Source of the DNA: Rosistilla ulvae
GTDB taxonomy: Bacteria > Planctomycetota > Planctomycetia > Pirellulales > Pirellulaceae
Assembly (NCBI RefSeq): GCF_007741475.1
Contig: NZ_CP036261.1
Coordinates: 6,635,798-6,699,797 of the forward strand
DNA: 64,000 nucleotides
Direction of reading: 5' to 3'
Shown: piece after piece, positions 1 through 64,000 of the stretch
Layout of the letters: every line of letters starts with the position of its first letter
How positions within the stretch are numbered: the stretch's first letter is position 1
Translations under genes and position numbers: made by a program
The notes under the pieces: model-generated
The model's input: the letters and a program-made list of their open reading frames with translations, nothing else
Databases searched by the model: none
Told to the model about the DNA's origin: nothing

Positions 1-612
1 CAGGCGGAACGCGATGTGAAACGTCGCCAACTGGCCTGCCTGGAAGAACTGCGGAATCGCGGCAACGCGACGCAGCGCGAGACCGATCGAGCCCTCGCCG
101 ATTTCGAATCGTCCGATGCGCGTTTGCAAGCGGTCAACGAAGACCTTGAGATCCGCCGTTTTGAATACGAACGGATTTTGGCGCAGATCGAAAAACGTGT
201 GCTGCAATCTCCCATCGACGGCGTGGTCGCAAACATCAACAAAGATGCGGGAGAGTTTGTCGCGCCGACCGATCCGATCGTGATGACGATCGTTCAACTG
301 GATATCGTGCACGCAATCTTCTCGCTGCCAATCTCGGCCGTCAGTACGATTGTGCCGGGCAAAACCGTTCGCATCACCGTCGGACTGAACGACCTGCCAG
401 CCCAGGGTGTGGTCGAAACGATCGCCCCGATCGCCGATGCCAAAAGCGGAACGGTCCGCGTCAAGATTCGGGTCGCCAACCAAAACGGACGCATCTTCAG
501 CGGCAGCAGTTGCCGCTGGGAGATCGATGCCAACACGCCCAATCAAATTACCAGCGTCCCCAGTCGCGGAGCGATCATGGCCGAAGCGACTCGCAAAATG
601 AAAGACCGTTAA
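1..612 (+). CDS. HlyD-type periplasmic adaptor subunit (5' end outside window)
   Basis: The reading frame is open from the first base, so the gene begins upstream; a GTG at position 16 is internal. What remains is the second half of a membrane-fusion (HlyD/RND adaptor) protein: a coiled-coil hairpin rich in Glu, Arg, Leu and Ala, the returning lipoyl half-motif (LQSPIDGVVANI, followed by a DAGEFV turn), and a beta-barrel segment ending in IRVANQNGRIFSG. Such adaptors bridge an inner-membrane transporter to the outer membrane. The next gene starts 23 bases downstream on the same strand and also encodes an HlyD-type protein, so they probably share an operon. The transporter partner is not visible here. 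The family call is firm, the substrate unknown. Confidence 0.85.
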   Translation, partial: QAERDVKRRQLACLEELRNRGNATQRETDRALADFESSDARLQAVNEDLEIRRFEYERILAQIEKRVLQSPIDGVVANINKDAGEFVAPTDPIVMTIVQLDIVHAIFSLPISAVSTIVPGKTVRITVGLNDLPAQGVVETIAPIADAKSGTVRVKIRVANQNGRIFSGSSCRWEIDANTPNQITSVPSRGAIMAEATRKMKDR

Positions 613-635
613 CGCCAGCAGAGCCACAAACCGGC

Positions 636-2075
636 ATGACTTCCATCGTCGACGCACCATCGAATCACCCCAACCGCGGCAGCCTGTCGACGGCCGGCGA
701 CGCCGCGCTTTCGAACGCGGGTGAATCGCAAGCGTTGGCGGCGGCGTTGGAGTTGATGATCCAAATGGAAGCGATCGACGATCTCTCGTCAGCGGCGACG
801 GTTGCCGGCGACGTGATCGGCGAATTCTGTCGGGCGCGGCGCGTTGTCGTCGGTTGGTGCCGCGACGGCACACCGACCTGCGAAGTGATCGCGGACACCG
901 ACGCGACGGCCCACGACCCCGCCAGTCCTATCCATCGCAAGCTGCAGTTCGCGTTGGACGAGATCATCGTTCGCGGACAGACGGTCGAACTGGACGTTCC
1001 GGCGAATCTTGGCCAACCCTCGGCAGCACTCGCTCTGCGCCAGTTTGCGTTGGCGGTCGGTTGCACCCGATTGGCCGGATCGCCGTTGTCCGATGCCACA
1101 GGTCAGATCCGCGGCGCGTGGTTGTTTATCGATCCGGCCGAACAGATTGAATCCTTGCGGACGCCCCATCTGATCGATTCGTTGTCGCGTCCCCTGGGCG
1201 CTCGTCTGGCAACGATCTGGCGTCATCAGCCGGGCAGACTCGATCGCGCCCTCGATACGGTTCGCGATGCGTTTACGAACAGCCGCGGATCGGTTGCGAT
1301 CGCTGGTTTGATGGTGCTGTTGTTTGTGATGCTGTTTCCTATCCACTACTCCGTTCGCTGCGATTGTGCATTGCAGCCGGTGTCGCGTCGCTTGATCGCC
1401 GCGCCGTTTGACGGATCGCTGGAAAAGTCGTTTGTCGACCCGGGCGACCTAATCGACGAGGGAGCCCTGTTGGCGCGGATCAGCGCCCGCGAACTGAACT
1501 GGGAACGGGCCGGGCTGCAGGCAGAACTGAATCGATCCAACAAAGAGCGACAGGTCTCGCTGGCCAAACAAGACTATGCAGCCTCCCAGATCGCGCAGCT
1601 CGATTCGCAACAGGTCGCCCACCGGTTGCAGATGATCGAAAGCCGGATCGAACATCTCGATATCCGCAGCCCCTTCAAGGGTGTTGTGATCGCGGGCGAC
1701 ATCAAAGAGGTCGAAGGGGCCCCGTTGGAAACAGGGCAGACGTTGTTCGAGATCGCCCCGGTCGGCGAGATGATTGTCGAACTGAGGATCCCCGAAGCGG
1801 ATTTTGCCTACGTGCGTCCTCAGATGCCAGTCCGTTTACGGTTGCATGCCTTTCCGACTCAACGGATCGAAGGCGTTGTGGAACAAGTGCATCCCAAAGC
1901 CGAAGTGATCGACAACGAAAATGTGTTTGTCGCCAAGATCCGCATCGAAGATCCGCACGCTATCTATCGTCCTGGAATGCATGGCCGCGCGTCGATCCAA
2001 TCCGATCGCCGACCGTTGATGTGGGTGCTGTTCCACAAACCATGGTCCGCGTTGATGATGTGGTTGGGGTGGTAG
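636..2075 (+). CDS. GAF domain plus HlyD-type membrane adaptor
   Basis: A protein of 479 residues from the ATG at 636, chosen because it follows the upstream stop by 23 bases; an upstream in-frame extension would overlap the previous gene. Residues about 30-190 look like a GAF-type domain (alternating helices and strands without enzyme motifs). A single transmembrane helix lies near residues 220-243. After it come a lipoyl half-motif (APFDGSLEKSFVDPGDLIDEG), a short coiled coil, the second half-motif (IRSPFKGVVIAGDIKEVEGA) and a beta-barrel domain. This is an inner-membrane-anchored adaptor with a probable cytoplasmic sensory or scaffolding domain. It stops 4 bases before the M50-HlyD gene, so the three genes look co-transcribed. 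The GAF assignment is inferred from pattern only. Confidence 0.78.
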   Translation: MTSIVDAPSNHPNRGSLSTAGDAALSNAGESQALAAALELMIQMEAIDDLSSAATVAGDVIGEFCRARRVVVGWCRDGTPTCEVIADTDATAHDPASPIHRKLQFALDEIIVRGQTVELDVPANLGQPSAALALRQFALAVGCTRLAGSPLSDATGQIRGAWLFIDPAEQIESLRTPHLIDSLSRPLGARLATIWRHQPGRLDRALDTVRDAFTNSRGSVAIAGLMVLLFVMLFPIHYSVRCDCALQPVSRRLIAAPFDGSLEKSFVDPGDLIDEGALLARISARELNWERAGLQAELNRSNKERQVSLAKQDYAASQIAQLDSQQVAHRLQMIESRIEHLDIRSPFKGVVIAGDIKEVEGAPLETGQTLFEIAPVGEMIVELRIPEADFAYVRPQMPVRLRLHAFPTQRIEGVVEQVHPKAEVIDNENVFVAKIRIEDPHAIYRPGMHGRASIQSDRRPLMWVLFHKPWSALMMWLGW

Positions 2076-2079
2076 TGCG

Positions 2080-4254
2080 ATGTCGATGGTGATCGATCGA
2101 TTGACGGACGACGTCAGCCAATGGAAACCACGGGTACTGCCCGAATTGGTATTCTGGCCCGATCGCGCGCGAGGCGCTATCCAATACCGCATCGAGGTCC
2201 CATCGCGGCACAAGTTCTTTTCGGTGGGGTATGAAGAATACGTCTTTATCTCGTTGCTGGACGGCAAGACCACGGTCGCTCAGGCCTGCGGCCGCGCTGC
2301 TCAAACACTGGGCCGCGAAGCGTTAACACAGCGGCAAGCCGATTCGATAACGCACTGGCTGCTGCAACAGCGAATGATCGTACTCGACGGCATGCAGCCC
2401 GCCTCTGCGACCGCTCCAGACAATGCGGAACGAGACTCGAAGACTGGTCTGTTAGACCGCTTCAATCCGTTTTGGATCAAGCTGCCATTGCCTCATGCCG
2501 ACCGTTTGATCCAATCGGCAGCGGCATTCCTGAAGCCGGCATTTTCACCGCTGGGAGTGCTGCTTGCCAGCTCGATCATGCTGATCGGACTATCGAGTGT
2601 CGCGATGCAGTGGGATCGGTTTATCGCATCGTCGACAGCGATTTTCAGTCCCAGCACTTGGATCGCCACCCTGATCACCTGGGTCGTGCTGAAGTTCATC
2701 CACGAACTGGGACATGCCGCCGCAGCCCGCCGCTTCGGATGCGAGACGACGCAAGTCGGGATCGTATTGGTGCTGCTGGCGCCGCTGGCATACGTCGACG
2801 TGACAACCAGCTGGCGGTTGCGTTCCCGCTGGCAACGGATGGCGATCGCCGCGGCGGGCATGTACGTGGAACTGACGATCGCGGCCATCGCGGCGATCGC
2901 GTGGGGATGGATCGATTCGCCCGCGGCCAGCTACCATCTGTTCAATGTGATCTTTGCGGCCAGCCTTTCGACGGTCTTCTTCAACGCCAATCCGTTGATG
3001 CGATTTGACGGGTACTATCTTCTGACCGATCTGTTGGAATTACCGAATCTAGCGGCCGAAGGGGGAATGGCGGTCCGCGACTTAACCAGTCAGCTGTTTT
3101 TCGGCCGCCGATCCGGACGCGATCGACACTATGGTTGGCGACGGGGAGTGGTGATTGGATACGGGATCGCATCGATCGTTTGGCGAATTCTAATCTGTAT
3201 CATGCTGGCGATCGCAGCGGCGTTTATGTTTCGCGGAGCGGGAGTCGTCTTGGTTGGCTTTGCGTTGCTGGCTTGGGTGATTCGCCCGACCGCCAGATTA
3301 TTTCAATCGCTGAACCGCCGAGCCTTGCAAGACCCTGCGGCGTGCGTTCGCGCGGCGGTTGTTGGCGGATCGTTGGCCGTGTTGGCTGGGACCGGAATAT
3401 TCTACATGCCGATATCGACGGCGATCGTCGCTCCGGCGATCGTCGATCAAGGGGAGGATGTTGTCGTCCGCAGCGCAGCGGATGGATTCGTCGTCGCCAT
3501 CGAAGTGGACGATGGGAAAACGGTCCAAGCGGGAGACGTCCTGATCCGGATACGCAACGAAGAACTGCAGCAACAACTGGTAGAACTGCAGACGGAAATC
3601 GGACAGTCGGAGATTCGCAAGCGGAGGGCCACGGAAGAGCAAGACGTTGCGGCTTCACAGATCGAACAAGAGACACGCCGTGCGTTGGACGACCGGATGC
3701 GTCAACTGCAAACACAGATCGATGGGCTGACCGTGCGAGCCCATCGCGATGGGACGATCGTGGCGCGACAGCTGGCCGATCGGCTGCAACAATACGTCTC
3801 CGAGGGGACTGAATTGCTGACGATCGCCGAACCGAGCGACCGTCGCGTGATGGCCTCGATCGCCCAACAGGACATCCGCCAAGTGGCAATGCAAATCGGC
3901 AAACCGGTGGAGATCAAATCGGCGGCGAGCAATCTGGCCACCGGCCGACTGGCTCACATACATCCATTGGCAACCACCAAGCTTCAGCATCCTGCATTAG
4001 CCGGAGTCCACAACGGACCTCTGCCGGTTCGCGCCGATCAGGATTCGGGATCGACAAAAAATGGGTATCGTTTACTCTCCCCCCGTTTTGCAGCAATTAT
4101 CGAGATCGACCCGGCACAGATCGACGACTTGCCCGTCGGACAAACGGTGCGGGTTCGAATCGGCCGCCGGTCGCTGACACTCTATCAACGCATCCAGGTT
4201 TGGTTCCAGCATCTGTTGGACACGCACCGCACCGCAGCGTCGGAGAAGGCTTAA
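2080..4254 (+). CDS. PqqD-like / M50 site-2-protease-like / HlyD fusion membrane protein
   Basis: A 724-residue multi-pass protein. Residues about 15-100 resemble the PqqD or peptide-chaperone winged-helix fold. The membrane part carries an M50 metalloprotease signature, HELGH at residues 208-212, and a second motif NPLMRFDG with Asp310, the usual third zinc ligand of site-2 proteases. After further membrane helices, residues about 455-724 form an HlyD module: lipoyl half (RSAADGFVVAIEVDDGKTV), a coiled coil, the second half (VRAHRDGTIVARQL) and a barrel. Both zinc motifs are intact, so proteolysis within or at the membrane is plausible. Known relatives combine a PqqD or peptide-binding part, M50 and HlyD in putative peptide processing-export systems; the substrate here is unknown. 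It ends the three-gene operon. Confidence 0.82.
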   Translation: MSMVIDRLTDDVSQWKPRVLPELVFWPDRARGAIQYRIEVPSRHKFFSVGYEEYVFISLLDGKTTVAQACGRAAQTLGREALTQRQADSITHWLLQQRMIVLDGMQPASATAPDNAERDSKTGLLDRFNPFWIKLPLPHADRLIQSAAAFLKPAFSPLGVLLASSIMLIGLSSVAMQWDRFIASSTAIFSPSTWIATLITWVVLKFIHELGHAAAARRFGCETTQVGIVLVLLAPLAYVDVTTSWRLRSRWQRMAIAAAGMYVELTIAAIAAIAWGWIDSPAASYHLFNVIFAASLSTVFFNANPLMRFDGYYLLTDLLELPNLAAEGGMAVRDLTSQLFFGRRSGRDRHYGWRRGVVIGYGIASIVWRILICIMLAIAAAFMFRGAGVVLVGFALLAWVIRPTARLFQSLNRRALQDPAACVRAAVVGGSLAVLAGTGIFYMPISTAIVAPAIVDQGEDVVVRSAADGFVVAIEVDDGKTVQAGDVLIRIRNEELQQQLVELQTEIGQSEIRKRRATEEQDVAASQIEQETRRALDDRMRQLQTQIDGLTVRAHRDGTIVARQLADRLQQYVSEGTELLTIAEPSDRRVMASIAQQDIRQVAMQIGKPVEIKSAASNLATGRLAHIHPLATTKLQHPALAGVHNGPLPVRADQDSGSTKNGYRLLSPRFAAIIEIDPAQIDDLPVGQTVRVRIGRRSLTLYQRIQVWFQHLLDTHRTAASEKA

Positions 4255-4258
4255 TCGA

Positions 4259-4295
4259 TCGTTGGGGGGCGTCGCGAGTCGAGAATCCCCAACGA
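4259..4295 (+). terminator. Hairpin downstream of the HlyD/M50 operon
   Basis: Nine-base perfect inverted repeat: TCGTTGGGG at 4259-4267 pairs with CCCCAACGA at 4287-4295, with a 19-base loop. It begins four bases after the M50-HlyD stop codon. There is no T-run, so if it is a terminator it is not a classical one. The 224 bases between it and the next small gene hold nothing else recognised. Confidence 0.4.
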
Positions 4296-4519
4296 AGAGA
4301 ACACCTGTACATCGTCACGCGTCGTTCAGATGTACCGATATATAGCGTCTCGAATCCCCCTATGGGGAGCCACGCCCCTCACCCGAACGGCTTTACCAAT
4401 TCCTCCCCGTTTACTCGTTGTGCTCCGCTTGCCAAGCAATACGATGGACGACAGGATTGGGGCAAATCGACGATCCTGGGGAGTGTCGGTCGAGCAGCCT
4501 TCGTACGTGTGGAGTCCGC

Positions 4520-4792
4520 GTGCCTCAAGTCAAAGAAGTTCCACGATGGTGCCGTCGCTGTCGCGAAATCGTGCCCCATGAATTCTACGAGAACATCTCG
4601 CGCAAATCGGTCATCGCCCTGTCGGTTGCTTCGCTGGGACTCGCATATCCATTCTTGAACCGATATTACATGAAGTCGCAGAACCGTTGCATGTTCTGCA
4701 GTGCGGAAAACAACGGTCGCTACCACAGCCGACAACGCAAGCGTCAGCGAAAACAAGCAGAAATGTCGACACGCACGCTTCGTCTACAGTAA
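4520..4792 (+). CDS. Small membrane protein with two CxxC pairs (zinc-ribbon-like)
   Basis: A 90-residue protein read from a GTG at 4520, supported by GGAG at 4511-4514, five bases upstream. It has a CRRC pair at residues 11-14, a hydrophobic segment of about 17 residues (30-47), a second pair CMFC at 57-60, and a basic tail rich in Arg, Lys and Gln. Two CxxC pairs on either side of a hydrophobic stretch could bind zinc if the segment is a hairpin or buried helix; on opposite membrane faces they could not form one site. I do not recognise a family. Convergent with the PEPCK gene, with a strong hairpin between them. Confidence 0.5.
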   Translation: MPQVKEVPRWCRRCREIVPHEFYENISRKSVIALSVASLGLAYPFLNRYYMKSQNRCMFCSAENNGRYHSRQRKRQRKQAEMSTRTLRLQ

Positions 4793-4831
4793 GCGTCGCG
4801 GGCGTCGGAAGTCGCGTCCACCTGCAACTCC

Positions 4832-4859
4832 ACCGCAGCGCATCGGCGATGCCTGCGGT
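4832..4859. terminator. Bidirectional hairpin between convergent genes
   Basis: A near-perfect stem: ACCGCAG (4832-4838) pairs with CTGCGGT (4853-4859), and inside it GCATC (4840-4844) pairs with GATGC (4848-4852), with one bulged C at 4839 and a GGC loop. It lies between the ends of the small CxxC gene (+) and the PEPCK gene (-), the expected place for a shared terminator. No T-run is present. Confidence 0.5.
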
Positions 4860-4941
4860 CGCTCTCGGCATTCAAACCCTCGCAGCCTGCCGCGCCCCTT
4901 TCGGACGCAGCAGTTTGCTCATGCGAAACGCATGCTTGCGA

Positions 4942-7900
4942 TCAAGCCAATTCTGCCGCGGGCTTACTTGGCCGGGCTTCGATCGGCAACATCGGATCAG
5001 CCCCCAATGTGCCGACCAAGTCCTTCAAGTACTGCGGGCTCGATGCGATCTCCAACTGCTGCTGGGCATACGCCAAGCGGGCATCCAGATCGATATCGCT
5101 GCGGAACGACGCGAGCGTATCGCGTTGCGAAGCGATGTATTCGATGTGACGTTTCCAGAGCGCAACATCACGCGTTTGTTTGGTCTGCAAACGCGCTTGA
5201 TACCAGTCGCTGGCCAACAGATATTCCTTGGTAAACATCTCGCGAACCACGGGGCTGTTGGCATCGTGACCATACCATTCGCCCGTCGCCATGATCGACA
5301 GGATTGCTTGAATTGGCGGGCTGGCCAATTGCCAAGTCCCATCGTCGAAGTACCGCTGTGCAACTTTCTGCTGAGCATCGGCGATGTGCCGCACGCCTTC
5401 GGCAAACGCCTCGGGATCTTGCAGTTCGGGCTGTAAAATCTCGTCGGAGAAGACTTTGCCGGGATTGTCGAACACGCGGCCGAAATACTTCACGACAAAA
5501 CGCTGCGTGATGCGATAGCCAAGCCGGCTGGCAGGAACATATTCTCCTTTGCTGTCCACGTAATCAGCGATCGGTTCCAACAGCGATTGCTCGATCATCC
5601 GCTGTGGATCGCGTTCCTTGGGCCCCAATCGGCACCAGATCTCGGGGATCAACAGGCTGATGTCGTGACCGACTTCGAACCGCGGACCGATGTGCCCCGC
5701 CGGCGTGCTGAAGCCGCTCAGCCCCGTCAAGATCATCGAGACCAAGACATCGTTCAGGTCGACCGTCGGAGGCATATTGTTGAACGGCCCCTTAGTCAAC
5801 GCTCCCTCGCTTCCCGCACCGGTCGTGCTTGGACTCTTGCCCGTCAAACTGCAGATGTAGTCCATGAACAGTTCGGGCAATTCCTGGTAGTGCAACGGCG
5901 AATAGACAGCCAATTGCTTGATCCCTTGTTCGGGATCGGGTGGATTGTTGCGGCGTCCGCTGAGCACCGCGGCGACCGGCATGTGGACCGGTTGATCCAT
6001 CGGCAGCGCCCGATGCAAACGCATCCCGCGATGGGCGACGTAGGTTTCCAGCGGAGACGTCAGATCGAGCCGATCCTGCAGATAGCGTGGGTTCTTCGAC
6101 GGTTTGCCGTCGATCATTCGCGGATGCGCCGAACTGACGACATACCCCGAATCCTGCTCTCCCGCTTCGATCAACATCTCTCGCATCGGGTCGCTGAACT
6201 CGCCCAACTCGATCGTGCTCGAAAGCATCGCGGCGATCGCAGCACGATCCTTCGGCTCATAGTTGCACAAGAAGTTCCCTGGACGCGACATGTCGAGTTC
6301 GGTCTGCTTATCGAGCCCACGATGAACGGCATCGTCGGGGCGTTGGAACAGCCGGAACTCACAGTTTTCGACAAACTTGTAACTTTCAGCGGGAGCAACC
6401 GCGGGGCCGACATCGCCAACACGGCGACCGGGAATCACGACGCTCGCGGTGATGTCATCTTCCATCTGAACCTTGGCCGCCGCGATGAAGTCCTGCCGCA
6501 GCTTGAAGGTCCGCCATTGGTCGCCATCGAGCCCCACCTTGAGGTAAGTGCCGACCAAGTTGCGGCGACCGTGCTTCAGTTGATGGCCGAGTTCGCCGTT
6601 AACGATATCGACGCTGAAATGTTCCCGCCAATTCCCTTCCCATTCCGGCTTCGAGAATCGTTTGATAATAAACGCCATCGCGTAGATATGATTCGGAATC
6701 GACGCCAACCAAGCGTTGTAGTCGTCGTTGTAATCGGGGGAGGGCGTGAGCAGTTTGATCATACTGCCCAGCGAGCGATTGGAATCGAGAACCTTCCGCG
6801 TCGACCGCTCGGAATAGCTCGGCTTTTGCTTGTATTCGGGATGCCAACGGCCGCTGTAGTCACGACTAAACAGCTCGTCGAGCGTGGCAAAATCACGCTC
6901 CAAATCCATCACAAAAATCGGCCCATACAGCATGTAATCACGCAGACTTTTGCTGATCTCGCTCTTGCCGCCGCCGCTGACCGTGCAGGGCTTGTGGCAC
7001 ACCAGGCCTTCCCCCGCGGTTCCAACAAGTCGCCACGACGGGGCCGCAGGGTGTTTATCCAGTCGGATCTTGTAACCGCTGGGGGCGATGTAGACGTTTT
7101 CGGGCAACAGCGGAATGCGCTGTTCCCGCCCATCGTGTTGCCATTTGACGCACTGCTCCAACAGCGTCACCTTGGCATTCTCCGGGATATAAATCACCTC
7201 GGGGTACAACCGATCGACCCCGTATCCCTCGGGTTTTACGTCGATGAATTCGCTGTAGTCGCGAGCGATATCTTCGAAGGTGCGATTGTTGTAACGTCGG
7301 CTGTCGACTTGAAACTCGTCCCCCAACGAATAACTGGCGAAGGCCATCGCTCCGCCGGCGTGCTCCTCTTCGACTCCGCCTAATAGGTTCGCCGAATAAC
7401 TGATCTGCGATTTGACTTCCTTCTTGCAGTAGCCGTAGTAGTTGTCGGCGATCAGCGTCACGACGACACCTTCGTCGGTCCGACAGACCGCTTTGAAAGG
7501 TGACCCGTCGTTGTAACATTCGCTTTCGTCTTCCCAACACATCCGATCGGCGATCTGTAGCGGCGTTGCTTCGCTGATATGCGGCAGCCCCAGTTCCTTT
7601 TTCGTCAGCCGCTCCAAATGAGGCGCCAAGATCACGCAACCTGTGTGGCCGGTCCAGTGTTCGACGTCCAAGCCGGCGTCGTTTTCGGGAACCAACGCGT
7701 CGCCAGCGTTGCCAAAGATCGACTCCACAAAATCGAGGTTACTGACCAAAGCACCAGGAGCGTAGAACCGCACCTCCATCCGCTTTTCGGTGCAGCAACC
7801 GGCAACCGCGGGGCAGACCAACGGCCGCAACAACAGACTGACAAAACAACGCGCCGGCGAATCGCTGTCGGCCGTGTAGGGCAGGCTCATCAATTCGTCG

Positions 7901-8466
7901 GGCGGAGACATCGCCGCCTGGAACAACTTTGCAAAGACCGCTTTGGGTACGGTCCGCTTGCTGCCAGCGATCGCCGGTCCCCCTTCGACGATATGAAAGG
8001 TCCCCGCGGTGGTACGGCGGTCGAAGCGCGGATTGTGCAGAACGCCATTGTGGACGCGATAGCTGTTCACGAAATCGTTTTCAAAGTGATCGCCGCGGGC
8101 CGGCAAGCTCAGCTCGCGGGCCACCCCGTGACGGTCCAAGACCAACGAGCTCGATGGCAAACGCAGCGGTTGATCGAGTTTCAGTTCGGCGAAATGACGC
8201 GTCAAAAAAGCTTCGATGCGACGATCGACCGGTGCGCGGTAATCCGCCAACAATCGGTTCTTCTCGCGCAGATTCTGCAGAAAGCCAACGGAATATTGAG
8301 CCAAGGCATGGTCGGTCGAATCGTCCTCGGGCGGCTGCAATCCGGCGGCAGCCAACTGCAACGCGATGTAGCTGTGAAGCTTGGCACGTTCGGCCGCGTC
8401 TGTGGCAATCGCACGATCCCAACCTAGAGATCGTTGGACAGGTTCCGAGCTATTTGGCGAAGGCAT
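4942..8466 (-). CDS. Pyrophosphate-dependent phosphoenolpyruvate carboxykinase (PPi-PEPCK)
   Basis: A 1174-residue cytoplasmic enzyme, about twice the size of ATP- or GTP-PEPCK but matching the PPi-type enzymes known from Propionibacterium and Entamoeba. From memory of that family, the following blocks correspond closely: HNPRFDRRTTAGTFHI, LDFVESIFGNAGDALVPEND, EHWTGHTGCVILAPHLE, ADNYYGYCKKEVKSQISYSA, the Gly-rich CHKPCTVSGGGKSEISKSL at residues about 490-508, LGSMIKLLTPS, QMEDDITASVV, SGRRNNPP, and a SLTGKSPSTTGAGSEGALTK block near the C-terminus. The expected reaction is reversible: oxaloacetate plus PPi gives PEP, phosphate and CO2, linking glycolysis or gluconeogenesis to the citrate cycle using PPi instead of a nucleotide. 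It stands alone, divergent from the haem-binding dehydrogenase gene. The ATG at 8466 has no in-frame competitor nearby. Direction of flux in vivo is unknown. Confidence 0.93.
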   Translation of the reverse strand: MPSPNSSEPVQRSLGWDRAIATDAAERAKLHSYIALQLAAAGLQPPEDDSTDHALAQYSVGFLQNLREKNRLLADYRAPVDRRIEAFLTRHFAELKLDQPLRLPSSSLVLDRHGVARELSLPARGDHFENDFVNSYRVHNGVLHNPRFDRRTTAGTFHIVEGGPAIAGSKRTVPKAVFAKLFQAAMSPPDELMSLPYTADSDSPARCFVSLLLRPLVCPAVAGCCTEKRMEVRFYAPGALVSNLDFVESIFGNAGDALVPENDAGLDVEHWTGHTGCVILAPHLERLTKKELGLPHISEATPLQIADRMCWEDESECYNDGSPFKAVCRTDEGVVVTLIADNYYGYCKKEVKSQISYSANLLGGVEEEHAGGAMAFASYSLGDEFQVDSRRYNNRTFEDIARDYSEFIDVKPEGYGVDRLYPEVIYIPENAKVTLLEQCVKWQHDGREQRIPLLPENVYIAPSGYKIRLDKHPAAPSWRLVGTAGEGLVCHKPCTVSGGGKSEISKSLRDYMLYGPIFVMDLERDFATLDELFSRDYSGRWHPEYKQKPSYSERSTRKVLDSNRSLGSMIKLLTPSPDYNDDYNAWLASIPNHIYAMAFIIKRFSKPEWEGNWREHFSVDIVNGELGHQLKHGRRNLVGTYLKVGLDGDQWRTFKLRQDFIAAAKVQMEDDITASVVIPGRRVGDVGPAVAPAESYKFVENCEFRLFQRPDDAVHRGLDKQTELDMSRPGNFLCNYEPKDRAAIAAMLSSTIELGEFSDPMREMLIEAGEQDSGYVVSSAHPRMIDGKPSKNPRYLQDRLDLTSPLETYVAHRGMRLHRALPMDQPVHMPVAAVLSGRRNNPPDPEQGIKQLAVYSPLHYQELPELFMDYICSLTGKSPSTTGAGSEGALTKGPFNNMPPTVDLNDVLVSMILTGLSGFSTPAGHIGPRFEVGHDISLLIPEIWCRLGPKERDPQRMIEQSLLEPIADYVDSKGEYVPASRLGYRITQRFVVKYFGRVFDNPGKVFSDEILQPELQDPEAFAEGVRHIADAQQKVAQRYFDDGTWQLASPPIQAILSIMATGEWYGHDANSPVVREMFTKEYLLASDWYQARLQTKQTRDVALWKRHIEYIASQRDTLASFRSDIDLDARLAYAQQQLEIASSPQYLKDLVGTLGADPMLPIEARPSKPAAELA

Positions 8467-8746
8467 TCGTAAATCCTGGGCAAAACAATGTGGAAAAGAC
8501 TGGGCTGTTACACGACGAGACCGAACGGGACAACTTCCGTTGTCACACCAATGGTGTGGCTGACCTCCAGTGAATTAACCGGTCGCGATTATAGGGGAAT
8601 CGATCGATTCTTTCGCCTCCACAAACGCTGCGGCTGGCGATCGCCCAAAATCTGGGTAAAATCGCCCTACGGCTCCAACCGCTTCGGCGGCTTAAGCAAC
8701 ACACTCCCGGCCGCGTCGCCGCCGCATCTCCCCTTAACGCCCCACG

Positions 8747-11305
8747 GTGAACAAGAAAATGTTATTAACGAGAACGAAGTTCCCAACCGGCCCACTGCTA
8801 TTCGGGCTCTTCTTAGCACTAGCGACGAGCCTTTCGGCTGCCGAGAACAAGGCGTCGGCCGCCAAAAAAGGGGGAGTCGGTGTGACTCCAGCCGAATCGT
8901 TCAACGTCCCTGAAGGCTTTGAGGTCGAACTGCTGTACCAAGTCCCCTCCAACAGCGAAGGCTCTTGGGTCTGCTTGACCACCGATCCGAAAGGACGTCT
9001 GCTGGCCAGCGATCAATACGGCGGGCTCTATCGCATCACGGTCAAGGCCGACGGTGGGGTCGATGTCGAGCGTTTGAAAGGTGACTTCGGCATGGCCCAT
9101 GGCATGCTCTCCGCCTTCGGCAGCCTGTACATCAACGTCAACGGACAACCCGCCAAAGGGAAGCAGAAGGAAGTCAAAAGCGGCATCTATCGCTTGACCG
9201 ACACCACCGGCGACGACCAGTACGATAAGGTCGAACACCTGATCGAATTGAAGGGCCGCGGCGAACACGGCCCGCACGCGTTGATCCTCTCTCCCGATGG
9301 CAAACAAATTTATGTCGCCGGCGGCAACACGACCGATCTGCCAGCGGACGTCCCCCACAGTCGCGTCCCTCGCCATTGGTCGGAAGATCATCTGTTGGGA
9401 AGCATGCCCGACGCCCGCGGCCACAATGCGGGACGCTTGGCTCCCGGCGGTTGGGTCGCACGGATCAACCCCGACGGCAGCGACTTTGAAATCATCGCCA
9501 CCGGTTTCCGCAACGAATACGACATCGCCTTCAACCCCGCCGGCGAACTGTTCACCTACGATGCCGACATGGAATGGGACGTCGGTACCCCTTGGTACCG
9601 TCCGACCCGCGTGAACCACGTTGTCAGTGGCGCCGAGTTCGGTTGGCGAAACGGCGCTGGCAAGTGGCCAGCCTATTACCCCGACAGCCTCGGCGCTGTC
9701 GTCGACATCGGCCCCGGTTCACCGACCGGAATCGCGTTTGGTACCGGTGCCAAGTTCCCAGCGAAGTACCAGAAGGCATTGTTCATCTGTGACTGGAGCT
9801 TCGGAAATATCTTTGCAGTCCACATGGACGAATCGGGTTCCAGCTACAGCGGATCGTTCGAAACCTTCGCAACCGCGGCGCCGTTGCCCGTGACCGATCT
9901 GGTAGTGCGACCTCAAGATGGCCTGCTGTACTTCACGATCGGTGGCCGACGAACTCAGTCGGCACTCTACCGCATCCGCTACACCGGTCCCGAATCGACA
10001 GCCCCCGTTGCCGCGTCGGTCGATCAAGAATCGCAGGCGCTGCGTCAACTGCGACACAAGCTGGAATCGTTTCACGGTTCGGCTAATCCCGAGGCAGTCG
10101 CCGCGGCGATTGCGGAACTTGGAAATTCCGACCGCAACATCCGCTTTGCCGCTCGCATCGCCTTGGAACACCAACCGGTCGACCAATGGCGCAGCAAAGT
10201 CCTGGCACTGACCGATCCTCAAGCGTTGATCCACGGCGTGATCGCTTTGGCTCGTTGTGGCGAAGCTTCCGATGCCTCCGCGGCGATCGAAGCCCTGACG
10301 TCGATCAAGTGGGACGCCCTTAGCGATTCGCAGCGGATCGATTTGCTGCGAGCCTACGGACTTACATTCATTCGTTTGGGCACTCCCAACGACGCACAAC
10401 GTGCAACGATTCTGGCCCAACTGGATCCGCATCTGCCTGGCAAAAACGTCGACGTCAATCGCGAACTGGCTCAGGTTCTGATCGCACTGGACGCCGACAA
10501 GATCGCCGCTCGCGTCGTCGACTTGATGATCAACGCGCCGACGCAAGAAGATCAGATGCGATACGCGTTTACGCTTCGCGGACACGAAGCGACCTGGGAC
10601 GCCGATTCGCAAAAAGCCTATTTCGGTTGGTTCCAGAACGCTGCTGCCGCCCGCGGCGGGATGTCGTTCGGCGGTTTTTTGTCGAACATCCGCGATGCGG
10701 CAATCGCCAAGCTTTCGGATGAAAAGAAAGCCGAACTCGGCGACCTGCTGAAAACTCCGGAGGCTCGCGATCCGTTGGCCGATCTGGAACCGCGCGATGT
10801 GGTCAAGGAATGGAAGGTCGAGGATCTGACCGCCAGCAGCGACGACACCAAGCAAGCATTTGACTTCGAACGCGGCAAGAAGATGTTTGCTGTTGGTCAG
10901 TGCTACAAGTGCCATCGCATGAGCGGCCAGGGAGGGATCTTGGGTCCCGATCTGACCGGTGCCGGCGGACGCTTCAGCACCAAGGATCTGTTGGTTTCGA
11001 TCATCGAACCTAACAAAGTCATCAGCGACCAATACGGTGCAACGCAGTTCCTGACTCTGGACGGCAAAGTCATCGTTGGCAAAGTCATCAACCTGGCGGG
11101 CGACCGCATGATGGTCCTGACCAACATGATGAATCCCGCCGATCAGACGACGATCATTCGCGACGACATCGATACGATGGGCGAAGCGACGACGTCGATG
11201 ATGCCCGCTGGATTGATGGACACGATGACCGCTGAAGAGATCCGCGACTTGCTGGCGTATTTGAAAGCGGGCGGCAATCCGTCGCACGAGATCTACGCCA
11301 AGTAG
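8747..11305 (+). CDS. Secreted Pirellula-type haem-binding dehydrogenase with C-terminal cytochrome c domain
   Basis: About 852 residues from a GTG at 8747; an in-frame ATG at 8759 is equally possible and only shortens the signal peptide. A signal sequence (residues 1-32, ending LATSLSAAENK) is followed by a beta-propeller of the sugar-dehydrogenase/NHL type (residues about 40-410, with repeated GLYRI, GIYRLTD and ALYRIRY strand ends), a helical HEAT-like region (430-690) and a cytochrome c domain with CYKCH at residues 719-723. This arrangement is the planctomycete/verrucomicrobial 'membrane-bound dehydrogenase plus putative haem-binding domain' family. It presumably oxidises a sugar or related substrate outside the inner membrane and passes electrons to haem. 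Substrate unknown. Preceded by a 280-base divergent region with no clear promoter match. Confidence 0.85.
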   Translation: MNKKMLLTRTKFPTGPLLFGLFLALATSLSAAENKASAAKKGGVGVTPAESFNVPEGFEVELLYQVPSNSEGSWVCLTTDPKGRLLASDQYGGLYRITVKADGGVDVERLKGDFGMAHGMLSAFGSLYINVNGQPAKGKQKEVKSGIYRLTDTTGDDQYDKVEHLIELKGRGEHGPHALILSPDGKQIYVAGGNTTDLPADVPHSRVPRHWSEDHLLGSMPDARGHNAGRLAPGGWVARINPDGSDFEIIATGFRNEYDIAFNPAGELFTYDADMEWDVGTPWYRPTRVNHVVSGAEFGWRNGAGKWPAYYPDSLGAVVDIGPGSPTGIAFGTGAKFPAKYQKALFICDWSFGNIFAVHMDESGSSYSGSFETFATAAPLPVTDLVVRPQDGLLYFTIGGRRTQSALYRIRYTGPESTAPVAASVDQESQALRQLRHKLESFHGSANPEAVAAAIAELGNSDRNIRFAARIALEHQPVDQWRSKVLALTDPQALIHGVIALARCGEASDASAAIEALTSIKWDALSDSQRIDLLRAYGLTFIRLGTPNDAQRATILAQLDPHLPGKNVDVNRELAQVLIALDADKIAARVVDLMINAPTQEDQMRYAFTLRGHEATWDADSQKAYFGWFQNAAAARGGMSFGGFLSNIRDAAIAKLSDEKKAELGDLLKTPEARDPLADLEPRDVVKEWKVEDLTASSDDTKQAFDFERGKKMFAVGQCYKCHRMSGQGGILGPDLTGAGGRFSTKDLLVSIIEPNKVISDQYGATQFLTLDGKVIVGKVINLAGDRMMVLTNMMNPADQTTIIRDDIDTMGEATTSMMPAGLMDTMTAEEIRDLLAYLKAGGNPSHEIYAK

Positions 11306-11464
11306 ATCGATGAACGGGCGTGCGGCATCCGATGTCGCAAACCCAACTTGGTTGGGCCGGAATGATCGTCGTATCATTCCGGCTTGGATGTCGCATGTCC
11401 CGCCAAGAGTGCCTGGTGGGACGATGGCAGCAGATTGTCAGGTCGAAGAACTTGGAGTTTCGTG

Positions 11465-12589
11465 ATGGCAAAAAAAGCAGCCCAACCGAAGAAGAAAGCG
11501 AGCAATGACGACCGGATGCTGCGGCGTCCGGCCGAAGATCTGTTTGCCGAAGAGATCGACGCGCTGATCAAAAACGATCAGCATCCATGCCCCAACGGTT
11601 GGCGAATGTCTGCCCGCAGCGTGCTCACCTACATCTGCGGCGGCAAGGCGGGCAGCACGCCGATCACTCCCAAATACGTCGGCAACCGACGCCTTGTCGA
11701 GATTGCGATTTCGACGCTGGTCACCGATCGGGCGCTGCTGTTGATCGGCGAACCGGGGACCGCCAAAAGCTGGCTCAGCGAACATCTGGCCGCGGCGATC
11801 AACGGCGATTCAACCAAAGTTGTCCAAGGGACCGCGGGGACAACGGAAGAACAGATCCGCTACACCTGGAACTACGCGATGCTGATCGCTCACGGTCCCA
11901 GCCCCGAAGCGTTGATCAAGAGTCCCGTCTTCCGCGCGATGGAGTCGGGGCAACTTGCCCGTTTCGAAGAGATCACGCGCTGCGCGTCGGAAGTCCAAGA
12001 CGCGATGATCTCGCTGCTGTCGGAAAAACGGATCAGCGTTCCCGAACTGGCGACCGAGGTCGCTGCCGAAAAAGGCTTCTCGGTGATTGCGACGGCCAAC
12101 ACCCGCGACCGCGGCGTCAACGATATGTCGGCAGCTCTGAAACGCCGCTTCAATCTCGTCGTCCTGCCCAGTCCATCGGATCTGGAAACGGAGATCGACA
12201 TCGTCACCGGCCGCGTTGCCCAACTGGCATCGAACCTCGACTTGCAAGCGGAACTACCGACGCCCGATGCCGTCGAAAAGGTCTGCACCATCTTCCGCGA
12301 ACTGCGATCGGGCGAAACGCTCGACGGCAAGAACAAACTCAAAAGCCCCTCGGGCGTCCTCTCCACCGCCGAAGCGATCTCCTTGTTGTGCAACAGCATG
12401 GCCCTCGCGGGCAGCTTCGGAAACGGCAGCGTCACCGCCGAAGATATCGCAGCCGGCCTACAGGGCTCGGTCGTCAAAGACGACGACAAAGATCACCTGG
12501 TCTGGTCGGAATACCTGAAGAACGTGATGAAGAAACGGGGCTCCCAGTGGCGACCACTCTTCGATGCCTGCTCCGACCACAATTCTTGA
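11465..12589 (+). CDS. MoxR-family AAA+ ATPase
   Basis: A 374-residue protein from the ATG at 11465; TTGGAG lies about seven bases upstream and fixes the start over an earlier in-frame ATG. It has Walker A GEPGTAKS, a Walker B region RFEEITR, sensor 1 IATANTRD, and an ALKRRFN arginine-finger region, all in MoxR order. A Lys-rich N-terminus precedes the AAA+ core. MoxR ATPases act as chaperones or metal-insertion factors, normally with a von Willebrand factor A protein encoded next door. No VWA or related partner gene follows: the next gene is suhB on the other strand. The partner may therefore lie elsewhere. Confidence 0.85.
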   Translation: MAKKAAQPKKKASNDDRMLRRPAEDLFAEEIDALIKNDQHPCPNGWRMSARSVLTYICGGKAGSTPITPKYVGNRRLVEIAISTLVTDRALLLIGEPGTAKSWLSEHLAAAINGDSTKVVQGTAGTTEEQIRYTWNYAMLIAHGPSPEALIKSPVFRAMESGQLARFEEITRCASEVQDAMISLLSEKRISVPELATEVAAEKGFSVIATANTRDRGVNDMSAALKRRFNLVVLPSPSDLETEIDIVTGRVAQLASNLDLQAELPTPDAVEKVCTIFRELRSGETLDGKNKLKSPSGVLSTAEAISLLCNSMALAGSFGNGSVTAEDIAAGLQGSVVKDDDKDHLVWSEYLKNVMKKRGSQWRPLFDACSDHNS

Positions 12590-12645
12590 TCGTCGGAATC
12601 CCAATCGAGAACCCAAAAGAGGCTTGCTGCCAGACCACAGGGTGC

Positions 12646-12662
12646 CACTGGCTCTGCCAGTG
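12646..12662 (+). repeat. REP-like hairpin, copy 1
   Basis: CACTGGC-TCT-GCCAGTG forms a 7-base stem with a 3-base loop, preceded by GGTGC. A nearly identical element in inverted orientation lies at 12825-12847. Both are in the otherwise gene-free stretch 12590-12860 between the MoxR gene and suhB, which converge. Resembles repetitive extragenic palindromes. Confidence 0.55.
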
Positions 12663-12824
12663 CTGATTTACCGAAGCCCCTGTGGATGTAGCACCGAGCA
12701 GTTTTAACAATGCCGAAGGCCTAGGCTACAGCATCCCAGAGTAAGACGTTGCAATCGGAGACGAAGGGAGTCCGTATTGGATGACGCCCCGCTCAGCCCA
12801 CACTCAAACCTTCGATCAGGAACG

Positions 12825-12847
12825 CACTGGCAAAGCCAGTGGCACCC
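12825..12847 (-). repeat. REP-like hairpin, copy 2 (inverted)
   Basis: CACTGGC-AAA-GCCAGTG followed by GCACCC. Its reverse complement reads GGGTGCCACTGGC with a TTT loop, matching copy 1 apart from the loop. The two copies face each other about 160 bases apart, 14 bases from the suhB stop codon, and could also form one large stem. Confidence 0.55.
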
Positions 12848-12860
12848 GGCCTCGGGGGGC

Positions 12861-13685
12861 TTAAAAACCGGAGGGTTGGTGACGCTGGACGATCTCGGAG
12901 AGCTTCGGGTGCAGTTTGCCATTGGTCACGATCACGCCACCGGCTTGCAGCCCCAGCGGTTCGCCTCGCGATGTCGTCACGGTTCCTCCCGCCTCTTCGA
13001 CGATCAGCTTCCCGGCGGCGAAGTCCCACGGCGAAAGGAAGTATTCGAAAAAGCCGCCGAACTGCCCGGCTGCGACGCCGCACAGATCGAGCGCCGCGGC
13101 GCCCATCCGGCGGATTCCGTGAATCTGATGTTGCGAGAACAGTTCGCCGATCGCGTCCAGGGTCGCCTGCATCAACTTGCCGCGATCGTAATGGAACCCA
13201 CACGCCAGCATCGCTTGTCCCAGCGACTCTTCGCTCGAAACGCTCAAGCGGCGATCGTTGCTCCACGCTCCAGCCCCCGCGATCGCCGTGAACCAATCCT
13301 CGCGGATCGGGTTGTAGACGATGCCGACCTGCGTCTGGCCGCGATAACAGTAGGCGATCGAGATCGCAAAATGGGGAATGCTGTGGGCGAAGTTGTTTGT
13401 CCCGTCCAAGGGATCGATCACCCACAGATGCTCCGCTTCGATCGCTCCCGAAAGCTCCTCTTCTCCCAACAGCTCGTGATCGGGATACGCCGCCCGGATC
13501 ACACCGGCGATCGTCTGCTCCGATTCGAGATCGGCGTCGGAGACGAGGTTGTGTTGGCCTCCGGTTGCGTCGGCTTTACTGCGGATCTGCACGCCGGTTT
13601 CGTAATAGCGGCGCAGCACGCCGCCGGCGGCAACCGCGGCCTGGCGTGCGACTTCCATGATCTGCTCTCGATCCAAATCGCTCAT
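12861..13685 (-). CDS. suhB: Inositol-1-monophosphatase family phosphatase
   Basis: A 274-residue cytoplasmic Mg-dependent phosphatase. The family metal-binding motifs are intact: the EEELSG glutamates, WVIDPLDGTNNF (residues about 87-98) and WDFAAGKLIVEEAGG near residue 220. The length is normal for the family. Likely substrates are inositol phosphates or related sugar phosphates; family members also include histidinol-phosphatase and 3'-phosphoadenosine phosphatase, which sequence reading alone does not exclude. It lies 12 bases downstream of aroB on the same strand, so the two are probably co-transcribed, though no pathway link between them is obvious. Confidence 0.88.
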   Translation of the reverse strand: MSDLDREQIMEVARQAAVAAGGVLRRYYETGVQIRSKADATGGQHNLVSDADLESEQTIAGVIRAAYPDHELLGEEELSGAIEAEHLWVIDPLDGTNNFAHSIPHFAISIAYCYRGQTQVGIVYNPIREDWFTAIAGAGAWSNDRRLSVSSEESLGQAMLACGFHYDRGKLMQATLDAIGELFSQHQIHGIRRMGAAALDLCGVAAGQFGGFFEYFLSPWDFAAGKLIVEEAGGTVTTSRGEPLGLQAGGVIVTNGKLHPKLSEIVQRHQPSGF

Positions 13686-13697
13686 CTTCGGTTCACT

Positions 13698-14804
13698 CTA
13701 TTTGCTGCAGGCGGTGATCGCTTGGCGAACCAAGTCTTCGGGAACATCGTCGACCAATTCGACATGTCCAATTTTTGTCGGCAAGATGAAACGCAGCTTG
13801 CCGTGTTCGGTCTTCTTATCGCTGAACATCGCTCCCAACATCGCATCGGGATCGGCTTCGGACCAAGTGTTCGGCAACTGCAGCGAGGTGAACAGCTCCG
13901 TCTGTTGTTCACAAAACGCATCGTCGACACGCCCCATGCGGCGTGCAAGATCGGCAGCCATCTGCATCCCGATCGCGATCGCTTCGCCGTGCAGGAAGTG
14001 TCCGTATCCGGCAAGCGCTTCGATCGCGTGACCAAACGTATGCCCATAGTTCAAGGTCGCGCGGCGGCCTGTCGTTTCGCGTTCGTCAGCCAAGACGACG
14101 TCGGCTTTCGCTTGACAACTGGTTCGGATCGCATGCTTCAGCGCCGCGGCATCGCGGGCATGGATCGCTTCGTGGTTCTGTTGCAACCAAGCAAAAAATT
14201 CGGCATCGCAGATCACGCCGTACTTCGCCACTTCAGCCAGCCCGCTGATGAACTCCCGCGGTGCCAAAGTCCCCAGCGTCGCGATATCGATCGCAACCAA
14301 CTGGGGCTGCCAAAACGAGCCGACCATATTCTTGGCACCGGGCAGATTGATCCCCGTCTTGCCGCCGACGCTACTGTCGACCTGAGCCAACAAAGTCGTG
14401 GGGACTTGGACAAACCGGATCCCACGCATGAAGGTCGCCGCCACCATCCCGGCGAGATCGCCCACGACACCTCCGCCGACGGCGATGATCGCGCTCTTGC
14501 GATCGGTCTTGGCTTCCAGCAGCCCAATCCACAACCGCTGCAGCTGTTCGACACACTTGCTCGGTTCGCCCGACGGGACCGAAATCATGTCGGTCCGATA
14601 GCGGTCCTGCAACGCTTGCTGAATTGTCGCGGCCCATGGCTGGGCGACAGCCGCATCGTGAATAATGATCGCATGCGACAGATCGGGCATCCGATCGGCG
14701 ATCGGCGAAACGAGATCCGATAGCCAATCGCTGCCGATCAGAATCGGGTACGGAGCATCGGGCAGCGGGACTTCCAGGCGGTCGGGAACGTTTGGCAAAA
14801 CCAT
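13698..14804 (-). CDS. aroB: 3-dehydroquinate synthase
   Basis: A 368-residue enzyme of the shikimate pathway that converts DAHP to 3-dehydroquinate with NAD and a divalent metal. Clear signatures are GGGVVGDLAGMVAATFMRGI, VPTTLLAQVDSSVGGKTGIN, NMVGSFWQP and the metal-ligand region LNYGHTFGHAIE. Length matches the family. The ATG at 14804 is 57 bases from the start of a divergent gene, so both promoters lie in that short gap. It is followed closely by suhB. Confidence 0.96.
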   Translation of the reverse strand: MVLPNVPDRLEVPLPDAPYPILIGSDWLSDLVSPIADRMPDLSHAIIIHDAAVAQPWAATIQQALQDRYRTDMISVPSGEPSKCVEQLQRLWIGLLEAKTDRKSAIIAVGGGVVGDLAGMVAATFMRGIRFVQVPTTLLAQVDSSVGGKTGINLPGAKNMVGSFWQPQLVAIDIATLGTLAPREFISGLAEVAKYGVICDAEFFAWLQQNHEAIHARDAAALKHAIRTSCQAKADVVLADERETTGRRATLNYGHTFGHAIEALAGYGHFLHGEAIAIGMQMAADLARRMGRVDDAFCEQQTELFTSLQLPNTWSEADPDAMLGAMFSDKKTEHGKLRFILPTKIGHVELVDDVPEDLVRQAITACSK

Positions 14805-14861
14805 GAATTTTGATCGTTGCTACAGGTTAGGCGAATCAAGCACGTGGGTTAGGATAGCAGC

Positions 14862-15473
14862 ATGGATCAATCTAAAGAAGCATCGACCGACAACGCGGCA
14901 CCAGCGGCCCAGTGGCCTCCGCGACCGCCACTGGTCTCCCCACGCGGCTGCCTATTTGCACTTCTCGGACTCGGTTTCGCAATCGCGATGTCGCTGGCGA
15001 TCGTTCGTAACCGGAGTATGCCGACCGAACAGACCGATCCTTTCTGGGGCCCCGAGGTGAGCCAGGCGATTCGGGTCGGCCGACCTGTCGAACTGCTTCG
15101 CCCCGAAGGATCCCAAGCCGTCCCCGAACTCGACTTTTATCACGAGGGCTGGCTCGACCTGACCGAACTGCGCGACCTAGGCTACTTCCGACGCGTATTC
15201 CTTGCGGACAACAATTTCGATTGGCAACAGCTGGGAGAAAGGGAAATCCCTGCGGCCGATCCAGCGCATTGGCCATGGGCCTATGTGCGGTTCGGACAAT
15301 CCGACGACGAAGCGGAGGCGACGACGATCGCGATCCACCTAGACGAGGGGTGGGTGGGAATGCCGGGTGGGCGACGAGCGGCTCGACTGACCGAAAGCGT
15401 CCTACCACGGATCGCCTATCGCTTGCGGTTGTTCGCAAAAGTAGCGTCTGAAACGACAGAATCGCCCAAGTAA
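14862..15473 (+). CDS. Hypothetical single-pass membrane protein
   Basis: A 203-residue protein with a Pro-rich cytoplasmic N-terminus, one membrane helix (residues about 27-46, CLFALLGLGFAIAMSLAIV) and a soluble domain of about 155 residues containing LDLTELRDLGYFRRVFL and an acidic stretch. No catalytic motif or family is recognised. The gene is divergent from aroB and ends 134 bases before the squalene-cyclase-fold gene. An alternative is a lineage-specific lipoprotein-like anchor, but there is no lipobox. Confidence 0.6.
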   Translation: MDQSKEASTDNAAPAAQWPPRPPLVSPRGCLFALLGLGFAIAMSLAIVRNRSMPTEQTDPFWGPEVSQAIRVGRPVELLRPEGSQAVPELDFYHEGWLDLTELRDLGYFRRVFLADNNFDWQQLGEREIPAADPAHWPWAYVRFGQSDDEAEATTIAIHLDEGWVGMPGGRRAARLTESVLPRIAYRLRLFAKVASETTESPK

Positions 15474-15518
15474 GCGACTTTTATAGGTACGTTCATCGAA
15501 TCTGGGCGTTCATCTGGA

Positions 15519-15524
15519 TATAAT
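15519..15524 (+). promoter_or_regulatory. Possible -10 element (TATAAT)
   Basis: A perfect TATAAT lies 84 bases upstream of the ATG at 15608, in an AT-richer stretch of the 134-base gap. No convincing -35 hexamer is seen at 16-18 bases upstream, so the promoter call rests on the -10 box and position alone. Confidence 0.35.
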
Positions 15525-15607
15525 ATTAAGGAGCCGTGATCGCAGCCTAATATTCAGTTTACGGGAAGCGTCACCCCCATACTCTTCTAAATCAACGAGT
15601 TCGATCT

Positions 15608-17647
15608 ATGGACCGCAAAGCGCTCGGGCAGCAGCATTTTACCGGACCGATGATGCAATTGTCCGAATCGCTCAAGGGCACGATCCAGGAACAGGATTGG
15701 CCGGAGTTCAACCCCGAGCCGATCGTTCACTACTACCAGTCGATGATTGCCGAGAGCCTTCCCGAGCTGATCGAGCAATCGCTGGACGACACCGACATCG
15801 CCGATCTCGAGCCAGACCAAGTTCAATGCTTTGGGCTGTTGGTGCTCCGCGACATGTTCCGTCGCTTCCACAAGCGGCTCCGCCCCAATGAAGCCGATTC
15901 CAGCTGGGTCGATCCGCTCTTCAGCCAGATCGCGGCCAAACACGACCTTCCCTCTGAAGCGTTAGTCGACGATGGCAAGCCCTACGACGTCAAGGATCTC
16001 AATGCACCATGGGCCGGGTCGCTGGGAGCGCTGATGGGATTGCCTGGCGGTGAACTGGTCCGCGCTCAAGGCAAAGCTCTGCAATCGGTCCAGAAGCAAA
16101 CCGCTGCGGCGACGCCCGCGAAACCGGCCGCTGCGGCAAAGCCAGCCACCCCCATGTTGGACGACGAGGACGAGGTTGAATATCGCCGAGGGGGATTCTT
16201 CAGCTCCGCCCCTCCTTGGATGGTTAGCAGCCTGGTCCATGGCCTCGTCTTGCTGATGCTCGCCTTGGTCACCTTAGATCCGGTGCAAATCGCGAAAAAC
16301 GTGCTCACCGTCACACCGACCGACGAGGCGGGGCAAGAGATGGAAGAGTTTTCTCTGGAGCAGATCGAACCCGATTCGATGGAGGAGGAGATGATCGAAG
16401 AGCCGGTCGTCAGCCCCCCCACGACGGTTCAAGCTGTCGAAGCGATCGAGGTCGAGACGCCCGACGCGGTGCTGATGGTCGGTACCGAGATGCCCGACAT
16501 GATCGATGCGATCGCCCCGATGGATTCATTGACCCAATCGTTGACCGCTGCGATGGAAGCGACGACCGAGTTTTCGGCGCGAAGTACCGACATGAAAAAG
16601 GAACTGCTGAAGAAATACGGCGGCAGCGAAGCGACCGAAGCGGCCGTCACCAAAGCCCTGGAATGGTTCCAACGGCATCAATTGCCCAACGGAGCCTGGA
16701 ATCTGCATCACAACATCGCCTGTGGTAACAAATGTGGAAATCCTGGCGACGAAAAGGCAAAAGACAGCTTTAACGGGGCGACCGCCCTGGCAATCCTCCC
16801 CTTCCTGGGTGCCGGTCAAACACACCGGCAAGGCAAATACAAAAGCGTCGTCCAACGCGGCCTGATGTTCATCGCCGGAAACATGAAGGTCAAAAACCAG
16901 GGCGGTCTGATCACCGGCGATTGTCGCGATGGGGCGGGAAACATGTACTCCCATGGGTTATGTGCGATCGTGCTATGCGAAGCGTACGCGATGACCAAAG
17001 ACCCGGCGCTCGCAAAACCAGCCCAAGCGGCACTGAACTTCATCGCCATGTCACAACACAAAACGGGGGGCGGCTGGCGATACTCCCCCGGGCAGGAAGG
17101 AGATACGTCGGTTGTCGGTTGGATGGTGATGGCTCTGAAGAGTGGCCACATGGGGCACCTAGTCGTACCACCTAACACGGTTCGCGGTGCATCCTTGTTC
17201 TTGGATCGCGTTTCGGCTGACAACGGCGTCTATTACGGCTACACATCGCCAGCCAAAAAGCCGTCGATGACCGCCGTGGGTTTGTTGTGCCGGATGTATC
17301 TGGGCTGGGACAAAGAGAACCCATCGCTTCAGAAGGGAGTCGATTACCTTGCCAAGATCGGACTCAACAAGAACGATGCCTACCACAACTACTACTCGGC
17401 TCAAGTCCTTCGCCAGTATGGCGGCCCCCACTGGGACGCGTTTAATAAAAACATGAGCGAATGGTTGGTCGACTCCCAGGAATCGACAGGGCACGCAGCG
17501 GGCAGCTGGCATTTCAAAAGCGGCCATACCGGCGGACGCGGGGGCCGCCTGGCGATCACGTCGCTCTGCACGATGACTCTGGAAGTCTATTACCGCCACC
17601 TGCCACTGTACGCCGACAAGGCCGCCGAAGACGATTTCCCGTTGTAA
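15608..17647 (+). CDS. Membrane protein with squalene-cyclase/prenyltransferase-type repeat domain
   Basis: A 679-residue protein. Residues 1-150 form a helical cytoplasmic domain without known motif; then an Ala/Pro/Lys-rich linker, one membrane helix (about 204-222, WMVSSLVHGLVLLMLALV), a very acidic linker (about 240-280), and from about 340 to the end an alpha/alpha-toroid with repeated motifs of the squalene-cyclase/prenyltransferase superfamily (ALEWFQRHQLPNGAWNL, GGGWRYSPGQEGDTSVVGWM, SMTAVGLLCRMYLG). The DxDD motif of true class II cyclases is not evident, so an enzyme of hopanoid synthesis is unlikely. Planctomycetes have many such proteins of unknown function. A periplasmic binding or scaffold role is an inference. 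Confidence 0.75.
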   Translation: MDRKALGQQHFTGPMMQLSESLKGTIQEQDWPEFNPEPIVHYYQSMIAESLPELIEQSLDDTDIADLEPDQVQCFGLLVLRDMFRRFHKRLRPNEADSSWVDPLFSQIAAKHDLPSEALVDDGKPYDVKDLNAPWAGSLGALMGLPGGELVRAQGKALQSVQKQTAAATPAKPAAAAKPATPMLDDEDEVEYRRGGFFSSAPPWMVSSLVHGLVLLMLALVTLDPVQIAKNVLTVTPTDEAGQEMEEFSLEQIEPDSMEEEMIEEPVVSPPTTVQAVEAIEVETPDAVLMVGTEMPDMIDAIAPMDSLTQSLTAAMEATTEFSARSTDMKKELLKKYGGSEATEAAVTKALEWFQRHQLPNGAWNLHHNIACGNKCGNPGDEKAKDSFNGATALAILPFLGAGQTHRQGKYKSVVQRGLMFIAGNMKVKNQGGLITGDCRDGAGNMYSHGLCAIVLCEAYAMTKDPALAKPAQAALNFIAMSQHKTGGGWRYSPGQEGDTSVVGWMVMALKSGHMGHLVVPPNTVRGASLFLDRVSADNGVYYGYTSPAKKPSMTAVGLLCRMYLGWDKENPSLQKGVDYLAKIGLNKNDAYHNYYSAQVLRQYGGPHWDAFNKNMSEWLVDSQESTGHAAGSWHFKSGHTGGRGGRLAITSLCTMTLEVYYRHLPLYADKAAEDDFPL

Positions 17648-18064
17648 GCCTCGAGCCGCTGCACTCCCATCGCCTGGCTCGGGCGATCGCCGCCGCACTT
17701 TCACTTGCGTTTCGCAGCCGGCATCCGCTCGCATCCAGTTCTCAACGGAACCGCGGATCGCTAGCGATCAATGGCTGTTCTGCGTCGCCCCCCTCCCGAA
17801 CCGCTTTAACTGGGGAAGCGTCCGAGCAGCAAACCGCGGAAGAGATTTCCCAGCTTGATTGAAAGGCCTCGCTTTACTAGTCGCGGCAGCCCTCAAGGCC
17901 GGGCCTCGATTACAAAAGTGTTCGACGCTAGCGTTTATATTTGCTGAAGAAAGTTACCCAGAAAACCCGATTTTCGCAGATATCCGGAATCATCCGCGCA
18001 TCATCGTTGTGCCGTTTCGCACCACACCGCTGCGTCAGAGAGTCACGTCGATTGGGTCCAGAGT
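17648..18064. other. Gene-free stretch of 417 bases
   Basis: No open frame with plausible composition or start, no tRNA-like fold, and no clear promoter or terminator. Short overlapping frames here have no recognisable content. It presumably holds the 3' region of the squalene-cyclase-fold gene and the promoter of the ATPase gene. Confidence 0.5.
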
Positions 18065-18847
18065 ATGTCATATCACGAATATTGGCGGTTGCATCGCCTG
18101 CCATTTGGCCAGGTCAATGGACGCGAAGACTTCTACGAAGGGACTAGCCAACGCGAGGCGATCGCCCGACTTCGCTTCCTGGTCGGCAACGCCCGTTCGG
18201 TGGGGCTGTTGATCGGCGGCCCCGGGTCGGGCCGCAGCTCGCTGCTGCGACATGTCAGCCGCAATGTGCTGTGGACTGGTGCGATCGTTGAAACGGTCCT
18301 GCTTTCGGGACGCTGCGACTCGCAAGCCGATTGGCTGGACCAGCTCTCCGGCGCGATGTGCGGCGAGCCAACGCTGCACAGCACCGACGCCTGGCGTCGG
18401 ACTTGCGACACGATCGACGCCGCCAGCCGGCAGGACGTCTACACGTGCCTGTTGGTCGACGACGCATCGAGCGTGGTCGCCGAATCGGTCAGTTCGCTGA
18501 TCAATCGATCGCGCCACGTGACCGCTGTCCTGGGTTGCAGCAACGAAACAGCTGGCAACCTGGTCCATCGAATCGGTGGCTGCCCGCTGCGGATCGACCT
18601 GCCACACTGGGCCCTTTCGGATTCCGCAGGCTTTGTTCGTCAAAGCGTCGCCGATGCCGGCGGCGATCCAGAACTGTTCAACGATGCGGCAATTGTCCGC
18701 TTGCACGAATTAAGCGAAGGGCGTGTGGCGACTCTCGCCCGACTAGCGGAACTGTCGCTGCTTGCCGGTGCTGGTGCCCGTGCAACTCAGATCACTCCCG
18801 ACATCGTCGAAGCGATCCAAGATGAAATGTTGGTCGCGGCGGCATAA
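18065..18847 (+). CDS. ExeA/GspA-like ATPase with Arg in place of the P-loop Lys
   Basis: A 260-residue AAA-type protein. The N-terminus YHEYWRLHRLPFG, followed by a short HEALARL-like segment (QREAIARLRFLV), is typical of ExeA/GspA (AAA_22) ATPases. The P-loop reads GGPGSGRSS at residues 51-59: the catalytic Lys is Arg57. Walker B is CLLVDDAS with Asp132 and Asp133. A sensor-like VTAVLGCSN and a C-terminal lid follow. ExeA family members work in general secretion, transposition or pilus-like systems, usually with a peptidoglycan-binding domain that is absent here. The substitution suggests weak or absent ATP hydrolysis. No secretion genes are adjacent. Confidence 0.75.
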   Translation: MSYHEYWRLHRLPFGQVNGREDFYEGTSQREAIARLRFLVGNARSVGLLIGGPGSGRSSLLRHVSRNVLWTGAIVETVLLSGRCDSQADWLDQLSGAMCGEPTLHSTDAWRRTCDTIDAASRQDVYTCLLVDDASSVVAESVSSLINRSRHVTAVLGCSNETAGNLVHRIGGCPLRIDLPHWALSDSAGFVRQSVADAGGDPELFNDAAIVRLHELSEGRVATLARLAELSLLAGAGARATQITPDIVEAIQDEMLVAAA

Positions 18848-18903
18848 CTGCGGCGTCGACAGAAGGCACTGTTAAGACAAACGCTATCGCGGCAGATCGC
18901 GAA

Positions 18904-19983
18904 CTACCAGCGAAGAACAGCGGTTCCCCAGGCGAGCCCCGCGCCAAAACCACACAGCAGCGCGTGCTGGCCGCGTTGGATCTTGCCGGCGCGAACGGCT
19001 TCATCAAGCGCCAACGGAATGCTCGCGGCGCTGGTATTCCCATAGCGATCGACGTTGACAAACACGCTTTCGCGATGCACGCCCAGATCGGAAACCGCGG
19101 AATCGATGATCCGCTGATTCGCTTGGTGCAAAATGATCAGACTCAGATCATCGGGCCCCATATCCAGTTCGTTCAAGACATCGATCGAACTCTCGGTGAC
19201 CACGCGAACGGCCCACTTGAAGACAGCGCGGCCATCCATCCAAAGATAGTGGCGACCTTCATTGAACGCATCGGGGACCAACGGAGTTCGCGAACCGCCG
19301 GCGGGAATGCACAACATCTTGCCGCCGCAGCCTTCGCTGCCTAACGTGTATTTCAGCAGGCCCGCCCCTTCGGGCTTATCGGGAACCAACAACACTGCCC
19401 CAGCGCCGTCGCCAAACAGCGGATAGGTCTTGGGATCGTGCGGGTTGATCGTGCGGCTCATCAGGTCGGCGCCAACAACCAGCACCTTCTTGGCGTTCCC
19501 CGCCGCAACAAATTGTGCCCCCGTCACCATCGCATACATGAAACCGGCACACGCGGCGTTGACGTCCATCGCCGGAGCGGTCGCTCCCAAACGCCGTTGC
19601 AAATGACACGCAGCCGACGGAGTTGGATGGTCGGGGGTCATCGTCGCGACCAAAATCATGTCGACTTCCGAAGCGTCGACCCCAGCATCCTTCAAACATC
19701 GCGACGCCGCTTCGTACGCCATGTCACTGGTCGCTTCGTCGGGGCGCGCCTTACGCCGCTCGCGAATCCCTGTCCGCTTGATGATCCAATCGCTATCGCA
19801 GCCAAGACTCGCCAGGTCGTCGTTGGTGACAATTTCACTGGGGGCGTAGGATCCGGTGGAAGCGACGCGGACACCAAGGGCTTGGCCAAGTCGACTGCGA
19901 CCGCCGGTCTGGGTCAGCGGTGCCGAACCGCGCTCGGATTTGGAACGGATTCCAGCGGAAGAAGATTCGGTAATCTGTGACAT
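18904..19983 (-). CDS. fabH: 3-oxoacyl-ACP synthase III
   Basis: A 359-residue KAS III that condenses acetyl-CoA (or another starter) with malonyl-ACP to begin fatty acid synthesis. The catalytic triad is visible: Cys145 in NAACAGFMYA, His286 in ILHQANQR and Asn316 in RYGNTSAASIP; a glycine-rich CGFGAGLAWGTAVL closes the protein. From the ATG at 19983 there is a polar extension of about 35 residues before the usual start of the fold (RVASTGSYAPSEIVTN); a start further upstream would add unrelated low-complexity sequence. Divergent from osmC, with 233 bases between. Not clustered with other fab genes here. Confidence 0.93.
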   Translation of the reverse strand: MSQITESSSAGIRSKSERGSAPLTQTGGRSRLGQALGVRVASTGSYAPSEIVTNDDLASLGCDSDWIIKRTGIRERRKARPDEATSDMAYEAASRCLKDAGVDASEVDMILVATMTPDHPTPSAACHLQRRLGATAPAMDVNAACAGFMYAMVTGAQFVAAGNAKKVLVVGADLMSRTINPHDPKTYPLFGDGAGAVLLVPDKPEGAGLLKYTLGSEGCGGKMLCIPAGGSRTPLVPDAFNEGRHYLWMDGRAVFKWAVRVVTESSIDVLNELDMGPDDLSLIILHQANQRIIDSAVSDLGVHRESVFVNVDRYGNTSAASIPLALDEAVRAGKIQRGQHALLCGFGAGLAWGTAVLRW

Positions 19984-20216
19984 TCGATAAGACGCCGATA
20001 GCAAACGCGAACAAAAAGGCCGGCAATCCCGTGCGGATTGCTGGCATGGATTCAGACCATAATACACGAATCGAACGTTTTGCGGCAGACGGAACCGCCC
20101 GACGACGACAATCCGCCCCCGGTTTCCGCCGACTTGTGCTCGATGTCCCAGCCGACGTACATTCCAGTCCGTGATTTGCCATTCCCAATCCTTTCGCGAT
20201 ACCAGGAGTTTCCCCA

Positions 20217-20627
20217 GTGGTCGAGATCCAATTGGAATACCAAGGCGGGCTGCGATGCCAAGCCACCCATGGCCCCAGCGGCTGTCAACTGTCGACCGAT
20301 GCTCCCGTCGACAACCAAGGCCGCGGAGAATCGTTCTCCCCCACCGATCTGGTGGCAACGGCCCTCGGCAGTTGTGTGAGCACGATCATGGGGATCTATG
20401 CCGATCGGCACGATCTGGATCTAACAGGCATGAAAGTTCGCGTTGAAAAACACATGTCGGCCGACCTGCCGCGACGTATCATGCGACTGCCCGTCGAAAT
20501 CCACGTTCCGATCAACTTAGACGATCGCCACCGCACCGCGATCGAAGCGGCAGCAGGACTCTGCCCCGTCCACCAAAGCCTGCGCGCCGACATCGAAGCT
20601 CCACTCGCCTTCCACTACCCTGAGTGA
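20217..20627 (+). CDS. OsmC/Ohr family protein
   Basis: A 136-residue cytoplasmic protein from a GTG at 20217, supported by AGGAG about eight bases upstream. OsmC family signatures are GESFSPTDLVATALGSCVSTI with the first redox Cys, and AAGLCPVHQSL with the second Cys. Family members reduce organic hydroperoxides with dithiol cofactors; this short version is closest to the general OsmC group, and peroxide specificity cannot be decided. Lies between fabH (divergent) and the FecR-like gene (convergent). A weak hairpin (20754-20760 with 20782-20788) sits in the 193-base gap downstream. Confidence 0.88.
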   Translation: MVEIQLEYQGGLRCQATHGPSGCQLSTDAPVDNQGRGESFSPTDLVATALGSCVSTIMGIYADRHDLDLTGMKVRVEKHMSADLPRRIMRLPVEIHVPINLDDRHRTAIEAAAGLCPVHQSLRADIEAPLAFHYPE

Positions 20628-20820
20628 TCCACAAAATCCAGTCGGGGAGAACGGGAGTGGGGGAGCTAACATGCCCGCCGTTCATGAGCCCGCCGCCGCG
20701 ACCTTCCCCATCCCACCCGCACAGCGCGGGAGAGCCGAAAAACGAGCATCAAGCAAGTTTTTCGGGATGAGGGCCTTCCGCAAACTTGTTGCGATAGGTT
20801 GAAGCGAAAAAATCTGCAAG

Positions 20821-23262
20821 CTATCGCTCCAGCACCGATAGCGGCGTCGGCGGCTGCCCCCAGACCAGATCCTTGGCCGCCAGTTTGGTGTCCCACTTCT
20901 TCGCTGCAGCAGCCCGACGCGGCCCCGTTTCCTGAGGCCGGAAGTTCAGCGTGGTCCCCGTGATTTCACGAAGGTTTTCCAACGCGAGAACGCGCGTTGC
21001 CAAAGCGCCGTCGTTGAGCGCTTCGATCAAGGCAAAGTCCTCTCCGCTGGCCAGTTGCTCGGGAGAATACCCCCACAACAAGCGATACAGCCCCGGCGCT
21101 CGAGCGGCATCCATCCGAAAGATCGAATCGCGGAGATCAGTTGCGTACTGGCCGCCGCGATCCAAATGCGACTGAACGGCGACGAAGTGCTCCTGCCAAT
21201 GTGATTTCTGCGCGTCGTTCTCGAAGATCCCCTTGGTACCGAAGTAGACGTCCGAAACTCCCAGAGCCAACAACGACCGAGCGGCCAAGGCAGCGACTTC
21301 GGCACGCCGGAACCCAACCGCCTCACGCAGCGAGATCTCGATAGTTTTTGTCTCGTCGATCAACTCCAACAATCCTTTCCGCGACAGGCTGTCGATCGAA
21401 ACCGCATTCGCTTCGGGAGCCTCTGCCCAAGCGGGCGAATCGGCGCTAGCGTTTGTCGCTTCCGCCGTGCCGATCCGACTCCAACGAACCCTTTCAGCCA
21501 GGGAAACATCATCCCCTCCCTCAACAGTCCAACCAACACTCCCTGCCAGAACTTGGAGCGCGACGACCTGTTGGATCGATTCAGCCACCACCGGATCGGC
21601 TCCTGGAGCGCGGAAGACCGCGACCTGAATCGCAGCTCGAGACTCCGCGGTCGGCAGATGCAGCGTCGCCAACTGCCCCGCAAGATTCAGTTCGACCGTC
21701 GCATCGGGTGTCGCCGATTCCAACACGAACCGACCGTACGCCAGATTGATCGTGGGGGCCGAATCATCCGCTGCAGCGAACGAGAAATCGGCCTCTCCCA
21801 CACTGGTCAACGCCACCCCGTCGGCCAACAAAATTCGGCTGCGAAAGGTCGGCAGATTCACCAGCGAGCTGCCCGAGACAACTGCCGCCCCCTTCGTCAC
21901 GCGTTCCCATCCTGCGTCGGTTCGGGACAGCAGCAGGGTCCCTTGCGATTCCAGAACGCCCACCTGCTGAGCCACATCCACCGGCGCGGGCGGATCTGCC
22001 GGCGCGGCCGCTGCGGCCGGTTCCATTGCGGGTTCAGGACTCAACGATGCTGCGGGGCTGACGGGCTCCGTTGCGGCAGGGGGGGCCGGCATCGCGGGCT
22101 CCTCAGGGGCAAGCTCCGCTGGGGGCTGCGGCGACGGAACCGTGTTTGCGTTGACAGGATCGGCGGACGTTGGCATCACAGCCTTCGGATCGGCGGCGGG
22201 ATCAGACGCATTGGATTCCGGGGCGTTCGACGCGGGCGCTGGCACTGCGGGGACCGCGACCGCCGGCGTCGCCGAAGCGGCTGGCATCGTCGATTCGTCA
22301 GCGGCTGGCGCGACGGAATCGCTGCCGGCGGCTGGCGCGGTGGCGGCGGGAATCTCGACAGCCGAAAGATCTGAACCCGTCGCCGCGGCAGCGGGGCTGC
22401 GTGGGCTCGCCTCTTCGACAACGACCGTATCCGGCTGTTCGCCAACAGGCCCAAACCCAGGGGCTGGCAGGTCCTCGCGATCGATCCTCAACGGATCCTC
22501 GGCGGTGTATTCTTGCGGCGTATCGGAGGCCAAACGCGAGACCGGCTGAAATGCTTTGGCAATGATAAATAACAGCACCGCACACAGCCCCAAGGTCATC
22601 AACCAAGGGAGAATTCGCGACGGCCGGCCAGCTCGCAAATACTCGGGCACATCGGGACGGCGGGGCGAAAGCCCGGCGGCATGTCCATTCGCGGCGGATT
22701 GCGTGACAGCAGCCGATCGAAACGGAACGGCGACCGTCGATGCGGAATCGATCTCTTGAGCGGGCCCCCGTTCCACTGTCGCCGCCTCTGCAACAGGCAG
22801 ATCCAAAGAAGCGACCGAAGGATTGCTCAACAACGGACCGTCGGGGCTGATTGCCGTCGCCTCGCTGTCCGCAGCAAGTCCCTGGGAAAGCTGGTAGATC
22901 CGGTCGCGCAACCCGTGCGGAACCAATGCTGGTCGCGAAAGGACAAGTGTCAGGATCTGATGGCACGCGGCGGCTTCGGACATGTGCACGTCCGATTCCA
23001 ACAGGACCCGCTCGACTTCCGGAATCCGCTCGCCCGGCAGAACGCTGTCCAAATATTCCGCGATCGTATTGGCGTCTTCGATCGGATGAACCGCCCCCAC
23101 AGCGGGTGCCCCCAGATCGGTGCGTTGGATCGACGCCTTGATCTTGTCGGCTAATTGCGTCGCGTAGGGACTATCGCGCAGCTTCGCCGAAAGCGCTTCG
23201 TTCGCCTCTTCGGGCAACACATGATCCAAATATGCCAACAGGGTACGAACGGTTAAACGCAT
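20821..23262 (-). CDS. Large single-pass protein with FecR-like domain
   Basis: An 813-residue protein. Residues 1-115 contain two helical segments (LLAYLDHVLPEEANEALSAK and TIAEYLDSVLPGERIPEVER) reminiscent of anti-sigma-factor N-domains, but without the His and Cys zinc ligands. A membrane helix follows near 219-240 (LPWLMTLGLCAVLLFIIAKA), then about 190 residues of Ala/Pro/Glu-rich linker, and a FecR-like beta-rich domain (about 435-600, including RSRILLADGVALTSVGEADF). The C-terminal 200 residues are helical. It may sense or regulate across the inner membrane, in the manner of FecR-type anti-sigma regulators; no sigma factor gene is adjacent. The function is inferred only. Confidence 0.65.
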   Translation of the reverse strand: MRLTVRTLLAYLDHVLPEEANEALSAKLRDSPYATQLADKIKASIQRTDLGAPAVGAVHPIEDANTIAEYLDSVLPGERIPEVERVLLESDVHMSEAAACHQILTLVLSRPALVPHGLRDRIYQLSQGLAADSEATAISPDGPLLSNPSVASLDLPVAEAATVERGPAQEIDSASTVAVPFRSAAVTQSAANGHAAGLSPRRPDVPEYLRAGRPSRILPWLMTLGLCAVLLFIIAKAFQPVSRLASDTPQEYTAEDPLRIDREDLPAPGFGPVGEQPDTVVVEEASPRSPAAAATGSDLSAVEIPAATAPAAGSDSVAPAADESTMPAASATPAVAVPAVPAPASNAPESNASDPAADPKAVMPTSADPVNANTVPSPQPPAELAPEEPAMPAPPAATEPVSPAASLSPEPAMEPAAAAAPADPPAPVDVAQQVGVLESQGTLLLSRTDAGWERVTKGAAVVSGSSLVNLPTFRSRILLADGVALTSVGEADFSFAAADDSAPTINLAYGRFVLESATPDATVELNLAGQLATLHLPTAESRAAIQVAVFRAPGADPVVAESIQQVVALQVLAGSVGWTVEGGDDVSLAERVRWSRIGTAEATNASADSPAWAEAPEANAVSIDSLSRKGLLELIDETKTIEISLREAVGFRRAEVAALAARSLLALGVSDVYFGTKGIFENDAQKSHWQEHFVAVQSHLDRGGQYATDLRDSIFRMDAARAPGLYRLLWGYSPEQLASGEDFALIEALNDGALATRVLALENLREITGTTLNFRPQETGPRRAAAAKKWDTKLAAKDLVWGQPPTPLSVLER

Positions 23263-23469
23263 GAAGAAGATTCCCGATGGAGCAAGCAGTTGTCACGGCG
23301 ACCGCTGAACAAGTTCTACGCGGCCCCAGAGAAACCATCGGGCGATCGATCGCAACCGAGGCTCCCCATTAATAGTTAGTGGGCCGCGGAGGCTGCGTCC
23401 GTACAAGAATCTTAGAAATTTAGCGAAATCGCACGTTCGATCGGGTTTCGCCCGGCGACGCTTGCAAAA

Positions 23470-24444
23470 TCAAGCAGCCTGCTTTGCCGCCATCCGATCC
23501 ATTCGTCGCTGAATCTTCTCGGGAACGTCACGCCAACGGCGGTGCATCCACCAATATTGCTCGGGACTTAGAGCGATCGCCTTCTCCAGCCGCTCGTTGT
23601 ACCAACAGGTCAGCTCGGTCACGCCTCCCAGCTCCGGACCGGCTTCGCGCGGATCGGCGACGCCGTTGCAACCGATCTCGAATTGCATCGGGCCAGTCGT
23701 CCGGCGAGAGTAGAATACTGCCATCGGAGCGTCGTTGGCTAAGGTAAACAGCGCCAGCGCCTTGTGGCACGACGTCGGTTTGCCGAAGAAGTTGACCCAA
23801 CAACCGCGGGCGCCGGCAAACTGGTCGGCCACCAGCGAGAGCGTGCCGTTGGATTCCAGATGCTGTTGGATGATGTCGGCCGAGCCCTCTTTGTCGACAA
23901 GCATCTGGCCGTGCATGCCGCGGAACTGGGTGATGTAACGATGCAGGAAGCGGTTGTCCAACGGCCGCGCGACGGTCATCGTCGGGATCCCAAACAGCCC
24001 CGTCGCGTAGCCACCGATCTCAAAATTGCCGTAATGTCCGCTGACCAAGACCATTGGGCGGCCTTCCAAAAACGGCCGCAGGAAGATGCCCGAGGTGGGG
24101 AAATCGAGCATCTGCCGCCAGTTGGAAAGGTGCAATCGCCGACGCGACCATGCGATTTCGCAAGCCATCATCACCAGGTGAGCCCACATTTGGCGACGCG
24201 TCTCATTAATTTGCTGGTCGCTAGCGTTGGGAGATGCGATCCGCAGATTGGTGTCGATAATCCGGCGGCGGAGCTGTAAAACGTCCGAAACCAGGTAGGC
24301 CAAGCCGTTGCAAACCGGTTGCATCCGCTGGACCGAAAGCGTTTGGATGACGGCAAACAGCGTCCGCACCAAGAGATAGACGGCAAAATCGATAGCGGTC
24401 TGCTTGTTCACGCGACGTCGAATCCTTTTCATTGCCAAAATCAT
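23470..24444 (-). CDS. LpxL/HtrB-like lipid A or lysophospholipid acyltransferase
   Basis: A 324-residue membrane-associated acyltransferase. The HX4(D/E) catalytic motif is SGHYGNFE with His137 and Glu142, followed by the later block VDKEGSADIIQQHL and VADQFAGARGCWVNFFG, both typical of LpxL/LpxM. An N-terminal hydrophobic anchor is present at about 17-37, and HRRW near the C-terminus matches the family. It would add a secondary acyl chain to lipid A or a related lipid, consistent with the LptD-like gene at 36-39 kb. ATG at 24444 chosen; an internal ATG at 24432 is possible. Divergent from the GlmU-like gene. Confidence 0.85.
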   Translation of the reverse strand: MILAMKRIRRRVNKQTAIDFAVYLLVRTLFAVIQTLSVQRMQPVCNGLAYLVSDVLQLRRRIIDTNLRIASPNASDQQINETRRQMWAHLVMMACEIAWSRRRLHLSNWRQMLDFPTSGIFLRPFLEGRPMVLVSGHYGNFEIGGYATGLFGIPTMTVARPLDNRFLHRYITQFRGMHGQMLVDKEGSADIIQQHLESNGTLSLVADQFAGARGCWVNFFGKPTSCHKALALFTLANDAPMAVFYSRRTTGPMQFEIGCNGVADPREAGPELGGVTELTCWYNERLEKAIALSPEQYWWMHRRWRDVPEKIQRRMDRMAAKQAA

Positions 24445-24642
24445 CCGCCCCCGTCGGGGCAGCTTTTGTCGGTCCTAGATATGTCGGCCCATTGTGTCAG
24501 GACATTCCCCAGCCGAAAAGATCAGTCGGCCCCACCGACGACTGAGTCGCTGTGTCGGGGTATCCCCGGTGTTCACTGACCTGCGGGCATGGCAAGATAC
24601 TCGCCATTCCCAGTCCCCTCCTTTCCAAAGCTCGTCGCAGAT

Positions 24643-25401
24643 ATGAATGCTCCCATCGCTGTCGTACTCGCCGCTGGCAAAGGCACTCGAATGAAGAGTG
24701 AACTGGCCAAGGTTCTGTTCCCCGTTTGCGATCGCCCGATGATCCACTTCGTGATCGACGCGTTGCAAGCCGCCGGTGTCGCCAAGACGATCGTCGTCGT
24801 CGGCCACCAACAGGAGAAGGTCCGCGAGACGCTCAAGGATCGCGAGAACATCGAATTTGTCGTCCAAGCCGAACAACTGGGGACCGGGCACGCCGTTCAG
24901 GTCTGCCGCGAAAACCTGCAATCGCACGACGGTCCCGTGATCGTGCTCGCTGGCGATTCGCCGCTGCTGCAGTCGACCAGCCTGAAAACGCTGTTGGCCG
25001 AATTCGAAAAGACGCAGCCCGCGCTGCTGCAGGGAACGTTGCACAAAAGCGATCCGACCGGTCTGGGACGGATCGTCCGCGATGCCGAAGGCCGCTTCAC
25101 CGGGATCGTCGAAGAGAAGGATGCCACCGACCAGCAGCGGAAGATCACCGAAGTGAACATGAGTACGTACATCTTCAATTGCAGCGATCTGCTCGACGCG
25201 CTGGGTCAATTGAAGCAGAATAACAGCCAGGCCGAATATTACCTGACCGATTGCGCCGCTCTGCTGGGCGCAGCCGGTCGTCCGGTCGAAGCGCTTCCTG
25301 TGCTGCAAGATTGCGAATCGTTGAGCATCAACAACCAAGAAGAGCTTGCCATCGTGGACGCCAAGATGCGCGAGATGGGCTATGCCAGCAACGATGCTTA
25401 A
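24643..25401 (+). CDS. GlmU N-terminal-domain nucleotidyltransferase
   Basis: A 252-residue protein from the ATG at 24643, chosen because the fold starts right after it (APIAVVLAAGKGTRMKSELA); an earlier in-frame ATG adds unrelated residues. The uridylyltransferase motifs are present: LAAGKGTRM, LGTGHAVQ, VLAGDSPLL, GLGRIVRD and SQAEYYLTD. This matches the GlcNAc-1-phosphate uridylyltransferase half of GlmU, giving UDP-GlcNAc for peptidoglycan and lipopolysaccharide. The left-handed beta-helix acetyltransferase half is absent: the protein ends after a linker helix. Either another protein acetylates glucosamine-1-phosphate or this enzyme has another sugar substrate. It precedes prs, as glmU does in many bacteria. 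Confidence 0.82.
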   Translation: MNAPIAVVLAAGKGTRMKSELAKVLFPVCDRPMIHFVIDALQAAGVAKTIVVVGHQQEKVRETLKDRENIEFVVQAEQLGTGHAVQVCRENLQSHDGPVIVLAGDSPLLQSTSLKTLLAEFEKTQPALLQGTLHKSDPTGLGRIVRDAEGRFTGIVEEKDATDQQRKITEVNMSTYIFNCSDLLDALGQLKQNNSQAEYYLTDCAALLGAAGRPVEALPVLQDCESLSINNQEELAIVDAKMREMGYASNDA

Positions 25402-25450
25402 CTTTCAAGTGCCTACACCTTCCCCAACGCTTCAGCAGCGGGCTTCCAAG

Positions 25451-26404
25451 ATGCGTGAACTAAAGATCTTCAGCGGTCGAGCCAATCCAGAGCTCTCGCA
25501 CAACGTCTGCAACGAATTGCATCTGTCCCCCGGAGCGATCACGTTGGGAAAATTCCCCGACGGTGAAAACTTCTGCAAGATCGATGAAGACGTCCGCGGC
25601 CGCGACGTCTATCTGGTCCAACCGACCTGCCCACCGGTCAACGATACCCTGATGGAACTGTTGATCATGATCGACAGTTGCAAACGGGCCAGCGCGCAAC
25701 GGATCACCGCGGTGATCCCTTATTTCGGTTACGCCCGCCAAGATCGCAAAGACGAAGGCCGCGTGCCGATCACAGCCAAGATGGTCGCTAACATCATCAC
25801 CCGCGCCGGCGCCGACCGCGTCCTCACGATGGACCTGCACGCGGCTCAAATCCAAGGCTTCTTCGACGTCCCCGTCGATCACCTCTACGCCGCTCCCGTC
25901 CTCAACCAACACTTCCTGGAACAGGAATACGATCCCAACGAACTGGTCGTCGTTAGCCCCGACGAAGGAAGCATCAAGCGAGCCGTTGGGCACAAGGAAC
26001 GACTGGGCGGCCACCTGGCGATCGTCGACAAACGCCGCAGCAGCGCGACGGAAGTCGAACAGCACACGATCATCGGGTCGAGTGTCGAGGGGAAGATCTG
26101 TTTGATGTTCGACGACATGATCAGCACCGCCGGATCGATCTGCGGTGCAGCGTCGCTGGTTCACGCTTCGGGCGCCAAAGAGATTCATGTCGCCGCCACC
26201 CACGGCATCTTCTCCGGCCCGGCGATCGAACGAATCAAAGCCTCGCCGATCGACAGCATCGTGATCACCGATACGATTCCGCTTACGCCCGGCAAGATGT
26301 TGCCGAACATCAAAGTCCGCTCGGTCGCCAAATTCCTAGCCGAAGCGATCAAGCGGATCCACAACGATCAATCGATCAGCGCGATGTTCCGCAACAAAAA
26401 ATAG
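25451..26404 (+). CDS. prs: Ribose-phosphate pyrophosphokinase
   Basis: A 317-residue enzyme that makes PRPP from ribose-5-phosphate and ATP. Signatures are MRELKIFSGRANPEL, PYFGYARQDRKDEGR, TMDLHAAQIQGFFDVPVDHL and the PRPP loop MFDDMISTAGSI. The segment reading VVVSPDEGSIKRA differs from the more usual VVSPDVGG. The start at 25451 places the usual N-terminus exactly; an in-frame ATG at 25394 would overlap the upstream stop codon and add 19 atypical residues. It follows the GlmU-like gene by 49 bases and is probably co-transcribed with it. Confidence 0.95.
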   Translation: MRELKIFSGRANPELSHNVCNELHLSPGAITLGKFPDGENFCKIDEDVRGRDVYLVQPTCPPVNDTLMELLIMIDSCKRASAQRITAVIPYFGYARQDRKDEGRVPITAKMVANIITRAGADRVLTMDLHAAQIQGFFDVPVDHLYAAPVLNQHFLEQEYDPNELVVVSPDEGSIKRAVGHKERLGGHLAIVDKRRSSATEVEQHTIIGSSVEGKICLMFDDMISTAGSICGAASLVHASGAKEIHVAATHGIFSGPAIERIKASPIDSIVITDTIPLTPGKMLPNIKVRSVAKFLAEAIKRIHNDQSISAMFRNKK

Positions 26405-26448
26405 ACCGTCGCTCTCATCAACACCTTCCATCATCAGGCGCCAGCCCC

Positions 26449-27252
26449 ATGCCGCTCTTGATCGAACACGTCTGCCAGTCGCTGGCCGCGGTCGCTCCGC
26501 TGCGACTGGCCGAATCGTGGGACAACGTGGGACTGTTGATCGGCGATCGCCAACGCGATTGCCGGCGCGTGATGACCTGCCTGACGATCACCCCCGATGT
26601 CGTTGCCGAAGCGACCGACCAACAGGTCGATCTGATCGTCGCGCACCATCCATTGCCCTTCAAACCGATGGCTCGGCTGACCACCGACTCGACGGCCAGC
26701 GGAATGGTGCTGGAACTGGCGGCCCATCGGATCGCCGTCTACAGCGCTCACACGGCGTTTGATTCGGCCCGGCGTGGGATCAACCAACAACTCGCCGAAG
26801 GCTTGCAACTGACCGACATCGCTCCTCTGCTACCCGATCCGGCCGACACTTCGGAGACGCCCGACGGGAGTGGTCGTTATGGCCGCGTGGCAGCGACGAC
26901 GCTGGAACAGATCATGCGTCGCGCCGCCGACTTTCTGAAACTGCCCAAGGTCCGCTACGTCGGCGATCCCGACGCGGCGGTCACCAAAGTCGCCTTGGCC
27001 TGTGGCAGCGGCGGATCGTTTCTGGACGCCGCCCGCCGCAAGGGCTGCGATTGCATGCTCACCGGCGAATCCAACTTTCATGCCTGTCTAGAGGCCCAAT
27101 CGCAGGGGATCGGGCTGATCCTGGTCGGGCATTACGCCAGCGAACGCTTTGCGATGGAACAACTGGCCGACCACCTGATGCAAGAGCACGACGAGCTTAC
27201 CGTCTGGGCAAGCCGCAGCGAATCGGACCCATTGCGCCAGTTTTCTCTATAG
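26449..27252 (+). CDS. NIF3/DUF34 family dinuclear-metal protein
   Basis: A 267-residue protein with the family metal-binding pattern: AHHPLPFKP (two His), SAHTAFDS (His, Asp), and near the C-terminus GHYASERFAME (His, Glu). The N-terminus (AESWDNVGLLIGD) is also typical. NIF3 proteins form hexamers and have been linked to GTP cyclohydrolase I type 2 annotation, but their reaction is not settled. It is 44 bases downstream of prs on the same strand, so it may be the last gene of a glmU-prs-NIF3 operon. Confidence 0.88.
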   Translation: MPLLIEHVCQSLAAVAPLRLAESWDNVGLLIGDRQRDCRRVMTCLTITPDVVAEATDQQVDLIVAHHPLPFKPMARLTTDSTASGMVLELAAHRIAVYSAHTAFDSARRGINQQLAEGLQLTDIAPLLPDPADTSETPDGSGRYGRVAATTLEQIMRRAADFLKLPKVRYVGDPDAAVTKVALACGSGGSFLDAARRKGCDCMLTGESNFHACLEAQSQGIGLILVGHYASERFAMEQLADHLMQEHDELTVWASRSESDPLRQFSL

Positions 27253-27454
27253 CGAATCGCTCGATTTCTGCGATCCGCCCGATCGGCTGCGTTTGACCTT
27301 CGGCCGCTCCGGTCTAGAATGCGGTCAGCGAACACTGGCTGCGTTCCTACCATGCTTACAGCGAGATCGAATTCGCCCAGCCGTTGCCCGCCCCACTGGG
27401 AGCGCTGGCCATTCGATCCTCTCGCTCGTTCATCCGCTCCACGAAGGAAATCCA

Positions 27455-28207
27455 ATGACAGCTCCAGACAAGTGGCTATGTGCCCTTCCGGTCTACAACG
27501 AAGTCAACTTTGTCGACGAAGTTCTGGATAACGTGGCCAATTACGCAGCGAACATCTTGGTCGTCGACGACGGTTCCAACGACGGTACCGACGCCCGGCT
27601 GGCCCAGCGAACCGACGTCACGGTCGTTCGGCACCCCGAAAATCGTGGCTACGGCGCGGCCCTGACCACAGCATTCGAATACGCGATCGACAACGGGTAC
27701 GACGTCGTCGTTACGATCGATTGCGACGGCCAGCACCAACCGGTGCGGATCCCCGATTTTGTCGCCGCGGCCAGCCAAGCCGACATCGTTTCGGGCAGCC
27801 GCTATCTGAAGATGTCCGAAGACGACGACGCGCCGCCGGAAGAGCGGATGTTGATCAATCGCAAGATCACTCAACAATTGAACCGCCGCCTGGGACTGAA
27901 GCTGACCGATGCGTTCTGCGGTTTCAAAGCCTATCGCGTCGACGCGCTGCGTAGGCTGCGGATCACCGATCCTGGGTATGCGATGCCGTTGCAATTGTGG
28001 GTCGAAGCGGCATTGGCCGATCTGTCGGTCGTCGAACTCGCCGTCCCGCGGATCTACTTGGATCTCAGCCGTTCTTTCGGCGGATCGTTGGACCACGCGG
28101 AAACCCGGCTGGCGTATTATAATCGTGTCTTGGAAGATGCGATTACGTCGGCCTGTCGTGAAGGTCGCAAGCTGCCCCGACGCCGAGAACTGTGCCCCGA
28201 CGCGTGA
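27455..28207 (+). CDS. Family 2 glycosyltransferase (polyprenyl-phosphate sugar synthase-like)
   Basis: A 250-residue enzyme from the ATG at 27455, preceded by GAAGGA at good spacing; an upstream in-frame start would add unrelated sequence. GT-A motifs are VVDDGSNDGT, the metal-binding region TIDCDGQHQP and the SGSRYLK segment, as in dolichyl- or polyprenyl-phosphate mannose/glucose synthases. There is no C-terminal membrane domain, so it is probably soluble or peripheral. It is the first gene of an operon in which the next start codon overlaps its stop. A GT39-like membrane glycosyltransferase at the end of the operon could use the lipid-linked sugar it makes. Confidence 0.85.
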   Translation: MTAPDKWLCALPVYNEVNFVDEVLDNVANYAANILVVDDGSNDGTDARLAQRTDVTVVRHPENRGYGAALTTAFEYAIDNGYDVVVTIDCDGQHQPVRIPDFVAAASQADIVSGSRYLKMSEDDDAPPEERMLINRKITQQLNRRLGLKLTDAFCGFKAYRVDALRRLRITDPGYAMPLQLWVEAALADLSVVELAVPRIYLDLSRSFGGSLDHAETRLAYYNRVLEDAITSACREGRKLPRRRELCPDA

Positions 28208-29856
28208 CCACGATCAACGAAGAACCCTATCGATCCTACCGCGTGCCGCGGGCCCACCGCGATTGGTTGATCGACCCGCCGCTGGATGCGAACGCCGATG
28301 CGTTGGCGGAAAATTTGCGCAACGCCGCCGACTGGAACCTGCAGATCGGGGGCCAGTCGATTGCGTCGTTTCGCAAACGCGCACGCCATGAATTGATCCA
28401 CACCGCGATCGATTACGTCTCTTCGTATCGCGACCTGCCCAACATCTGTTCCAGCTGTTCAACCGATCGGCCATTGGTCATGGCCGGTCATCAACCCGAA
28501 CTGTTCCATCCGGGCGTCTGGTTCAAGAACTTTGTCCTCTCCCAGCTGGGACAGTCGCTGTCGACGATGGCGATCAATCTGATCGTCGACAACGATATCT
28601 GCCGCGCTCGATCGATCCGAGTCCCGACGCTGCGCAGCGGCAAACCGGCGACCGAGACGATCGCTTTTGATCGTCCTTCCGCCGTCGTCCCCTACGAAAT
28701 GGCGGATATCGACGACCCCGAGGCGTTCCAAACGTTCGGCCGCCGCGTCGCGCGAACGATCGCTCCGTTGGTCGACAATCCCTGCATCGAACAACTCTGG
28801 CCCGAAGCGGTCCAAGCGGCAGATCGGACCGGCAACATCGGGCTATCGCTGGCGCAATCGCGTCACCAAATCGAATCACAACTGGGACTATCGACGCTCG
28901 AGGTTCCACTGAGCCGGTTGTGCGAAGGCCCCGCGTTCTGCGAGTTTGTGCTCCATCTGATCCGCGAACTTCCACGGCTGCACGATTGTTACAACGAATC
29001 GGTCGTCGCCTACCGGATTGCGCATCACATCCGCAGCAACTCCCACCCCGTTCCCGAGCTCGCTTGTCGCGACGGTTGGTACGAAGCGCCGCTGTGGATC
29101 TACGACGAAACGAATCGCCAACGCCGGGCGCTCTATGCGCGAGTCAGCGACCAACAGATCGAGCTGAGCGATTTGGCGTCGACGCATTTGACGATCTCCA
29201 ATCACGGTGATCCCACCGCGACGGCAGCGGACCTGCTCGAGCGACTGCAGAACAACGTGCGGCTTCGTCCCCGCGCGTTGGTCACGACGATGTACGCTCG
29301 GCTGGTCCTGTCGGATCTGTTCCTGCACGGCATCGGCGGCGGCAAATACGACCAATTGAACGATACGATCATCCGCCGCTTCTTCGACGTTGCGCCGCCG
29401 CACTTCACCGTCCTCTCGGCAACCTTCACTCCGCTGGGCGAATCGCTCGGAAGTGATGACGCCAGTTCGGATCAACTGCGTCAGTCGATCCGACGCACCC
29501 GTTTTCAGCCCGAACATTTTGCCGACCTCGCCGATCTGCCGATCGATCTGGTGCAGGAGAAGCGTGAACTGTTGAGCGACATCCCGCCGCGTGGCGACAA
29601 ACAGTCGTGGCATGATCGGATCACCGCGATCAACACCGACCTGTCGGCTCGTCTGGATGACCTCCGCTGGCAACTGGCCGATCAATTGAACCAGGTCAAT
29701 CGTCGCGAAGCGCAACGACGCCTGCTCTCATCGCGCGACTATTCGTTTTGCATCTATCCGTTGCAGGAGATGGGAGAGATGTTTGCCGCCATCGCTCGCG
29801 GCGAAGCGAATCCCCATGGCCAGCAAGAGGTCGCGACGACGCCGCGGCACGCTTGA
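28204..29856 (+). CDS. BshC-like protein (bacillithiol synthase fold, distant)
   Basis: About 550 residues, reading from the GTG at 28204 that overlaps the upstream stop as GTGA; an in-frame GTG at 28192 is the alternative. Two regions resemble BshC, the cysteine-adding enzyme of bacillithiol synthesis. One is VMAGHQPELFHPGVWFKNF followed by LIVDND, corresponding to BshC GGQQAGLLTGPLY with its following EDHD. The other is RALVTTMYARLVLSDLFLHG then GGGKYDQLNDTIIRRFF, corresponding to the RPLMQEFLFPTLAFIAGPGE block. A helical region near 450-520 could be the BshC coiled coil. Identity is low and this is a remote inference. No bshA or bshB gene is nearby, so a different small-molecule substrate is possible. 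Confidence 0.55.
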   Translation: MTTINEEPYRSYRVPRAHRDWLIDPPLDANADALAENLRNAADWNLQIGGQSIASFRKRARHELIHTAIDYVSSYRDLPNICSSCSTDRPLVMAGHQPELFHPGVWFKNFVLSQLGQSLSTMAINLIVDNDICRARSIRVPTLRSGKPATETIAFDRPSAVVPYEMADIDDPEAFQTFGRRVARTIAPLVDNPCIEQLWPEAVQAADRTGNIGLSLAQSRHQIESQLGLSTLEVPLSRLCEGPAFCEFVLHLIRELPRLHDCYNESVVAYRIAHHIRSNSHPVPELACRDGWYEAPLWIYDETNRQRRALYARVSDQQIELSDLASTHLTISNHGDPTATAADLLERLQNNVRLRPRALVTTMYARLVLSDLFLHGIGGGKYDQLNDTIIRRFFDVAPPHFTVLSATFTPLGESLGSDDASSDQLRQSIRRTRFQPEHFADLADLPIDLVQEKRELLSDIPPRGDKQSWHDRITAINTDLSARLDDLRWQLADQLNQVNRREAQRRLLSSRDYSFCIYPLQEMGEMFAAIARGEANPHGQQEVATTPRHA

Positions 29857-29889
29857 TCCTGCCGCCGGTCACAGCCAACGTCTGCTCGC

Positions 29890-30789
29890 ATGAACCGAAT
29901 CCTGCACTCGCAATCGCAACACAATCTGCAGTCTCGCGACGGATGGGATTGTGCTCGTGAGCACCGCCGCCGCGTGATGGCAATGCTGTTGGATAACGCT
30001 TCGCCATCGAAGCGTTTGTGCGTTTTAGGAGCCGGGAATTGCAACGACATCGATCTCCCCGAACTCGCCGATGCCTATCGCGAAGTCGTGCTAGTCGATC
30101 TCGACGGCGATGCGATGTTGCGTGGAGTGGAGAAACAATTCTCTGGCGCCTCGTCGCCACAGCGATCTGCAAAAATCAAAACCGTCGTCGGCGATCTGAC
30201 TGGAATTTCAGAGCTGTTGTCGCAAGCTGTCGATGCGCCGCAGGATGTCGATTCGATCGTCGCTGCGATCGAAGACCGATTGCAGCAACCGCCCGACGCG
30301 TTGCTGACGGAGCGCTTCGATACGGTCGCGTCGGTTTGTCTGTTGAGCCAGTTGGTCCATAGCGTCACCGAAACGATCGGGGCACACGCACAGTTGCTGT
30401 CGATCGTTCAAGCGGTCCGGCGACAACATCTGCATCTGTTGCGGAATCGCCTAAATCCCGGCGGCCGCGGAATTTTGATCACCGATTTCGTTTCATCGCT
30501 GACCGCGCCCCAACTGCCTCAAGTTCCGAGCGACCAACTGTCGCAATACGTTCGACAGTTGCTGAACCAACAAAACTTCTTCACCGGTCTGAACCCGGCT
30601 GTACTCGCCCACCAGATGCAAACCGATTCGCAATTTGCCGAGGGACTGCAGCGATTGCAATCGACAGCCCCTTGGATTTGGGACTTCGGACCGCGACAGT
30701 ATGCGGTATGTGGATTTCAGTTCGACACCCGCCGCGACGCCCCGCCGGACGCGATTCCCCAACCACCGCAAAGAAACAACGATGTCTGA
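29890..30789 (+). CDS. Class I SAM-methyltransferase-like protein
   Basis: A 299-residue protein. A Rossmann motif I is seen at KRLCVLGAGNCNDIDLPEL, followed by VVLVDLDGDAM with the acidic residue expected to hold the SAM ribose, then FDTVASVCLLSQL as a motif IV-like strand and GGRGILITDF as motif V. The substrate is unknown and there is no strong similarity to a named methyltransferase. It lies 33 bases after the BshC-like gene and its stop overlaps the start of the GT39-like gene by 8 bases (ATGTCTGA), so it belongs to the same operon. Confidence 0.6.
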   Translation: MNRILHSQSQHNLQSRDGWDCAREHRRRVMAMLLDNASPSKRLCVLGAGNCNDIDLPELADAYREVVLVDLDGDAMLRGVEKQFSGASSPQRSAKIKTVVGDLTGISELLSQAVDAPQDVDSIVAAIEDRLQQPPDALLTERFDTVASVCLLSQLVHSVTETIGAHAQLLSIVQAVRRQHLHLLRNRLNPGGRGILITDFVSSLTAPQLPQVPSDQLSQYVRQLLNQQNFFTGLNPAVLAHQMQTDSQFAEGLQRLQSTAPWIWDFGPRQYAVCGFQFDTRRDAPPDAIPQPPQRNNDV

Positions 30790-32146
30790 TCCTGCCCGCT
30801 GCTGCAGCCTGCCTCTGCGGCTGATCCTGCCGTTGCTGTTGCTTGCCTTATTGGTTCGCGGTGGCGTGATGACGTGGCGGTACGATCACTTGCAACAGGA
30901 TCCCGACGCCTACCGCTTGCTCGCGGAGAACCTTGCCAATCACAACGTCTATGGGCAAGTCGACGCCGACGGGCAAGCTCGCCCCACAGCCTTCCGGCCT
31001 CCCGGTTATCCGTGGCTGCTCTCCTGGTTCGTCACCGACGGACAACTCGGTTCGCCAGCAGCCGCCGCGCTAAACCTGGCCTTTGGTTTGGCAACGGTTG
31101 GCCTAGTCTTCGCGATCGGATCGCAGCTGCAGTCCCAGGCGACGGGCTTTGTCGCCGCGGCATTGGTTGCGATCGATCCGATCCTACTGGGTCAATCGAC
31201 GCTGGTGATGACCGAAACGCTTGCGACGATGTTGGCTGCGCTGATCTGGTGGCTGTTTCTCCGCAACGAAGCGACGCTACAGCCTGCGGGCACCTCAACG
31301 TCAACGCTTGCCTGGTCGCTGGCACTAGCCGTCGGCTTGGCCGCTGGGTTCTTCTGCCGGCCGGTCTTTATCGTCTGGGCCGCCTGGATGTTGCTGATGC
31401 TGTTCCTGCGAAGCCGACGCCAAGTCGGACGAACGGCGATCACGATCGCAACCGTTGGATTGGTGATGCTCCTCGCCGTCGGTGGCTGGACGTGGCGGAA
31501 TCAATCGGTGACGGGGAAACCGATCTGGGCGACAACGCATGGCGGATACACCCTACTGCTGGGGAACAATCCTTCGTTTTACGAATACCTTGCTGAAGCA
31601 AAGGTCGGCGAAAAGTGGGACGCTGAATTTTTTCACCGAAGATGGGCCGAGCGTTTCTCCGCCGACCCGCGGGAGCTTTCGTTCTGGACCGCCGAAACGA
31701 TCGACACCTCACACGCGGCGGCTCCCTTAGGTGAGATCGACGACGATCGCTTGGCCTACGAATCGGCCAAGGCAACGATTCGCAGACAGCCACAAATGTT
31801 TGTCGCCAGCTGCCTGGTGCGGCTCGGCCGGTTGTGGTCGCCGATGCCTCACGCCGGCGACTATTCGAACCTGCTGCGCTACGCGATCGGCAGCTTTTAC
31901 GTAGCTCTTTTCGCCTGCTGCCTGCTGGGGATCTGGCGGCTCGGCCGACGCCTGATGTCACCGGCTTGGATGGCGATGCTACTGTTAGCCATCGCGCTCA
32001 GCTGCGTCCATTCGATCTACTGGAGCAACATGCGGATGCGGTCGCTGGCCACGCCGCTGATCGCCGTCGTCGCGTCGGTCGGAATCCTCGGCGATCGTCA
32101 GCGGGCGTCTTGCCAGCCGTCGCCGATCGTTCCGCTGGAGTCTTAA
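30782..32146 (+). CDS. GT39-like (ArnT/PMT-type) membrane glycosyltransferase
   Basis: A 454-residue multi-pass protein from the ATG at 30782, which overlaps the upstream stop codon. Sequence after the first helix reads QQDPDAYRLLAENL and TAFRPPGYPWLLS, the catalytic-loop pattern of GT-C enzymes that transfer sugars from polyprenyl-phosphate carriers. Roughly nine or more hydrophobic segments follow, with a soluble loop (residues about 250-330) between late helices. Acceptor unknown (protein, lipid A or polysaccharide). Its pairing with a polyprenyl-phosphate-sugar-type GT2 in the same operon supports a lipid-carrier route. Convergent with the MFS gene, with 16 bases between stops. Confidence 0.75.
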   Translation: MSDPARCCSLPLRLILPLLLLALLVRGGVMTWRYDHLQQDPDAYRLLAENLANHNVYGQVDADGQARPTAFRPPGYPWLLSWFVTDGQLGSPAAAALNLAFGLATVGLVFAIGSQLQSQATGFVAAALVAIDPILLGQSTLVMTETLATMLAALIWWLFLRNEATLQPAGTSTSTLAWSLALAVGLAAGFFCRPVFIVWAAWMLLMLFLRSRRQVGRTAITIATVGLVMLLAVGGWTWRNQSVTGKPIWATTHGGYTLLLGNNPSFYEYLAEAKVGEKWDAEFFHRRWAERFSADPRELSFWTAETIDTSHAAAPLGEIDDDRLAYESAKATIRRQPQMFVASCLVRLGRLWSPMPHAGDYSNLLRYAIGSFYVALFACCLLGIWRLGRRLMSPAWMAMLLLAIALSCVHSIYWSNMRMRSLATPLIAVVASVGILGDRQRASCQPSPIVPLES

Positions 32147-32162
32147 CGACTGCCAGGAAAAG

Positions 32163-33455
32163 CTATTCGGGAAGCTCTTGGTTTCGCGTTTCGGGCATCA
32201 TCAGAATGATCACCACGCCGACCAGGAACAGCGTCGACAGCCCCGGCACCGCGTACCGCAGCTGCATATCGGGCTGCTCTTTTAACCACCCTGAAAACAA
32301 CAGCACCGGAACGGCAAGCATCCGCCCGCCGTTGAAGCAGAAACTGGCGCCGGTCGCTCGCAGATGCGTCGGGAACAACTCGGGAAAATAGATCGCGTAA
32401 CCGGCATGCATTCCGAGGGTCAAGAAACCGAAGACCGGCAGAATGAAAAGCATCTGGGTGTAGGACTGCGGAACAAAACAGACGACGGGTACGATCAGCA
32501 GGGCCAGCAATTGAAAGCCGACGAAGGCGGGCTTGCGGCCGAAGCGAGCGGCGATCGGGCCAAAGGCCAGCAGTCCCAGTCCACCGCCGGAAGCCTGCAC
32601 GATCCCGTAAGCGAACTTCGCCATCGCGCCGACATCTTCCGCCGCGGTCCCGGTCCGCAGCAACAGCTCTTTGACAAGATCCTGCCCGGCGACCGTGACC
32701 GACCAAAACGTCCCCAACCCGACCGCGGCCAACAGCAAGCCACCAAACGCGCGGCCCGACCAGCGGGGATTCAGCAACAGATCGCGGAAACTGCCAGCGA
32801 GATGTTTATTCGACTGCGGGTCATCCTCATCGACCTGCTTCTGCCAGCGCTCGGGTTCTTTTACGCTCGCCCGCACCCATACGATCAACAGCGCCGGCAG
32901 CACTCCCAACAAATAGGCATACCGCCACTGCGTCGCAACCAAGATTCCGGCGAGTGCGGCCAACCAGGTTCCCAAAATGCTCGACGCATGAAAGATGCCA
33001 GCCGCTTGCGCTCGCGCTTTGCTCGGAAACACCTCGGCGACCATGCTGGCGGCCACCGCCCATTCACCGCCGATCCCAAGCGCGACCAAAAACCGGAGCA
33101 CGCCAACTTGATAGATATCGGTGGCGAAGTAGGTCAGGCCGGAGAAGACCGAATAGAGCAGGATCGTGACGATCAGAATCGGCCGCCGACCGTAGCGATC
33201 GGCCATCGATCCAAAGACCAGCCCGCCAACGGTCCCTCCCAACAGGAAGATCGCGAGAAACCGATCGCCCCAACCTTTGACCGCCGCCTGGTCGCCATCC
33301 AACAGTTCCGACAGCATATCGCCGCGGGTGAGGTTGAAGATCTGGCCTTCGTAGACATCGAACACCCAGCCCGCCGATGCGATGATCAAGACCAACCACT
33401 GGTAGCGTGAGATCCCGGAATACCAACGTGTGGTATCGGTCTGGGGACTGGACAT
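32163..33455 (-). CDS. MFS transporter (metabolite:H+ symporter type)
   Basis: A 430-residue protein with about twelve membrane helices. The MFS signature between helices 2 and 3 reads GSMADRYGRRP, and LRFLVALGIGGEWAVAASMV is characteristic of the sialate, carboxylate and aromatic-acid symporter groups. A repeat of the signature lies near AFGPIAARFGRKP in the second half. The central loop (about 200-220) is hydrophilic. Substrate is probably an organic acid but cannot be told from sequence. It may share an operon with the TauD-like gene upstream or be separate: the 131 bases between are occupied by a palindrome. Confidence 0.85.
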   Translation of the reverse strand: MSSPQTDTTRWYSGISRYQWLVLIIASAGWVFDVYEGQIFNLTRGDMLSELLDGDQAAVKGWGDRFLAIFLLGGTVGGLVFGSMADRYGRRPILIVTILLYSVFSGLTYFATDIYQVGVLRFLVALGIGGEWAVAASMVAEVFPSKARAQAAGIFHASSILGTWLAALAGILVATQWRYAYLLGVLPALLIVWVRASVKEPERWQKQVDEDDPQSNKHLAGSFRDLLLNPRWSGRAFGGLLLAAVGLGTFWSVTVAGQDLVKELLLRTGTAAEDVGAMAKFAYGIVQASGGGLGLLAFGPIAARFGRKPAFVGFQLLALLIVPVVCFVPQSYTQMLFILPVFGFLTLGMHAGYAIYFPELFPTHLRATGASFCFNGGRMLAVPVLLFSGWLKEQPDMQLRYAVPGLSTLFLVGVVIILMMPETRNQELPE

Positions 33456-33496
33456 AAGGTTTCCGGTGGCTAGACGGGTCGTATTGTATTTTTTTC

Positions 33497-33563
33497 GTTT
33501 AACCGCGAGCCCATCGGGCCGCGCGGCCTTTAAAAACGCGGGGCGAGGCCCGCGCGGTTAAAC
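33497..33563. repeat. Intergenic palindrome
   Basis: GTTTAACCGCG (33497-33507) is repeated inverted as CGCGGTTAAAC at 33553-33563; inside lies further complementary GC-rich sequence (GGGCCGCGCGGCC). It sits between the dioxygenase stop (33587) and the MFS start (33455), both on the minus strand. It may attenuate or terminate transcription, or be a REP-type repeat. Its GC-rich palindromic style resembles the element at 43.03-43.16 kb, but the sequences differ. Confidence 0.5.
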
Positions 33564-33586
33564 TTGAAAACTTGTGACTAGCTGCA

Positions 33587-34588
33587 CTAGACGGTGACGG
33601 TAAACGAATGCGTGTTCATTTCAGCGAGCGACGCGACAACTTTACGCGTGCCGACAAATGGCGACCGGGCGTGCATCGCAACGGTATTGTCGAGGATGAC
33701 CACATCGCCGACCTGCCATTCCAAATCGAAGGCCAGTTCTTCGGCCAACTGGGCCGCTCGGCGAACCGCATCGCCATCCAACGGACTCCCGTCGGCATGG
33801 CGAATCGCACCCGACGGATCGTTGCTCGGATCCTTCCAACCGCAATAGGCAGCGATCATTTGATTGAAGAAGCTCTTGCGACCATTGCCGAGATCCATCA
33901 CCGCGGGCAGCGGAGGGGTCGTCGCTCGCAAGCTCTCGCCGTCGAGCCATTCCCAGGAATAATTTAGTTCGCGGAGCCGCGCCTCGGCTCCCTCGCGATC
34001 GGCGACGCCCAGCGTGCTTCGCCAACTGCGTCCCATCCCGCTCTTGGCATCGTCATCGTTGGGCATCACGTTGGAATAGGTGAGCCCCGTCAGTTCGCAA
34101 GCTTGGGCAAATTCGGGGCACTCCGCCGCCAAGCGTTCCCACAACACATCGCTGCGGCAGATCGGCGTCGCACCTCCCTGCTGGGCAGCAATTTCGCAAC
34201 TGAACATGATCCACTTCGGGAACAGCGGCGTTTGCGCCATCTCGTGATGGAAGTAGATCCGCACTTCGGGAGGCGCTTCGTTGGCTGAAAAAACCCGCTC
34301 GGTCCGATTGATGCGAACCGCGTTGGAGAGCGACTTCTTGTAGGGAAAGTTCTCCAACCGAAGCGACTGGATGATCGCATCGAAGCCCTCCGCATTTTTG
34401 ACCGGGAAATCACGAAGCAGCACGGCACCGTGCTGGTTGGCAAGACCAAGGATCTCATCGCGGTGTTCCCCAACCCAATCGGTCGCCGCCGCAAGCGTCG
34501 CATCGGACTCCGAACAGACAAACGCATAGGGGAAGACCGAATCGCCATAGGTCTGTTGTTTGTCGACCGGCGAAGGAGCAATATTCAT
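33587..34588 (-). CDS. TauD/TfdA-family Fe(II)/2-oxoglutarate dioxygenase
   Basis: A 333-residue enzyme from the ATG at 34588; a TTG at 34606 is a less likely start. The iron-binding triad is visible: His114 and Glu116 in FHHEMAQ and His306 in NTVAMHARSPF, with Arg315 nine residues on as the 2-oxoglutarate ligand. The overall pattern (GAVLLRDFPV at the N-terminal strand, GGATPICRSD, MDLGNGRKSFFNQ) is nearest to the SyrP/clavaminate-synthase-like branch rather than taurine dioxygenase. Likely hydroxylates a small amino acid-like or natural-product substrate. Divergent from the oxidoreductase at 34891, with an inverted repeat in the gap. Confidence 0.85.
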   Translation of the reverse strand: MNIAPSPVDKQQTYGDSVFPYAFVCSESDATLAAATDWVGEHRDEILGLANQHGAVLLRDFPVKNAEGFDAIIQSLRLENFPYKKSLSNAVRINRTERVFSANEAPPEVRIYFHHEMAQTPLFPKWIMFSCEIAAQQGGATPICRSDVLWERLAAECPEFAQACELTGLTYSNVMPNDDDAKSGMGRSWRSTLGVADREGAEARLRELNYSWEWLDGESLRATTPPLPAVMDLGNGRKSFFNQMIAAYCGWKDPSNDPSGAIRHADGSPLDGDAVRRAAQLAEELAFDLEWQVGDVVILDNTVAMHARSPFVGTRKVVASLAEMNTHSFTVTV

Positions 34589-34890
34589 GATTGGACTCAC
34601 TTGCAAAAAAAGCAGTGGCGTTCACGTCCGGTGAAGCAAGCGTCGCGGCGGTTGGGGAGGGACGACGTTCACGATCGATTGACCGTCGATCGTGGGAACC
34701 CCTGTGGGGCGCAAACGGAAACTTTGGAGGGCGGGTGGTAGCGATCGAGCTACAGGCAATAACATAACGAAAATATCAGGCTGCGTGGCTGTCTGTGCAA
34801 AAAACATTCGACGCGGCTTTTGACAACTGGGCGGGCGGTTGGTCCAGCGGATCTGCTTCAGCAAACCATATGAGAAAAGGAAATTGAGGG
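34589..34890. other. 302-base divergent gap with operator-like inverted repeat
   Basis: Separates the TauD-like gene (-) and the Gfo/Idh/MocA gene (+). Apart from the 9-7-9 inverted repeat at 34670-34694, listed separately, nothing else is recognised. Confidence 0.5.
34670..34694. promoter_or_regulatory. Operator-like inverted repeat
   Basis: CACGATCGA, seven bases (TTGACCG), then TCGATCGTG: a perfect 9-base inverted repeat located 82 bases upstream of the dioxygenase start and about 196 upstream of the oxidoreductase start. A dimeric repressor or activator could bind here. GATC-rich motifs are frequent in this genome, so chance is possible, but the 18 matched bases are unusual. Confidence 0.35.
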
Positions 34891-35937
34891 ATGAGTGATC
34901 GACCGGTGAGATTTGGGCTGATCGGACTTGGAGCCTGGGGACAACACCACGCAAACGCAATCACCGTCACCGACGGAGCGGAACTGGTGGCGATCGCAGC
35001 TCGCAGCGACGCATCGGTCGCCGCGGCGAAAGAGAAGTATCCCGACGCCGCGGTCTACAACGACTACCGCGAACTTGTCGCTCGCGAAGATCTCGACTTT
35101 GTCGACGTCGTCGTCCCCAGCCATCTGCATCACGCGGTCGCGACGGCGGTCTTGCAAGCCGGCAAGCATCTGCTGTTGGAAAAACCGATGGGCGTGTCGA
35201 TGGAGGAATGCGACGACATGATCCGGATCGCAAACCAGCATGATCGGTTGTTCGCCGTCGGCCATGAACTGCGGTTGTCGTCGATGTGGGGCAAGGCGAA
35301 GGAACTGATCGACGAAGGCTTTATTGGCGATCCGTTGTACGCGTTGGTCGAACTATCCCGAAACCCGTATCGCCAGGGGGCCGATGGTTGGCGGTACGAC
35401 ATCGATCGCGTCGGCAGCTGGATCCTGGAAGAACCGATCCATTTCTTCGACCTCGCCCGCTGGTATCTGGAACGATCGGGGCAGCCCGAGCGAATCTATG
35501 CGACCGCCAACTCGCGGCAACCAGGGCGTCCCGAACTGCAGGACAACTTCAGCGCGATCATGCACTTCAGCGGCGGCAGCTACGCCGTCGTCTCGCAAAC
35601 CTTGGCCGCGTTCGAGCATCATCAGACCGCCAAGATCACCGGAACCAAAGGGGCGCTGTGGGCGTCGTGGTCCGGTGCCCAAGACCGCACTCGGCATCCG
35701 ACCTTCTCCCTGCGTGGGTTCGATGGGAACGAAGTGGTAACGATTCCGATCGACAAACCGACCGGCGAGCTGTTCGAGCTCGAGGATCAAGTCGCTCGAG
35801 TCGTCCAGGCGCATCGCAGCGGCGTGCCGTTGCACTGCACCGCCGAAGATGGCCGCTGGTCGGTCGCGATGTGCTTGGCTGCGGAGGCCTCGGTTCGCTC
35901 GGGCAACATCGTCTCGATCGGTGATTACATCGGCTGA
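34891..35937 (+). CDS. Gfo/Idh/MocA family oxidoreductase
   Basis: A 348-residue NAD(P)-dependent dehydrogenase. The Rossmann motif is FGLIGLGAWGQHHANAI at the N-terminus, and the family EKP motif is LLLEKPMGVSMEE near residue 97. The C-terminal substrate domain contains EEPIHFFDLARWYLE, with the His expected in the active site. Such enzymes oxidise sugars, inositols or amino sugars; the substrate is not evident. It is a single gene, divergent from the dioxygenase, followed by a hairpin at 35979-36006. Confidence 0.88.
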   Translation: MSDRPVRFGLIGLGAWGQHHANAITVTDGAELVAIAARSDASVAAAKEKYPDAAVYNDYRELVAREDLDFVDVVVPSHLHHAVATAVLQAGKHLLLEKPMGVSMEECDDMIRIANQHDRLFAVGHELRLSSMWGKAKELIDEGFIGDPLYALVELSRNPYRQGADGWRYDIDRVGSWILEEPIHFFDLARWYLERSGQPERIYATANSRQPGRPELQDNFSAIMHFSGGSYAVVSQTLAAFEHHQTAKITGTKGALWASWSGAQDRTRHPTFSLRGFDGNEVVTIPIDKPTGELFELEDQVARVVQAHRSGVPLHCTAEDGRWSVAMCLAAEASVRSGNIVSIGDYIG

Positions 35938-35978
35938 TCGCATTCGTTTTGCTTGCATTTAAAACCGCAGCCATTCAT

Positions 35979-36006
35979 CCCCCGGAAGTTAAAAAACTTT
36001 CGGGGG
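35979..36006 (+). terminator. Hairpin terminator after the oxidoreductase
   Basis: A 12-base stem (CCCCCGGAAGTT pairs with AACTTTCGGGGG, one G-T wobble) with a four-A loop, starting 42 bases after the stop codon. The stem is strong, but no T-run follows on either strand. It lies in the 241-base gap before the LptD-like gene. Confidence 0.5.
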
Positions 36007-36178
36007 CTTCGCGTCGATTGACCGCTGGACCTGCAAAACCGTTGATTTTGCAGCCCGCTAGCACGCGAGTTTGATGTTGTGGCTCGGATCGCGGAATTCA
36101 TATACTCCGGCCCGATTCTCCCCGGTATCGCTGCGCAGGAAGCGGCAGCGATCGAGTCTATTCGTTTACAGGTAGCTT

Positions 36179-39100
36179 TTGAACTTGGGCACGGACGCCA
36201 GACAAAAGCGTGCGCCGCGGCGCAGCGACGAGAGCGGTTTGAAGATCATTCAAACCGCCGCGAGGTTGGCGTGCGCGCTCGCCTTGTCCCTGTTTGCGAC
36301 GGTTTGCGTTGGCGTCGAAATCGAATTGCCACCCGTCGATCCCGCCGATCGGATCACGATTCGCGGCGACGAGATGTCGCGCTGGACCGAGGGACAATAT
36401 GACGTCCTGTACTTCAAGGGGAATTGCCAGATCGCACAGAACGGCCGCCAAGCGACCGGCGGACAGATGATGCTGTGGGTCGACCAACAGGGTCCCGATT
36501 CGGAGATCCCGACCAAGGTGATCGCGTACCTTGAAGATGGTGTCGAGGTGCAGTTTGGATTCAACATCAGCAATCAAAAGCTGCGCGATCAAAATTGGCT
36601 GGGCCGATTTTATTCGCGTCTGACGCCCGACGTCACTGCGCTGGAAAAACGCGGTGAACCGGAACACAAACCGGCGATCTTGGATCGGATGCGCGTTGCT
36701 CACGGTCAGGGCGACCGCTTCCCGATTCAACAGGTTCAGTTTGAACTGCCGCCCGGCGGCGGTGCGCCGTCGGCACCGCAGCCTCAAACCGCGCCTCAGT
36801 TGCCGCCGCAACTACCGACCGCGCCACCCAACCTGCAAGCGCCGCCGAATCAGCCGGTGCCGCAGAACCCACCAGCGCCAAACCTGCCGCCACAGAATGT
36901 GCCTCTGCAAAATCTACCGCCGCAGAACCCTCCACCACAAAACAACTTACCTCCACCCAACCTGACGGTTCCGCCCAACGGCGGATCACAGCCGGGGCTG
37001 GTTCCCGATCTGCCTGCACCACCGATGATCACCGGCAACGTCGCGCCACCTCAACAGGGAGCGATGGGGACCGGCGGGCTGAACTTTTCGATCGGCGCGC
37101 AAGCTGTCGAAATCACCTCGCGCGGCAGCACCACTCCGACACAGATCCAGACGATCAATCGTCTCAACACCGGCGAAACGGTAGTTGTTGCCAGCCAAGG
37201 CGTGACCGTCGTGATTCGCGACGTCCAAGCGCAAATGGCTGGTGGCGGATCGTTCGATTTGGGAGCGATCACGATCTCGGCCGACCGCGTCGTCGCTTGG
37301 TTGCCGCTGCTGCAAAACCTGGAAATGTTTGGTGGCAGCCAGCCGACAACGGGAATCGATGGCGAACTCTACTTGGAGGGAGACATCGTCTTCCGCCAAG
37401 GCGAACGGATCATCTATGCCAAGCGAATGTACTACAACATCGCGCGCCAACAGGGCGTGGTGCTGGCGGCTGAAGTGATCGCAACGACGCCCCAGTACGA
37501 CGGATTGGTGCGGTTAAAAGCCGACGTGCTGCGTCAGGTCGGACAGGGAGACTTCATCGCCAACGGAGCGGCTGTGACGACCAGCCGGCTGGGAACGCCA
37601 TCGTACTGGTTGCAGAGCGGCGAGGTTCGCTTTACCGATCGAGAACAGACGGCGGTCAATCCGTACAGCGGAGAAGCGACGGTGGTCGATCGCGACATGC
37701 GGGCGACCAGCCGCAACAACTTCGTCTACGTCGGCGGATTTCCGCTGCTGTATTGGCCTGTCTTTGCGACCAATCTGCAGAACCCCAGCTACTATTTGAC
37801 CGGCGCCAAATTCAAAAGCGACAGCATCTTCGGAACGCAAGTCTTCCTCGACTTCGACGCCTATCAATTGTTTGGCGTCGACGCGCCGCCCGAAGGGACC
37901 GAATGGGAACTGTCGGCGGACTACTTGAGCGATCGAGGGCCGGCGGCGGGAACACATTTTGGTTACTCGCGTCCCGACCTGTTGGGAATTGGCGGCCCTG
38001 CCAGTGGATTCGCTGATGTCTGGGGCATTGTCGACAGTGGACTCGACACGCTGGGCAGCGATCGACGCGACATGACACCAGCCCAAGAGGTGCGCGGCCG
38101 CGTATTGTGGCGGCACCGGCAATATTTTGCCAACGACTGGGAGGTCACGATGGAAGCGGGTCTGATCTCCGATCGCAACTTCCTGGAACAGTATCTGGAA
38201 CAGGAATGGGATCGCGAAAAGGACCACACCACCGGCGGGCACCTGCGCAAATACTACGACAATCAATTGTTTGATTTCTCGGCGAAGGTTCGGGTCAACG
38301 GATTTTTTACCGACAACAGTGAACTGCCTCGCTTCGACCACTACCTTTTGGGATCCAGCTTGCTGGGCGATCACTTCACATGGTCGTCACATACCTCGGT
38401 AAGCTACACCAAGTTAGAGGTCGACGTGGTCCCTTCGGACCCAACCGACGCCGCCAAATTCACTCTGTTCGCATGGGAACGCGACCGCGAGGGCTTGAAG
38501 GCTTCATCGCGTCAGGAACTTGCGATGCCGTTGCAATTGGGAGCTGTTAAAGCGGTTCCGTTTGTCTCGGGCGAAGCAGCCTATTGGGGCGAGGCATTGG
38601 ATGGCGAAGACCTCACCCGGTTCCTGGGCCAAGCGGGCATCCGCGGTTCGCTGCCGATGTGGCGTTTGTCGCCACAGGTGCAAAGCAGTCTGTTGAACAT
38701 TCAGGGGCTGGCGCACAAGGTGGAAGTGCAGGGTGAATTCTTCTTTGCCGAAGCGGATCAGAACCTGGATCAGTTGCCGATGTACGACCAATTGGACGAC
38801 AACGCGCAAGAGCAGTTCCGTCGCCGGTTCTTGTTCAACACGTTTGGCCTGACAGCGGGCGATCCGTTGCCGCTTGCATTCGACCCGCGGTATTACGCGG
38901 TCCGCATGGGCTTGCAACGGAACGTGACAAGCCCCACCACCGAGATGGCTGACGACCTGATGCAAGGCCGAATTGGACTGCATCAAAACTGGCAAACCAA
39001 GCGTGGCTTGCCAGGCCGCGAACGGATCGTCGACCTGGCGCAGTTCGATGTCGATCTGTTTGTCTATCCGAAATCGGATCGCGACAACCTAGGTGAAGTT

Positions 39101-39562
39101 GCCGGACCGTTGACCTACGATTTCCGCTACCACGCCGGCGATCGGGTGACGCTGCTATCGGATGGCTACTTCGACTTCTTTTCCGACGGACTCAAGTCGG
39201 TCAGCGCGGGCGTGCTGACGAGCCGGCCTGGCTTAGGAAACATCTACGCCGGAATTTTGTCGCTCGAAGGCCCGATCTCCAGCAACGTGTTGCAAGGTGC
39301 GATCGATTACCGGTTAAGCGAAAAATGGATCATGTCGGCCAACACGACCTTCGATCTCGGAGAGGTCGGAAACGTCGGGCAAGACCTGGGGATCACTCGC
39401 ATCGGCGAGTCGGCGTTAATCCAAGTCGGCGTGAATGTCGACAGCGGCCGCGACAACGTCAGTTTCAACTTCCGCATCGAACCGCGATTCTTCCCCACCC
39501 GCAAACTCGGGCGACTGGGCGGCCAGCTGATTCCGCCGCCGGGCGCCGAGGGACTCGAATAA
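36179..39562 (+). CDS. LptD-like outer-membrane LPS-assembly protein
   Basis: An 1127-residue outer-membrane protein, started here from a TTG at 36179 because the signal peptide follows (ACALALSLFATVCVG, about residues 30-48); no in-frame ATG lies closer. After the signal come a first OstA-like beta-jellyroll portion (about 50-185), a Pro/Asn/Gln-rich linker (about 195-290), a second jellyroll (about 310-450, LYLEGDIVFRQGERIIYAKRMYYN), and a long C-terminal beta-barrel (about 480-1127) with PLLYWPVFATNLQNPSYY typical of LptD. It would insert lipopolysaccharide at the cell surface, working with LptA/B/C/E found elsewhere. The Pro-rich insertion is unlike proteobacterial LptD. Length is greater than usual (about 780). 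Confidence 0.78.
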   Translation: MNLGTDARQKRAPRRSDESGLKIIQTAARLACALALSLFATVCVGVEIELPPVDPADRITIRGDEMSRWTEGQYDVLYFKGNCQIAQNGRQATGGQMMLWVDQQGPDSEIPTKVIAYLEDGVEVQFGFNISNQKLRDQNWLGRFYSRLTPDVTALEKRGEPEHKPAILDRMRVAHGQGDRFPIQQVQFELPPGGGAPSAPQPQTAPQLPPQLPTAPPNLQAPPNQPVPQNPPAPNLPPQNVPLQNLPPQNPPPQNNLPPPNLTVPPNGGSQPGLVPDLPAPPMITGNVAPPQQGAMGTGGLNFSIGAQAVEITSRGSTTPTQIQTINRLNTGETVVVASQGVTVVIRDVQAQMAGGGSFDLGAITISADRVVAWLPLLQNLEMFGGSQPTTGIDGELYLEGDIVFRQGERIIYAKRMYYNIARQQGVVLAAEVIATTPQYDGLVRLKADVLRQVGQGDFIANGAAVTTSRLGTPSYWLQSGEVRFTDREQTAVNPYSGEATVVDRDMRATSRNNFVYVGGFPLLYWPVFATNLQNPSYYLTGAKFKSDSIFGTQVFLDFDAYQLFGVDAPPEGTEWELSADYLSDRGPAAGTHFGYSRPDLLGIGGPASGFADVWGIVDSGLDTLGSDRRDMTPAQEVRGRVLWRHRQYFANDWEVTMEAGLISDRNFLEQYLEQEWDREKDHTTGGHLRKYYDNQLFDFSAKVRVNGFFTDNSELPRFDHYLLGSSLLGDHFTWSSHTSVSYTKLEVDVVPSDPTDAAKFTLFAWERDREGLKASSRQELAMPLQLGAVKAVPFVSGEAAYWGEALDGEDLTRFLGQAGIRGSLPMWRLSPQVQSSLLNIQGLAHKVEVQGEFFFAEADQNLDQLPMYDQLDDNAQEQFRRRFLFNTFGLTAGDPLPLAFDPRYYAVRMGLQRNVTSPTTEMADDLMQGRIGLHQNWQTKRGLPGRERIVDLAQFDVDLFVYPKSDRDNLGEVAGPLTYDFRYHAGDRVTLLSDGYFDFFSDGLKSVSAGVLTSRPGLGNIYAGILSLEGPISSNVLQGAIDYRLSEKWIMSANTTFDLGEVGNVGQDLGITRIGESALIQVGVNVDSGRDNVSFNFRIEPRFFPTRKLGRLGGQLIPPPGAEGLE

Positions 39563-39616
39563 ACGCTGCCCTTCGGCAGCCTTTGTGGCGGCCAATCCCA
39601 ACCGCGACGATTCGTT

Positions 39617-39632
39617 TGGCACGGAAATCGCA
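39617..39632 (+). promoter_or_regulatory. Weak sigma-54-like promoter match
   Basis: TGGCACG-GAAA-TCGC-A: the -24 half is perfect and the GC of the -12 half is kept, but TTGC is TCGC. It lies 133 bases upstream of the cardiolipin synthase ATG. Called only because two better matches occur later in the window. Confidence 0.25.
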
Positions 39633-39764
39633 TTACGCTAATTGGACGTAGCGTATCCCGCGATTCCCCCTGAAACCGCGCCCTTCCTGCGCGAACGGGA
39701 GACGGAACCGAGGCACTACGGCCCTGTGCGGAAACTCCGTTTTCACCCGATATGTGGAGCCAAT

Positions 39765-41150
39765 ATGATCTGGATCGTCGCTTACGTCAGCAGCGTCGTC
39801 GGTGCGTTTTTGACGATTCTTGCGATGACGATCATCCGCAACGACCAACGCCACAGCATCGGTCGCATCGGCTGGTTGGGGCTGGTTCTACTGTCGCCAC
39901 CGATTGGATTGATCCTGTTTCTATGGCTCGGCGGCCGCAAGATCTCTGCAGAGCACGAGACCCGTGACCTCGTCGACATCCCCGCGCAACCGGGGAACGA
40001 TGAACCGCCACGCGACGATTTCGAAGACCTTCTGTTGCATCGCGGTTTGCATCGGCCGACCTCAGGAAATCAAATCCGCCTGTTGCCCGACGTCGCCGAA
40101 ACGCGGGCTGCCTTTCTGGAACTTGTCGATTCGGCCGAAGAAGCGATCTATGTCACGACGTTCATCCTGGACGATCGCGAAGCAGCCAATCGGATCGTCG
40201 ATCGGTTGTGCGAGCGGGCGAAAGAGGGAATCCAAGTTCGGTTGATGTGCGATGGATTTGGATCGTTCCAAGTCTCCGAGGAACAACTGGATCGGCTCCG
40301 GCAAGCGGGCGGCAAGGCGGAACGATTTAAGCCGATGTCACAACTGAGTCGACTGGCATATCTCAACTTCCGCAACCATCGCAAGCTGGCTGTTGCCGAC
40401 GGCAAGCGGGTGATCCTTGGCGGCGCGAACCTGGTGCAGGAACAGATCGCCGCTCACCCCGACGACGACAGTTGGTTGGACCTGAGCCTCTGGATCGAAG
40501 GTCCCGCCGCGGTGCAACTGCAGGCTGTCTTCTGCAGCGACTGGAACTTCGAAACAGAAGAAAACCTGCCTCCCGCTAAACTGGAAGATTACGACGGCGA
40601 GAAGGCGAAACAAGGAGCCAGGTTGACGGTGATGCCGATCGGCCCCGATGGCCCCGATGTCATCTTGGACGACTTCTGGCTGTATGCGATCCACCAAGCG
40701 AAGCATCGGATCTGGATAGCAACTCCCTACTTCATCCCGCCACCACTGGCGATGCGGTCGCTGGAATCCGCTTGCCGACGAGGTGTCGACGTGCGGATCA
40801 TGGTCCCTCAACAGAGCGACCTGCGACCCGTCGATTACGCTCGATTCGACTATTTCGACGATCTCGAAGAGCTCGGCGCCACGCTGCTGCGATATCCCGA
40901 CAAGATGGTCCACGCAAAGGTTGGGATCGTCGACGATCGGGTAGCGCTGGCGGGGTCGGCCAATTTTGATCTGCGTTCGTTTTTCCTGAACTACGAGCTT
41001 TCGGTCGTCGTGCACGACGACAAGACGATCGCCCAACTGGCCGATTGGTTCGAAGCGATGTCGAAAAAGTGTGCCCTCGGGGTGACCGACCGCTCCCGAG
41101 TCCGCGCCGTGATGGCGACGGCGGTTCGGATGTTCGCATCGGAGTTATAA
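39765..41150 (+). CDS. cls: Cardiolipin synthase (phospholipase D type)
   Basis: A 461-residue inner-membrane enzyme from the ATG at 39765, with GGAG five bases upstream; an earlier open frame lacks a sensible start. Two N-terminal helices (1-22 and 36-56) are followed by two HKD motifs: NHRKLAVADG (His205, Lys207, Asp212) and VHAKVGIVDD (His383, Lys385, Asp390), each with the family GSANFD or GGANLV after it. It joins two phosphatidylglycerols to cardiolipin and glycerol. The neighbourhood (YihY, PAP2, diacylglycerol-kinase-like gene) is lipid-related. Convergent with yihY, separated by a 20-base palindrome. Confidence 0.9.
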   Translation: MIWIVAYVSSVVGAFLTILAMTIIRNDQRHSIGRIGWLGLVLLSPPIGLILFLWLGGRKISAEHETRDLVDIPAQPGNDEPPRDDFEDLLLHRGLHRPTSGNQIRLLPDVAETRAAFLELVDSAEEAIYVTTFILDDREAANRIVDRLCERAKEGIQVRLMCDGFGSFQVSEEQLDRLRQAGGKAERFKPMSQLSRLAYLNFRNHRKLAVADGKRVILGGANLVQEQIAAHPDDDSWLDLSLWIEGPAAVQLQAVFCSDWNFETEENLPPAKLEDYDGEKAKQGARLTVMPIGPDGPDVILDDFWLYAIHQAKHRIWIATPYFIPPPLAMRSLESACRRGVDVRIMVPQQSDLRPVDYARFDYFDDLEELGATLLRYPDKMVHAKVGIVDDRVALAGSANFDLRSFFLNYELSVVVHDDKTIAQLADWFEAMSKKCALGVTDRSRVRAVMATAVRMFASEL

Positions 41151-41200
41151 GAAATCCGCCCGGTTAAAATGCCCGGCACGCTAGAAGCAGCAGGACCGGT

Positions 41201-41220
41201 CGCCGCGCGATCGCGCGGCG
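41201..41220. terminator. Perfect 20-base palindrome between convergent genes
   Basis: CGCCGCGCGATCGCGCGGCG is its own reverse complement. It lies between the cls stop (41150) and the YihY stop (41234), where transcription from both sides must end. No T-run flanks it. A binding site rather than a terminator is possible. Confidence 0.45.
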
Positions 41221-41233
41221 GACTTGCCGTCGG

Positions 41234-42217
41234 TTAACTGGTCCGTTGGATCGACTCGACGACGCGAACCGCATGTCGGTCGGGCTGGATTCCACCGCCG
41301 TAGACCGATGCAAAGGCCTGCGTCGCTTCGGCTCCCAGCAGAAAGATCATGCTGCTGTAATAGACCCAGACCAAGATCACGACCAGCGATGCGGCGGCCG
41401 AACCGAGCTGAGCCCCTGGATCGCTGTTGGACAGATACCACTGCAACCCTAAACGTCCGGCCAAGAACAACAGCGTCGTGATCAACGCCCCTACCGCAAC
41501 GTCCCGCCACAACACCTTGGCATCGGGCATCCACTTGAAGACCGCTGCAAAAACCACAAACGTGGCGACAAACTGCACGCCGTTGTTGATCCCGCGAGCG
41601 AGCACTTCGTCCATCCCGATCACGCTGGACAACCGCGCGCCGATCGCCGACAGAATCGTCGACACAACCAATGAAACCAGCAGCAGGAAGCCCAGCCCAA
41701 GGATCATCGCCAACGAGAGCAGACGCTTGACCAGAACCGTCTTCATGCTCGACCTCGCCGGATCGGGGCGGACCGACCAAACGCGGTTGAGCGAACTTTG
41801 GATCGCCCCGACAACTCCCGTCGCTCCCACCAAGATCCCGGCAAAACTGAGCAACGTCTTCCACCAGTGCCCCCCCGCGTCGCTCTCCCGCTGCAGGATG
41901 CTTGTAATCTGCTCGGTCGCGACTTCGTTGCCAAGCAGCTGGGCCGCTTGGTCCTCCAACAGCGTTCGCGCTTCGGTCTCGGCTTCCCCATCGGTGTATG
42001 CCAACGAAAAACCGAACACCAAAACCGTCAGCAACAAATACAACACCGGGGGCAACGCAAAGATCGTGTAATAGGCGAGCGCTGCCGAGAGCGTCGTACA
42101 CTGATCGTCGACAAAACCTGTAAACGTTTTCTTGATTACCTTAAACACTCGCCATCCAATCGATTGATCGCCCCGCCGCCGATCGCGGCACTGCAAGATT
42201 CCAACATGCCACGACAT
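41234..42217 (-). CDS. YihY/BrkB family membrane protein
   Basis: A 327-residue protein with about six membrane helices. Family patterns include DDQCTTLSAALAYYTIFALPP at the first helix, WWKTLLSFAGILVGATGVVGA, and LILVWVYYSSMIFLLGAE near the end. Once called ribonuclease BN, this family has no proven enzyme activity; it is a possible transporter or envelope factor. The ATG at 42217 is favoured over an unrelated upstream extension, though a GTG about 24 codons downstream, just before VIKKTFTGF, is also plausible. Divergent from the 119-residue gene at 42561. Confidence 0.85.
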   Translation of the reverse strand: MSWHVGILQCRDRRRGDQSIGWRVFKVIKKTFTGFVDDQCTTLSAALAYYTIFALPPVLYLLLTVLVFGFSLAYTDGEAETEARTLLEDQAAQLLGNEVATEQITSILQRESDAGGHWWKTLLSFAGILVGATGVVGAIQSSLNRVWSVRPDPARSSMKTVLVKRLLSLAMILGLGFLLLVSLVVSTILSAIGARLSSVIGMDEVLARGINNGVQFVATFVVFAAVFKWMPDAKVLWRDVAVGALITTLLFLAGRLGLQWYLSNSDPGAQLGSAAASLVVILVWVYYSSMIFLLGAEATQAFASVYGGGIQPDRHAVRVVESIQRTS

Positions 42218-42560
42218 TGTACGCGGTAACGAGGCGAAGCGAATCGGACGTTCGCCGCCAGGAAAAACTTCCGGCATCTTAGATCGCAACTTATATGCCA
42301 AAGCTAGCGGAGTCGATCGCAGGTCCCGTTCGGTCGCCGCCACGGCTCGATTGCTAGCCGACTGGCGGAACATCGAGCAACCTGGTCGCTGCCGATACTG
42401 CCCCAGCCGCCATCGGCCCCCGGAATTCCAAGCGGCACGCAAAATGCATTCACTCCACGATCTGGGTCCACCCCATTTGCGTCCCGCAGCGTCGACCAGC
42501 TTTTCGGCTGGTCCCATTAGAGCCGCCGGGGCTATCACGAAGCGAGAGAGGAACGATCGA
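42218..42560. other. 343-base divergent gap
   Basis: Between the YihY gene and the 119-residue gene. It holds one small hairpin (GACCAGC at 42494-42500 with GCTGGTC at 42507-42513) ahead of the second gene; no coding frame or promoter match is convincing. Confidence 0.5.
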
Positions 42561-42920
42561 ATGAGTAACGAAAAAAATATCGAAGTCGAAGGCCAACTTG
42601 CCGAACTGACCAAACTCTGCTGCGATTCGCTCGAGGCCGACCGCGAGTCGCTTCCCGAACGGATCGAACCGTTGCTGAAGTCGCTGCTGATGAGCGGCTT
42701 TGAGCGACAAAAGAAACAACCGTTGGGAGTCGAATTGGAGGCGAGGATCCTGGACGCTTGTGAGGGGCGTTCGACGCAGCGTGGAGCAGAGATCCGTGGT
42801 GTGGCGAACCAGGTCCAACGCAAGTACGATTATCTGGTCCGATGGGAGAGCAGTCATCCGAAGGATCCTCAAGCCGAACCCGCCCAACCGGCGAACATCA
42901 GCTCGGCGACCGATTCTTGA
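42561..42920 (+). CDS. Hypothetical cytoplasmic protein, 119 residues
   Basis: The ATG at 42561 has GAGAGGA eight bases upstream. The protein is mostly charged helix: residues 1-60 (EGQLAELTKLCCDSLEADRE and following) look amphipathic, and the C-terminal 20 residues are Pro/Ala/Ser-rich. There are no Cys pairs or catalytic motifs, and no family is recognised. Composition matches neighbouring genes, and the ribosome-binding site supports it being real. The next 368 bases hold a palindromic element rather than a gene. Confidence 0.55.
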   Translation: MSNEKNIEVEGQLAELTKLCCDSLEADRESLPERIEPLLKSLLMSGFERQKKQPLGVELEARILDACEGRSTQRGAEIRGVANQVQRKYDYLVRWESSHPKDPQAEPAQPANISSATDS

Positions 42921-43288
42921 TCGCCATACTTCCGCTCCTAGCGGCAGGGCGAGGTCGGTCGCCTTTCGCTCCGCGAAAGTGCGGCACCGCAAACCGGATG
43001 GTCATTCCAAATTGAGACAACAACCGGCACGCGATAGCAGCTTGTCGGTTTAATCAGCCGATTGGGCGTTCGCCCCGGTTCCGCTGCCACTAAACCGGGG
43101 CGAACGCCCAAACGGCTATAATGCAAGGAAGCTCGTTGTGACTAAACCGACAAGCCGATAGCGTCCGGTTCCGCCGAATAGCGACGTGCCGACTGGCTCT
43201 CCCAAACCAAGACACGCAATATCCCTCCGCGGCGTCGCTCGACGCCTGATGCCCCACATCAATCAATCGACCAAAGGAACCGCATTCC
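42921..43288. other. 368-base gap containing a MITE-like palindrome
   Basis: No gene seen. It carries the nested inverted repeat listed at 43032-43162; the remainder is unremarkable. Confidence 0.5.
43032..43162. mobile_element. MITE-like nested palindrome with flanking direct repeats
   Basis: Outer inverted repeat GCTTGTCGGTTTA (43040-43052) matches TAAACCGACAAGC (43143-43155) perfectly over 13 bases. Inside, 43056-43080 and 43093-43117 form a 25-base stem with one mismatch and a 12-base loop. The whole is bordered by the direct repeat CGATAGC at 43032-43038 and 43156-43162, as expected for a 7-base target duplication. It has no coding capacity. Short terminal inverted repeats plus target duplication suggest a non-autonomous transposable element; a large regulatory or terminating palindrome is the alternative. 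No matching transposase is present in this window. Confidence 0.5.
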
Positions 43289-44002
43289 GTGCTCCGCAAC
43301 GCTCCGCGACACCTGCGTTCTTGGACGGCTTCAGGAATCAAATATTTTCGCGGTCGCGAGCCGATCGTCCTGATAGCGTTGCTGTTGGTCGTGGCGGTCA
43401 GCTGGGGATTTATCGAATTGGCCGACGAAGTCACCGAGGGGAGCACGGGGTACTTCGATCGCTGGGTCGTACGTTCGATGCGGCAGGCGGATGATCCGAC
43501 GCAGCCGATCGGACCGCGATGGATGCGAGAGGTTGGCCGCGATATCACAGGCCTCGGCGGCGTGTCGGTCCTTTCCATGTTAATCGCCGCGGCGGCAGGG
43601 TTCCTAGCGATCCACCGCGCCTACCGCACGATGGCCGTACTGCTGGTCTCCACGATCGGCGGGATCATCGTCAGTTCTTTGCTGAAACAGTTTTTCGCGC
43701 GGCCGCGTCCCGACATCGTGCCTCACCTGGCAGAAGTTTATACGAGCAGCTTTCCCAGCGGCCACTCGATGATGTCGGCGGTCGTCTACCTGACACTGGC
43801 CGCGCTGCTGGCGCCGGTGCTGAAACATTTCTGGGTGCGAGTCTACGTGCTTGCGCTGGCGGTCCTGGCGACTGGCCTGGTCGGAATCAGCCGTGTCTAC
43901 CTGGGCGTTCATTACCCGAGCGACGTTCTCGCCGGTTGGGCTGCCGGGCTCGTCTGGGCCGTGGTCTGCTGGTTGATCGCGCGGCGGTTCGCCACTCGAT
44001 AA
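43289..44002 (+). CDS. PAP2-family membrane phosphatase
   Basis: A 237-residue protein with about six helices. The three PAP2 motifs are intact: KX6RP at residues 133-141 (KQFFARPRP), PSGH at 156-159, and SRX5HX3D at 201-212 (SRVYLGVHYPSD). It probably dephosphorylates phosphatidic acid, undecaprenyl pyrophosphate or a related lipid on the outer face of the membrane. Read from the GTG at 43289. It stands between the palindromic element and the M20 gene, in a lipid-metabolism neighbourhood with cls and the diacylglycerol-kinase-like gene. Confidence 0.88.
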   Translation: MLRNAPRHLRSWTASGIKYFRGREPIVLIALLLVVAVSWGFIELADEVTEGSTGYFDRWVVRSMRQADDPTQPIGPRWMREVGRDITGLGGVSVLSMLIAAAAGFLAIHRAYRTMAVLLVSTIGGIIVSSLLKQFFARPRPDIVPHLAEVYTSSFPSGHSMMSAVVYLTLAALLAPVLKHFWVRVYVLALAVLATGLVGISRVYLGVHYPSDVLAGWAAGLVWAVVCWLIARRFATR

Positions 44003-44154
44003 AACCGGCACACGGTTTGCGTCTGTGTTTCATTGCAAGGGTAACCAACGGTTGTTGCCGCCCCTTCTAACAATGAAAATGAAGACACAGAAACGATGCC
44101 TGCTCGAATCAACGTTCCATTGCGTCACACGGCATGCCAAACTGGCGGTGTACG

Positions 44155-45360
44155 ATGGTAAACGAAGTCCCCGATATCAGCCGCGTGGTGCTGCAGCGAG
44201 CTCAAACGCTCTCCCCACGCATGCGGCAGATCCGACGCTTTCTACATCAAGCTCCGGAGCTATCGGAGCAGGAGTTTGCGACGACGGCCTATCTTGCCGA
44301 CCGGATCGCTGAACTCGACCTAACACCGCAATATGCTGGAGGACGCCGCGGTGTCTGGGCCGACATCGACGGAGGTGCTCCGCTGCCGGGGCGTCGGGTC
44401 GCGATGCGAGGCGACATCGATGCGCTGCCGCTGCAGACTCAACTGGAAGCTTGTTATGCCAGCCAGACCGCGGGGGTCATGCATGCCTGCGGCCACGACG
44501 CCCACGCGACGATGGTGTGGGGAGCGACAGCGATTTTGAAGCTGATGCGCGACGCCGGCGAGCTGCCGACAACGTTCGCTAGCCGTTCGATCTTCCAACC
44601 GGCCGAAGAGACAAGCACTGGCGGGATCCATATGATCGACGCCGGCGCACTGCAAGAGGTTCATTGCGCGATCGCTCTGCACGTCGATCCCTCTCGCAAC
44701 GTCGGCACGTTCGGCTTTCGCGACCTCGCCTTCACGGCCGGATGCGATGTCTTTGAAATGGAGCTGACCGGAACGGCCGGCCACGGGGCTCGCCCTCATT
44801 TGACAGGCGACACGGTTGGCGCCGCGGCAGCGTGGATTCATGAGGTCTACTCTCGCCTGCCACGCTCCTACGACGCCCGCGATCCGATCGTCGTCAATGT
44901 GGGTCAAATCCAAGCTGGGGCGGCGGCGAATATCGTCCCTGCCAAGGTGTCGCTAAGTGGAACAGTGAGGACGCTGTCGCTGGAGGCAGCCGGCCACGCG
45001 AAAGATCAGATCGATCGAATCTCGCAAGCGCTTCAGTTGCGTTACCCCGTCGAAGTGAAAGTGACCTACGGACGGCACACGCCACCGGTGATCAACGATC
45101 CATTGATCAACGCGGCGTTTCGCATCGCGGCAGCAAGAGTCGTCGGAGAAGAGAACGTGCACCAAATCGACCAGCCGAGCATGGGCGCGGAAGACTTTGC
45201 CTTTTTCGGATCCAAGGTCCCCGCCGCGATGATGCGGATCGGCGTCGCGGGGATCGAGATCGGCCAGCAACCGCTGCACACCCCAACGTTTGACATCGAT
45301 GAAGCCGCATTGCCCTACGGCGCGGCGGCGTTGGCTTTGGCAGCGATCGACCTCCGCTGA
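44155..45360 (+). CDS. M20-family amidohydrolase (N-acyl amino acid hydrolase type)
   Basis: A 401-residue metal-dependent hydrolase from the ATG at 44155; an in-frame ATG at 44134 adds seven residues. The M20D pattern is clear: RRFLHQAPELSEQEF at the N-terminus, MHACGHDAHATM with metal-binding residues, FQPAEETSTGG with the catalytic Glu, ALHVDPSRNVGTFGF, and GAEDFAFF near the end. Such enzymes remove acyl groups from amino acids or cleave similar amides (HipO/AmhX type). Cytoplasmic, with no signal. 126 bases ahead of the YbdK gene; a functional link is possible but unproven. Confidence 0.87.
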   Translation: MVNEVPDISRVVLQRAQTLSPRMRQIRRFLHQAPELSEQEFATTAYLADRIAELDLTPQYAGGRRGVWADIDGGAPLPGRRVAMRGDIDALPLQTQLEACYASQTAGVMHACGHDAHATMVWGATAILKLMRDAGELPTTFASRSIFQPAEETSTGGIHMIDAGALQEVHCAIALHVDPSRNVGTFGFRDLAFTAGCDVFEMELTGTAGHGARPHLTGDTVGAAAAWIHEVYSRLPRSYDARDPIVVNVGQIQAGAAANIVPAKVSLSGTVRTLSLEAAGHAKDQIDRISQALQLRYPVEVKVTYGRHTPPVINDPLINAAFRIAAARVVGEENVHQIDQPSMGAEDFAFFGSKVPAAMMRIGVAGIEIGQQPLHTPTFDIDEAALPYGAAALALAAIDLR

Positions 45361-45486
45361 CGCTGCAAGCAACGCGACATCGCGTTCCTCGCGATCGTCC
45401 GTCGAACATGCCTCGGCTCGTCCCGCGAGCGAGGATTGCCTCGAATCTTCGGTTCGACAAATCATTCCTTTTGCTGGTGAGTTTCC

Positions 45487-46620
45487 ATGGTTTCCTTCAG
45501 TCGCTCGAAAGTCCCCGCCGTTGGCGTCGAAGAAGAGTATCAATTGGTCGACCCGACGTCGGGACGCCTGATCCCGAAATGCAGTGAGGTCTTGCGTCAA
45601 TTGGGCCGCGATCCCGATGCCGACATCCAACGGGAACTACATCTGAACCAAATCGAGATGGCGTCGAACGTTTGCGAAACGCTCGAGGAAGTGCGCGAGA
45701 ACCTGCAGAAGGTTCGCAAGCTGTTGATCGATGCGGCGGCAAGCACCGGTGCGGCTCTCGTTTCGGCCGGAACCAACCCGTTCCCGTTGCCCGAATCCGA
45801 AACGCTGACGCCGAAGTTTCGCTACCAATCGATGGGACAACAGTTCCAACATATCGCCCGCTCGCTGTTCATCTTCGGGTGTCACGTGCACGTCGACATG
45901 CAGGACAAAACGCTTGGCTTGCACGTGATGAATCAGACGCGGCGATGGTTGCCGCTACTGCAAGCGTTGACAGCAAACTCGCCGTTCTGGAACGGTCAGG
46001 ACACAGGTTACGCCAGCTATCGCCGCGAGGTCTGGGTGCAGTGGCCGATGGCCGGCGCCCCGCCACACTTCCAGGATTTGGCTGATTACGAAGCCTGCTT
46101 GAGCGAGCTGACGAAATCGGGAGCGATCAAAGACGAGAGCTTCATCTACTGGGATATCCGACTGCCGGTCAAAGTGCCGACGATCGAATACCGATGCGCC
46201 GACGTGATCACATCGCTGCAACAGTGCGTCGGGTACGTGGGACTGGTACGCGCTCTTGTGATGCAGACCTGCGATGACATTCAAGCGGGGCGAGAGTACC
46301 CGCCGATCCGATCGCATCTATTGTCGTTTGCGATCTGGCACGCCGCCCGCTACGGCGTCAGCGCCGATTTACTGGATCCTTTGACCTGCGAGAAGGCAAC
46401 GGCGACCGAATCGGCAGCTCGGATGCTCGAATACATAGCTCCCGCGTTGGCAGCGTCGGGCGACCGCGAATGCGTCGAAGCGTTTGTTCAAGATGTCGTG
46501 CGAGACGGTTGCGGCGCCGATCGTCAGCGGTTGACGATGCAAACCGAAGGCAATTTGGCGGCGGTTGTGAAGGCCGCGATCAAAGAGACCGCAATCGACA
46601 CTGCACCAGCAACCTGCTGA
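45487..46620 (+). CDS. YbdK-type carboxylate-amine ligase (GCS2 family)
   Basis: A 377-residue ATP-grasp-like ligase of the glutamate-cysteine ligase type 2 family. Recognisable blocks are VGVEEEYQLVDPTSGRL, QIEMASNVCETLEEV, GTNPFPLP, FGCHVHVDM and IYWDIRLPVKVPTIEYRCAD, with several Glu residues that bind Mg. The family joins glutamate to small amines or cysteine weakly; the biological substrate is unknown. Cytoplasmic. Same strand as the M20 amidohydrolase and diacylglycerol-kinase-like genes, with short gaps (126 and 53 bases), so an operon is plausible. Confidence 0.88.
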   Translation: MVSFSRSKVPAVGVEEEYQLVDPTSGRLIPKCSEVLRQLGRDPDADIQRELHLNQIEMASNVCETLEEVRENLQKVRKLLIDAAASTGAALVSAGTNPFPLPESETLTPKFRYQSMGQQFQHIARSLFIFGCHVHVDMQDKTLGLHVMNQTRRWLPLLQALTANSPFWNGQDTGYASYRREVWVQWPMAGAPPHFQDLADYEACLSELTKSGAIKDESFIYWDIRLPVKVPTIEYRCADVITSLQQCVGYVGLVRALVMQTCDDIQAGREYPPIRSHLLSFAIWHAARYGVSADLLDPLTCEKATATESAARMLEYIAPALAASGDRECVEAFVQDVVRDGCGADRQRLTMQTEGNLAAVVKAAIKETAIDTAPATC

Positions 46621-46673
46621 AACATTCCTCTCACTCAAACGCCATCCCTTACTCTCTGCTCATGTAGGACACA

Positions 46674-47582
46674 ATGAGTCATCTGTTGATCTCAAATCAA
46701 GGCTCCGGTCGAGCCGCGCAAATCGAACAGCTCCGAAATGCATTGGACGCCAACGAAACCCGTTGCGTCGAACTGACCCGCAAGGTCGACTTGCGATCGA
46801 CGATCGAAGAATCGTTGCAAGGCCGCGGCGACACGGTGATCGCAGCTGGCGGCGATGGCACGGTCAACGCGATCGTCAATGCGCTGATGCAGATCGACAG
46901 CTCGCGTCGGCCGCAGATGGCGGTGATCCCGCTGGGAACCGCAAACGACTTCGCCGGTACGCTGGCGATCCCCGACGACATCCAACAAGCGGTTGGGTTG
47001 ATCTCTAGCGGCCAGTCGGTCGCGATCGATGTGATCCGGATCCGCGGCGACGGTATGGAACAGTATTACGCAAACGTCGCCGCCGGCGGGAACTGCGTCC
47101 GCGTATCGGAGGAGCTGACCGATGAAGTGAAGTCGCGGTGGGGAGCGTTCAGCTATCTTCGTGGAGCGTTCGGCGTGCTTACCGATATGAAGAGCTTTCA
47201 GATCGCGGTAGAGATCGACGGCGAGGAGATCAAGGACTTCGATTCCTGGGCCGTTCTGGTGGCAAACGGGAAGACAAATGCCGGCCATATCGTTGTCGCT
47301 CCGGAAGCCTCTCCCGCCGACGGCCTAATGGATGTGATCTTGATCCGCGATGGCGACGCCACCGACATGCTGGAAATGATCGCCGGTAACCTACTGGGCA
47401 ACTTCCTCGAGTGCGACCAGATCCTCTTCCAAAAGGCGAGCCGCCTAACACTCCGCTCCGACCCCGCGATGCGATTTACACTCGACGGCGAGGTGATCGA
47501 ACAGGAACCCGTCGAATTCCAAGTCATGCCCGCAGCGATCAATATGTTCGTGGGCCCCGAATTCGAACAGACCAACGAATAG
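46674..47582 (+). CDS. Diacylglycerol/lipid kinase family protein (YegS/BmrU type)
   Basis: A 302-residue kinase. The nucleotide-binding motif AAGGDGTVNAIVNAL (about residues 58-72) and PLGTANDFAGTL define the family; the C-terminal beta-rich domain includes FTLDGEVIEQEPVEF. It phosphorylates diacylglycerol, phosphatidylglycerol or a similar lipid. The order of cls, YihY, PAP2 and this kinase over 8 kb suggests local lipid turnover. It is the last gene before the lower-GC DUF3800 patch. Confidence 0.87.
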   Translation: MSHLLISNQGSGRAAQIEQLRNALDANETRCVELTRKVDLRSTIEESLQGRGDTVIAAGGDGTVNAIVNALMQIDSSRRPQMAVIPLGTANDFAGTLAIPDDIQQAVGLISSGQSVAIDVIRIRGDGMEQYYANVAAGGNCVRVSEELTDEVKSRWGAFSYLRGAFGVLTDMKSFQIAVEIDGEEIKDFDSWAVLVANGKTNAGHIVVAPEASPADGLMDVILIRDGDATDMLEMIAGNLLGNFLECDQILFQKASRLTLRSDPAMRFTLDGEVIEQEPVEFQVMPAAINMFVGPEFEQTNE

Positions 47583-47859
47583 CATCGCCCCTACGTCGAA
47601 CCGAGAACTAAATTTTCAGAGACGGTGACTGCCTGAGACGCAAAGGATGCAAACTGCTGCGGTATTTAAAAAGCAGGGGGATTGCCAGAGCGATATTAGA
47701 GAAAAAAGCATGGTAAATCGTGAATCGCTCTGTATCTCCGATCCAAAATCGGTGAGCGGCTGTCATTGATTTTAGGTTTGGTTCTACGTACGATTGAGTT
47801 AACCGGTGGATGAAATTCGGCTTCAAGCCGTGTGTTGCGGGTCTTCGGATCAGGGCAAC

Positions 47860-48693
47860 CTATATCCGCCGGTTTTTTATTTGGTTGGGATCGGGCGGAC
47901 TTTTCTTTCGTGTCCAGTAGGTTCCGTAGTTCGCTACTGCGGGATCATCGTGGTCGTGAATTAACGACACTTTCGACCAAATGGCGTGCAAGAATCTGGC
48001 TTCGTGCCGTTCGTAGCATCGCTGTAACGCCCAGAGGCAATAATCGGCAAGCTGCAGGCCCGGTGCCTCCCACGGATAAGCAGGCGTGATCTCCAGAATG
48101 GGGTTTGCATCGAGCTTATGTTGCTCCAGGAACCTTTGGCGGGTCGTCTCCAGTTGTTGCGTAAGCGCTGCCGTCCTATCCGCCTTGCCCCTGCGTGCAA
48201 ACGCAATTCTTACATGGCCTTCCTTGTGTAAACGATTCTTGAACAGCATCCGCACGGTTAGATCGTAGAGTTCGTTGGGCTTGTAGCGGTACGTTGAATC
48301 CATCGAGTTCCGGCTTTGCACGTACTGCAGAACTTTTCGCATGTCCTTAATGACTGCGTAGAATTTGAAGTCCATGCGAACCAACAATTCAAACACTTTG
48401 CTTCGGATTTCAGCATGGTCATCTTTTGCGTGAAAGAACTTGGCTGTTTTCCCGACCTCGGGCTTCATCGTATGAATCGAAGCATATAGCGGATTGCCCA
48501 TCAACTCGTATCGAAGCTTGGAAAGTAGTTCTTCGACTGCCCGATCCTCGGCACAGCGAACCATCCCCAGCATGAAGAATTTTGGCGAACCAAGATCGTT
48601 CAGGCGATTGCGTCCGTTGGGACCGAACAGCACTCCATCTCCTGCTTCGTCGACGTAATATGTCGACAGATCTGGCCTACCTTCCTCGTTCAT
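47860..48693 (-). CDS. DUF3800 domain protein
   Basis: A 277-residue protein with the DUF3800 pattern: an N-terminal strand with acidic residues, TYYVDEAGDG (residues 11-20), the later acidic/His positions FFHAKDDHAEI, and LQLADYCLWALQR near the C-terminus. The fold is RNase H-like with conserved Asp and Glu, and DUF3800 genes are common in accessory or defence regions, though no activity is established. Base composition is lower in GC than its neighbours. Its ATG overlaps the stop of a frameshifted small ORF (ATGA), which suggests a two-gene accessory unit. Convergent with the lipid kinase gene. Confidence 0.82.
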   Translation of the reverse strand: MNEEGRPDLSTYYVDEAGDGVLFGPNGRNRLNDLGSPKFFMLGMVRCAEDRAVEELLSKLRYELMGNPLYASIHTMKPEVGKTAKFFHAKDDHAEIRSKVFELLVRMDFKFYAVIKDMRKVLQYVQSRNSMDSTYRYKPNELYDLTVRMLFKNRLHKEGHVRIAFARRGKADRTAALTQQLETTRQRFLEQHKLDANPILEITPAYPWEAPGLQLADYCLWALQRCYERHEARFLHAIWSKVSLIHDHDDPAVANYGTYWTRKKSPPDPNQIKNRRI

Positions 48694-48958
48694 ACCAGCC
48701 CCGCCGATGAGCTTCGCTCAAGTAGAGAACAGAGAGTTGCAAATGGCCTGACATATATATTCTCCACCGTGGTTCCAACAACAGAAACGAGAAGTCCCGC
48801 AAGCTTGTCCGTGGAGATATCTACTTCGATCAGTGATGTTGATTTCCCGACCGCTCGACCAATTGCGATAACTTTTCAAGATCGCTCCGTTTTAACAACC
48901 GATAGCCATTCTCAAGATTGCGATACATCGGTACGTTCCCACGCTCGTCCACTCTCAT
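48690..48958 (-). pseudogene. Frameshifted small ORF upstream of DUF3800
   Basis: From an ATG at 48958 a frame reads 28 residues, including NLENGYRLLKRSDLE, a pattern like the C-terminal part of excisionase/MerR-type DNA-binding domains, before a GAAAAG run. In that frame it ends soon after (stop at 48830). A -1 shift at the A-run instead opens a 61-codon frame (VIAIGRAVGKSTSLIEVD onward) that ends in TGA at 48690, overlapping the DUF3800 start. Together this would give an 89-residue protein. It could be a decayed partner gene, a sequencing slip of one A, or programmed frameshifting. The reading is by eye and the product is unassigned. Confidence 0.4.
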
Positions 48959-49271
48959 CGGGGTGTTTTATGTAACGCGAAGAATCTCCATCACATCCCC
49001 CATTTCCACGCAATCTGCTTGTTGATCATCGATTGTTCATTCTCTCCGCTTCTGGTCACTGCCCCCGAGCCTACCGGAGTATGAATTGCCACGATATGCT
49101 GTGGAAACACTCGAAACCGCCAGGAGCAAGATGTGACGACCGCGACCGCTAAGACGATTCAGATGATGGAGCGTTTTAGAATGGCAGCAGTTTTCGGCAG
49201 CGGCGACCAACAATCTCGTCTTCCTGCCCAACCGGTCGACCAGACCGAGAGGTCGGCCTCGCGCGGATTTG
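48694..49271. other. 578-base low-GC gap
   Basis: Upstream of the DUF3800 gene. The left part holds the frameshifted ORF described at 48690-48958. From 48959 to 49271 nothing is recognised; it probably contains the promoter of the DUF3800 unit and the 3' region of the metallopeptidase gene. Confidence 0.5.
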
Positions 49272-50294
49272 TCACACCAGTTCCTTTTGCGCCGCCTGCC
49301 GCAGATTGTCGATGAACTGCAGTTTCTCGACGATGGCTTCGGAGTGGATCTCGGGGACGAGATCCAATAGCCCCATGTCGCGATTGAATTCGTTGGCGAC
49401 GATGCCGATGTCGCGGTAAGCGGTTAGCATCTGATTAAAATCGGTGCCGTCGGCGGTGACTCGCGTGCGGTCGAAGTGCCGTGCGGTTTCGACGACCGCC
49501 ACAATATCCATGTAACTGGCAAACGTCTCGGCAAAGTCCTCCCACGGATGCATCGTGGCATAAGCGGAGATACAGCGACCTTGCCAGTTTGGAGTCGCAC
49601 CGTCGGCGTAATATCGCTTCTGAGCATCCGCGTAGCTTGGTTTGCGTTCATCGCCAAAGAGCGAACGAAAAGCGTCCAAACTATTTGGTTCCACCAACAG
49701 TTGCCAATAGTAGTGCCCCAGTTCGTGGCGGAAATGGCCTACCAGCGTTCGCTGTGGCTCGCCGAATTCGACACGCGTCTGCTCGCGATGCACGCTGTCC
49801 GCCTCGGCGATGTCGATCGTGATCACCCCGTCGGCGTGGCCTGTCGAAACCGGCTTGATCGCCGATGACTTGAATTCAAATTGCAAAGCGGGGCGATCGT
49901 CGGCCAAACCGCTATCGGCTTCGGAGACGATCGGCAAACCAATTCTTTCGATATCGAACAGCACACGATGCTTGGCCATCTCCAGCCGCTGCCACTTCAG
50001 CAAATTGTCGCCCACCGTGAGATCGGGAACGACAGAATTGAGTCGGCAGTAACGACAGAGGGTCTGTTCGGTCGAAGCGTCGACGCCGCAGTTGCAAACC
50101 GCGTGCTGTGTGGCATTGGAACACATTCGGCACTCGCGATCACAGTGATCGCAAACCAATACCCCGTCGTCGGCAACCGCCATCGAACGGACCGCGTTGC
50201 AATGCGGGCACATCGCCGTCGGCCGATTGCAGGCGACACATTGAACGCTGGCAAAGAAGAGGGTGCCGCCGCACTGACAATAAAAGGATCGCAT
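49272..50294 (-). CDS. Zinc-ribbon putative zinc-binding metallopeptidase
   Basis: A 340-residue protein. The first 85 residues are Cys-rich with several CxxC pairs (CQCGG, CVAC, CPHC, CDHC, CRMC, CNCG, CRYC), forming zinc ribbons. The catalytic domain carries FRHELGHYYW with His190, Glu191 and His194, and the downstream glutamate in WEDFAETFASYMD as the third ligand. This matches the 'putative zinc-binding metallopeptidase' family found in many bacteria with no assigned substrate. There is no signal peptide, so it is cytoplasmic. It stands alone between the DUF3800 patch and the DUF1328 gene. Confidence 0.87.
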   Translation of the reverse strand: MRSFYCQCGGTLFFASVQCVACNRPTAMCPHCNAVRSMAVADDGVLVCDHCDRECRMCSNATQHAVCNCGVDASTEQTLCRYCRLNSVVPDLTVGDNLLKWQRLEMAKHRVLFDIERIGLPIVSEADSGLADDRPALQFEFKSSAIKPVSTGHADGVITIDIAEADSVHREQTRVEFGEPQRTLVGHFRHELGHYYWQLLVEPNSLDAFRSLFGDERKPSYADAQKRYYADGATPNWQGRCISAYATMHPWEDFAETFASYMDIVAVVETARHFDRTRVTADGTDFNQMLTAYRDIGIVANEFNRDMGLLDLVPEIHSEAIVEKLQFIDNLRQAAQKELV

Positions 50295-50709
50295 CGGATC
50301 GGAGCCGTTGGTTGGATTGTTGTTGAAGTGAATCGAGCTGTCGAAGGGAGACAGTAAACGTCGACGCGCTCCCCACGGGACTGCGTATAGAAAGCGTCAG
50401 CGGGTCGAGGAAGCAAATAGGATGCCGCACCACATCGGCGGCATGGAATATCTATGACAAAGCACACCGGGCGAACATGAAGGCCTCGGCTGGATGTGGC
50501 CAGCGAGCGGAGGAGCGCGATTTGAAGCCATCGCGAACGCTAACCGTCCAGCTTTTGTGAATCGACGAGGAGAAAAGGGACAGATATCAGCTATCAGCGC
50601 GATTGGCACGACAATCGCGTTACCGTTCCCTTCAGCGAAACGAGTGGCTGCTGATGTTCACAACCACCCTTCGCAGCTTTCTGTTCCTCAAACCATATTG
50701 GAGATCGCC
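50295..50709. other. 415-base gap with a sigma-54-like promoter
   Basis: Divergent gap between the metallopeptidase and the DUF1328 gene. It holds the near-match promoter at 50604-50619 and a weak inverted repeat (GCTGG/CCAGC) at 50489-50504. Frames in this stretch look like noise. Confidence 0.5.
50604..50619 (+). promoter_or_regulatory. Near-match sigma-54 promoter for DUF1328
   Basis: TGGCACG-ACAA-TCGC-G: perfect -24 half and correct spacing, with the -12 half TCGC in place of TTGC but the essential GC kept. A start near 50630 would give a leader of about 80 bases to the ATG at 50710. Two stronger matches serve other genes in this block, which raises its credibility. Confidence 0.45.
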
Positions 50710-50877
50710 ATGTTAGGCTGGGCTTTAACTTTTCTGATTATCGCATTGATTGCCGGAGCTCTGGGCTTTGGAGTTGTCGCCGGTACCGCAGCAAGTATCG
50801 CGAAGATCTTGTTCGTCGTCTTCCTGGTCCTGTTCGTGATCAGCCTGATCGCAGGTCGCCGCGGCCCCGTGGTATGA
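50710..50877 (+). CDS. DUF1328 (YtjA-type) small membrane protein
   Basis: A 55-residue protein from the ATG at 50710, with GGAG seven bases upstream. Two hydrophobic helices (residues 3-26 and 31-48) with the typical ending [10 protein letters not shown] match the DUF1328/YtjA family, found in many bacteria and often linked to envelope or general stress genes such as CsbD or PA2169 relatives. The function is unknown. Its upstream region has a sigma-54-like promoter, and it lies next to the sigma-54 activator gene (convergent, 292 bases apart). Confidence 0.82.
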
Positions 50878-51169
50878 CCGGCGATCGATTCGAATCGTCG
50901 CTCTGCGTGAAGCGCACCGCCACGATCTCGATCGCCCGATCGATGCCCTTTGCAACGGCGAATCCTCTCCCCCGTGCACTGTGTACGGGGTAAGGCATCG
51001 CGGGGACTGGCATCGCTCTGACAACCGCTGCATCAACGACGCAACTACATGTACCGCGGGTCGTCAATCGATCGCAGCGCTGTGACAAAGAAGTCGTCGC
51101 GAACAACGATCGCCGCCAGGTCAAAGCGGCAGCGAAGCGAAGCCGACGACAAAAACTTGCGGCGAGCGA

Positions 51170-52651
51170 TCAGTTCGCCGACACGTCGCGATAGAGTTGA
51201 ATTCCATAAGTGATCACGCGGTCGCGTAGCTTACCGCGGGTGATACCAAGAATTTCAGCCGCTTGGCTCTGATTCCCACCGGTCTCCTGCAAGACCCGCA
51301 AGATCACAAAGCGTTCCAGATATTCGATCGTCTGGGCGTAGACGTCGGTCGATTTGTCCCGCAAAAGCCGCTCGACCAATTCTGGCAATTTCGATCCGCA
51401 GACGCCTGAGTCGTCGGCGCTATCGGTCGCCAGTTCATCGTTGGTTGCTTCGGCAGTCGCCGGATTATTGGAGTCGCTTGGCGCCGTCAATTCTTTTGGC
51501 AACACGTCGGGGACGATTACGGGCATCACGCAATCGAGCACGCATCGCCGGATCACCGCTCGCAATTGGCGAACGTTGCCAGGCCAGCGATAAGCGTTCA
51601 GCAGGCCGAGCGTCTCCGGCGCGATTCCCTCGAGATCAGGCTTGTTTAGATCGTGCTTCGCCTGAGTCAAGAAATGCTGCACCAACAACGGGACATCGCT
51701 CGCCCGCTCTCGCAGTGGCGGCAGATCGATCGTGACGCCGTTGAGCCGATACAGAAGATCCTCGCGGTATTCTCCTTCTTCGACCATCTTCTCCAACGGG
51801 CGATTGGTGGCGGCGATGATCCGCACGTCGGTTTGCAGTTCTTTGTTACCGCCAACGCGTTCGAACCGCTGCTCTTGCAGCACCCGTAAAACCTTGGCTT
51901 GTACCGACGCCGCCATGTCGCCGATCTCATCGAGGAACAACGTGCCGCCGTTGCATTGTTCAAACTTGCCGATTCGACGCGTTTCAGCGCCGGTAAAGGC
52001 TCCTTTTTCGTGGCCGAACAATTCGCTTTCCAACAAGTTGTCGGGGAGCGCCGCACAATTGACCGCCAGGAACGGACCCTGATCGCGATGGCTGTATTGG
52101 TAGAGGGCACGGGCTACCAGTTCCTTTCCGGTACCACTCTCGCCACGGATCAGAACGGGAACATCCTGCTTGCTAACCCGACCGATCGACTTGAAAACTT
52201 CCAACATCGGTTGGCTCTTCCCGATGAACAACTCGCTCGAATCATCGGGCAGTTTATCGTCGGCGGCGATCGCCACCGCTACGCTACTCATCTTGCGTTG
52301 CTCGATCGCTTTGTTGACCAATTTTTGCAGAGGTTCCACAGCCAACGGCTTGGCGATGTAATCGAACGCTCCCAACTGCATCGCTTCGATCGTCGTTTGA
52401 CTGCCCGCATCGGCGGTCATAAAAATCACCGGCAAGCGACGGTCGTGAGCGCGGATCTCACAATAGATCGCCATCCCACTGCGGTCGGGCAATTGGATGT
52501 CCAACAGCACGACATCAAACGACTTCGACTTGACTTGTTCGAGTCCTTCCTCGCCCGTTAGAGCGGTGGTCACTTCGGCAAACGGTTCGAGCGCTTTGGT
52601 GGCCAACAACAGGATGGCTCGGTCATCGTCAATGACCAGGATTTTTGGCAT
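51170..52651 (-). CDS. NtrC-family sigma-54-dependent response regulator
   Basis: A 493-residue transcription activator from the ATG at 52651; upstream in-frame codons encode unrelated residues. Receiver domain: residues 1-120 with acidic DDD at 8-10, phosphoacceptor Asp51 (VVLLDIQLPD) and Lys101. AAA+ central domain: Walker A GESGTGKE (170-177), GAFTGA loop (217-222) that contacts sigma-54, and Walker B LFLDEIGD. C-terminal Fis-type helix-turn-helix: GGNQSQAAEILGITRGKL. It would be phosphorylated by a histidine kinase and activate sigma-54 promoters from a distance. Nearby sigma-54 sites and the large hybrid kinase at 53.8-60 kb are natural partners, but the pairing is inferred. Confidence 0.93.
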   Translation of the reverse strand: MPKILVIDDDRAILLLATKALEPFAEVTTALTGEEGLEQVKSKSFDVVLLDIQLPDRSGMAIYCEIRAHDRRLPVIFMTADAGSQTTIEAMQLGAFDYIAKPLAVEPLQKLVNKAIEQRKMSSVAVAIAADDKLPDDSSELFIGKSQPMLEVFKSIGRVSKQDVPVLIRGESGTGKELVARALYQYSHRDQGPFLAVNCAALPDNLLESELFGHEKGAFTGAETRRIGKFEQCNGGTLFLDEIGDMAASVQAKVLRVLQEQRFERVGGNKELQTDVRIIAATNRPLEKMVEEGEYREDLLYRLNGVTIDLPPLRERASDVPLLVQHFLTQAKHDLNKPDLEGIAPETLGLLNAYRWPGNVRQLRAVIRRCVLDCVMPVIVPDVLPKELTAPSDSNNPATAEATNDELATDSADDSGVCGSKLPELVERLLRDKSTDVYAQTIEYLERFVILRVLQETGGNQSQAAEILGITRGKLRDRVITYGIQLYRDVSAN

Positions 52652-53080
52652 GCATGCTTCGCGCGGTAGGGAACATCCCAAAACAACGCTCCGATCCAAA
52701 CCGCAAGGGCTTGCCGCGGAGAACCGATCGGTTCATCGTTGACGGCGGAATCGAGGGCTCCGCCCCACCAACTTCGGCGCGTTATTTTGAGTTGCTCATG
52801 GATAAATCTTATCGATACGAGCGTTTCAGTATACCAACGTCTTGCAATTCCGAAGAGGTCACAAAAGCGCGAGACGCAGGGCAAATCACTTTTTCAATTC
52901 GAGGGTTCAGCCGAGACAAAAACTGGCTTCCCAAGAGTAGAGACGCACCGTGGGAACGGGGCAGTGCGGAACCAGCGACTCAAGGAGTTGCCCAACAGCC
53001 CACGCCAATCGTTGAAACCATCGATAAAAGCTACTGCATGTGCACATCTGTCCACACTCATTAGAAGTGGTAAAATGGAT

Positions 53081-53099
53081 GTCGCTCGAACCGAGCGAC
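53081..53099. promoter_or_regulatory. Inverted repeat upstream of a sigma-54 promoter (possible enhancer site)
   Basis: GTCGCTCG-AAC-CGAGCGAC, a perfect 8-base inverted repeat with 3-base spacer, centred about 68 bases upstream of the predicted start at about 53158. This is rather close for an enhancer (more often 80-150 bases) but within the range reported. It could bind the neighbouring NtrC-type dimer. Confidence 0.4.
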
Positions 53100-53131
53100 A
53101 CCGTCACGTGTGGCTACCGGAACCAATGCAC

Positions 53132-53147
53132 TGGCATAAAATTTGCG
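53132..53147 (+). promoter_or_regulatory. Sigma-54 promoter for the receiver gene
   Basis: TGGCATA-AAAT-TTGC-G matches the sigma-54 consensus TGGCAYR-N4-TTGC with exact spacing; GG and GC are both kept. Predicted start about 53158, with a leader of about 75 bases to the ATG at 53233. Divergent from, and adjacent to, the sigma-54 activator gene. Confidence 0.65.
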
Positions 53148-53232
53148 TGAAAGCTTTGATTTGGTCAAACCCGCTTCGTCAGGGTAAATGCCAGCCCGTC
53201 GAACTCTCTCTTCACCCAACGCGAACAAAATC

Positions 53233-53739
53233 ATGCCGAACCTCGAACAAACCAAACGCTGTGTGATCGCGGATGATGTTCGTGCATCGCGCGAGATCCT
53301 GCGCTCCTGGCTTTGCGATTGCCAATTCGAATGCGTGCTCGCGGCCGATGGCGACGAGGCCTGGGAAGCGATTCAGCGCGAGCCACCCGACCTGTTGATC
53401 ACCGACATCGAAATGCCCAATTGTTGCGGTCTGAAGCTGCTGCAGCGTGTCCGAGCCGACCCATCACCGCAAATTCATTCGATCCCCGTCGTGATGATCA
53501 CCAGTTTGCACGATGGGCAGATCGAACAAACGATCGAACGCTTAGGTGGCAACGGTCTGCTGGCCAAACCACTCGACCAATACTCCACCTATGCGATCGT
53601 GTTGGCGGTGCTAGCCGCCGCCGGAACGGACCAGGAAAAGTTGATCGTCAGCGATCCCAACGGCAAAATCAGCGGGGATGGTTTGGTCTCGCCAACCTTC
53701 CGCCGGTTGTTGAAGCCGTTGTTCTCAAGCGATTCCTAA
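53233..53739 (+). CDS. Single receiver-domain protein (CheY-like with C-terminal tail)
   Basis: A 168-residue protein from the ATG at 53233. The receiver has acidic DD at residues 14-15, phosphoacceptor Asp58 in LLITDIEMPN and Lys near 113 (GLLAKPLDQ). Residues 125-168 form a polar tail without a known output domain. It may relay phosphate between the hybrid kinase (convergent, 43 bases away) and another partner, or act as a phosphate sink or protein-interaction regulator. A sigma-54 promoter lies upstream, so the neighbouring NtrC-type activator may control it. Confidence 0.85.
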   Translation: MPNLEQTKRCVIADDVRASREILRSWLCDCQFECVLAADGDEAWEAIQREPPDLLITDIEMPNCCGLKLLQRVRADPSPQIHSIPVVMITSLHDGQIEQTIERLGGNGLLAKPLDQYSTYAIVLAVLAAAGTDQEKLIVSDPNGKISGDGLVSPTFRRLLKPLFSSDS

Positions 53740-53782
53740 TTCAAGCGGCGGCGCTGCTGGACGCGATCGCACGCGTCCTACT

Positions 53783-56700
53783 TCACGCAGGAGGCGAGGT
53801 CGTAAAGCGATGGACCATCGAAGTCAGTCGTTGGACATTGATCGGCTTACTTAGGTAGTCGTTGCAACCGCACTCGATGCAGCGAGTCATATCCCCTTGC
53901 ATCGCGTCGGCGGTCAGAGCGATGATCGGTCCGGCAAAACCAAGCTTCCGCAATTGTTGGGCAGTTTGGTAACCATCCAACCGCGGCATCTGCATATCCA
54001 ACAGAACCAAATCGTACCACTCGTCTCGGGCCAGCTTCTCTCGAACCATCGTCAGCGCGACTTGCCCATCCTCGGCCTCGTCAACCTCCGCCCCCGCTTT
54101 GGTCAACAGTCTCCTGCTGAGGAACCGGATGTCGCGACGATCATCGACAACCAAGATCCGACAATTCAGCGTGATCTTTTCGCCAACCGTCTCTTCCTGC
54201 GTTAGCTCGGTCGTCAAACGCGGCTGGATCAACGGCACCTTGTCGATGTCACCGGTGGCGATCGTGACGGTAAACGTGCTCCCCTCGTGGAGATTGCTGC
54301 AGACCGAGATTTCTCCTCCCAGCATCTCCGTTAAACGCTTGCTGATTGCGAGTCCCAATCCGGTCCCACCAAACTCTCGATTCACATTCCCGTCTCCCTG
54401 CGAGAAGGGTTGAAACAGCCGTCGCTTCTGTTTTTCGGACATCCCGATCCCCGAATCGACGACATCGAACTGCAACCGCGGTATTTCACCAGGAAGAAAA
54501 CGAACGATGATATTGACGCAACCGGCGGTGGTAAACTTGATCGCGTTGCCAACCAGATTGATCAAAATCTGCTTCAAGCGTTTGGGGTCGCTCTGAATTT
54601 CCGCGGGAATAAATCCATGGTATTCGACATCGAGTTCCAGCTTCCGTTCGGTCGCCCGCACCTCCATGATCGAACGGACATCTTCGACCAATCGGTTGGG
54701 TGCAAACCGCTCGTTGCGGATATCGAATTTCCCCGCTTCGATTTTGGAAATATCCAAGATGTCGTTGATAATATCTAACAAAAAATCGCCGTTGCGACGG
54801 ATCGTGCGAACATACGCCAACGTCTCGTCGTCGTTTAACTTTTCCGCGATCAAATCGGTGTACCCCAAGATCGCGGTCATCGGCGTGCGGATCTCATGGC
54901 TCATGTTGGCCAAAAACGCACTCTTGGACTCATTGGCTGCGACCGCTTGTTCGCGTGCTTCTTTCAACGATTGTTCGAACTGTCGCTGCTGCGTAATGTC
55001 CAATAACGTTCCGATCAACTGAGTCGCTTTACCATCCTCGATCCCCTCGCCGGTGAACAACGGCTTGGCCTGCAACCGGACCCAGCGAACATCACCGTTA
55101 GGACAAACGATCCGATGATCGATTCTGCGGTCGGCCGAGTGGGGATGTTCGACCAATTCACGGTAGTGCCTGTCGCAGGCCGATCGGTCATCGGGGTGGA
55201 CCCAGTCCAACATTTTGCCAACAGGGATCTGCGATTCATCCTGGTCCTCACCCGCGTCGACAATTCCGACCAACCGCTTCAGCTCTTGCGAATACGTCAC
55301 GGTCCCTTTCACCAGATCGGCGTGCAACATCCCAAAGCCGGCCGCTTCGGCGGCGCTTCGCAGCCGTTCCTCGCTGAGTTTGATTGCCAGTTCGGATTGT
55401 TTTTCGTCGGTGATATCCCAGTTCAAGCCATGCATCCGAACGACGTTGCCGCGATCGTCGCAGAGCACCGTCCCAACCCCCGCCAGCCAACGGATCTCGC
55501 CGTTGGAACGAACGATCCGGAACTCGGTGTCATAATCGTCTTGCCCCGCAGCCGCCTGTTTCCAAACCGATTGAAGCGCCGGCACATCCTCGGGATAGAC
55601 ATACTGGAAGAACAGATCCATCGTCGGATTCTCGATCGGTTCGATGCCCAGCAAGGCGAACATCCCCGGTTCCCAAACGCTTTTGTCCTCGGACCATTCC
55701 CACGCCGCCATGCGTCCCGCTTTCAGCGCCATCGACATTCGTTGATTGCTTTCGACCAATGCCAAATCGGCTTTCTTGCGGTCGGTCACATCGCTAGTGA
55801 TCCCGGTAAGCGACACCGGGGTCCCGTTCTCATCGCGTGTCACGAGCCCCCGCGTCTCGGTCCAGCAGATTTTGCCATTGTCAGCGCGGACGATTCGCCA
55901 ATCGAAACGGAACTCATTGCTGGTCCCTTCCAACAGCGCCCGCAACTGGGAGGCAGCGAAATCGCGATCGTCGCAATGGATGACCTGCAGCGACGATTCG
56001 AACGAACCATCGTAATCTTCCGCCGTCATCCCGAAGATTTCCAGCAATTCATCCGACAGTGTGATTTGGTTTTCGCTGGGATTCCATTGCCAGCTGCCCA
56101 ACCGACCAGCGGTCAGCGACAGCTTCAGATACTGTTCATTTTTTCGATAATCGGCCAACAGCGAGATCAATTTGGTCCGTTCGATCGATAATTGTTCGGC
56201 ATGCGCCCTCACCTGATCCTCGGCCGCCTTGCGATCGCTGATATCGACTCCCGACGGGATCAGATATTCGACCTGTCCCCGGTGGTCGAAGACCGGCGCG
56301 ATCATAAAGTCGATCATCAGACGGTCGTCGCCGCGAGCGAACAGCCCAACATCAAACCGCACCCGTTGACCGGCAAACCCTTTTTGCATCGCTTCGCGAA
56401 TCTGCGTCTGGACCTGAGCGTCGTAGGTCCACCAGGGACATTCTGCAAAATGCTTGCCGATCACATCGTCGCGCGTCAGGCCAGCGATCCCCATCGAACG
56501 ATCATCGACCTCCAACAGCGTTCCGTCGCGCCCGATCACACCAACCAGCCCCAATTGATTGTTGATCACGCGACGCAGATGCGCTTCGCGACGCTTCGTT
56601 TCCATCTCCGCCCGCGCCCGGTCGATTCGGATAAACAATCGATTGGCAATCTCTTGCAACAGATTTAAGTCGTCGGGTTGCCAGGCGTAGGCGGCCGGTT

Positions 56701-59700
56701 TGATCGCCGCGACGGAAAACCGAATCTTCTGCTCGGTGACGTACCCCGAATTGCAAAACGCCCCCGCCTGGATGGCGCGAAAATTCTCAGCGAACGCCGG
56801 GTCATCGCACTCGCGTTGCGTATCGCAAAGATAGACCTGTCGCCCCGCAAGCAATGCCTGCCGTTGGCTGGGGCCGTGGAAGTCTCGCACCCGATGCGCG
56901 CCAGCGATACTGCGGAGGCCATCGTCGTGATATTCAAAGATCACTTCGGCAGATTCTCCCATCTGATCGAACTCGACGACGCAACACCGCGACAGACCCA
57001 TATATTCAGCCGTCCGCGTGACCGCGACTTGCATCAAATCGAAATCGGACATCAACGGACTGAACTGTGCTTGCAAGTCGGCTAAAAATGCGAGGTTCAA
57101 TTCGCCCCGCTTGCGATCGTCGATATCGATGTTCATGCCCACCCAGCGACGGATCGTCCCGTCATGGCGATGCTGGGATACGGCCCGTACATGATTCCAC
57201 TTCCAGATCCCCGAATGATGTCGCAGCCGATATTCGAACGAAAATGGTTCCCCCTTGTCCAACGCGATCCGCCATGCCGCGATGGTTGCGTCGCGGTCTT
57301 CTGGATGCACTGCATCGAGCCAGCCAAACCCTTTCCATTGGTCGAAGGTTTGCCCGGTGAACGCCCGCCAACTGGGCGAATCTTCGACGATCTTCCCTTC
57401 CGCGCTGGCGATCCAAACAATCTGCGCCGAGACTTCGACCAACGACTGAAACAATTCCTGACTGTTGCGCAACTCGCTGACATCGGTAAACGTGACCACC
57501 AGCCCTTCGGCCTGTCCGGTGTGCGATCGATAGGTCAACACGCGGCGGATATACGATCTGCCCGATTTCGCCACCACCGTATGTTCGATCGCTTGCCCTT
57601 GGCGAATCGTTGCCGGATCGGGCAGCGGCGGCATGTTTTCGACATGTGGCACAAACATTTCCAACGGCCGTCCCACGTCGGTGGGGATCAATCCATAGAT
57701 TTCTTGAATCGCCGGGGTGTAGCTGCGAATCAGCAACTGGCGGTCCAAGAAGATAGTGGCGATTTGCGTGCTGCGGAGCAAATTTTCCAAGTCGGCGTTG
57801 GCTCGCGACGTCGCATCGCTACCCAACCGAATCTCTTCCTTAGAGGCCTCTAATTCTTCGTTTGCCGACTGCAGTTCCTCGTTCATCGACAGCAGTTCTT
57901 CGTTGGACGACTTCAGCTCCTCATTGGCTGCTTCCATGTCCTGCATCGACCGATCCAGATCGCAGCGGACCGTTTCCAATTCCCGCTCCATCTCCGCGAT
58001 GATCGAATCGACATCGTGCTCTCCGACCGTCTGCTTGCCTTCGACCTCTTCGCGACGGAACGGCAAACCGACATCGTGAAAGACAACCATCAACAGCGGT
58101 TCGTCTTCGCCCACTTGCGGCATCGGTTGAACTGTCAACATCACGCGCTGCACCAGATCGCCAACGCGGATCGATAGATTTTCATGCTCCACGCGACGCC
58201 GCAATTGCTTCGCCTCTGCGATCGCCGCGCGCAACCCGATCCGCAACCCGCGGTCGACCAGTTTAATAATGTTCGTTTGAACGGGCCCTCCGGAGAGGTT
58301 CAAGTATTTATTAATGTTAGGCGAACTGGTCAGCAACTGGCCCGCGGCATCGATCACTGCAGTTTTAGGGGTAAATTCGTCCAACGCAATCTTCTGCATC
58401 AACTGCGTCAGATCGACCTCCGTCTCGCGGTCCGGCGTGGTGTCGCGGCGGCGTGGTGTCTGGGAACCGAGCGTCAGGTCCTTGGCCCCCTGCGTCGCCG
58501 TTCCCTTGCGTTGCGAAATCCGCAACCGGGCATCGACCGGACGGAACAATTCGCCATGCGAAGCGATGTTTTCGCTGGGTCCAAGAAACAGGTATCCCGA
58601 TGGGCGGAGCGAGTAATGGAACAAGGGGATCAATTTGTTCTGCAAATGCGGCCCTAGATAGATCAACAGATTGCGACAACAGATCAGATCCTGCCTAGAA
58701 AAAGGTGGATCGTGGATCAGATTGTGCGTTGAAAACAGCACGATATCGCGAAGCTCTTTGACCACCTGATAGCGTTTGCCCAGTTTGACGAAAAAGCGTT
58801 TCAGCCGCGCCGGCGAAACATGTTCTTCGATCCCGATCGGATACGAACCGGCCCGGGCGATAGCCAACGCCCGCTGGTCGATATCGGTTGCAAAGATCTG
58901 CACCTCCGGCGGCGCGGCGATCGAATCCATCGCTTCGCGACACAAGATCGCCATCGTGTAGGCTTCGGATCCATTGGCGCATCCGGCAACCCAAATCCGA
59001 ACACAATCATTCGGGCCACGATGTTCGAACAACTTTGGCAACACCCGCTGTGCCAACGTCTCAAACGCCTCCGGGTCGCGAAAGAAGGTCGTCACACCGA
59101 TCAACAGTTCCTGAAACAGCGTCTGCGATTCTTCGTGGTGATGTTGCAGATAGTCGACATAGTCGCTTGCCGTGGCGATCTTCAACACTCGCATGCGGCG
59201 TTGGATGCGGCGGGCGAGCGTATTGAATTTGTAGTGCTGAAAATCGTGCTCGGTCGCCTTGAACAGGGTTTCGGCAATCGTTGGGATCGCTTCTTCGATC
59301 TGATCGCACAATCGTCGACGCGTTGCCGGGCTCCGCAAGCTCGCCAAATGCTTGCCATACTGCAACAGCTCTGCGGCGATTTCCGATGGCATCATCACAT
59401 GATCCGCCACGCCAGTCGTCGCGGCGCTGTTTGGCATCGAATCCAATTTGGCCGATGTCGGATCCTGTGCGAATGTTAAACCGCCGCGGTCGCCGATCGC
59501 TTTAAGTCCCAACGTGCCATCCGTTCCCGATCCCGAAAGAATCACGCCGATCCCCAACTCTCGCTGCTCATCGGCGAGCGAATGAAAGAAACCATCGATC
59601 GGTTTTGGTTGCTGCAGCGGTGTCGGTTGTTCCACCGCGATCGCCGCACCGCTCTTCAGCTGAAAAAGTTTGTGCGGCGGACAAACATAGACCTTCCCTG

Positions 59701-59950
59701 GCTCCAACATCGTGCCATCGGTCAGCTCTATCACCTCCAGGGCAGTCCAACTGGCGATCCGATCGACCAAACCCGACTCGGCATCCGGTTCGGCCTGACG
59801 AACCAAAACGATCGCCATTCCAGGGGCATCCCCCATCGCGGCCAACATTTCCTCGAACGCGTCCAATCCACCAACCGACGCGCCGACAGCAACGACCAAC
59901 GGTCGCGGGGCAGAGTTCAAACGATTCGGCGAGCTTTGCAGATCATTCAT
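53783..59950 (-). CDS. Giant CheB/CheR/multi-PAS/GAF hybrid histidine kinase with receiver
   Basis: A 2055-residue protein from the ATG at 59950; an extended frame upstream adds 30 unrelated residues. Domains in order: CheB-like (residues about 15-190), CheR-like methyltransferase (about 205-470, FFRDPEAFETLAQRVLPKLF then WVAGCANGSEAYTMAI), a long coiled coil (about 640-745), about six PAS domains with a GAF region, HisKA with phosphoacceptor His1685 (NMSHEIRTPM), an ATPase domain ending GTGLGLAIS, and a receiver with Asp1985 (VLLDMQMPR). The CheB catalytic Ser25 (VGASVGG) and Asp144 are present, but the usual His aligns with Gln52 (VLVRQAEPDA), so esterase activity is doubtful. Soluble: no membrane helix. 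Probably an energy, redox or light sensor feeding nearby regulators. Confidence 0.88.
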   Translation of the reverse strand: MNDLQSSPNRLNSAPRPLVVAVGASVGGLDAFEEMLAAMGDAPGMAIVLVRQAEPDAESGLVDRIASWTALEVIELTDGTMLEPGKVYVCPPHKLFQLKSGAAIAVEQPTPLQQPKPIDGFFHSLADEQRELGIGVILSGSGTDGTLGLKAIGDRGGLTFAQDPTSAKLDSMPNSAATTGVADHVMMPSEIAAELLQYGKHLASLRSPATRRRLCDQIEEAIPTIAETLFKATEHDFQHYKFNTLARRIQRRMRVLKIATASDYVDYLQHHHEESQTLFQELLIGVTTFFRDPEAFETLAQRVLPKLFEHRGPNDCVRIWVAGCANGSEAYTMAILCREAMDSIAAPPEVQIFATDIDQRALAIARAGSYPIGIEEHVSPARLKRFFVKLGKRYQVVKELRDIVLFSTHNLIHDPPFSRQDLICCRNLLIYLGPHLQNKLIPLFHYSLRPSGYLFLGPSENIASHGELFRPVDARLRISQRKGTATQGAKDLTLGSQTPRRRDTTPDRETEVDLTQLMQKIALDEFTPKTAVIDAAGQLLTSSPNINKYLNLSGGPVQTNIIKLVDRGLRIGLRAAIAEAKQLRRRVEHENLSIRVGDLVQRVMLTVQPMPQVGEDEPLLMVVFHDVGLPFRREEVEGKQTVGEHDVDSIIAEMERELETVRCDLDRSMQDMEAANEELKSSNEELLSMNEELQSANEELEASKEEIRLGSDATSRANADLENLLRSTQIATIFLDRQLLIRSYTPAIQEIYGLIPTDVGRPLEMFVPHVENMPPLPDPATIRQGQAIEHTVVAKSGRSYIRRVLTYRSHTGQAEGLVVTFTDVSELRNSQELFQSLVEVSAQIVWIASAEGKIVEDSPSWRAFTGQTFDQWKGFGWLDAVHPEDRDATIAAWRIALDKGEPFSFEYRLRHHSGIWKWNHVRAVSQHRHDGTIRRWVGMNIDIDDRKRGELNLAFLADLQAQFSPLMSDFDLMQVAVTRTAEYMGLSRCCVVEFDQMGESAEVIFEYHDDGLRSIAGAHRVRDFHGPSQRQALLAGRQVYLCDTQRECDDPAFAENFRAIQAGAFCNSGYVTEQKIRFSVAAIKPAAYAWQPDDLNLLQEIANRLFIRIDRARAEMETKRREAHLRRVINNQLGLVGVIGRDGTLLEVDDRSMGIAGLTRDDVIGKHFAECPWWTYDAQVQTQIREAMQKGFAGQRVRFDVGLFARGDDRLMIDFMIAPVFDHRGQVEYLIPSGVDISDRKAAEDQVRAHAEQLSIERTKLISLLADYRKNEQYLKLSLTAGRLGSWQWNPSENQITLSDELLEIFGMTAEDYDGSFESSLQVIHCDDRDFAASQLRALLEGTSNEFRFDWRIVRADNGKICWTETRGLVTRDENGTPVSLTGITSDVTDRKKADLALVESNQRMSMALKAGRMAAWEWSEDKSVWEPGMFALLGIEPIENPTMDLFFQYVYPEDVPALQSVWKQAAAGQDDYDTEFRIVRSNGEIRWLAGVGTVLCDDRGNVVRMHGLNWDITDEKQSELAIKLSEERLRSAAEAAGFGMLHADLVKGTVTYSQELKRLVGIVDAGEDQDESQIPVGKMLDWVHPDDRSACDRHYRELVEHPHSADRRIDHRIVCPNGDVRWVRLQAKPLFTGEGIEDGKATQLIGTLLDITQQRQFEQSLKEAREQAVAANESKSAFLANMSHEIRTPMTAILGYTDLIAEKLNDDETLAYVRTIRRNGDFLLDIINDILDISKIEAGKFDIRNERFAPNRLVEDVRSIMEVRATERKLELDVEYHGFIPAEIQSDPKRLKQILINLVGNAIKFTTAGCVNIIVRFLPGEIPRLQFDVVDSGIGMSEKQKRRLFQPFSQGDGNVNREFGGTGLGLAISKRLTEMLGGEISVCSNLHEGSTFTVTIATGDIDKVPLIQPRLTTELTQEETVGEKITLNCRILVVDDRRDIRFLSRRLLTKAGAEVDEAEDGQVALTMVREKLARDEWYDLVLLDMQMPRLDGYQTAQQLRKLGFAGPIIALTADAMQGDMTRCIECGCNDYLSKPINVQRLTSMVHRFTTSPPA

Positions 59951-60304
59951 ACAGATGAGCCCAGGCTGGCCAGCGGTCACGGTGGATTCGATCGAAAACA
60001 GAGCTGGTCGATCGCGGCGCGATCGATTGGTTTCCCACACTTCCTACCTCGTGCAGGAATCTCCGGCAATACGCCACGATGTCCCCCGACGAGCTTCCGC
60101 TGCAGCTGGGCCGCCGGAATGTTGCTGGACTTTCGCTCCACGCAGATCCTTGGCATACGAAATACAAACTCAGCCACCAATATTGATTGAAGAGAATTCA
60201 GTTCGACCGGTCAACTACCTTCCGCCCCAGGCAAAGTTACCCGGGGTGGGCGTCGTGTGGAGCACATCGCATGCCACGCGCCGGGCGGTGTGTCAGCCCG
60301 CCGC

Positions 60305-60321
60305 TCGACCAAGTTGGTCGA
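60305..60321. promoter_or_regulatory. Inverted repeat upstream of sigma-54 promoter (possible enhancer)
   Basis: TCGACCAA-G-TTGGTCGA, a perfect 8-base inverted repeat. It lies 112-128 bases upstream of the predicted start at about 60433, an ideal distance for an NtrC-type activator. Its sequence differs from the repeat at 53081-53099, so one activator may not bind both. Confidence 0.45.
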
Positions 60322-60406
60322 TAGGAGCGCATCGCCGCTGCCGCGGCTGGTGAATCATCGCCTCTTTTTGGCAGCCGCGTTGGAGAATTGCACGCTCGAC
60401 AGTACA

Positions 60407-60422
60407 TGGCACGCTCTTTGCA
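60407..60422 (+). promoter_or_regulatory. Consensus sigma-54 promoter for the PA2169-type operon
   Basis: TGGCACG-CTCT-TTGC-A is a perfect match to the sigma-54 consensus, with GG and GC at exact spacing. The predicted start is near 60433, giving a leader of about 65 bases to the ATG at 60498. It would drive the PA2169-type gene and possibly the lipoprotein and AI-2E transporter genes. Confidence 0.75.
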
Positions 60423-60497
60423 TCTCCACCGCTGGCAGCGTGGCAACGGCGTTCACGCTCAAACATTTATTTTCGACCTCAAACCGGAGCGACCCCA

Positions 60498-60968
60498 ATG
60501 AGCCTTGAAACAAAGACAAACCTCAACGAGACGACCGTTACCAAGTTGCAGAAATTGATCCGCGCAAACATCGACGCCTACGATGGCTTTCGCGAATCGG
60601 CCGACGAGATCGCCGACAACAACTTGTCCACGCTCTTCCGCCAGGTCGCGACGGAGCGATCCGCGCTGGCGACCGAACTGCAAAACTACGTCGAATGGAA
60701 TGGCGCCGAAGCGGAAGAAGACGGCTCGGTCGCCGCGAGTGTTCACCGAGCCTGGATCAACGTCCGCAGCAAGATCAACGGCGGCGATCCCTACGTAATT
60801 TTGATCGAGGCCGAACGGGGCGAAGATCACATCAAGCACGCTTACGAAGATGTGCTGAAAGAAACCGCCGGCAGCGCGATGAACGATGTTCTGACGGCGC
60901 AATATGCGATCGTCAAATCGGGGCACGATAAGATCCGCGACCTCCGCGACAGCTACAAGAACAAGTAG
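60498..60968 (+). CDS. PA2169-family four-helix-bundle protein (DUF2383)
   Basis: A 156-residue protein with GGAG eight bases before the ATG. It is entirely helical, with LQKLIRANIDAYDGFRESAD, LFRQVATERSALATELQ, AEEDGSVAASVHRAWIN and a C-terminal helix, matching the PA2169 family, ferritin-like bundles induced by stress in several bacteria. Glu and His positions typical of a metal site (ERGEDHIKHAYED) are present. Function unresolved. The best sigma-54 promoter in the window precedes it. Confidence 0.85.
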   Translation: MSLETKTNLNETTVTKLQKLIRANIDAYDGFRESADEIADNNLSTLFRQVATERSALATELQNYVEWNGAEAEEDGSVAASVHRAWINVRSKINGGDPYVILIEAERGEDHIKHAYEDVLKETAGSAMNDVLTAQYAIVKSGHDKIRDLRDSYKNK

Positions 60969-61099
60969 TTTTCGGCAGAAGTGAGCGGCGACGATGCCGC
61001 ATCGTGCCTGCTGACTATTACGAACGATAACAAACGTGCTGGCGAGCTCTCGATCGCTCGTCAGCCTCCGAACGAGCAACGCCCAACCGAGGAATTCCC

Positions 61100-61282
61100 A
61101 TGAACGCGACAAAAGATCTGATGTATACGTTTTTGCTGATCTCGGCCTTTGCGATGAGCCTCCTGCTGGTCGGATGCGACAACAAAGAAGAGATTCTGGA
61201 TGTCGACACGCCCAACGGAGGCGGCGTCGAAATCGAACGCTCTCGCGATACCGGTGCGATCGATATCGAAGTCGACGAATAA
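61100..61282 (+). CDS. Small predicted lipoprotein
   Basis: A 60-residue protein: a hydrophobic signal (residues 8-24), a lipobox ending LLLVGC at Cys26, then an acidic tail (EEILDVDTPNGGGVEIER and IDIEVDE). AGGA lies upstream at suitable spacing. It would be anchored to a membrane after lipidation; no family recognised. Located between the PA2169-type gene and the AI-2E transporter, so it may belong to the sigma-54 operon. Confidence 0.65.
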   Translation: MNATKDLMYTFLLISAFAMSLLLVGCDNKEEILDVDTPNGGGVEIERSRDTGAIDIEVDE

Positions 61283-61335
61283 TCCGCATCGCGTCGGTCC
61301 CTTCCTCCGCCAAGCCGCACTGAGCACCATGAAAC

Positions 61336-62547
61336 ATGAGCAACGCACACGCTAAACAAGCCCCTCCGCCGAACACCGCAGGCGTGCTATCGGCGCGAAT
61401 CTGTGCTGTCACGCTCGTTTTGTACGGGGCCTATTACGCTCGCAGCATGATCGTCCCGATCGTCACGGCGGTCGTGCTGTATCTGGTCCTCAGGCCCCTG
61501 GTGCGACACGCCCAGCGGCTTGGCGTGCCGCCTGCCCTAGGGGCCATCGGGACGATGGTCGGCTTGTTGGTCCTGCTTAGCTTGGGGACGTTCTTGGTGT
61601 TGCAACCGGCGAAAGAGACGATCGCCGAAGCGCCGCGTCACGTTGCTGTCGTCAAGGAGAAGTTGTCGACGATTACCGACAAATTGAAAGCTGTCGACCG
61701 CGCCGCGGAGGACTTGACCGAGCCGTCGGACGAAGCCGTTGCCGAAGAGATGGAGGAAGAAAAACCGGTCCCGGTCGAAATCAAACAACCCAACTGGACA
61801 AACAACCTGTCCTATCTAAGTGGCACTGGAAACGTGGTTTCGTTTTTAACGATCTGCGGCGCGATGCTCTATTTCCTGCTGGCCACCGGCGACAACTTGC
61901 TGCGCAGTATCGTTCGGGCGCTACCCAATATGACAGCCCGCCGCCGGTTGGTTGAGGTGCTGCAAAACGTACAGGAAGGTCTCGGCAGCTATCTCGCCCA
62001 AGTCACGACGATCAACGCCTGTCTGGGCCTTAGCGTGGGGATCGCATTGTGGATCCTTGGCATGCCATCGCCTGTGCTGTGGGGAGTGATGGCGTTTGCC
62101 TTCAACTTCATCCCCTTGGTCGGCGCGATCGCCGGAGCGTGCATCATCTTTGTCGTCGCCCTGGTCAACTTCGAACCAACCTACTACGCCTTTGTGGTCA
62201 CCGGAACTTTCTTGGCGCTAACCTCTCTGGAGGGTCAATTCTTAACGCCCGCGATCTTGGGACGCTCGATGAGCATGAGTCCCGTGCTGGTGTTTGTGTC
62301 GATCGTTGTCTGGGGATGGATGTGGGGCGTGGTAGGAGTCTTTTTATCGGTGCCAATCCTGATCGCCGCGCGAATGACTTGCGAGTCTTACGACGGACTG
62401 GCACCGTTGGCCACGATCCTGGGAGCCGCAGACCCCGCCCCCGCAACGACATCCGCCACGGTGCGGTCGCCAGAACCAGACGTTGATGAACCGTCGCAGG
62501 TCGTTCGCATCGATCAACCAGCGACCGAAGCGGCACCAGCGTCTTAA
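61336..62547 (+). CDS. AI-2E family transporter (PerM-like)
   Basis: A 403-residue membrane protein with about eight helices. Family features are the early paired helices, the long soluble loop (residues about 95-155, here with a Glu-rich insert VAEEMEEEKPVP), and the conserved late region FNFIPLVGAIAGACIIF, then LEGQFLTPAILGRSMSMSPVLVF. The C-terminal 40 residues are a polar Pro/Ala-rich tail. Members act as small-molecule exporters or sodium-proton antiporters, and the AI-2 name need not fit. It starts 53 bases after the lipoprotein gene. Confidence 0.87.
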   Translation: MSNAHAKQAPPPNTAGVLSARICAVTLVLYGAYYARSMIVPIVTAVVLYLVLRPLVRHAQRLGVPPALGAIGTMVGLLVLLSLGTFLVLQPAKETIAEAPRHVAVVKEKLSTITDKLKAVDRAAEDLTEPSDEAVAEEMEEEKPVPVEIKQPNWTNNLSYLSGTGNVVSFLTICGAMLYFLLATGDNLLRSIVRALPNMTARRRLVEVLQNVQEGLGSYLAQVTTINACLGLSVGIALWILGMPSPVLWGVMAFAFNFIPLVGAIAGACIIFVVALVNFEPTYYAFVVTGTFLALTSLEGQFLTPAILGRSMSMSPVLVFVSIVVWGWMWGVVGVFLSVPILIAARMTCESYDGLAPLATILGAADPAPATTSATVRSPEPDVDEPSQVVRIDQPATEAAPAS

Positions 62548-62610
62548 CCCGGTGCGGGGCACAGGGTGTCAGCTCGCGCGGCGGTTCGCACGACGCTGGA
62601 CGAAGAACGG

Positions 62611-63945
62611 CTACTGCGACAGGCGAACGCTGCCACCCCGCATCGGTTGGACCTGGATCGGAGCCGACACTTGCGACGTCCGATTGCTGGCCACTCCCGA
62701 AAACAGATTTTGTCTGGCCAACGCATCGATACGTTTGTCCGCGAGGTATTCCAGATAATCGTGATCGCTTCCGACGCTTTGCGACGCATCGAATTGCCGA
62801 ATGCGATCACTGGAAATCTGCGATCGGTTCATCCCGCAGATTCCCGTGTAACCCAACGCGGGCGTATTGTCGTCGAGCTTCAGGAAGCGATACAGTTTTA
62901 AATACTGATCGCGCGTATTGTGCAACAAGAACAACCGATTGACGGGACACAACGCTTGCGACCGAGTCGTGATGAAACAGTCGTTGCGGATCGCCGGGGC
63001 TACCAACCCAAGATTCACGCGAGGTGACGATACAGGCGTATTGGGCAATCGCGATCCACACAGCGATCCACCTCCCATCAGATGCATCGCCCCGATCGCC
63101 AATCGTCCGCCAAAGCTGTACCCAATCACCGCAACCGGTTCCTGAGTTTGCACTGCGGTTATCAAGCGAGCCAAATAGAAGGCGTGCAGATCGGCGCGTC
63201 CTGCCTTCACGCGGACGTCCCGAACCTGTCCCTTGATCTGATCCGCTGGCCACATCCAAATCACAAACCGAATGGATGTCGAAATCGGTCTCGATCCCAA
63301 GACGGTTTGATCATAGGTCTGCAAACCACGCCGAATCGCTTTCATTTCGGGGGTCCGATTTCCATGGATCAAAAAGCACGTTTGCTGTTTGCCAGGACCC
63401 GCATAAGGGCTGAGAAAGTTCGCAGCACTTTCGTTCACCCAGCGTCCTCCGTCGATCCGCCGACGAAACTGAAGCGATTCGATCGCTGCGTTCCGAGATC
63501 CAAGATGGCGGCTGCTGATCGTCCAGACCTCATCGCGCGCGCGAACGTCAAACTCCTCCAATGGAGTCGATTCCAGCTCCGCTTCGATCGCCGCTTTGGT
63601 GACCGCATCGGCAGCAACCGATTCCGGAATGGGCTCGTTAGGCAACGACTCGCCCGCTTCGTCGGCGGCGGACATCGTCGGCGCTGGCACCGGATCCGTC
63701 GTGATCGGAGCGGCTGGCAGGGTCGCGTCGGCCGCAGACTCGTTCTTCGCGGATTGGTTATTCGAACGCGAAGCATCGTCGTCCGAGGCAACCACCGTGG
63801 GAGCACCGATTTGTGGCGTCACCGCAGGTTGCGCGGAGGAAGGAGCAGCGAGTTGAAATAGAAACAACAGCAGTCCGAAGGGCAAACCGTATTGCGTCGT
63901 CATGTTTTTACGAATCCGAAAACCAGGGAATATCAGCGGAGACAT
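62611..63945 (-). CDS. Secreted alpha/beta hydrolase-like protein
   Basis: A 444-residue protein. The start at 63945 is preferred over the ATG at 63903 because it supplies Arg and Lys (FRIRKN) to the signal peptide, which continues LPFGLLLFLFQLAAPSSA. After a low-complexity Ala/Asp/Ser stretch (residues about 40-130), the hydrolase fold carries CFLIHGNRTPEMK (oxyanion strand), nucleophile elbow VIGYSFGG with Ser at the centre, and a C-terminal SDHDYLEYLADKR with the probable catalytic His. Likely an extracytoplasmic esterase or lipase with unknown substrate. Convergent with the AI-2E gene. Confidence 0.72.
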   Translation of the reverse strand: MSPLIFPGFRIRKNMTTQYGLPFGLLLFLFQLAAPSSAQPAVTPQIGAPTVVASDDDASRSNNQSAKNESAADATLPAAPITTDPVPAPTMSAADEAGESLPNEPIPESVAADAVTKAAIEAELESTPLEEFDVRARDEVWTISSRHLGSRNAAIESLQFRRRIDGGRWVNESAANFLSPYAGPGKQQTCFLIHGNRTPEMKAIRRGLQTYDQTVLGSRPISTSIRFVIWMWPADQIKGQVRDVRVKAGRADLHAFYLARLITAVQTQEPVAVIGYSFGGRLAIGAMHLMGGGSLCGSRLPNTPVSSPRVNLGLVAPAIRNDCFITTRSQALCPVNRLFLLHNTRDQYLKLYRFLKLDDNTPALGYTGICGMNRSQISSDRIRQFDASQSVGSDHDYLEYLADKRIDALARQNLFSGVASNRTSQVSAPIQVQPMRGGSVRLSQ

Positions 63946-64000
63946 TCTCGCCGGCTCGAGCGTCCAACGCGACAGTGTTCCGGAGCGATCAACAGCGCAG

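Follow-up and report, generated by a model that had tools for sequence, protein, structure and literature searches.

A five-gene operon of Rosistilla ulvae as a probable exporter of giant surface proteins with an N-terminal LExR leader

Three consecutive genes at the left end of the window, i.e., the whole 64,000-nucleotide stretch of Rosistilla ulvae DNA that was analysed (contig NZ_CP036261.1, positions 6,635,798 to 6,699,797), form the distal portion of a five-gene operon which, with a probability of roughly three in four, is an exporter for giant surface or adhesin-like proteins that carry an N-terminal LExR leader (LEPR-XLL type) and would leave the cell by the course proposed below. The operon runs in the order TolC-type channel, truncated SecA-like ATPase (SecA2), HlyD, GAF-HlyD and PqqD-M50-HlyD. 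If this reading is right, a likely cargo and signal can be assigned to a widespread locus to which Kamneva, Poudel and Ward (2015; PMC4452313), in the available text, ascribed a "completely unknown" role and a rather weak M50 similarity; the LEPR-XLL/DUF4347 giants, in turn, acquire a likely exporter. Huge proteins abound in Planctomycetota, among other bacteria, according to the available part of PMC11573180. With genes and a signal now named and a cleavage region predicted, the way in which such giant chains leave the cell can be put to the test.

The first-pass annotation of this DNA had described three consecutive adaptor genes, separated by gaps of 23 and 4 bases, in an operon cut by the edge of the window. 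This layout was borne out: the frames at 1-612, 636-2075 and 2080-4254 and both ATG codons were verified, Pfam gave HlyD_D23/HlyD_3 matches in all three proteins, and SecA2-like and TolC-type genes were found upstream. The features are listed here, with L009 coordinates referring to the 20-kb stretch around the operon.

L009:8935-11580, upstream, outside the window: TolC-type OEP, frame of 881 aa
L009:11577-13505, upstream, outside the window: SecA2-like ATPase, 642 aa
1..612, + strand: HlyD/RND-type periplasmic adaptor gene, 3' part, its frame open at the window's left end
636..2075, + strand: GAF-HlyD gene, 479 aa, with a GAF-like N-terminal domain, one membrane helix and a MacA-like adaptor
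771..1145, + strand: GAF-like region, approximate, residues about 46-170 (family GAF matches, secondary structure)
1278..1361, + strand: single hydrophobic membrane segment, residues 215-242
2080..4254, + strand: PqqD(RRE)-M50-HlyD gene, 724 aa, ATG at 2080
2128..2385, + strand: predicted PqqD/RRE-like domain, residues 17-102, strands then helices in the model (family profile, model)
2644..3045, + strand: M50 (site-2 protease type) core, residues 189-322 (Pfam, structure match)
2701..2715, + strand: HELGH metal/catalytic motif, residues 208-212
3007..3009, + strand: Asp310 in the NANPLMRFDGYY motif, third metal ligand
3403..4203, + strand: periplasmic HlyD adaptor domain, residues 442-708 (structure match)

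The genes for the channel, the ATPase and the HlyD adaptor are joined by 4-base overlaps. The whole HlyD adaptor gene, whose ATG at L009:13502 lies about 300 bases before the window and whose start overlaps the SecA2 stop by 4 bases, encodes 302 aa with a signal-peptide-like N-terminus. No ABC or RND partner, for which the annotation had advised looking upstream, occurs among the scanned upstream genes. Upstream of the operon there is also a histidine kinase gene in divergent orientation. PADLOC, consulted for a defence role, returned no match for three proteins.

The third window protein has the HExxH motif and third-ligand Asp in membrane helices that characterize M50 (site-2) proteases. Pfam recognizes Peptidase_M50 in it (E 2e-11), and the M50 core of its model matches RseP (7w6y) at Z 10.7. 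The residues H208, E209, H212 and D310 are invariant across nine paralogues of the same genome, and HExxH plus Asp is kept in 92/93 M50 homologues. The site is intact, as had been claimed, and the loss of conservation that would have spoken against the first-pass interpretation is not seen. A PqqD-like winged-helix domain is predicted at the N-terminus from the family profile: PqqD models match 6 of 55 whole family proteins (E up to 0.01) and 8 of 25 N-terminal pieces (E up to 0.1), and a profile of those 25 pieces finds PqqD 3g2b in the PDB (E 7.6e-5) as well as the lasso-peptide protein TfuB1 6jx3 (E 0.013). The earlier label "PqqD-like" therefore stands for the family, but the window's own M50 protein has no Pfam match to PqqD and a PDB sequence search with its PqqD-like domain alone gave none. 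Structure comparison of the M50 model has adaptors, biotin carriers and RseP among the matches listed; a PqqD chain is not among them, an absence that is uninformative. The term "GAF-HlyD" fares similarly, in that GAF models match 12/38 family members (E up to 0.01) but the window's own protein has no Pfam match to GAF.

The gene set is conserved in relatives, where its lack would have undermined the first-pass interpretation. In 70/80 related loci the gene directly preceding M50 is GAF-HlyD, an arrangement far beyond chance. The locus is not new, because the gene set, consisting of a truncated secondary SecA_DEAD, HlyD, GAF-HlyD, M50-HlyD and sometimes OEP, was published in 2015 and, in the available text of that paper, extends over Planctomycetes, Verrucomicrobia, Proteobacteria and others (PMC4452313). 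The window operon conforms to this definition of a SecA_DEAD-associated locus, its GAF domain by way of family members only, and the GAF-HlyD fusion, rightly noted as unusual, is the norm within its family. The window's M50 protein falls in a clade of nine rows (SH-aLRT 100), for three of which the locus examined contains DUF4347 genes.

The candidate cargo consists of giant cadherin/Ig/RTX-type surface proteins with an N-terminal leader of consensus ExLExR[IV][LM][FLY][SD][AG], often accompanied by DUF4347 (PF14252). The leader is of the type that NCBI names LEPR-XLL (NCBIfam NF012209). Both elements are linked to the exporter on several scales. Three of the four DUF4347 genes of the R. ulvae genome lie no more than about 7 kb from an M50 operon (p 3e-5 to 5e-5 for random placement, although this and the other linkage p-values overstate independence because the genomes share descent). 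Within the phylum, all 10 of the 10 genomes with strong DUF4347 matches have M50-HlyD, 13/18 DUF4347 domains lie within 12 kb of M50-HlyD (about 0.25 expected), and the strict leader pattern is found in 12/14 DUF4347 proteins, with only loose variants in the other two (L108, L113). Among gammaproteobacteria, M50-HlyD is present in 25/34 DUF4347-positive versus 12/241 DUF4347-negative genomes, and the leader occurs in 21/22 DUF4347 proteins when the genome has M50 (19 strict matches and 2 variants) as compared to 2/8 when it does not (p 3e-4, with the same reservation about shared descent). Four closed plasmids encode leader proteins of about 8,000-13,000 residues just upstream of the operon, e.g., an annotated LEPR-XLL protein of 12,918 aa at a distance of 31 bp in Pseudosulfitobacter and a leader protein of 8,847 aa in Methylosinus; Neptuniibacter has a leader frame of 7,974 aa directly upstream of its operon.

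DUF4347 was also considered as the signal, but this idea was rejected: in M50-negative genomes, 6/8 proteins with the domain have Sec-type starts or none. There are, moreover, leader giants that lack DUF4347 (L051 by Pfam, L059 and L082 by a custom three-sequence profile). Distances among exporters and among leaders are correlated in a Mantel test of 20 pairs (r 0.53; 0/2000 permutations as high), a correlation that could come from joint inheritance alone. One frame, L076 (1193 aa, motif at residue 131), which is included both in these 20 pairs and in the 55 leaders scored for hydropathy, may be a chance frame.

Several observations limit this picture. The LExR motif is absent from every frame of at least 30 aa in the window and in L009, and a cargo gene with an LExR leader, present beside relatives' operons, is absent beside the window's own. 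The cargo of this operon would possibly be encoded elsewhere in the genome, e.g., by the lone DUF4347 gene at C1:3448199, whose product is 2539 aa long; pairing that protein with the window operon by leader similarity was ambiguous, as its best scores went to several clades alike. A leader gene of at least 500 aa or DUF4347 is found in only 18/80 related loci, and the same signs of cargo in 10/33 loci flanked by 9 kb or more on each side. In counts that rest on DUF4347 and on small samples, a DUF4347 match is absent in 49/63 M50-positive genomes of the phylum and in 12/37 M50-positive gammaproteobacterial genomes, and LEPR-XLL has no match over the cut-off in 5/13 M50-bearing genomes searched. 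Individual exceptions run in both directions: the DUF4347 protein L142 has a Sec-type start instead of the leader although its genome is M50-positive, and L126 and L132, from M50-negative genomes, nevertheless have it. The leader is mildly hydrophobic (median best 15-residue hydropathy 1.1; n=55, leaders alone), and M50 proteases usually cut membrane-spanning segments. In the literature searched, a cargo for the Kamneva-type locus was not found; DUF4347 or LEPR-XLL is named in no title or abstract among the full-text matches, and the available portions of PMC3482391, PMC8277102 and PMC11573180 contain no tie between leader and exporter.

We propose the following course of export. In the cytosol, the leader would be bound by the M50 protein through its RRE-like (PqqD-type) domain. 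The same protein would be the place where the cargo crosses the inner membrane, and SecA2, where present, would act as the ATPase. The M50 site would probably clip the leader, perhaps just behind the conserved small residue in [SD][AG], and the three HlyD domains together with the TolC-type channel would form the conduit to the outside. GAF-HlyD may be an anchored adaptor whose cytosolic domain has a sensory or regulatory function. SecA2 would power export often but not always: it can hardly be the universal motor, because a second SecA was not seen in 22/37 M50-positive gammaproteobacterial genomes, which weakened the candidate role of SecA2 as obligatory motor.

The same 22 genomes give some room to an unlikely alternative, in which the giants use the general Sec machinery (SecYEG with the housekeeping SecA) to cross the inner membrane and then exit through TolC. 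The M50 and HlyD proteins would serve only to process or anchor them, as an exporter and maturase of the outer step. The window's SecA2 is also compatible with this alternative, since its solid alignment to the housekeeping SecA (1232 aa) stops at about residue 731 of the latter, and so it may not drive a pore alone. The leader, however, is without a long hydrophobic core, and the Sec-type starts, or none, in 6/8 DUF4347 proteins of M50-negative genomes look as if the two signals were alternatives. The first-pass annotation had suggested a machine that recognises, cuts and exports a peptide, which is probably right in kind in view of the RRE-like domain, the conserved protease site and the adaptor/TolC conduit; the cargo, though, is most likely a giant surface protein with multiple domains and a short leader. 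RRE domains are parts of RiPP systems, and residues 38-399 of the M50 protein match the daptide intramembrane metalloprotease model (E 2.1e-47), with a shorter part weakly matching YydH/LiaK, as would suit a RiPP- or bacteriocin-like small precursor matured by the RRE-like domain and M50 and exported by the HlyD proteins. We regard such a peptide exporter as improbable: the daptide match, at 162 bits, is far below the cut-off of 300, no RiPP modification enzyme occurs among the scanned genes (part of the neighbours), no frame of at least 30 aa in the window or L009 has the LExR motif, and the visible cargo, where there is any, is giant.

Two further readings are less probable still. The HlyD proteins score best against RND-type adaptors and their folds match MacA/AcrA/MexA, as would suit an efflux pump for small molecules or metals that has paralogous adaptors and lies near giant genes only by coincidence, but this is very improbable for an operon that has no RND, MFS or ABC partner among its genes and an exporter to which leader proteins are statistically linked. 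The RseP-like M50 core, the GAF region and the divergent histidine kinase gene would fit regulated intramembrane proteolysis, with M50 cutting a regulator and GAF as the sensor in envelope signalling; an M50 protease that is fused to a periplasmic adaptor and linked with TolC and SecA2 makes this the most remote of the alternatives.

Export of leader-bearing giants remains the preferred reading, and the system may tentatively be viewed, at slightly less than even odds, as a separate class of protein secretion that would combine an N-terminal LExR leader, an RRE reader and a site-2-type metalloprotease in a two-membrane conduit with no ABC transporter, moving cargo of 2,000 to over 12,000 residues with a stripped-down or housekeeping SecA. 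The RRE domain of such a class could be a borrowing from the peptide natural-product world.

Among known systems, the 2015 locus has its gene set in common with the window operon, and its description, in the available text (PMC4452313), names no cargo, leader or leader-reading domain; the present analysis adds the predicted PqqD/RRE domain, the conserved protease site, the cargo family and M50 loci in which a second SecA was not detected. LEPR-XLL (NF012209) and DUF4347 (PF14252), the N-terminal elements of the proposed cargo, are names of sequence elements only. Type I secretion shares the HlyD-type adaptors and the TolC-type channel, and LapA-type type I systems likewise have giant RTX/adhesin cargo. 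The window operon differs in having no ABC transporter among its genes or scanned neighbours, in the N-terminal position of the candidate signal found here, type I cargo being marked by an uncleaved C-terminal one, and in an inner-membrane part that is an M50 protease fused to an adaptor. Gram-positive accessory SecA2 systems dedicate a second SecA to large adhesins, but the window's SecA2 falls short of the cut-off of their model (best 499 versus 1085 bits), and it belongs to a two-membrane envelope with other partners. The daptide and YydH-LiaK leader proteases are of the same M50 family and have a related N-terminal region, in contrast to which the window protein has a fused HlyD adaptor, a proposed giant cargo and scores below the family cut-offs. 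In peptidase-containing ABC exporters (C39 domain), a double-glycine N-terminal leader is clipped by the exporter's own protease; the protease here is M50, the leader is another and there is no ABC domain, yet the proposed logic, by which a leader would be read and clipped by the protease of its exporter, is alike.

The window (bases 6,635,798-6,699,797) lies in a complete 7.48-Mb genome consisting of a single contig, and the genes considered here occupy the window's first 4,254 bases. The three consecutive frames described in the first-pass annotation are present, with gaps of 23 and 4 bases and ATG starts at 636 and 2080; Pfam recognizes the claimed HlyD domains in each of them and an intact Peptidase_M50 in the third, with HELGH at residues 208-212 and Asp310 in place. 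The labels GAF and PqqD find no Pfam match in the window's own proteins but do find support in the family: GAF models match 12 of 38 members, and PqqD is detected in 6 of 55 whole proteins and, at a laxer threshold, in 8 of 25 N-terminal pieces. As had been suspected, the window truncates the system, since the first (HlyD) gene starts ~300 bases before it and two more operon genes lie further upstream. The partner sought there was an ABC or RND transporter; the upstream DNA encodes a SecA-like ATPase and a TolC-type channel instead, and no ABC transporter was found with the operon. The features that complete the picture are these:

L009 (20-kb stretch around the operon), same strand, upstream of SecA2, in DNA fetched upstream: TolC-type outer-membrane channel, frame of 881 aa
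L009, same strand, upstream of the window's first gene, in DNA fetched upstream: SecA2-like ATPase, 642 aa
GAF-HlyD protein, residues 215-242: membrane segment, one

With these upstream genes the operon order becomes TolC, SecA2, HlyD, GAF-HlyD, PqqD-M50-HlyD, with 4-base overlaps at both upstream junctions (TolC/SecA2 and SecA2/HlyD). Convergent to the operon is a gene for a 1174-aa protein (window 4942-8466, - strand) without Pfam or NCBIfam match.

The genome carries nine M50-HlyD genes, the window's included, as divergent copies, and eight of the nine loci also carry GAF-HlyD-type and HlyD genes, the exception being L014, which has SecA2. The paralogues are 22-34% identical to the window's M50 protein, and H208, E209, H212 and D310 are invariant in all nine. 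Conservation of this site, which the first-pass annotation had wanted checked, extends to other genomes: all four residues are kept in 92 of 93 frames (the nine own and 84 of at least 650 aa from elsewhere), the sole exception (L029), from a locus with disrupted frames, having proline in place of the second His. The simplest reading of these sequences is that the M50 protein is an active protease. Its model is confident (pLDDT 89.7), with a core at residues 189-322 that resembles the site-2 protease RseP (7w6y, Z 10.7) and a C-terminal part that forms a MacA/AcrA-like adaptor (Z up to 17.0). The N-terminal domain (residues 17-102) is modelled as strands followed by helices, and a PDB search with a profile of 25 such domains gives PqqD (3g2b, E 7.6e-5), TfuB1 (6jx3, E 0.013) and PqqC/D (5sxy, E 0.061). 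Both PqqD and TfuB1 are domains that bind leader peptides. GAF-HlyD, also modelled confidently (pLDDT 89.5), includes a MacA-like adaptor. The nearest named relatives of the window's M50 protein, among the matches kept, are from Planctomycetes, and a quick maximum-likelihood tree (SH-aLRT only) places it in a group of nine rows with support of 100; three of these (L026, L028, L029) have genes for the domain DUF4347 within the fetched locus.

The window's SecA2 retains Walker A, DEID and helicase motifs, and nothing aligns solidly past about residue 731 of the 1232-aa housekeeping SecA; by established SecA anatomy, the missing part includes the two-helix finger. Among gammaproteobacterial genomes, 15 of the 37 with a detected M50-HlyD gene have a second SecA_DEAD match (E up to 1e-30), compared to 4 of the 238 without one. 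Seemingly, SecA2 belongs to the machine in many lineages and is not required in all, with the proviso that incomplete assemblies may hide copies. There are six SecA_DEAD genes in all in the R. ulvae genome, including two SecA2-like genes (L018, L019) without an M50 relative in the 20 kb seen, and in loci L168 and L170 SecA2 is annotated as a prepilin peptidase.

Synteny in relatives, another check proposed at the outset, was followed in a collection of 84,980 species genomes, in which at least 583 stretches encode an M50 relative. Among the best 80 of these, GAF-HlyD lies immediately upstream of M50 in 70 loci, and HlyD is seen in 58, SecA2 in 34 and OEP (the TolC-type channel) in 25, many of the contigs being short.

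A lead to the cargo comes from the R. ulvae genome itself, where a divergent giant gene with DUF4347 (for example L012:2-3985:-) adjoins the operon in three of nine paralogous loci (L012, L013, L017); the portions inspected of two of these giants include cadherin or RTX repeats. Four DUF4347 genes occur in the genome, with open frames of 9529, 8182, 2543 and 2265 codons, three of them no more than about 7 kb from an M50 operon (p 3e-5 to 5e-5 for random placement within 8 kb). The N-terminal motifs of these three are LEDRVMFD, LEQRLMLA and LEDRILYS, a leader modelled by NCBI as LEPR-XLL, which matches one of them. The fourth, orphan protein (2539 aa; cadherin, Ig, PKD and laminin-G domains) has the leader LEDRVLFSATP. 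The motif is absent from all frames of at least 30 aa in the window and L009. Cargo for the window's operon is probably encoded elsewhere in the genome, and one candidate is the lone DUF4347 gene at C1:3448199, although leader similarity does not single it out.

The association recurs beyond this genome. A leader frame of at least 500 aa or DUF4347 is found in 18 of the 80 loci (best 80 of at least 583); for the 33 loci flanked by 9 kb or more on each side, the figure is 10. Scoring frames that are not part of the system for the leader pattern gives 10 of 29 at 1000 aa or longer (some of the 29 being antisense chance frames), 3 of 89 at 600-1000 aa, 3 of 224 at 300-600 aa and 4 of 254 at 100-300 aa. 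Two further surveys scored the best four candidates per genome, such that exporter counts are lower bounds, and the genomes are not independent. Across 244 genomes of Planctomycetota, DUF4347 is present in 17 and M50-HlyD in at least 63, the latter in 14 of 17 DUF4347-positive and 49 of 227 negative genomes (p 6e-7), and in all 10 with strong DUF4347 matches (E under 1e-20). Thirteen of the 18 strong domains lie at most 12 kb from an M50 gene, where about 0.25 would be expected from exporter counts that are lower bounds; the others are one in the R. ulvae genome, one at a contig end (G051) and three in genome G234. Twelve of 14 planctomycete DUF4347 proteins read have the strict leader pattern, including the R. 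ulvae orphan and all three of G234, and loose variants are seen in L108 (LEELLMLSA) and L113 (MEERIVLDG). Locus L110 (G034:C403) has three tandem DUF4347 genes (676-695 aa) with near-identical leaders about 5.5 kb from an M50 gene. Among 275 genomes of gammaproteobacteria, the class to which the Neptuniibacter genome (G250) belongs, DUF4347 is present in 34 and M50-HlyD in at least 37, the latter in 25 of 34 DUF4347-positive and 12 of 241 negative genomes (p 3e-19). In 11 of the 25 double-positive genomes about 5 kb or less separates the domain from the M50 gene; two more (G516, G352) have a longer interval, most of it occupied by the giant frame. In L147, L149 and L150, GAF-HlyD, M50, HlyD and cargo are contiguous on one strand, with fewer than 10 bases before the cargo in L150.

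If the leader is tied to the exporter and not to DUF4347, the DUF4347 proteins of exporter-free genomes should lack it. We read the N-termini of 30 gammaproteobacterial DUF4347 proteins, one per genome, from the 34 positive genomes (G319, G438 and G504 fall outside the sample, as does G253, which was read separately and has the leader). In the 22 M50-positive genomes, 19 proteins have the strict leader, two have variants recognized by eye (VEPRLLFSAG, QERRILFSAD) and one has a Sec-type start, compared to leaders in two of eight M50-negative genomes, where the other six proteins start with a Sec-type signal or near DUF4347 itself (Fisher p 3e-4 with the variants, 3e-3 without). The two exceptions are in fragmented assemblies in which an M50 gene may have been missed. 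The NCBI model (NF012209) matches above its cut-off in 8 of 13 genomes chosen from M50 loci (none in five) and in 1 of 14 control genomes.

The arrangement was also followed on finished plasmids; 76 records match the M50 protein, and the six examined (H1, H2, H6, H10, H13, H14) were chosen, not random. In Pseudosulfitobacter sp. DSM 107133, GAF-HlyD starts 31 bp after the end of a 38,757-bp gene annotated as LEPR-XLL and is followed by site-2 protease, SapC, SecA2 (annotated prepilin peptidase) and HlyD. In Methylosinus sp. C49, the genes DUF3467, GAF-HlyD, PqqD-M50, SecA2, HlyD and TolC follow a giant gene of 26,544 bp with the leader LEPRVLLNAD. The Pseudohalocynthiibacter giant, with the variant YEPRLLLSAD, is a 9033-codon frame that reaches the record end and continues in the same frame for 2547 codons at the record start, followed by DUF3467, GAF-HlyD, M50 and SecA2. 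In Alisedimentitalea (L172, NZ_CP123586.1), an 8,148-aa calcium-binding protein upstream of the operon has no leader at its annotated start, which is probably downstream of the true one, because an in-frame upstream start adds EQLEPRLLLAAD, with the leader. In Rhodobacteraceae M382 the start of the giant frame upstream of the operon is beyond the record end, and in Rhizobium johnstonii no giant is present in the stretch seen, which the record start cuts. Recurrent SapC-family genes, beside the exporter in L170 and adjoining the giant in L172, and DUF3467 genes, in L168 and L169, may also belong to the system. Elsewhere, the Neptuniibacter operon is immediately preceded by a leader frame of 7974 aa. 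Thiomicrospira, a Burkholderiaceae assembly and Oceanospirillum each have a leader fragment that extends past the edge of one contig and, upstream of the operon on a different contig, the end of a giant, which suggests a single gene in each case. Thiomicrospira contig C10 (G246, L119) ends within a leader frame already some 18,000 codons long. The giants upstream of the exporter in L047 and L050, whose N-termini are outside the loci, have a C-terminal domain in common (SGHAEPGT / SGSASPGS ... PHHM) and might be cargo that uses a different signal.

In 55 leaders, themselves picked by the pattern, conservation extends to columns outside it, with Glu two before the Leu in 32, Ser/Asp at +7 in 49, Ala/Gly at +8 in 54 and Pro at +10 in 30. 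Judged by hydropathy, the leader seems unlike a classical signal peptide (the best 15-residue mean has a median of 1.1, without a proper control set). DUF4347 follows right after it and keeps a His in 59 of 64 and a Cys in 61 of 64 domains, in a caspase-like pattern, and it may provide a second, self-processing step. The analysis shows the gene set, the folds, the conserved catalytic residues and a linkage of leader and giant genes to the putative exporter; in the mechanism we propose, the leader would be bound by the RRE-like (PqqD-type) domain and cleaved by M50, SecA2 would use ATP, and the cargo would pass through M50/HlyD/TolC.

The locus is not new: Kamneva, Poudel and Ward 2015 (PMC4452313) reported the same genes in association with secondary SecA_DEAD proteins, suggested SecA as the ATPase and the M50 protein as the pore, and regarded the wider biological role as "completely unknown". 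The cargo and its signal are apparently unreported in the open-access literature searched. As in type I secretion, export here would involve TolC and HlyD components, but no ABC transporter was found alongside the operon and the inner-membrane part differs; we therefore regard the system as a new variant of TolC/HlyD export and not as a member of type I secretion.
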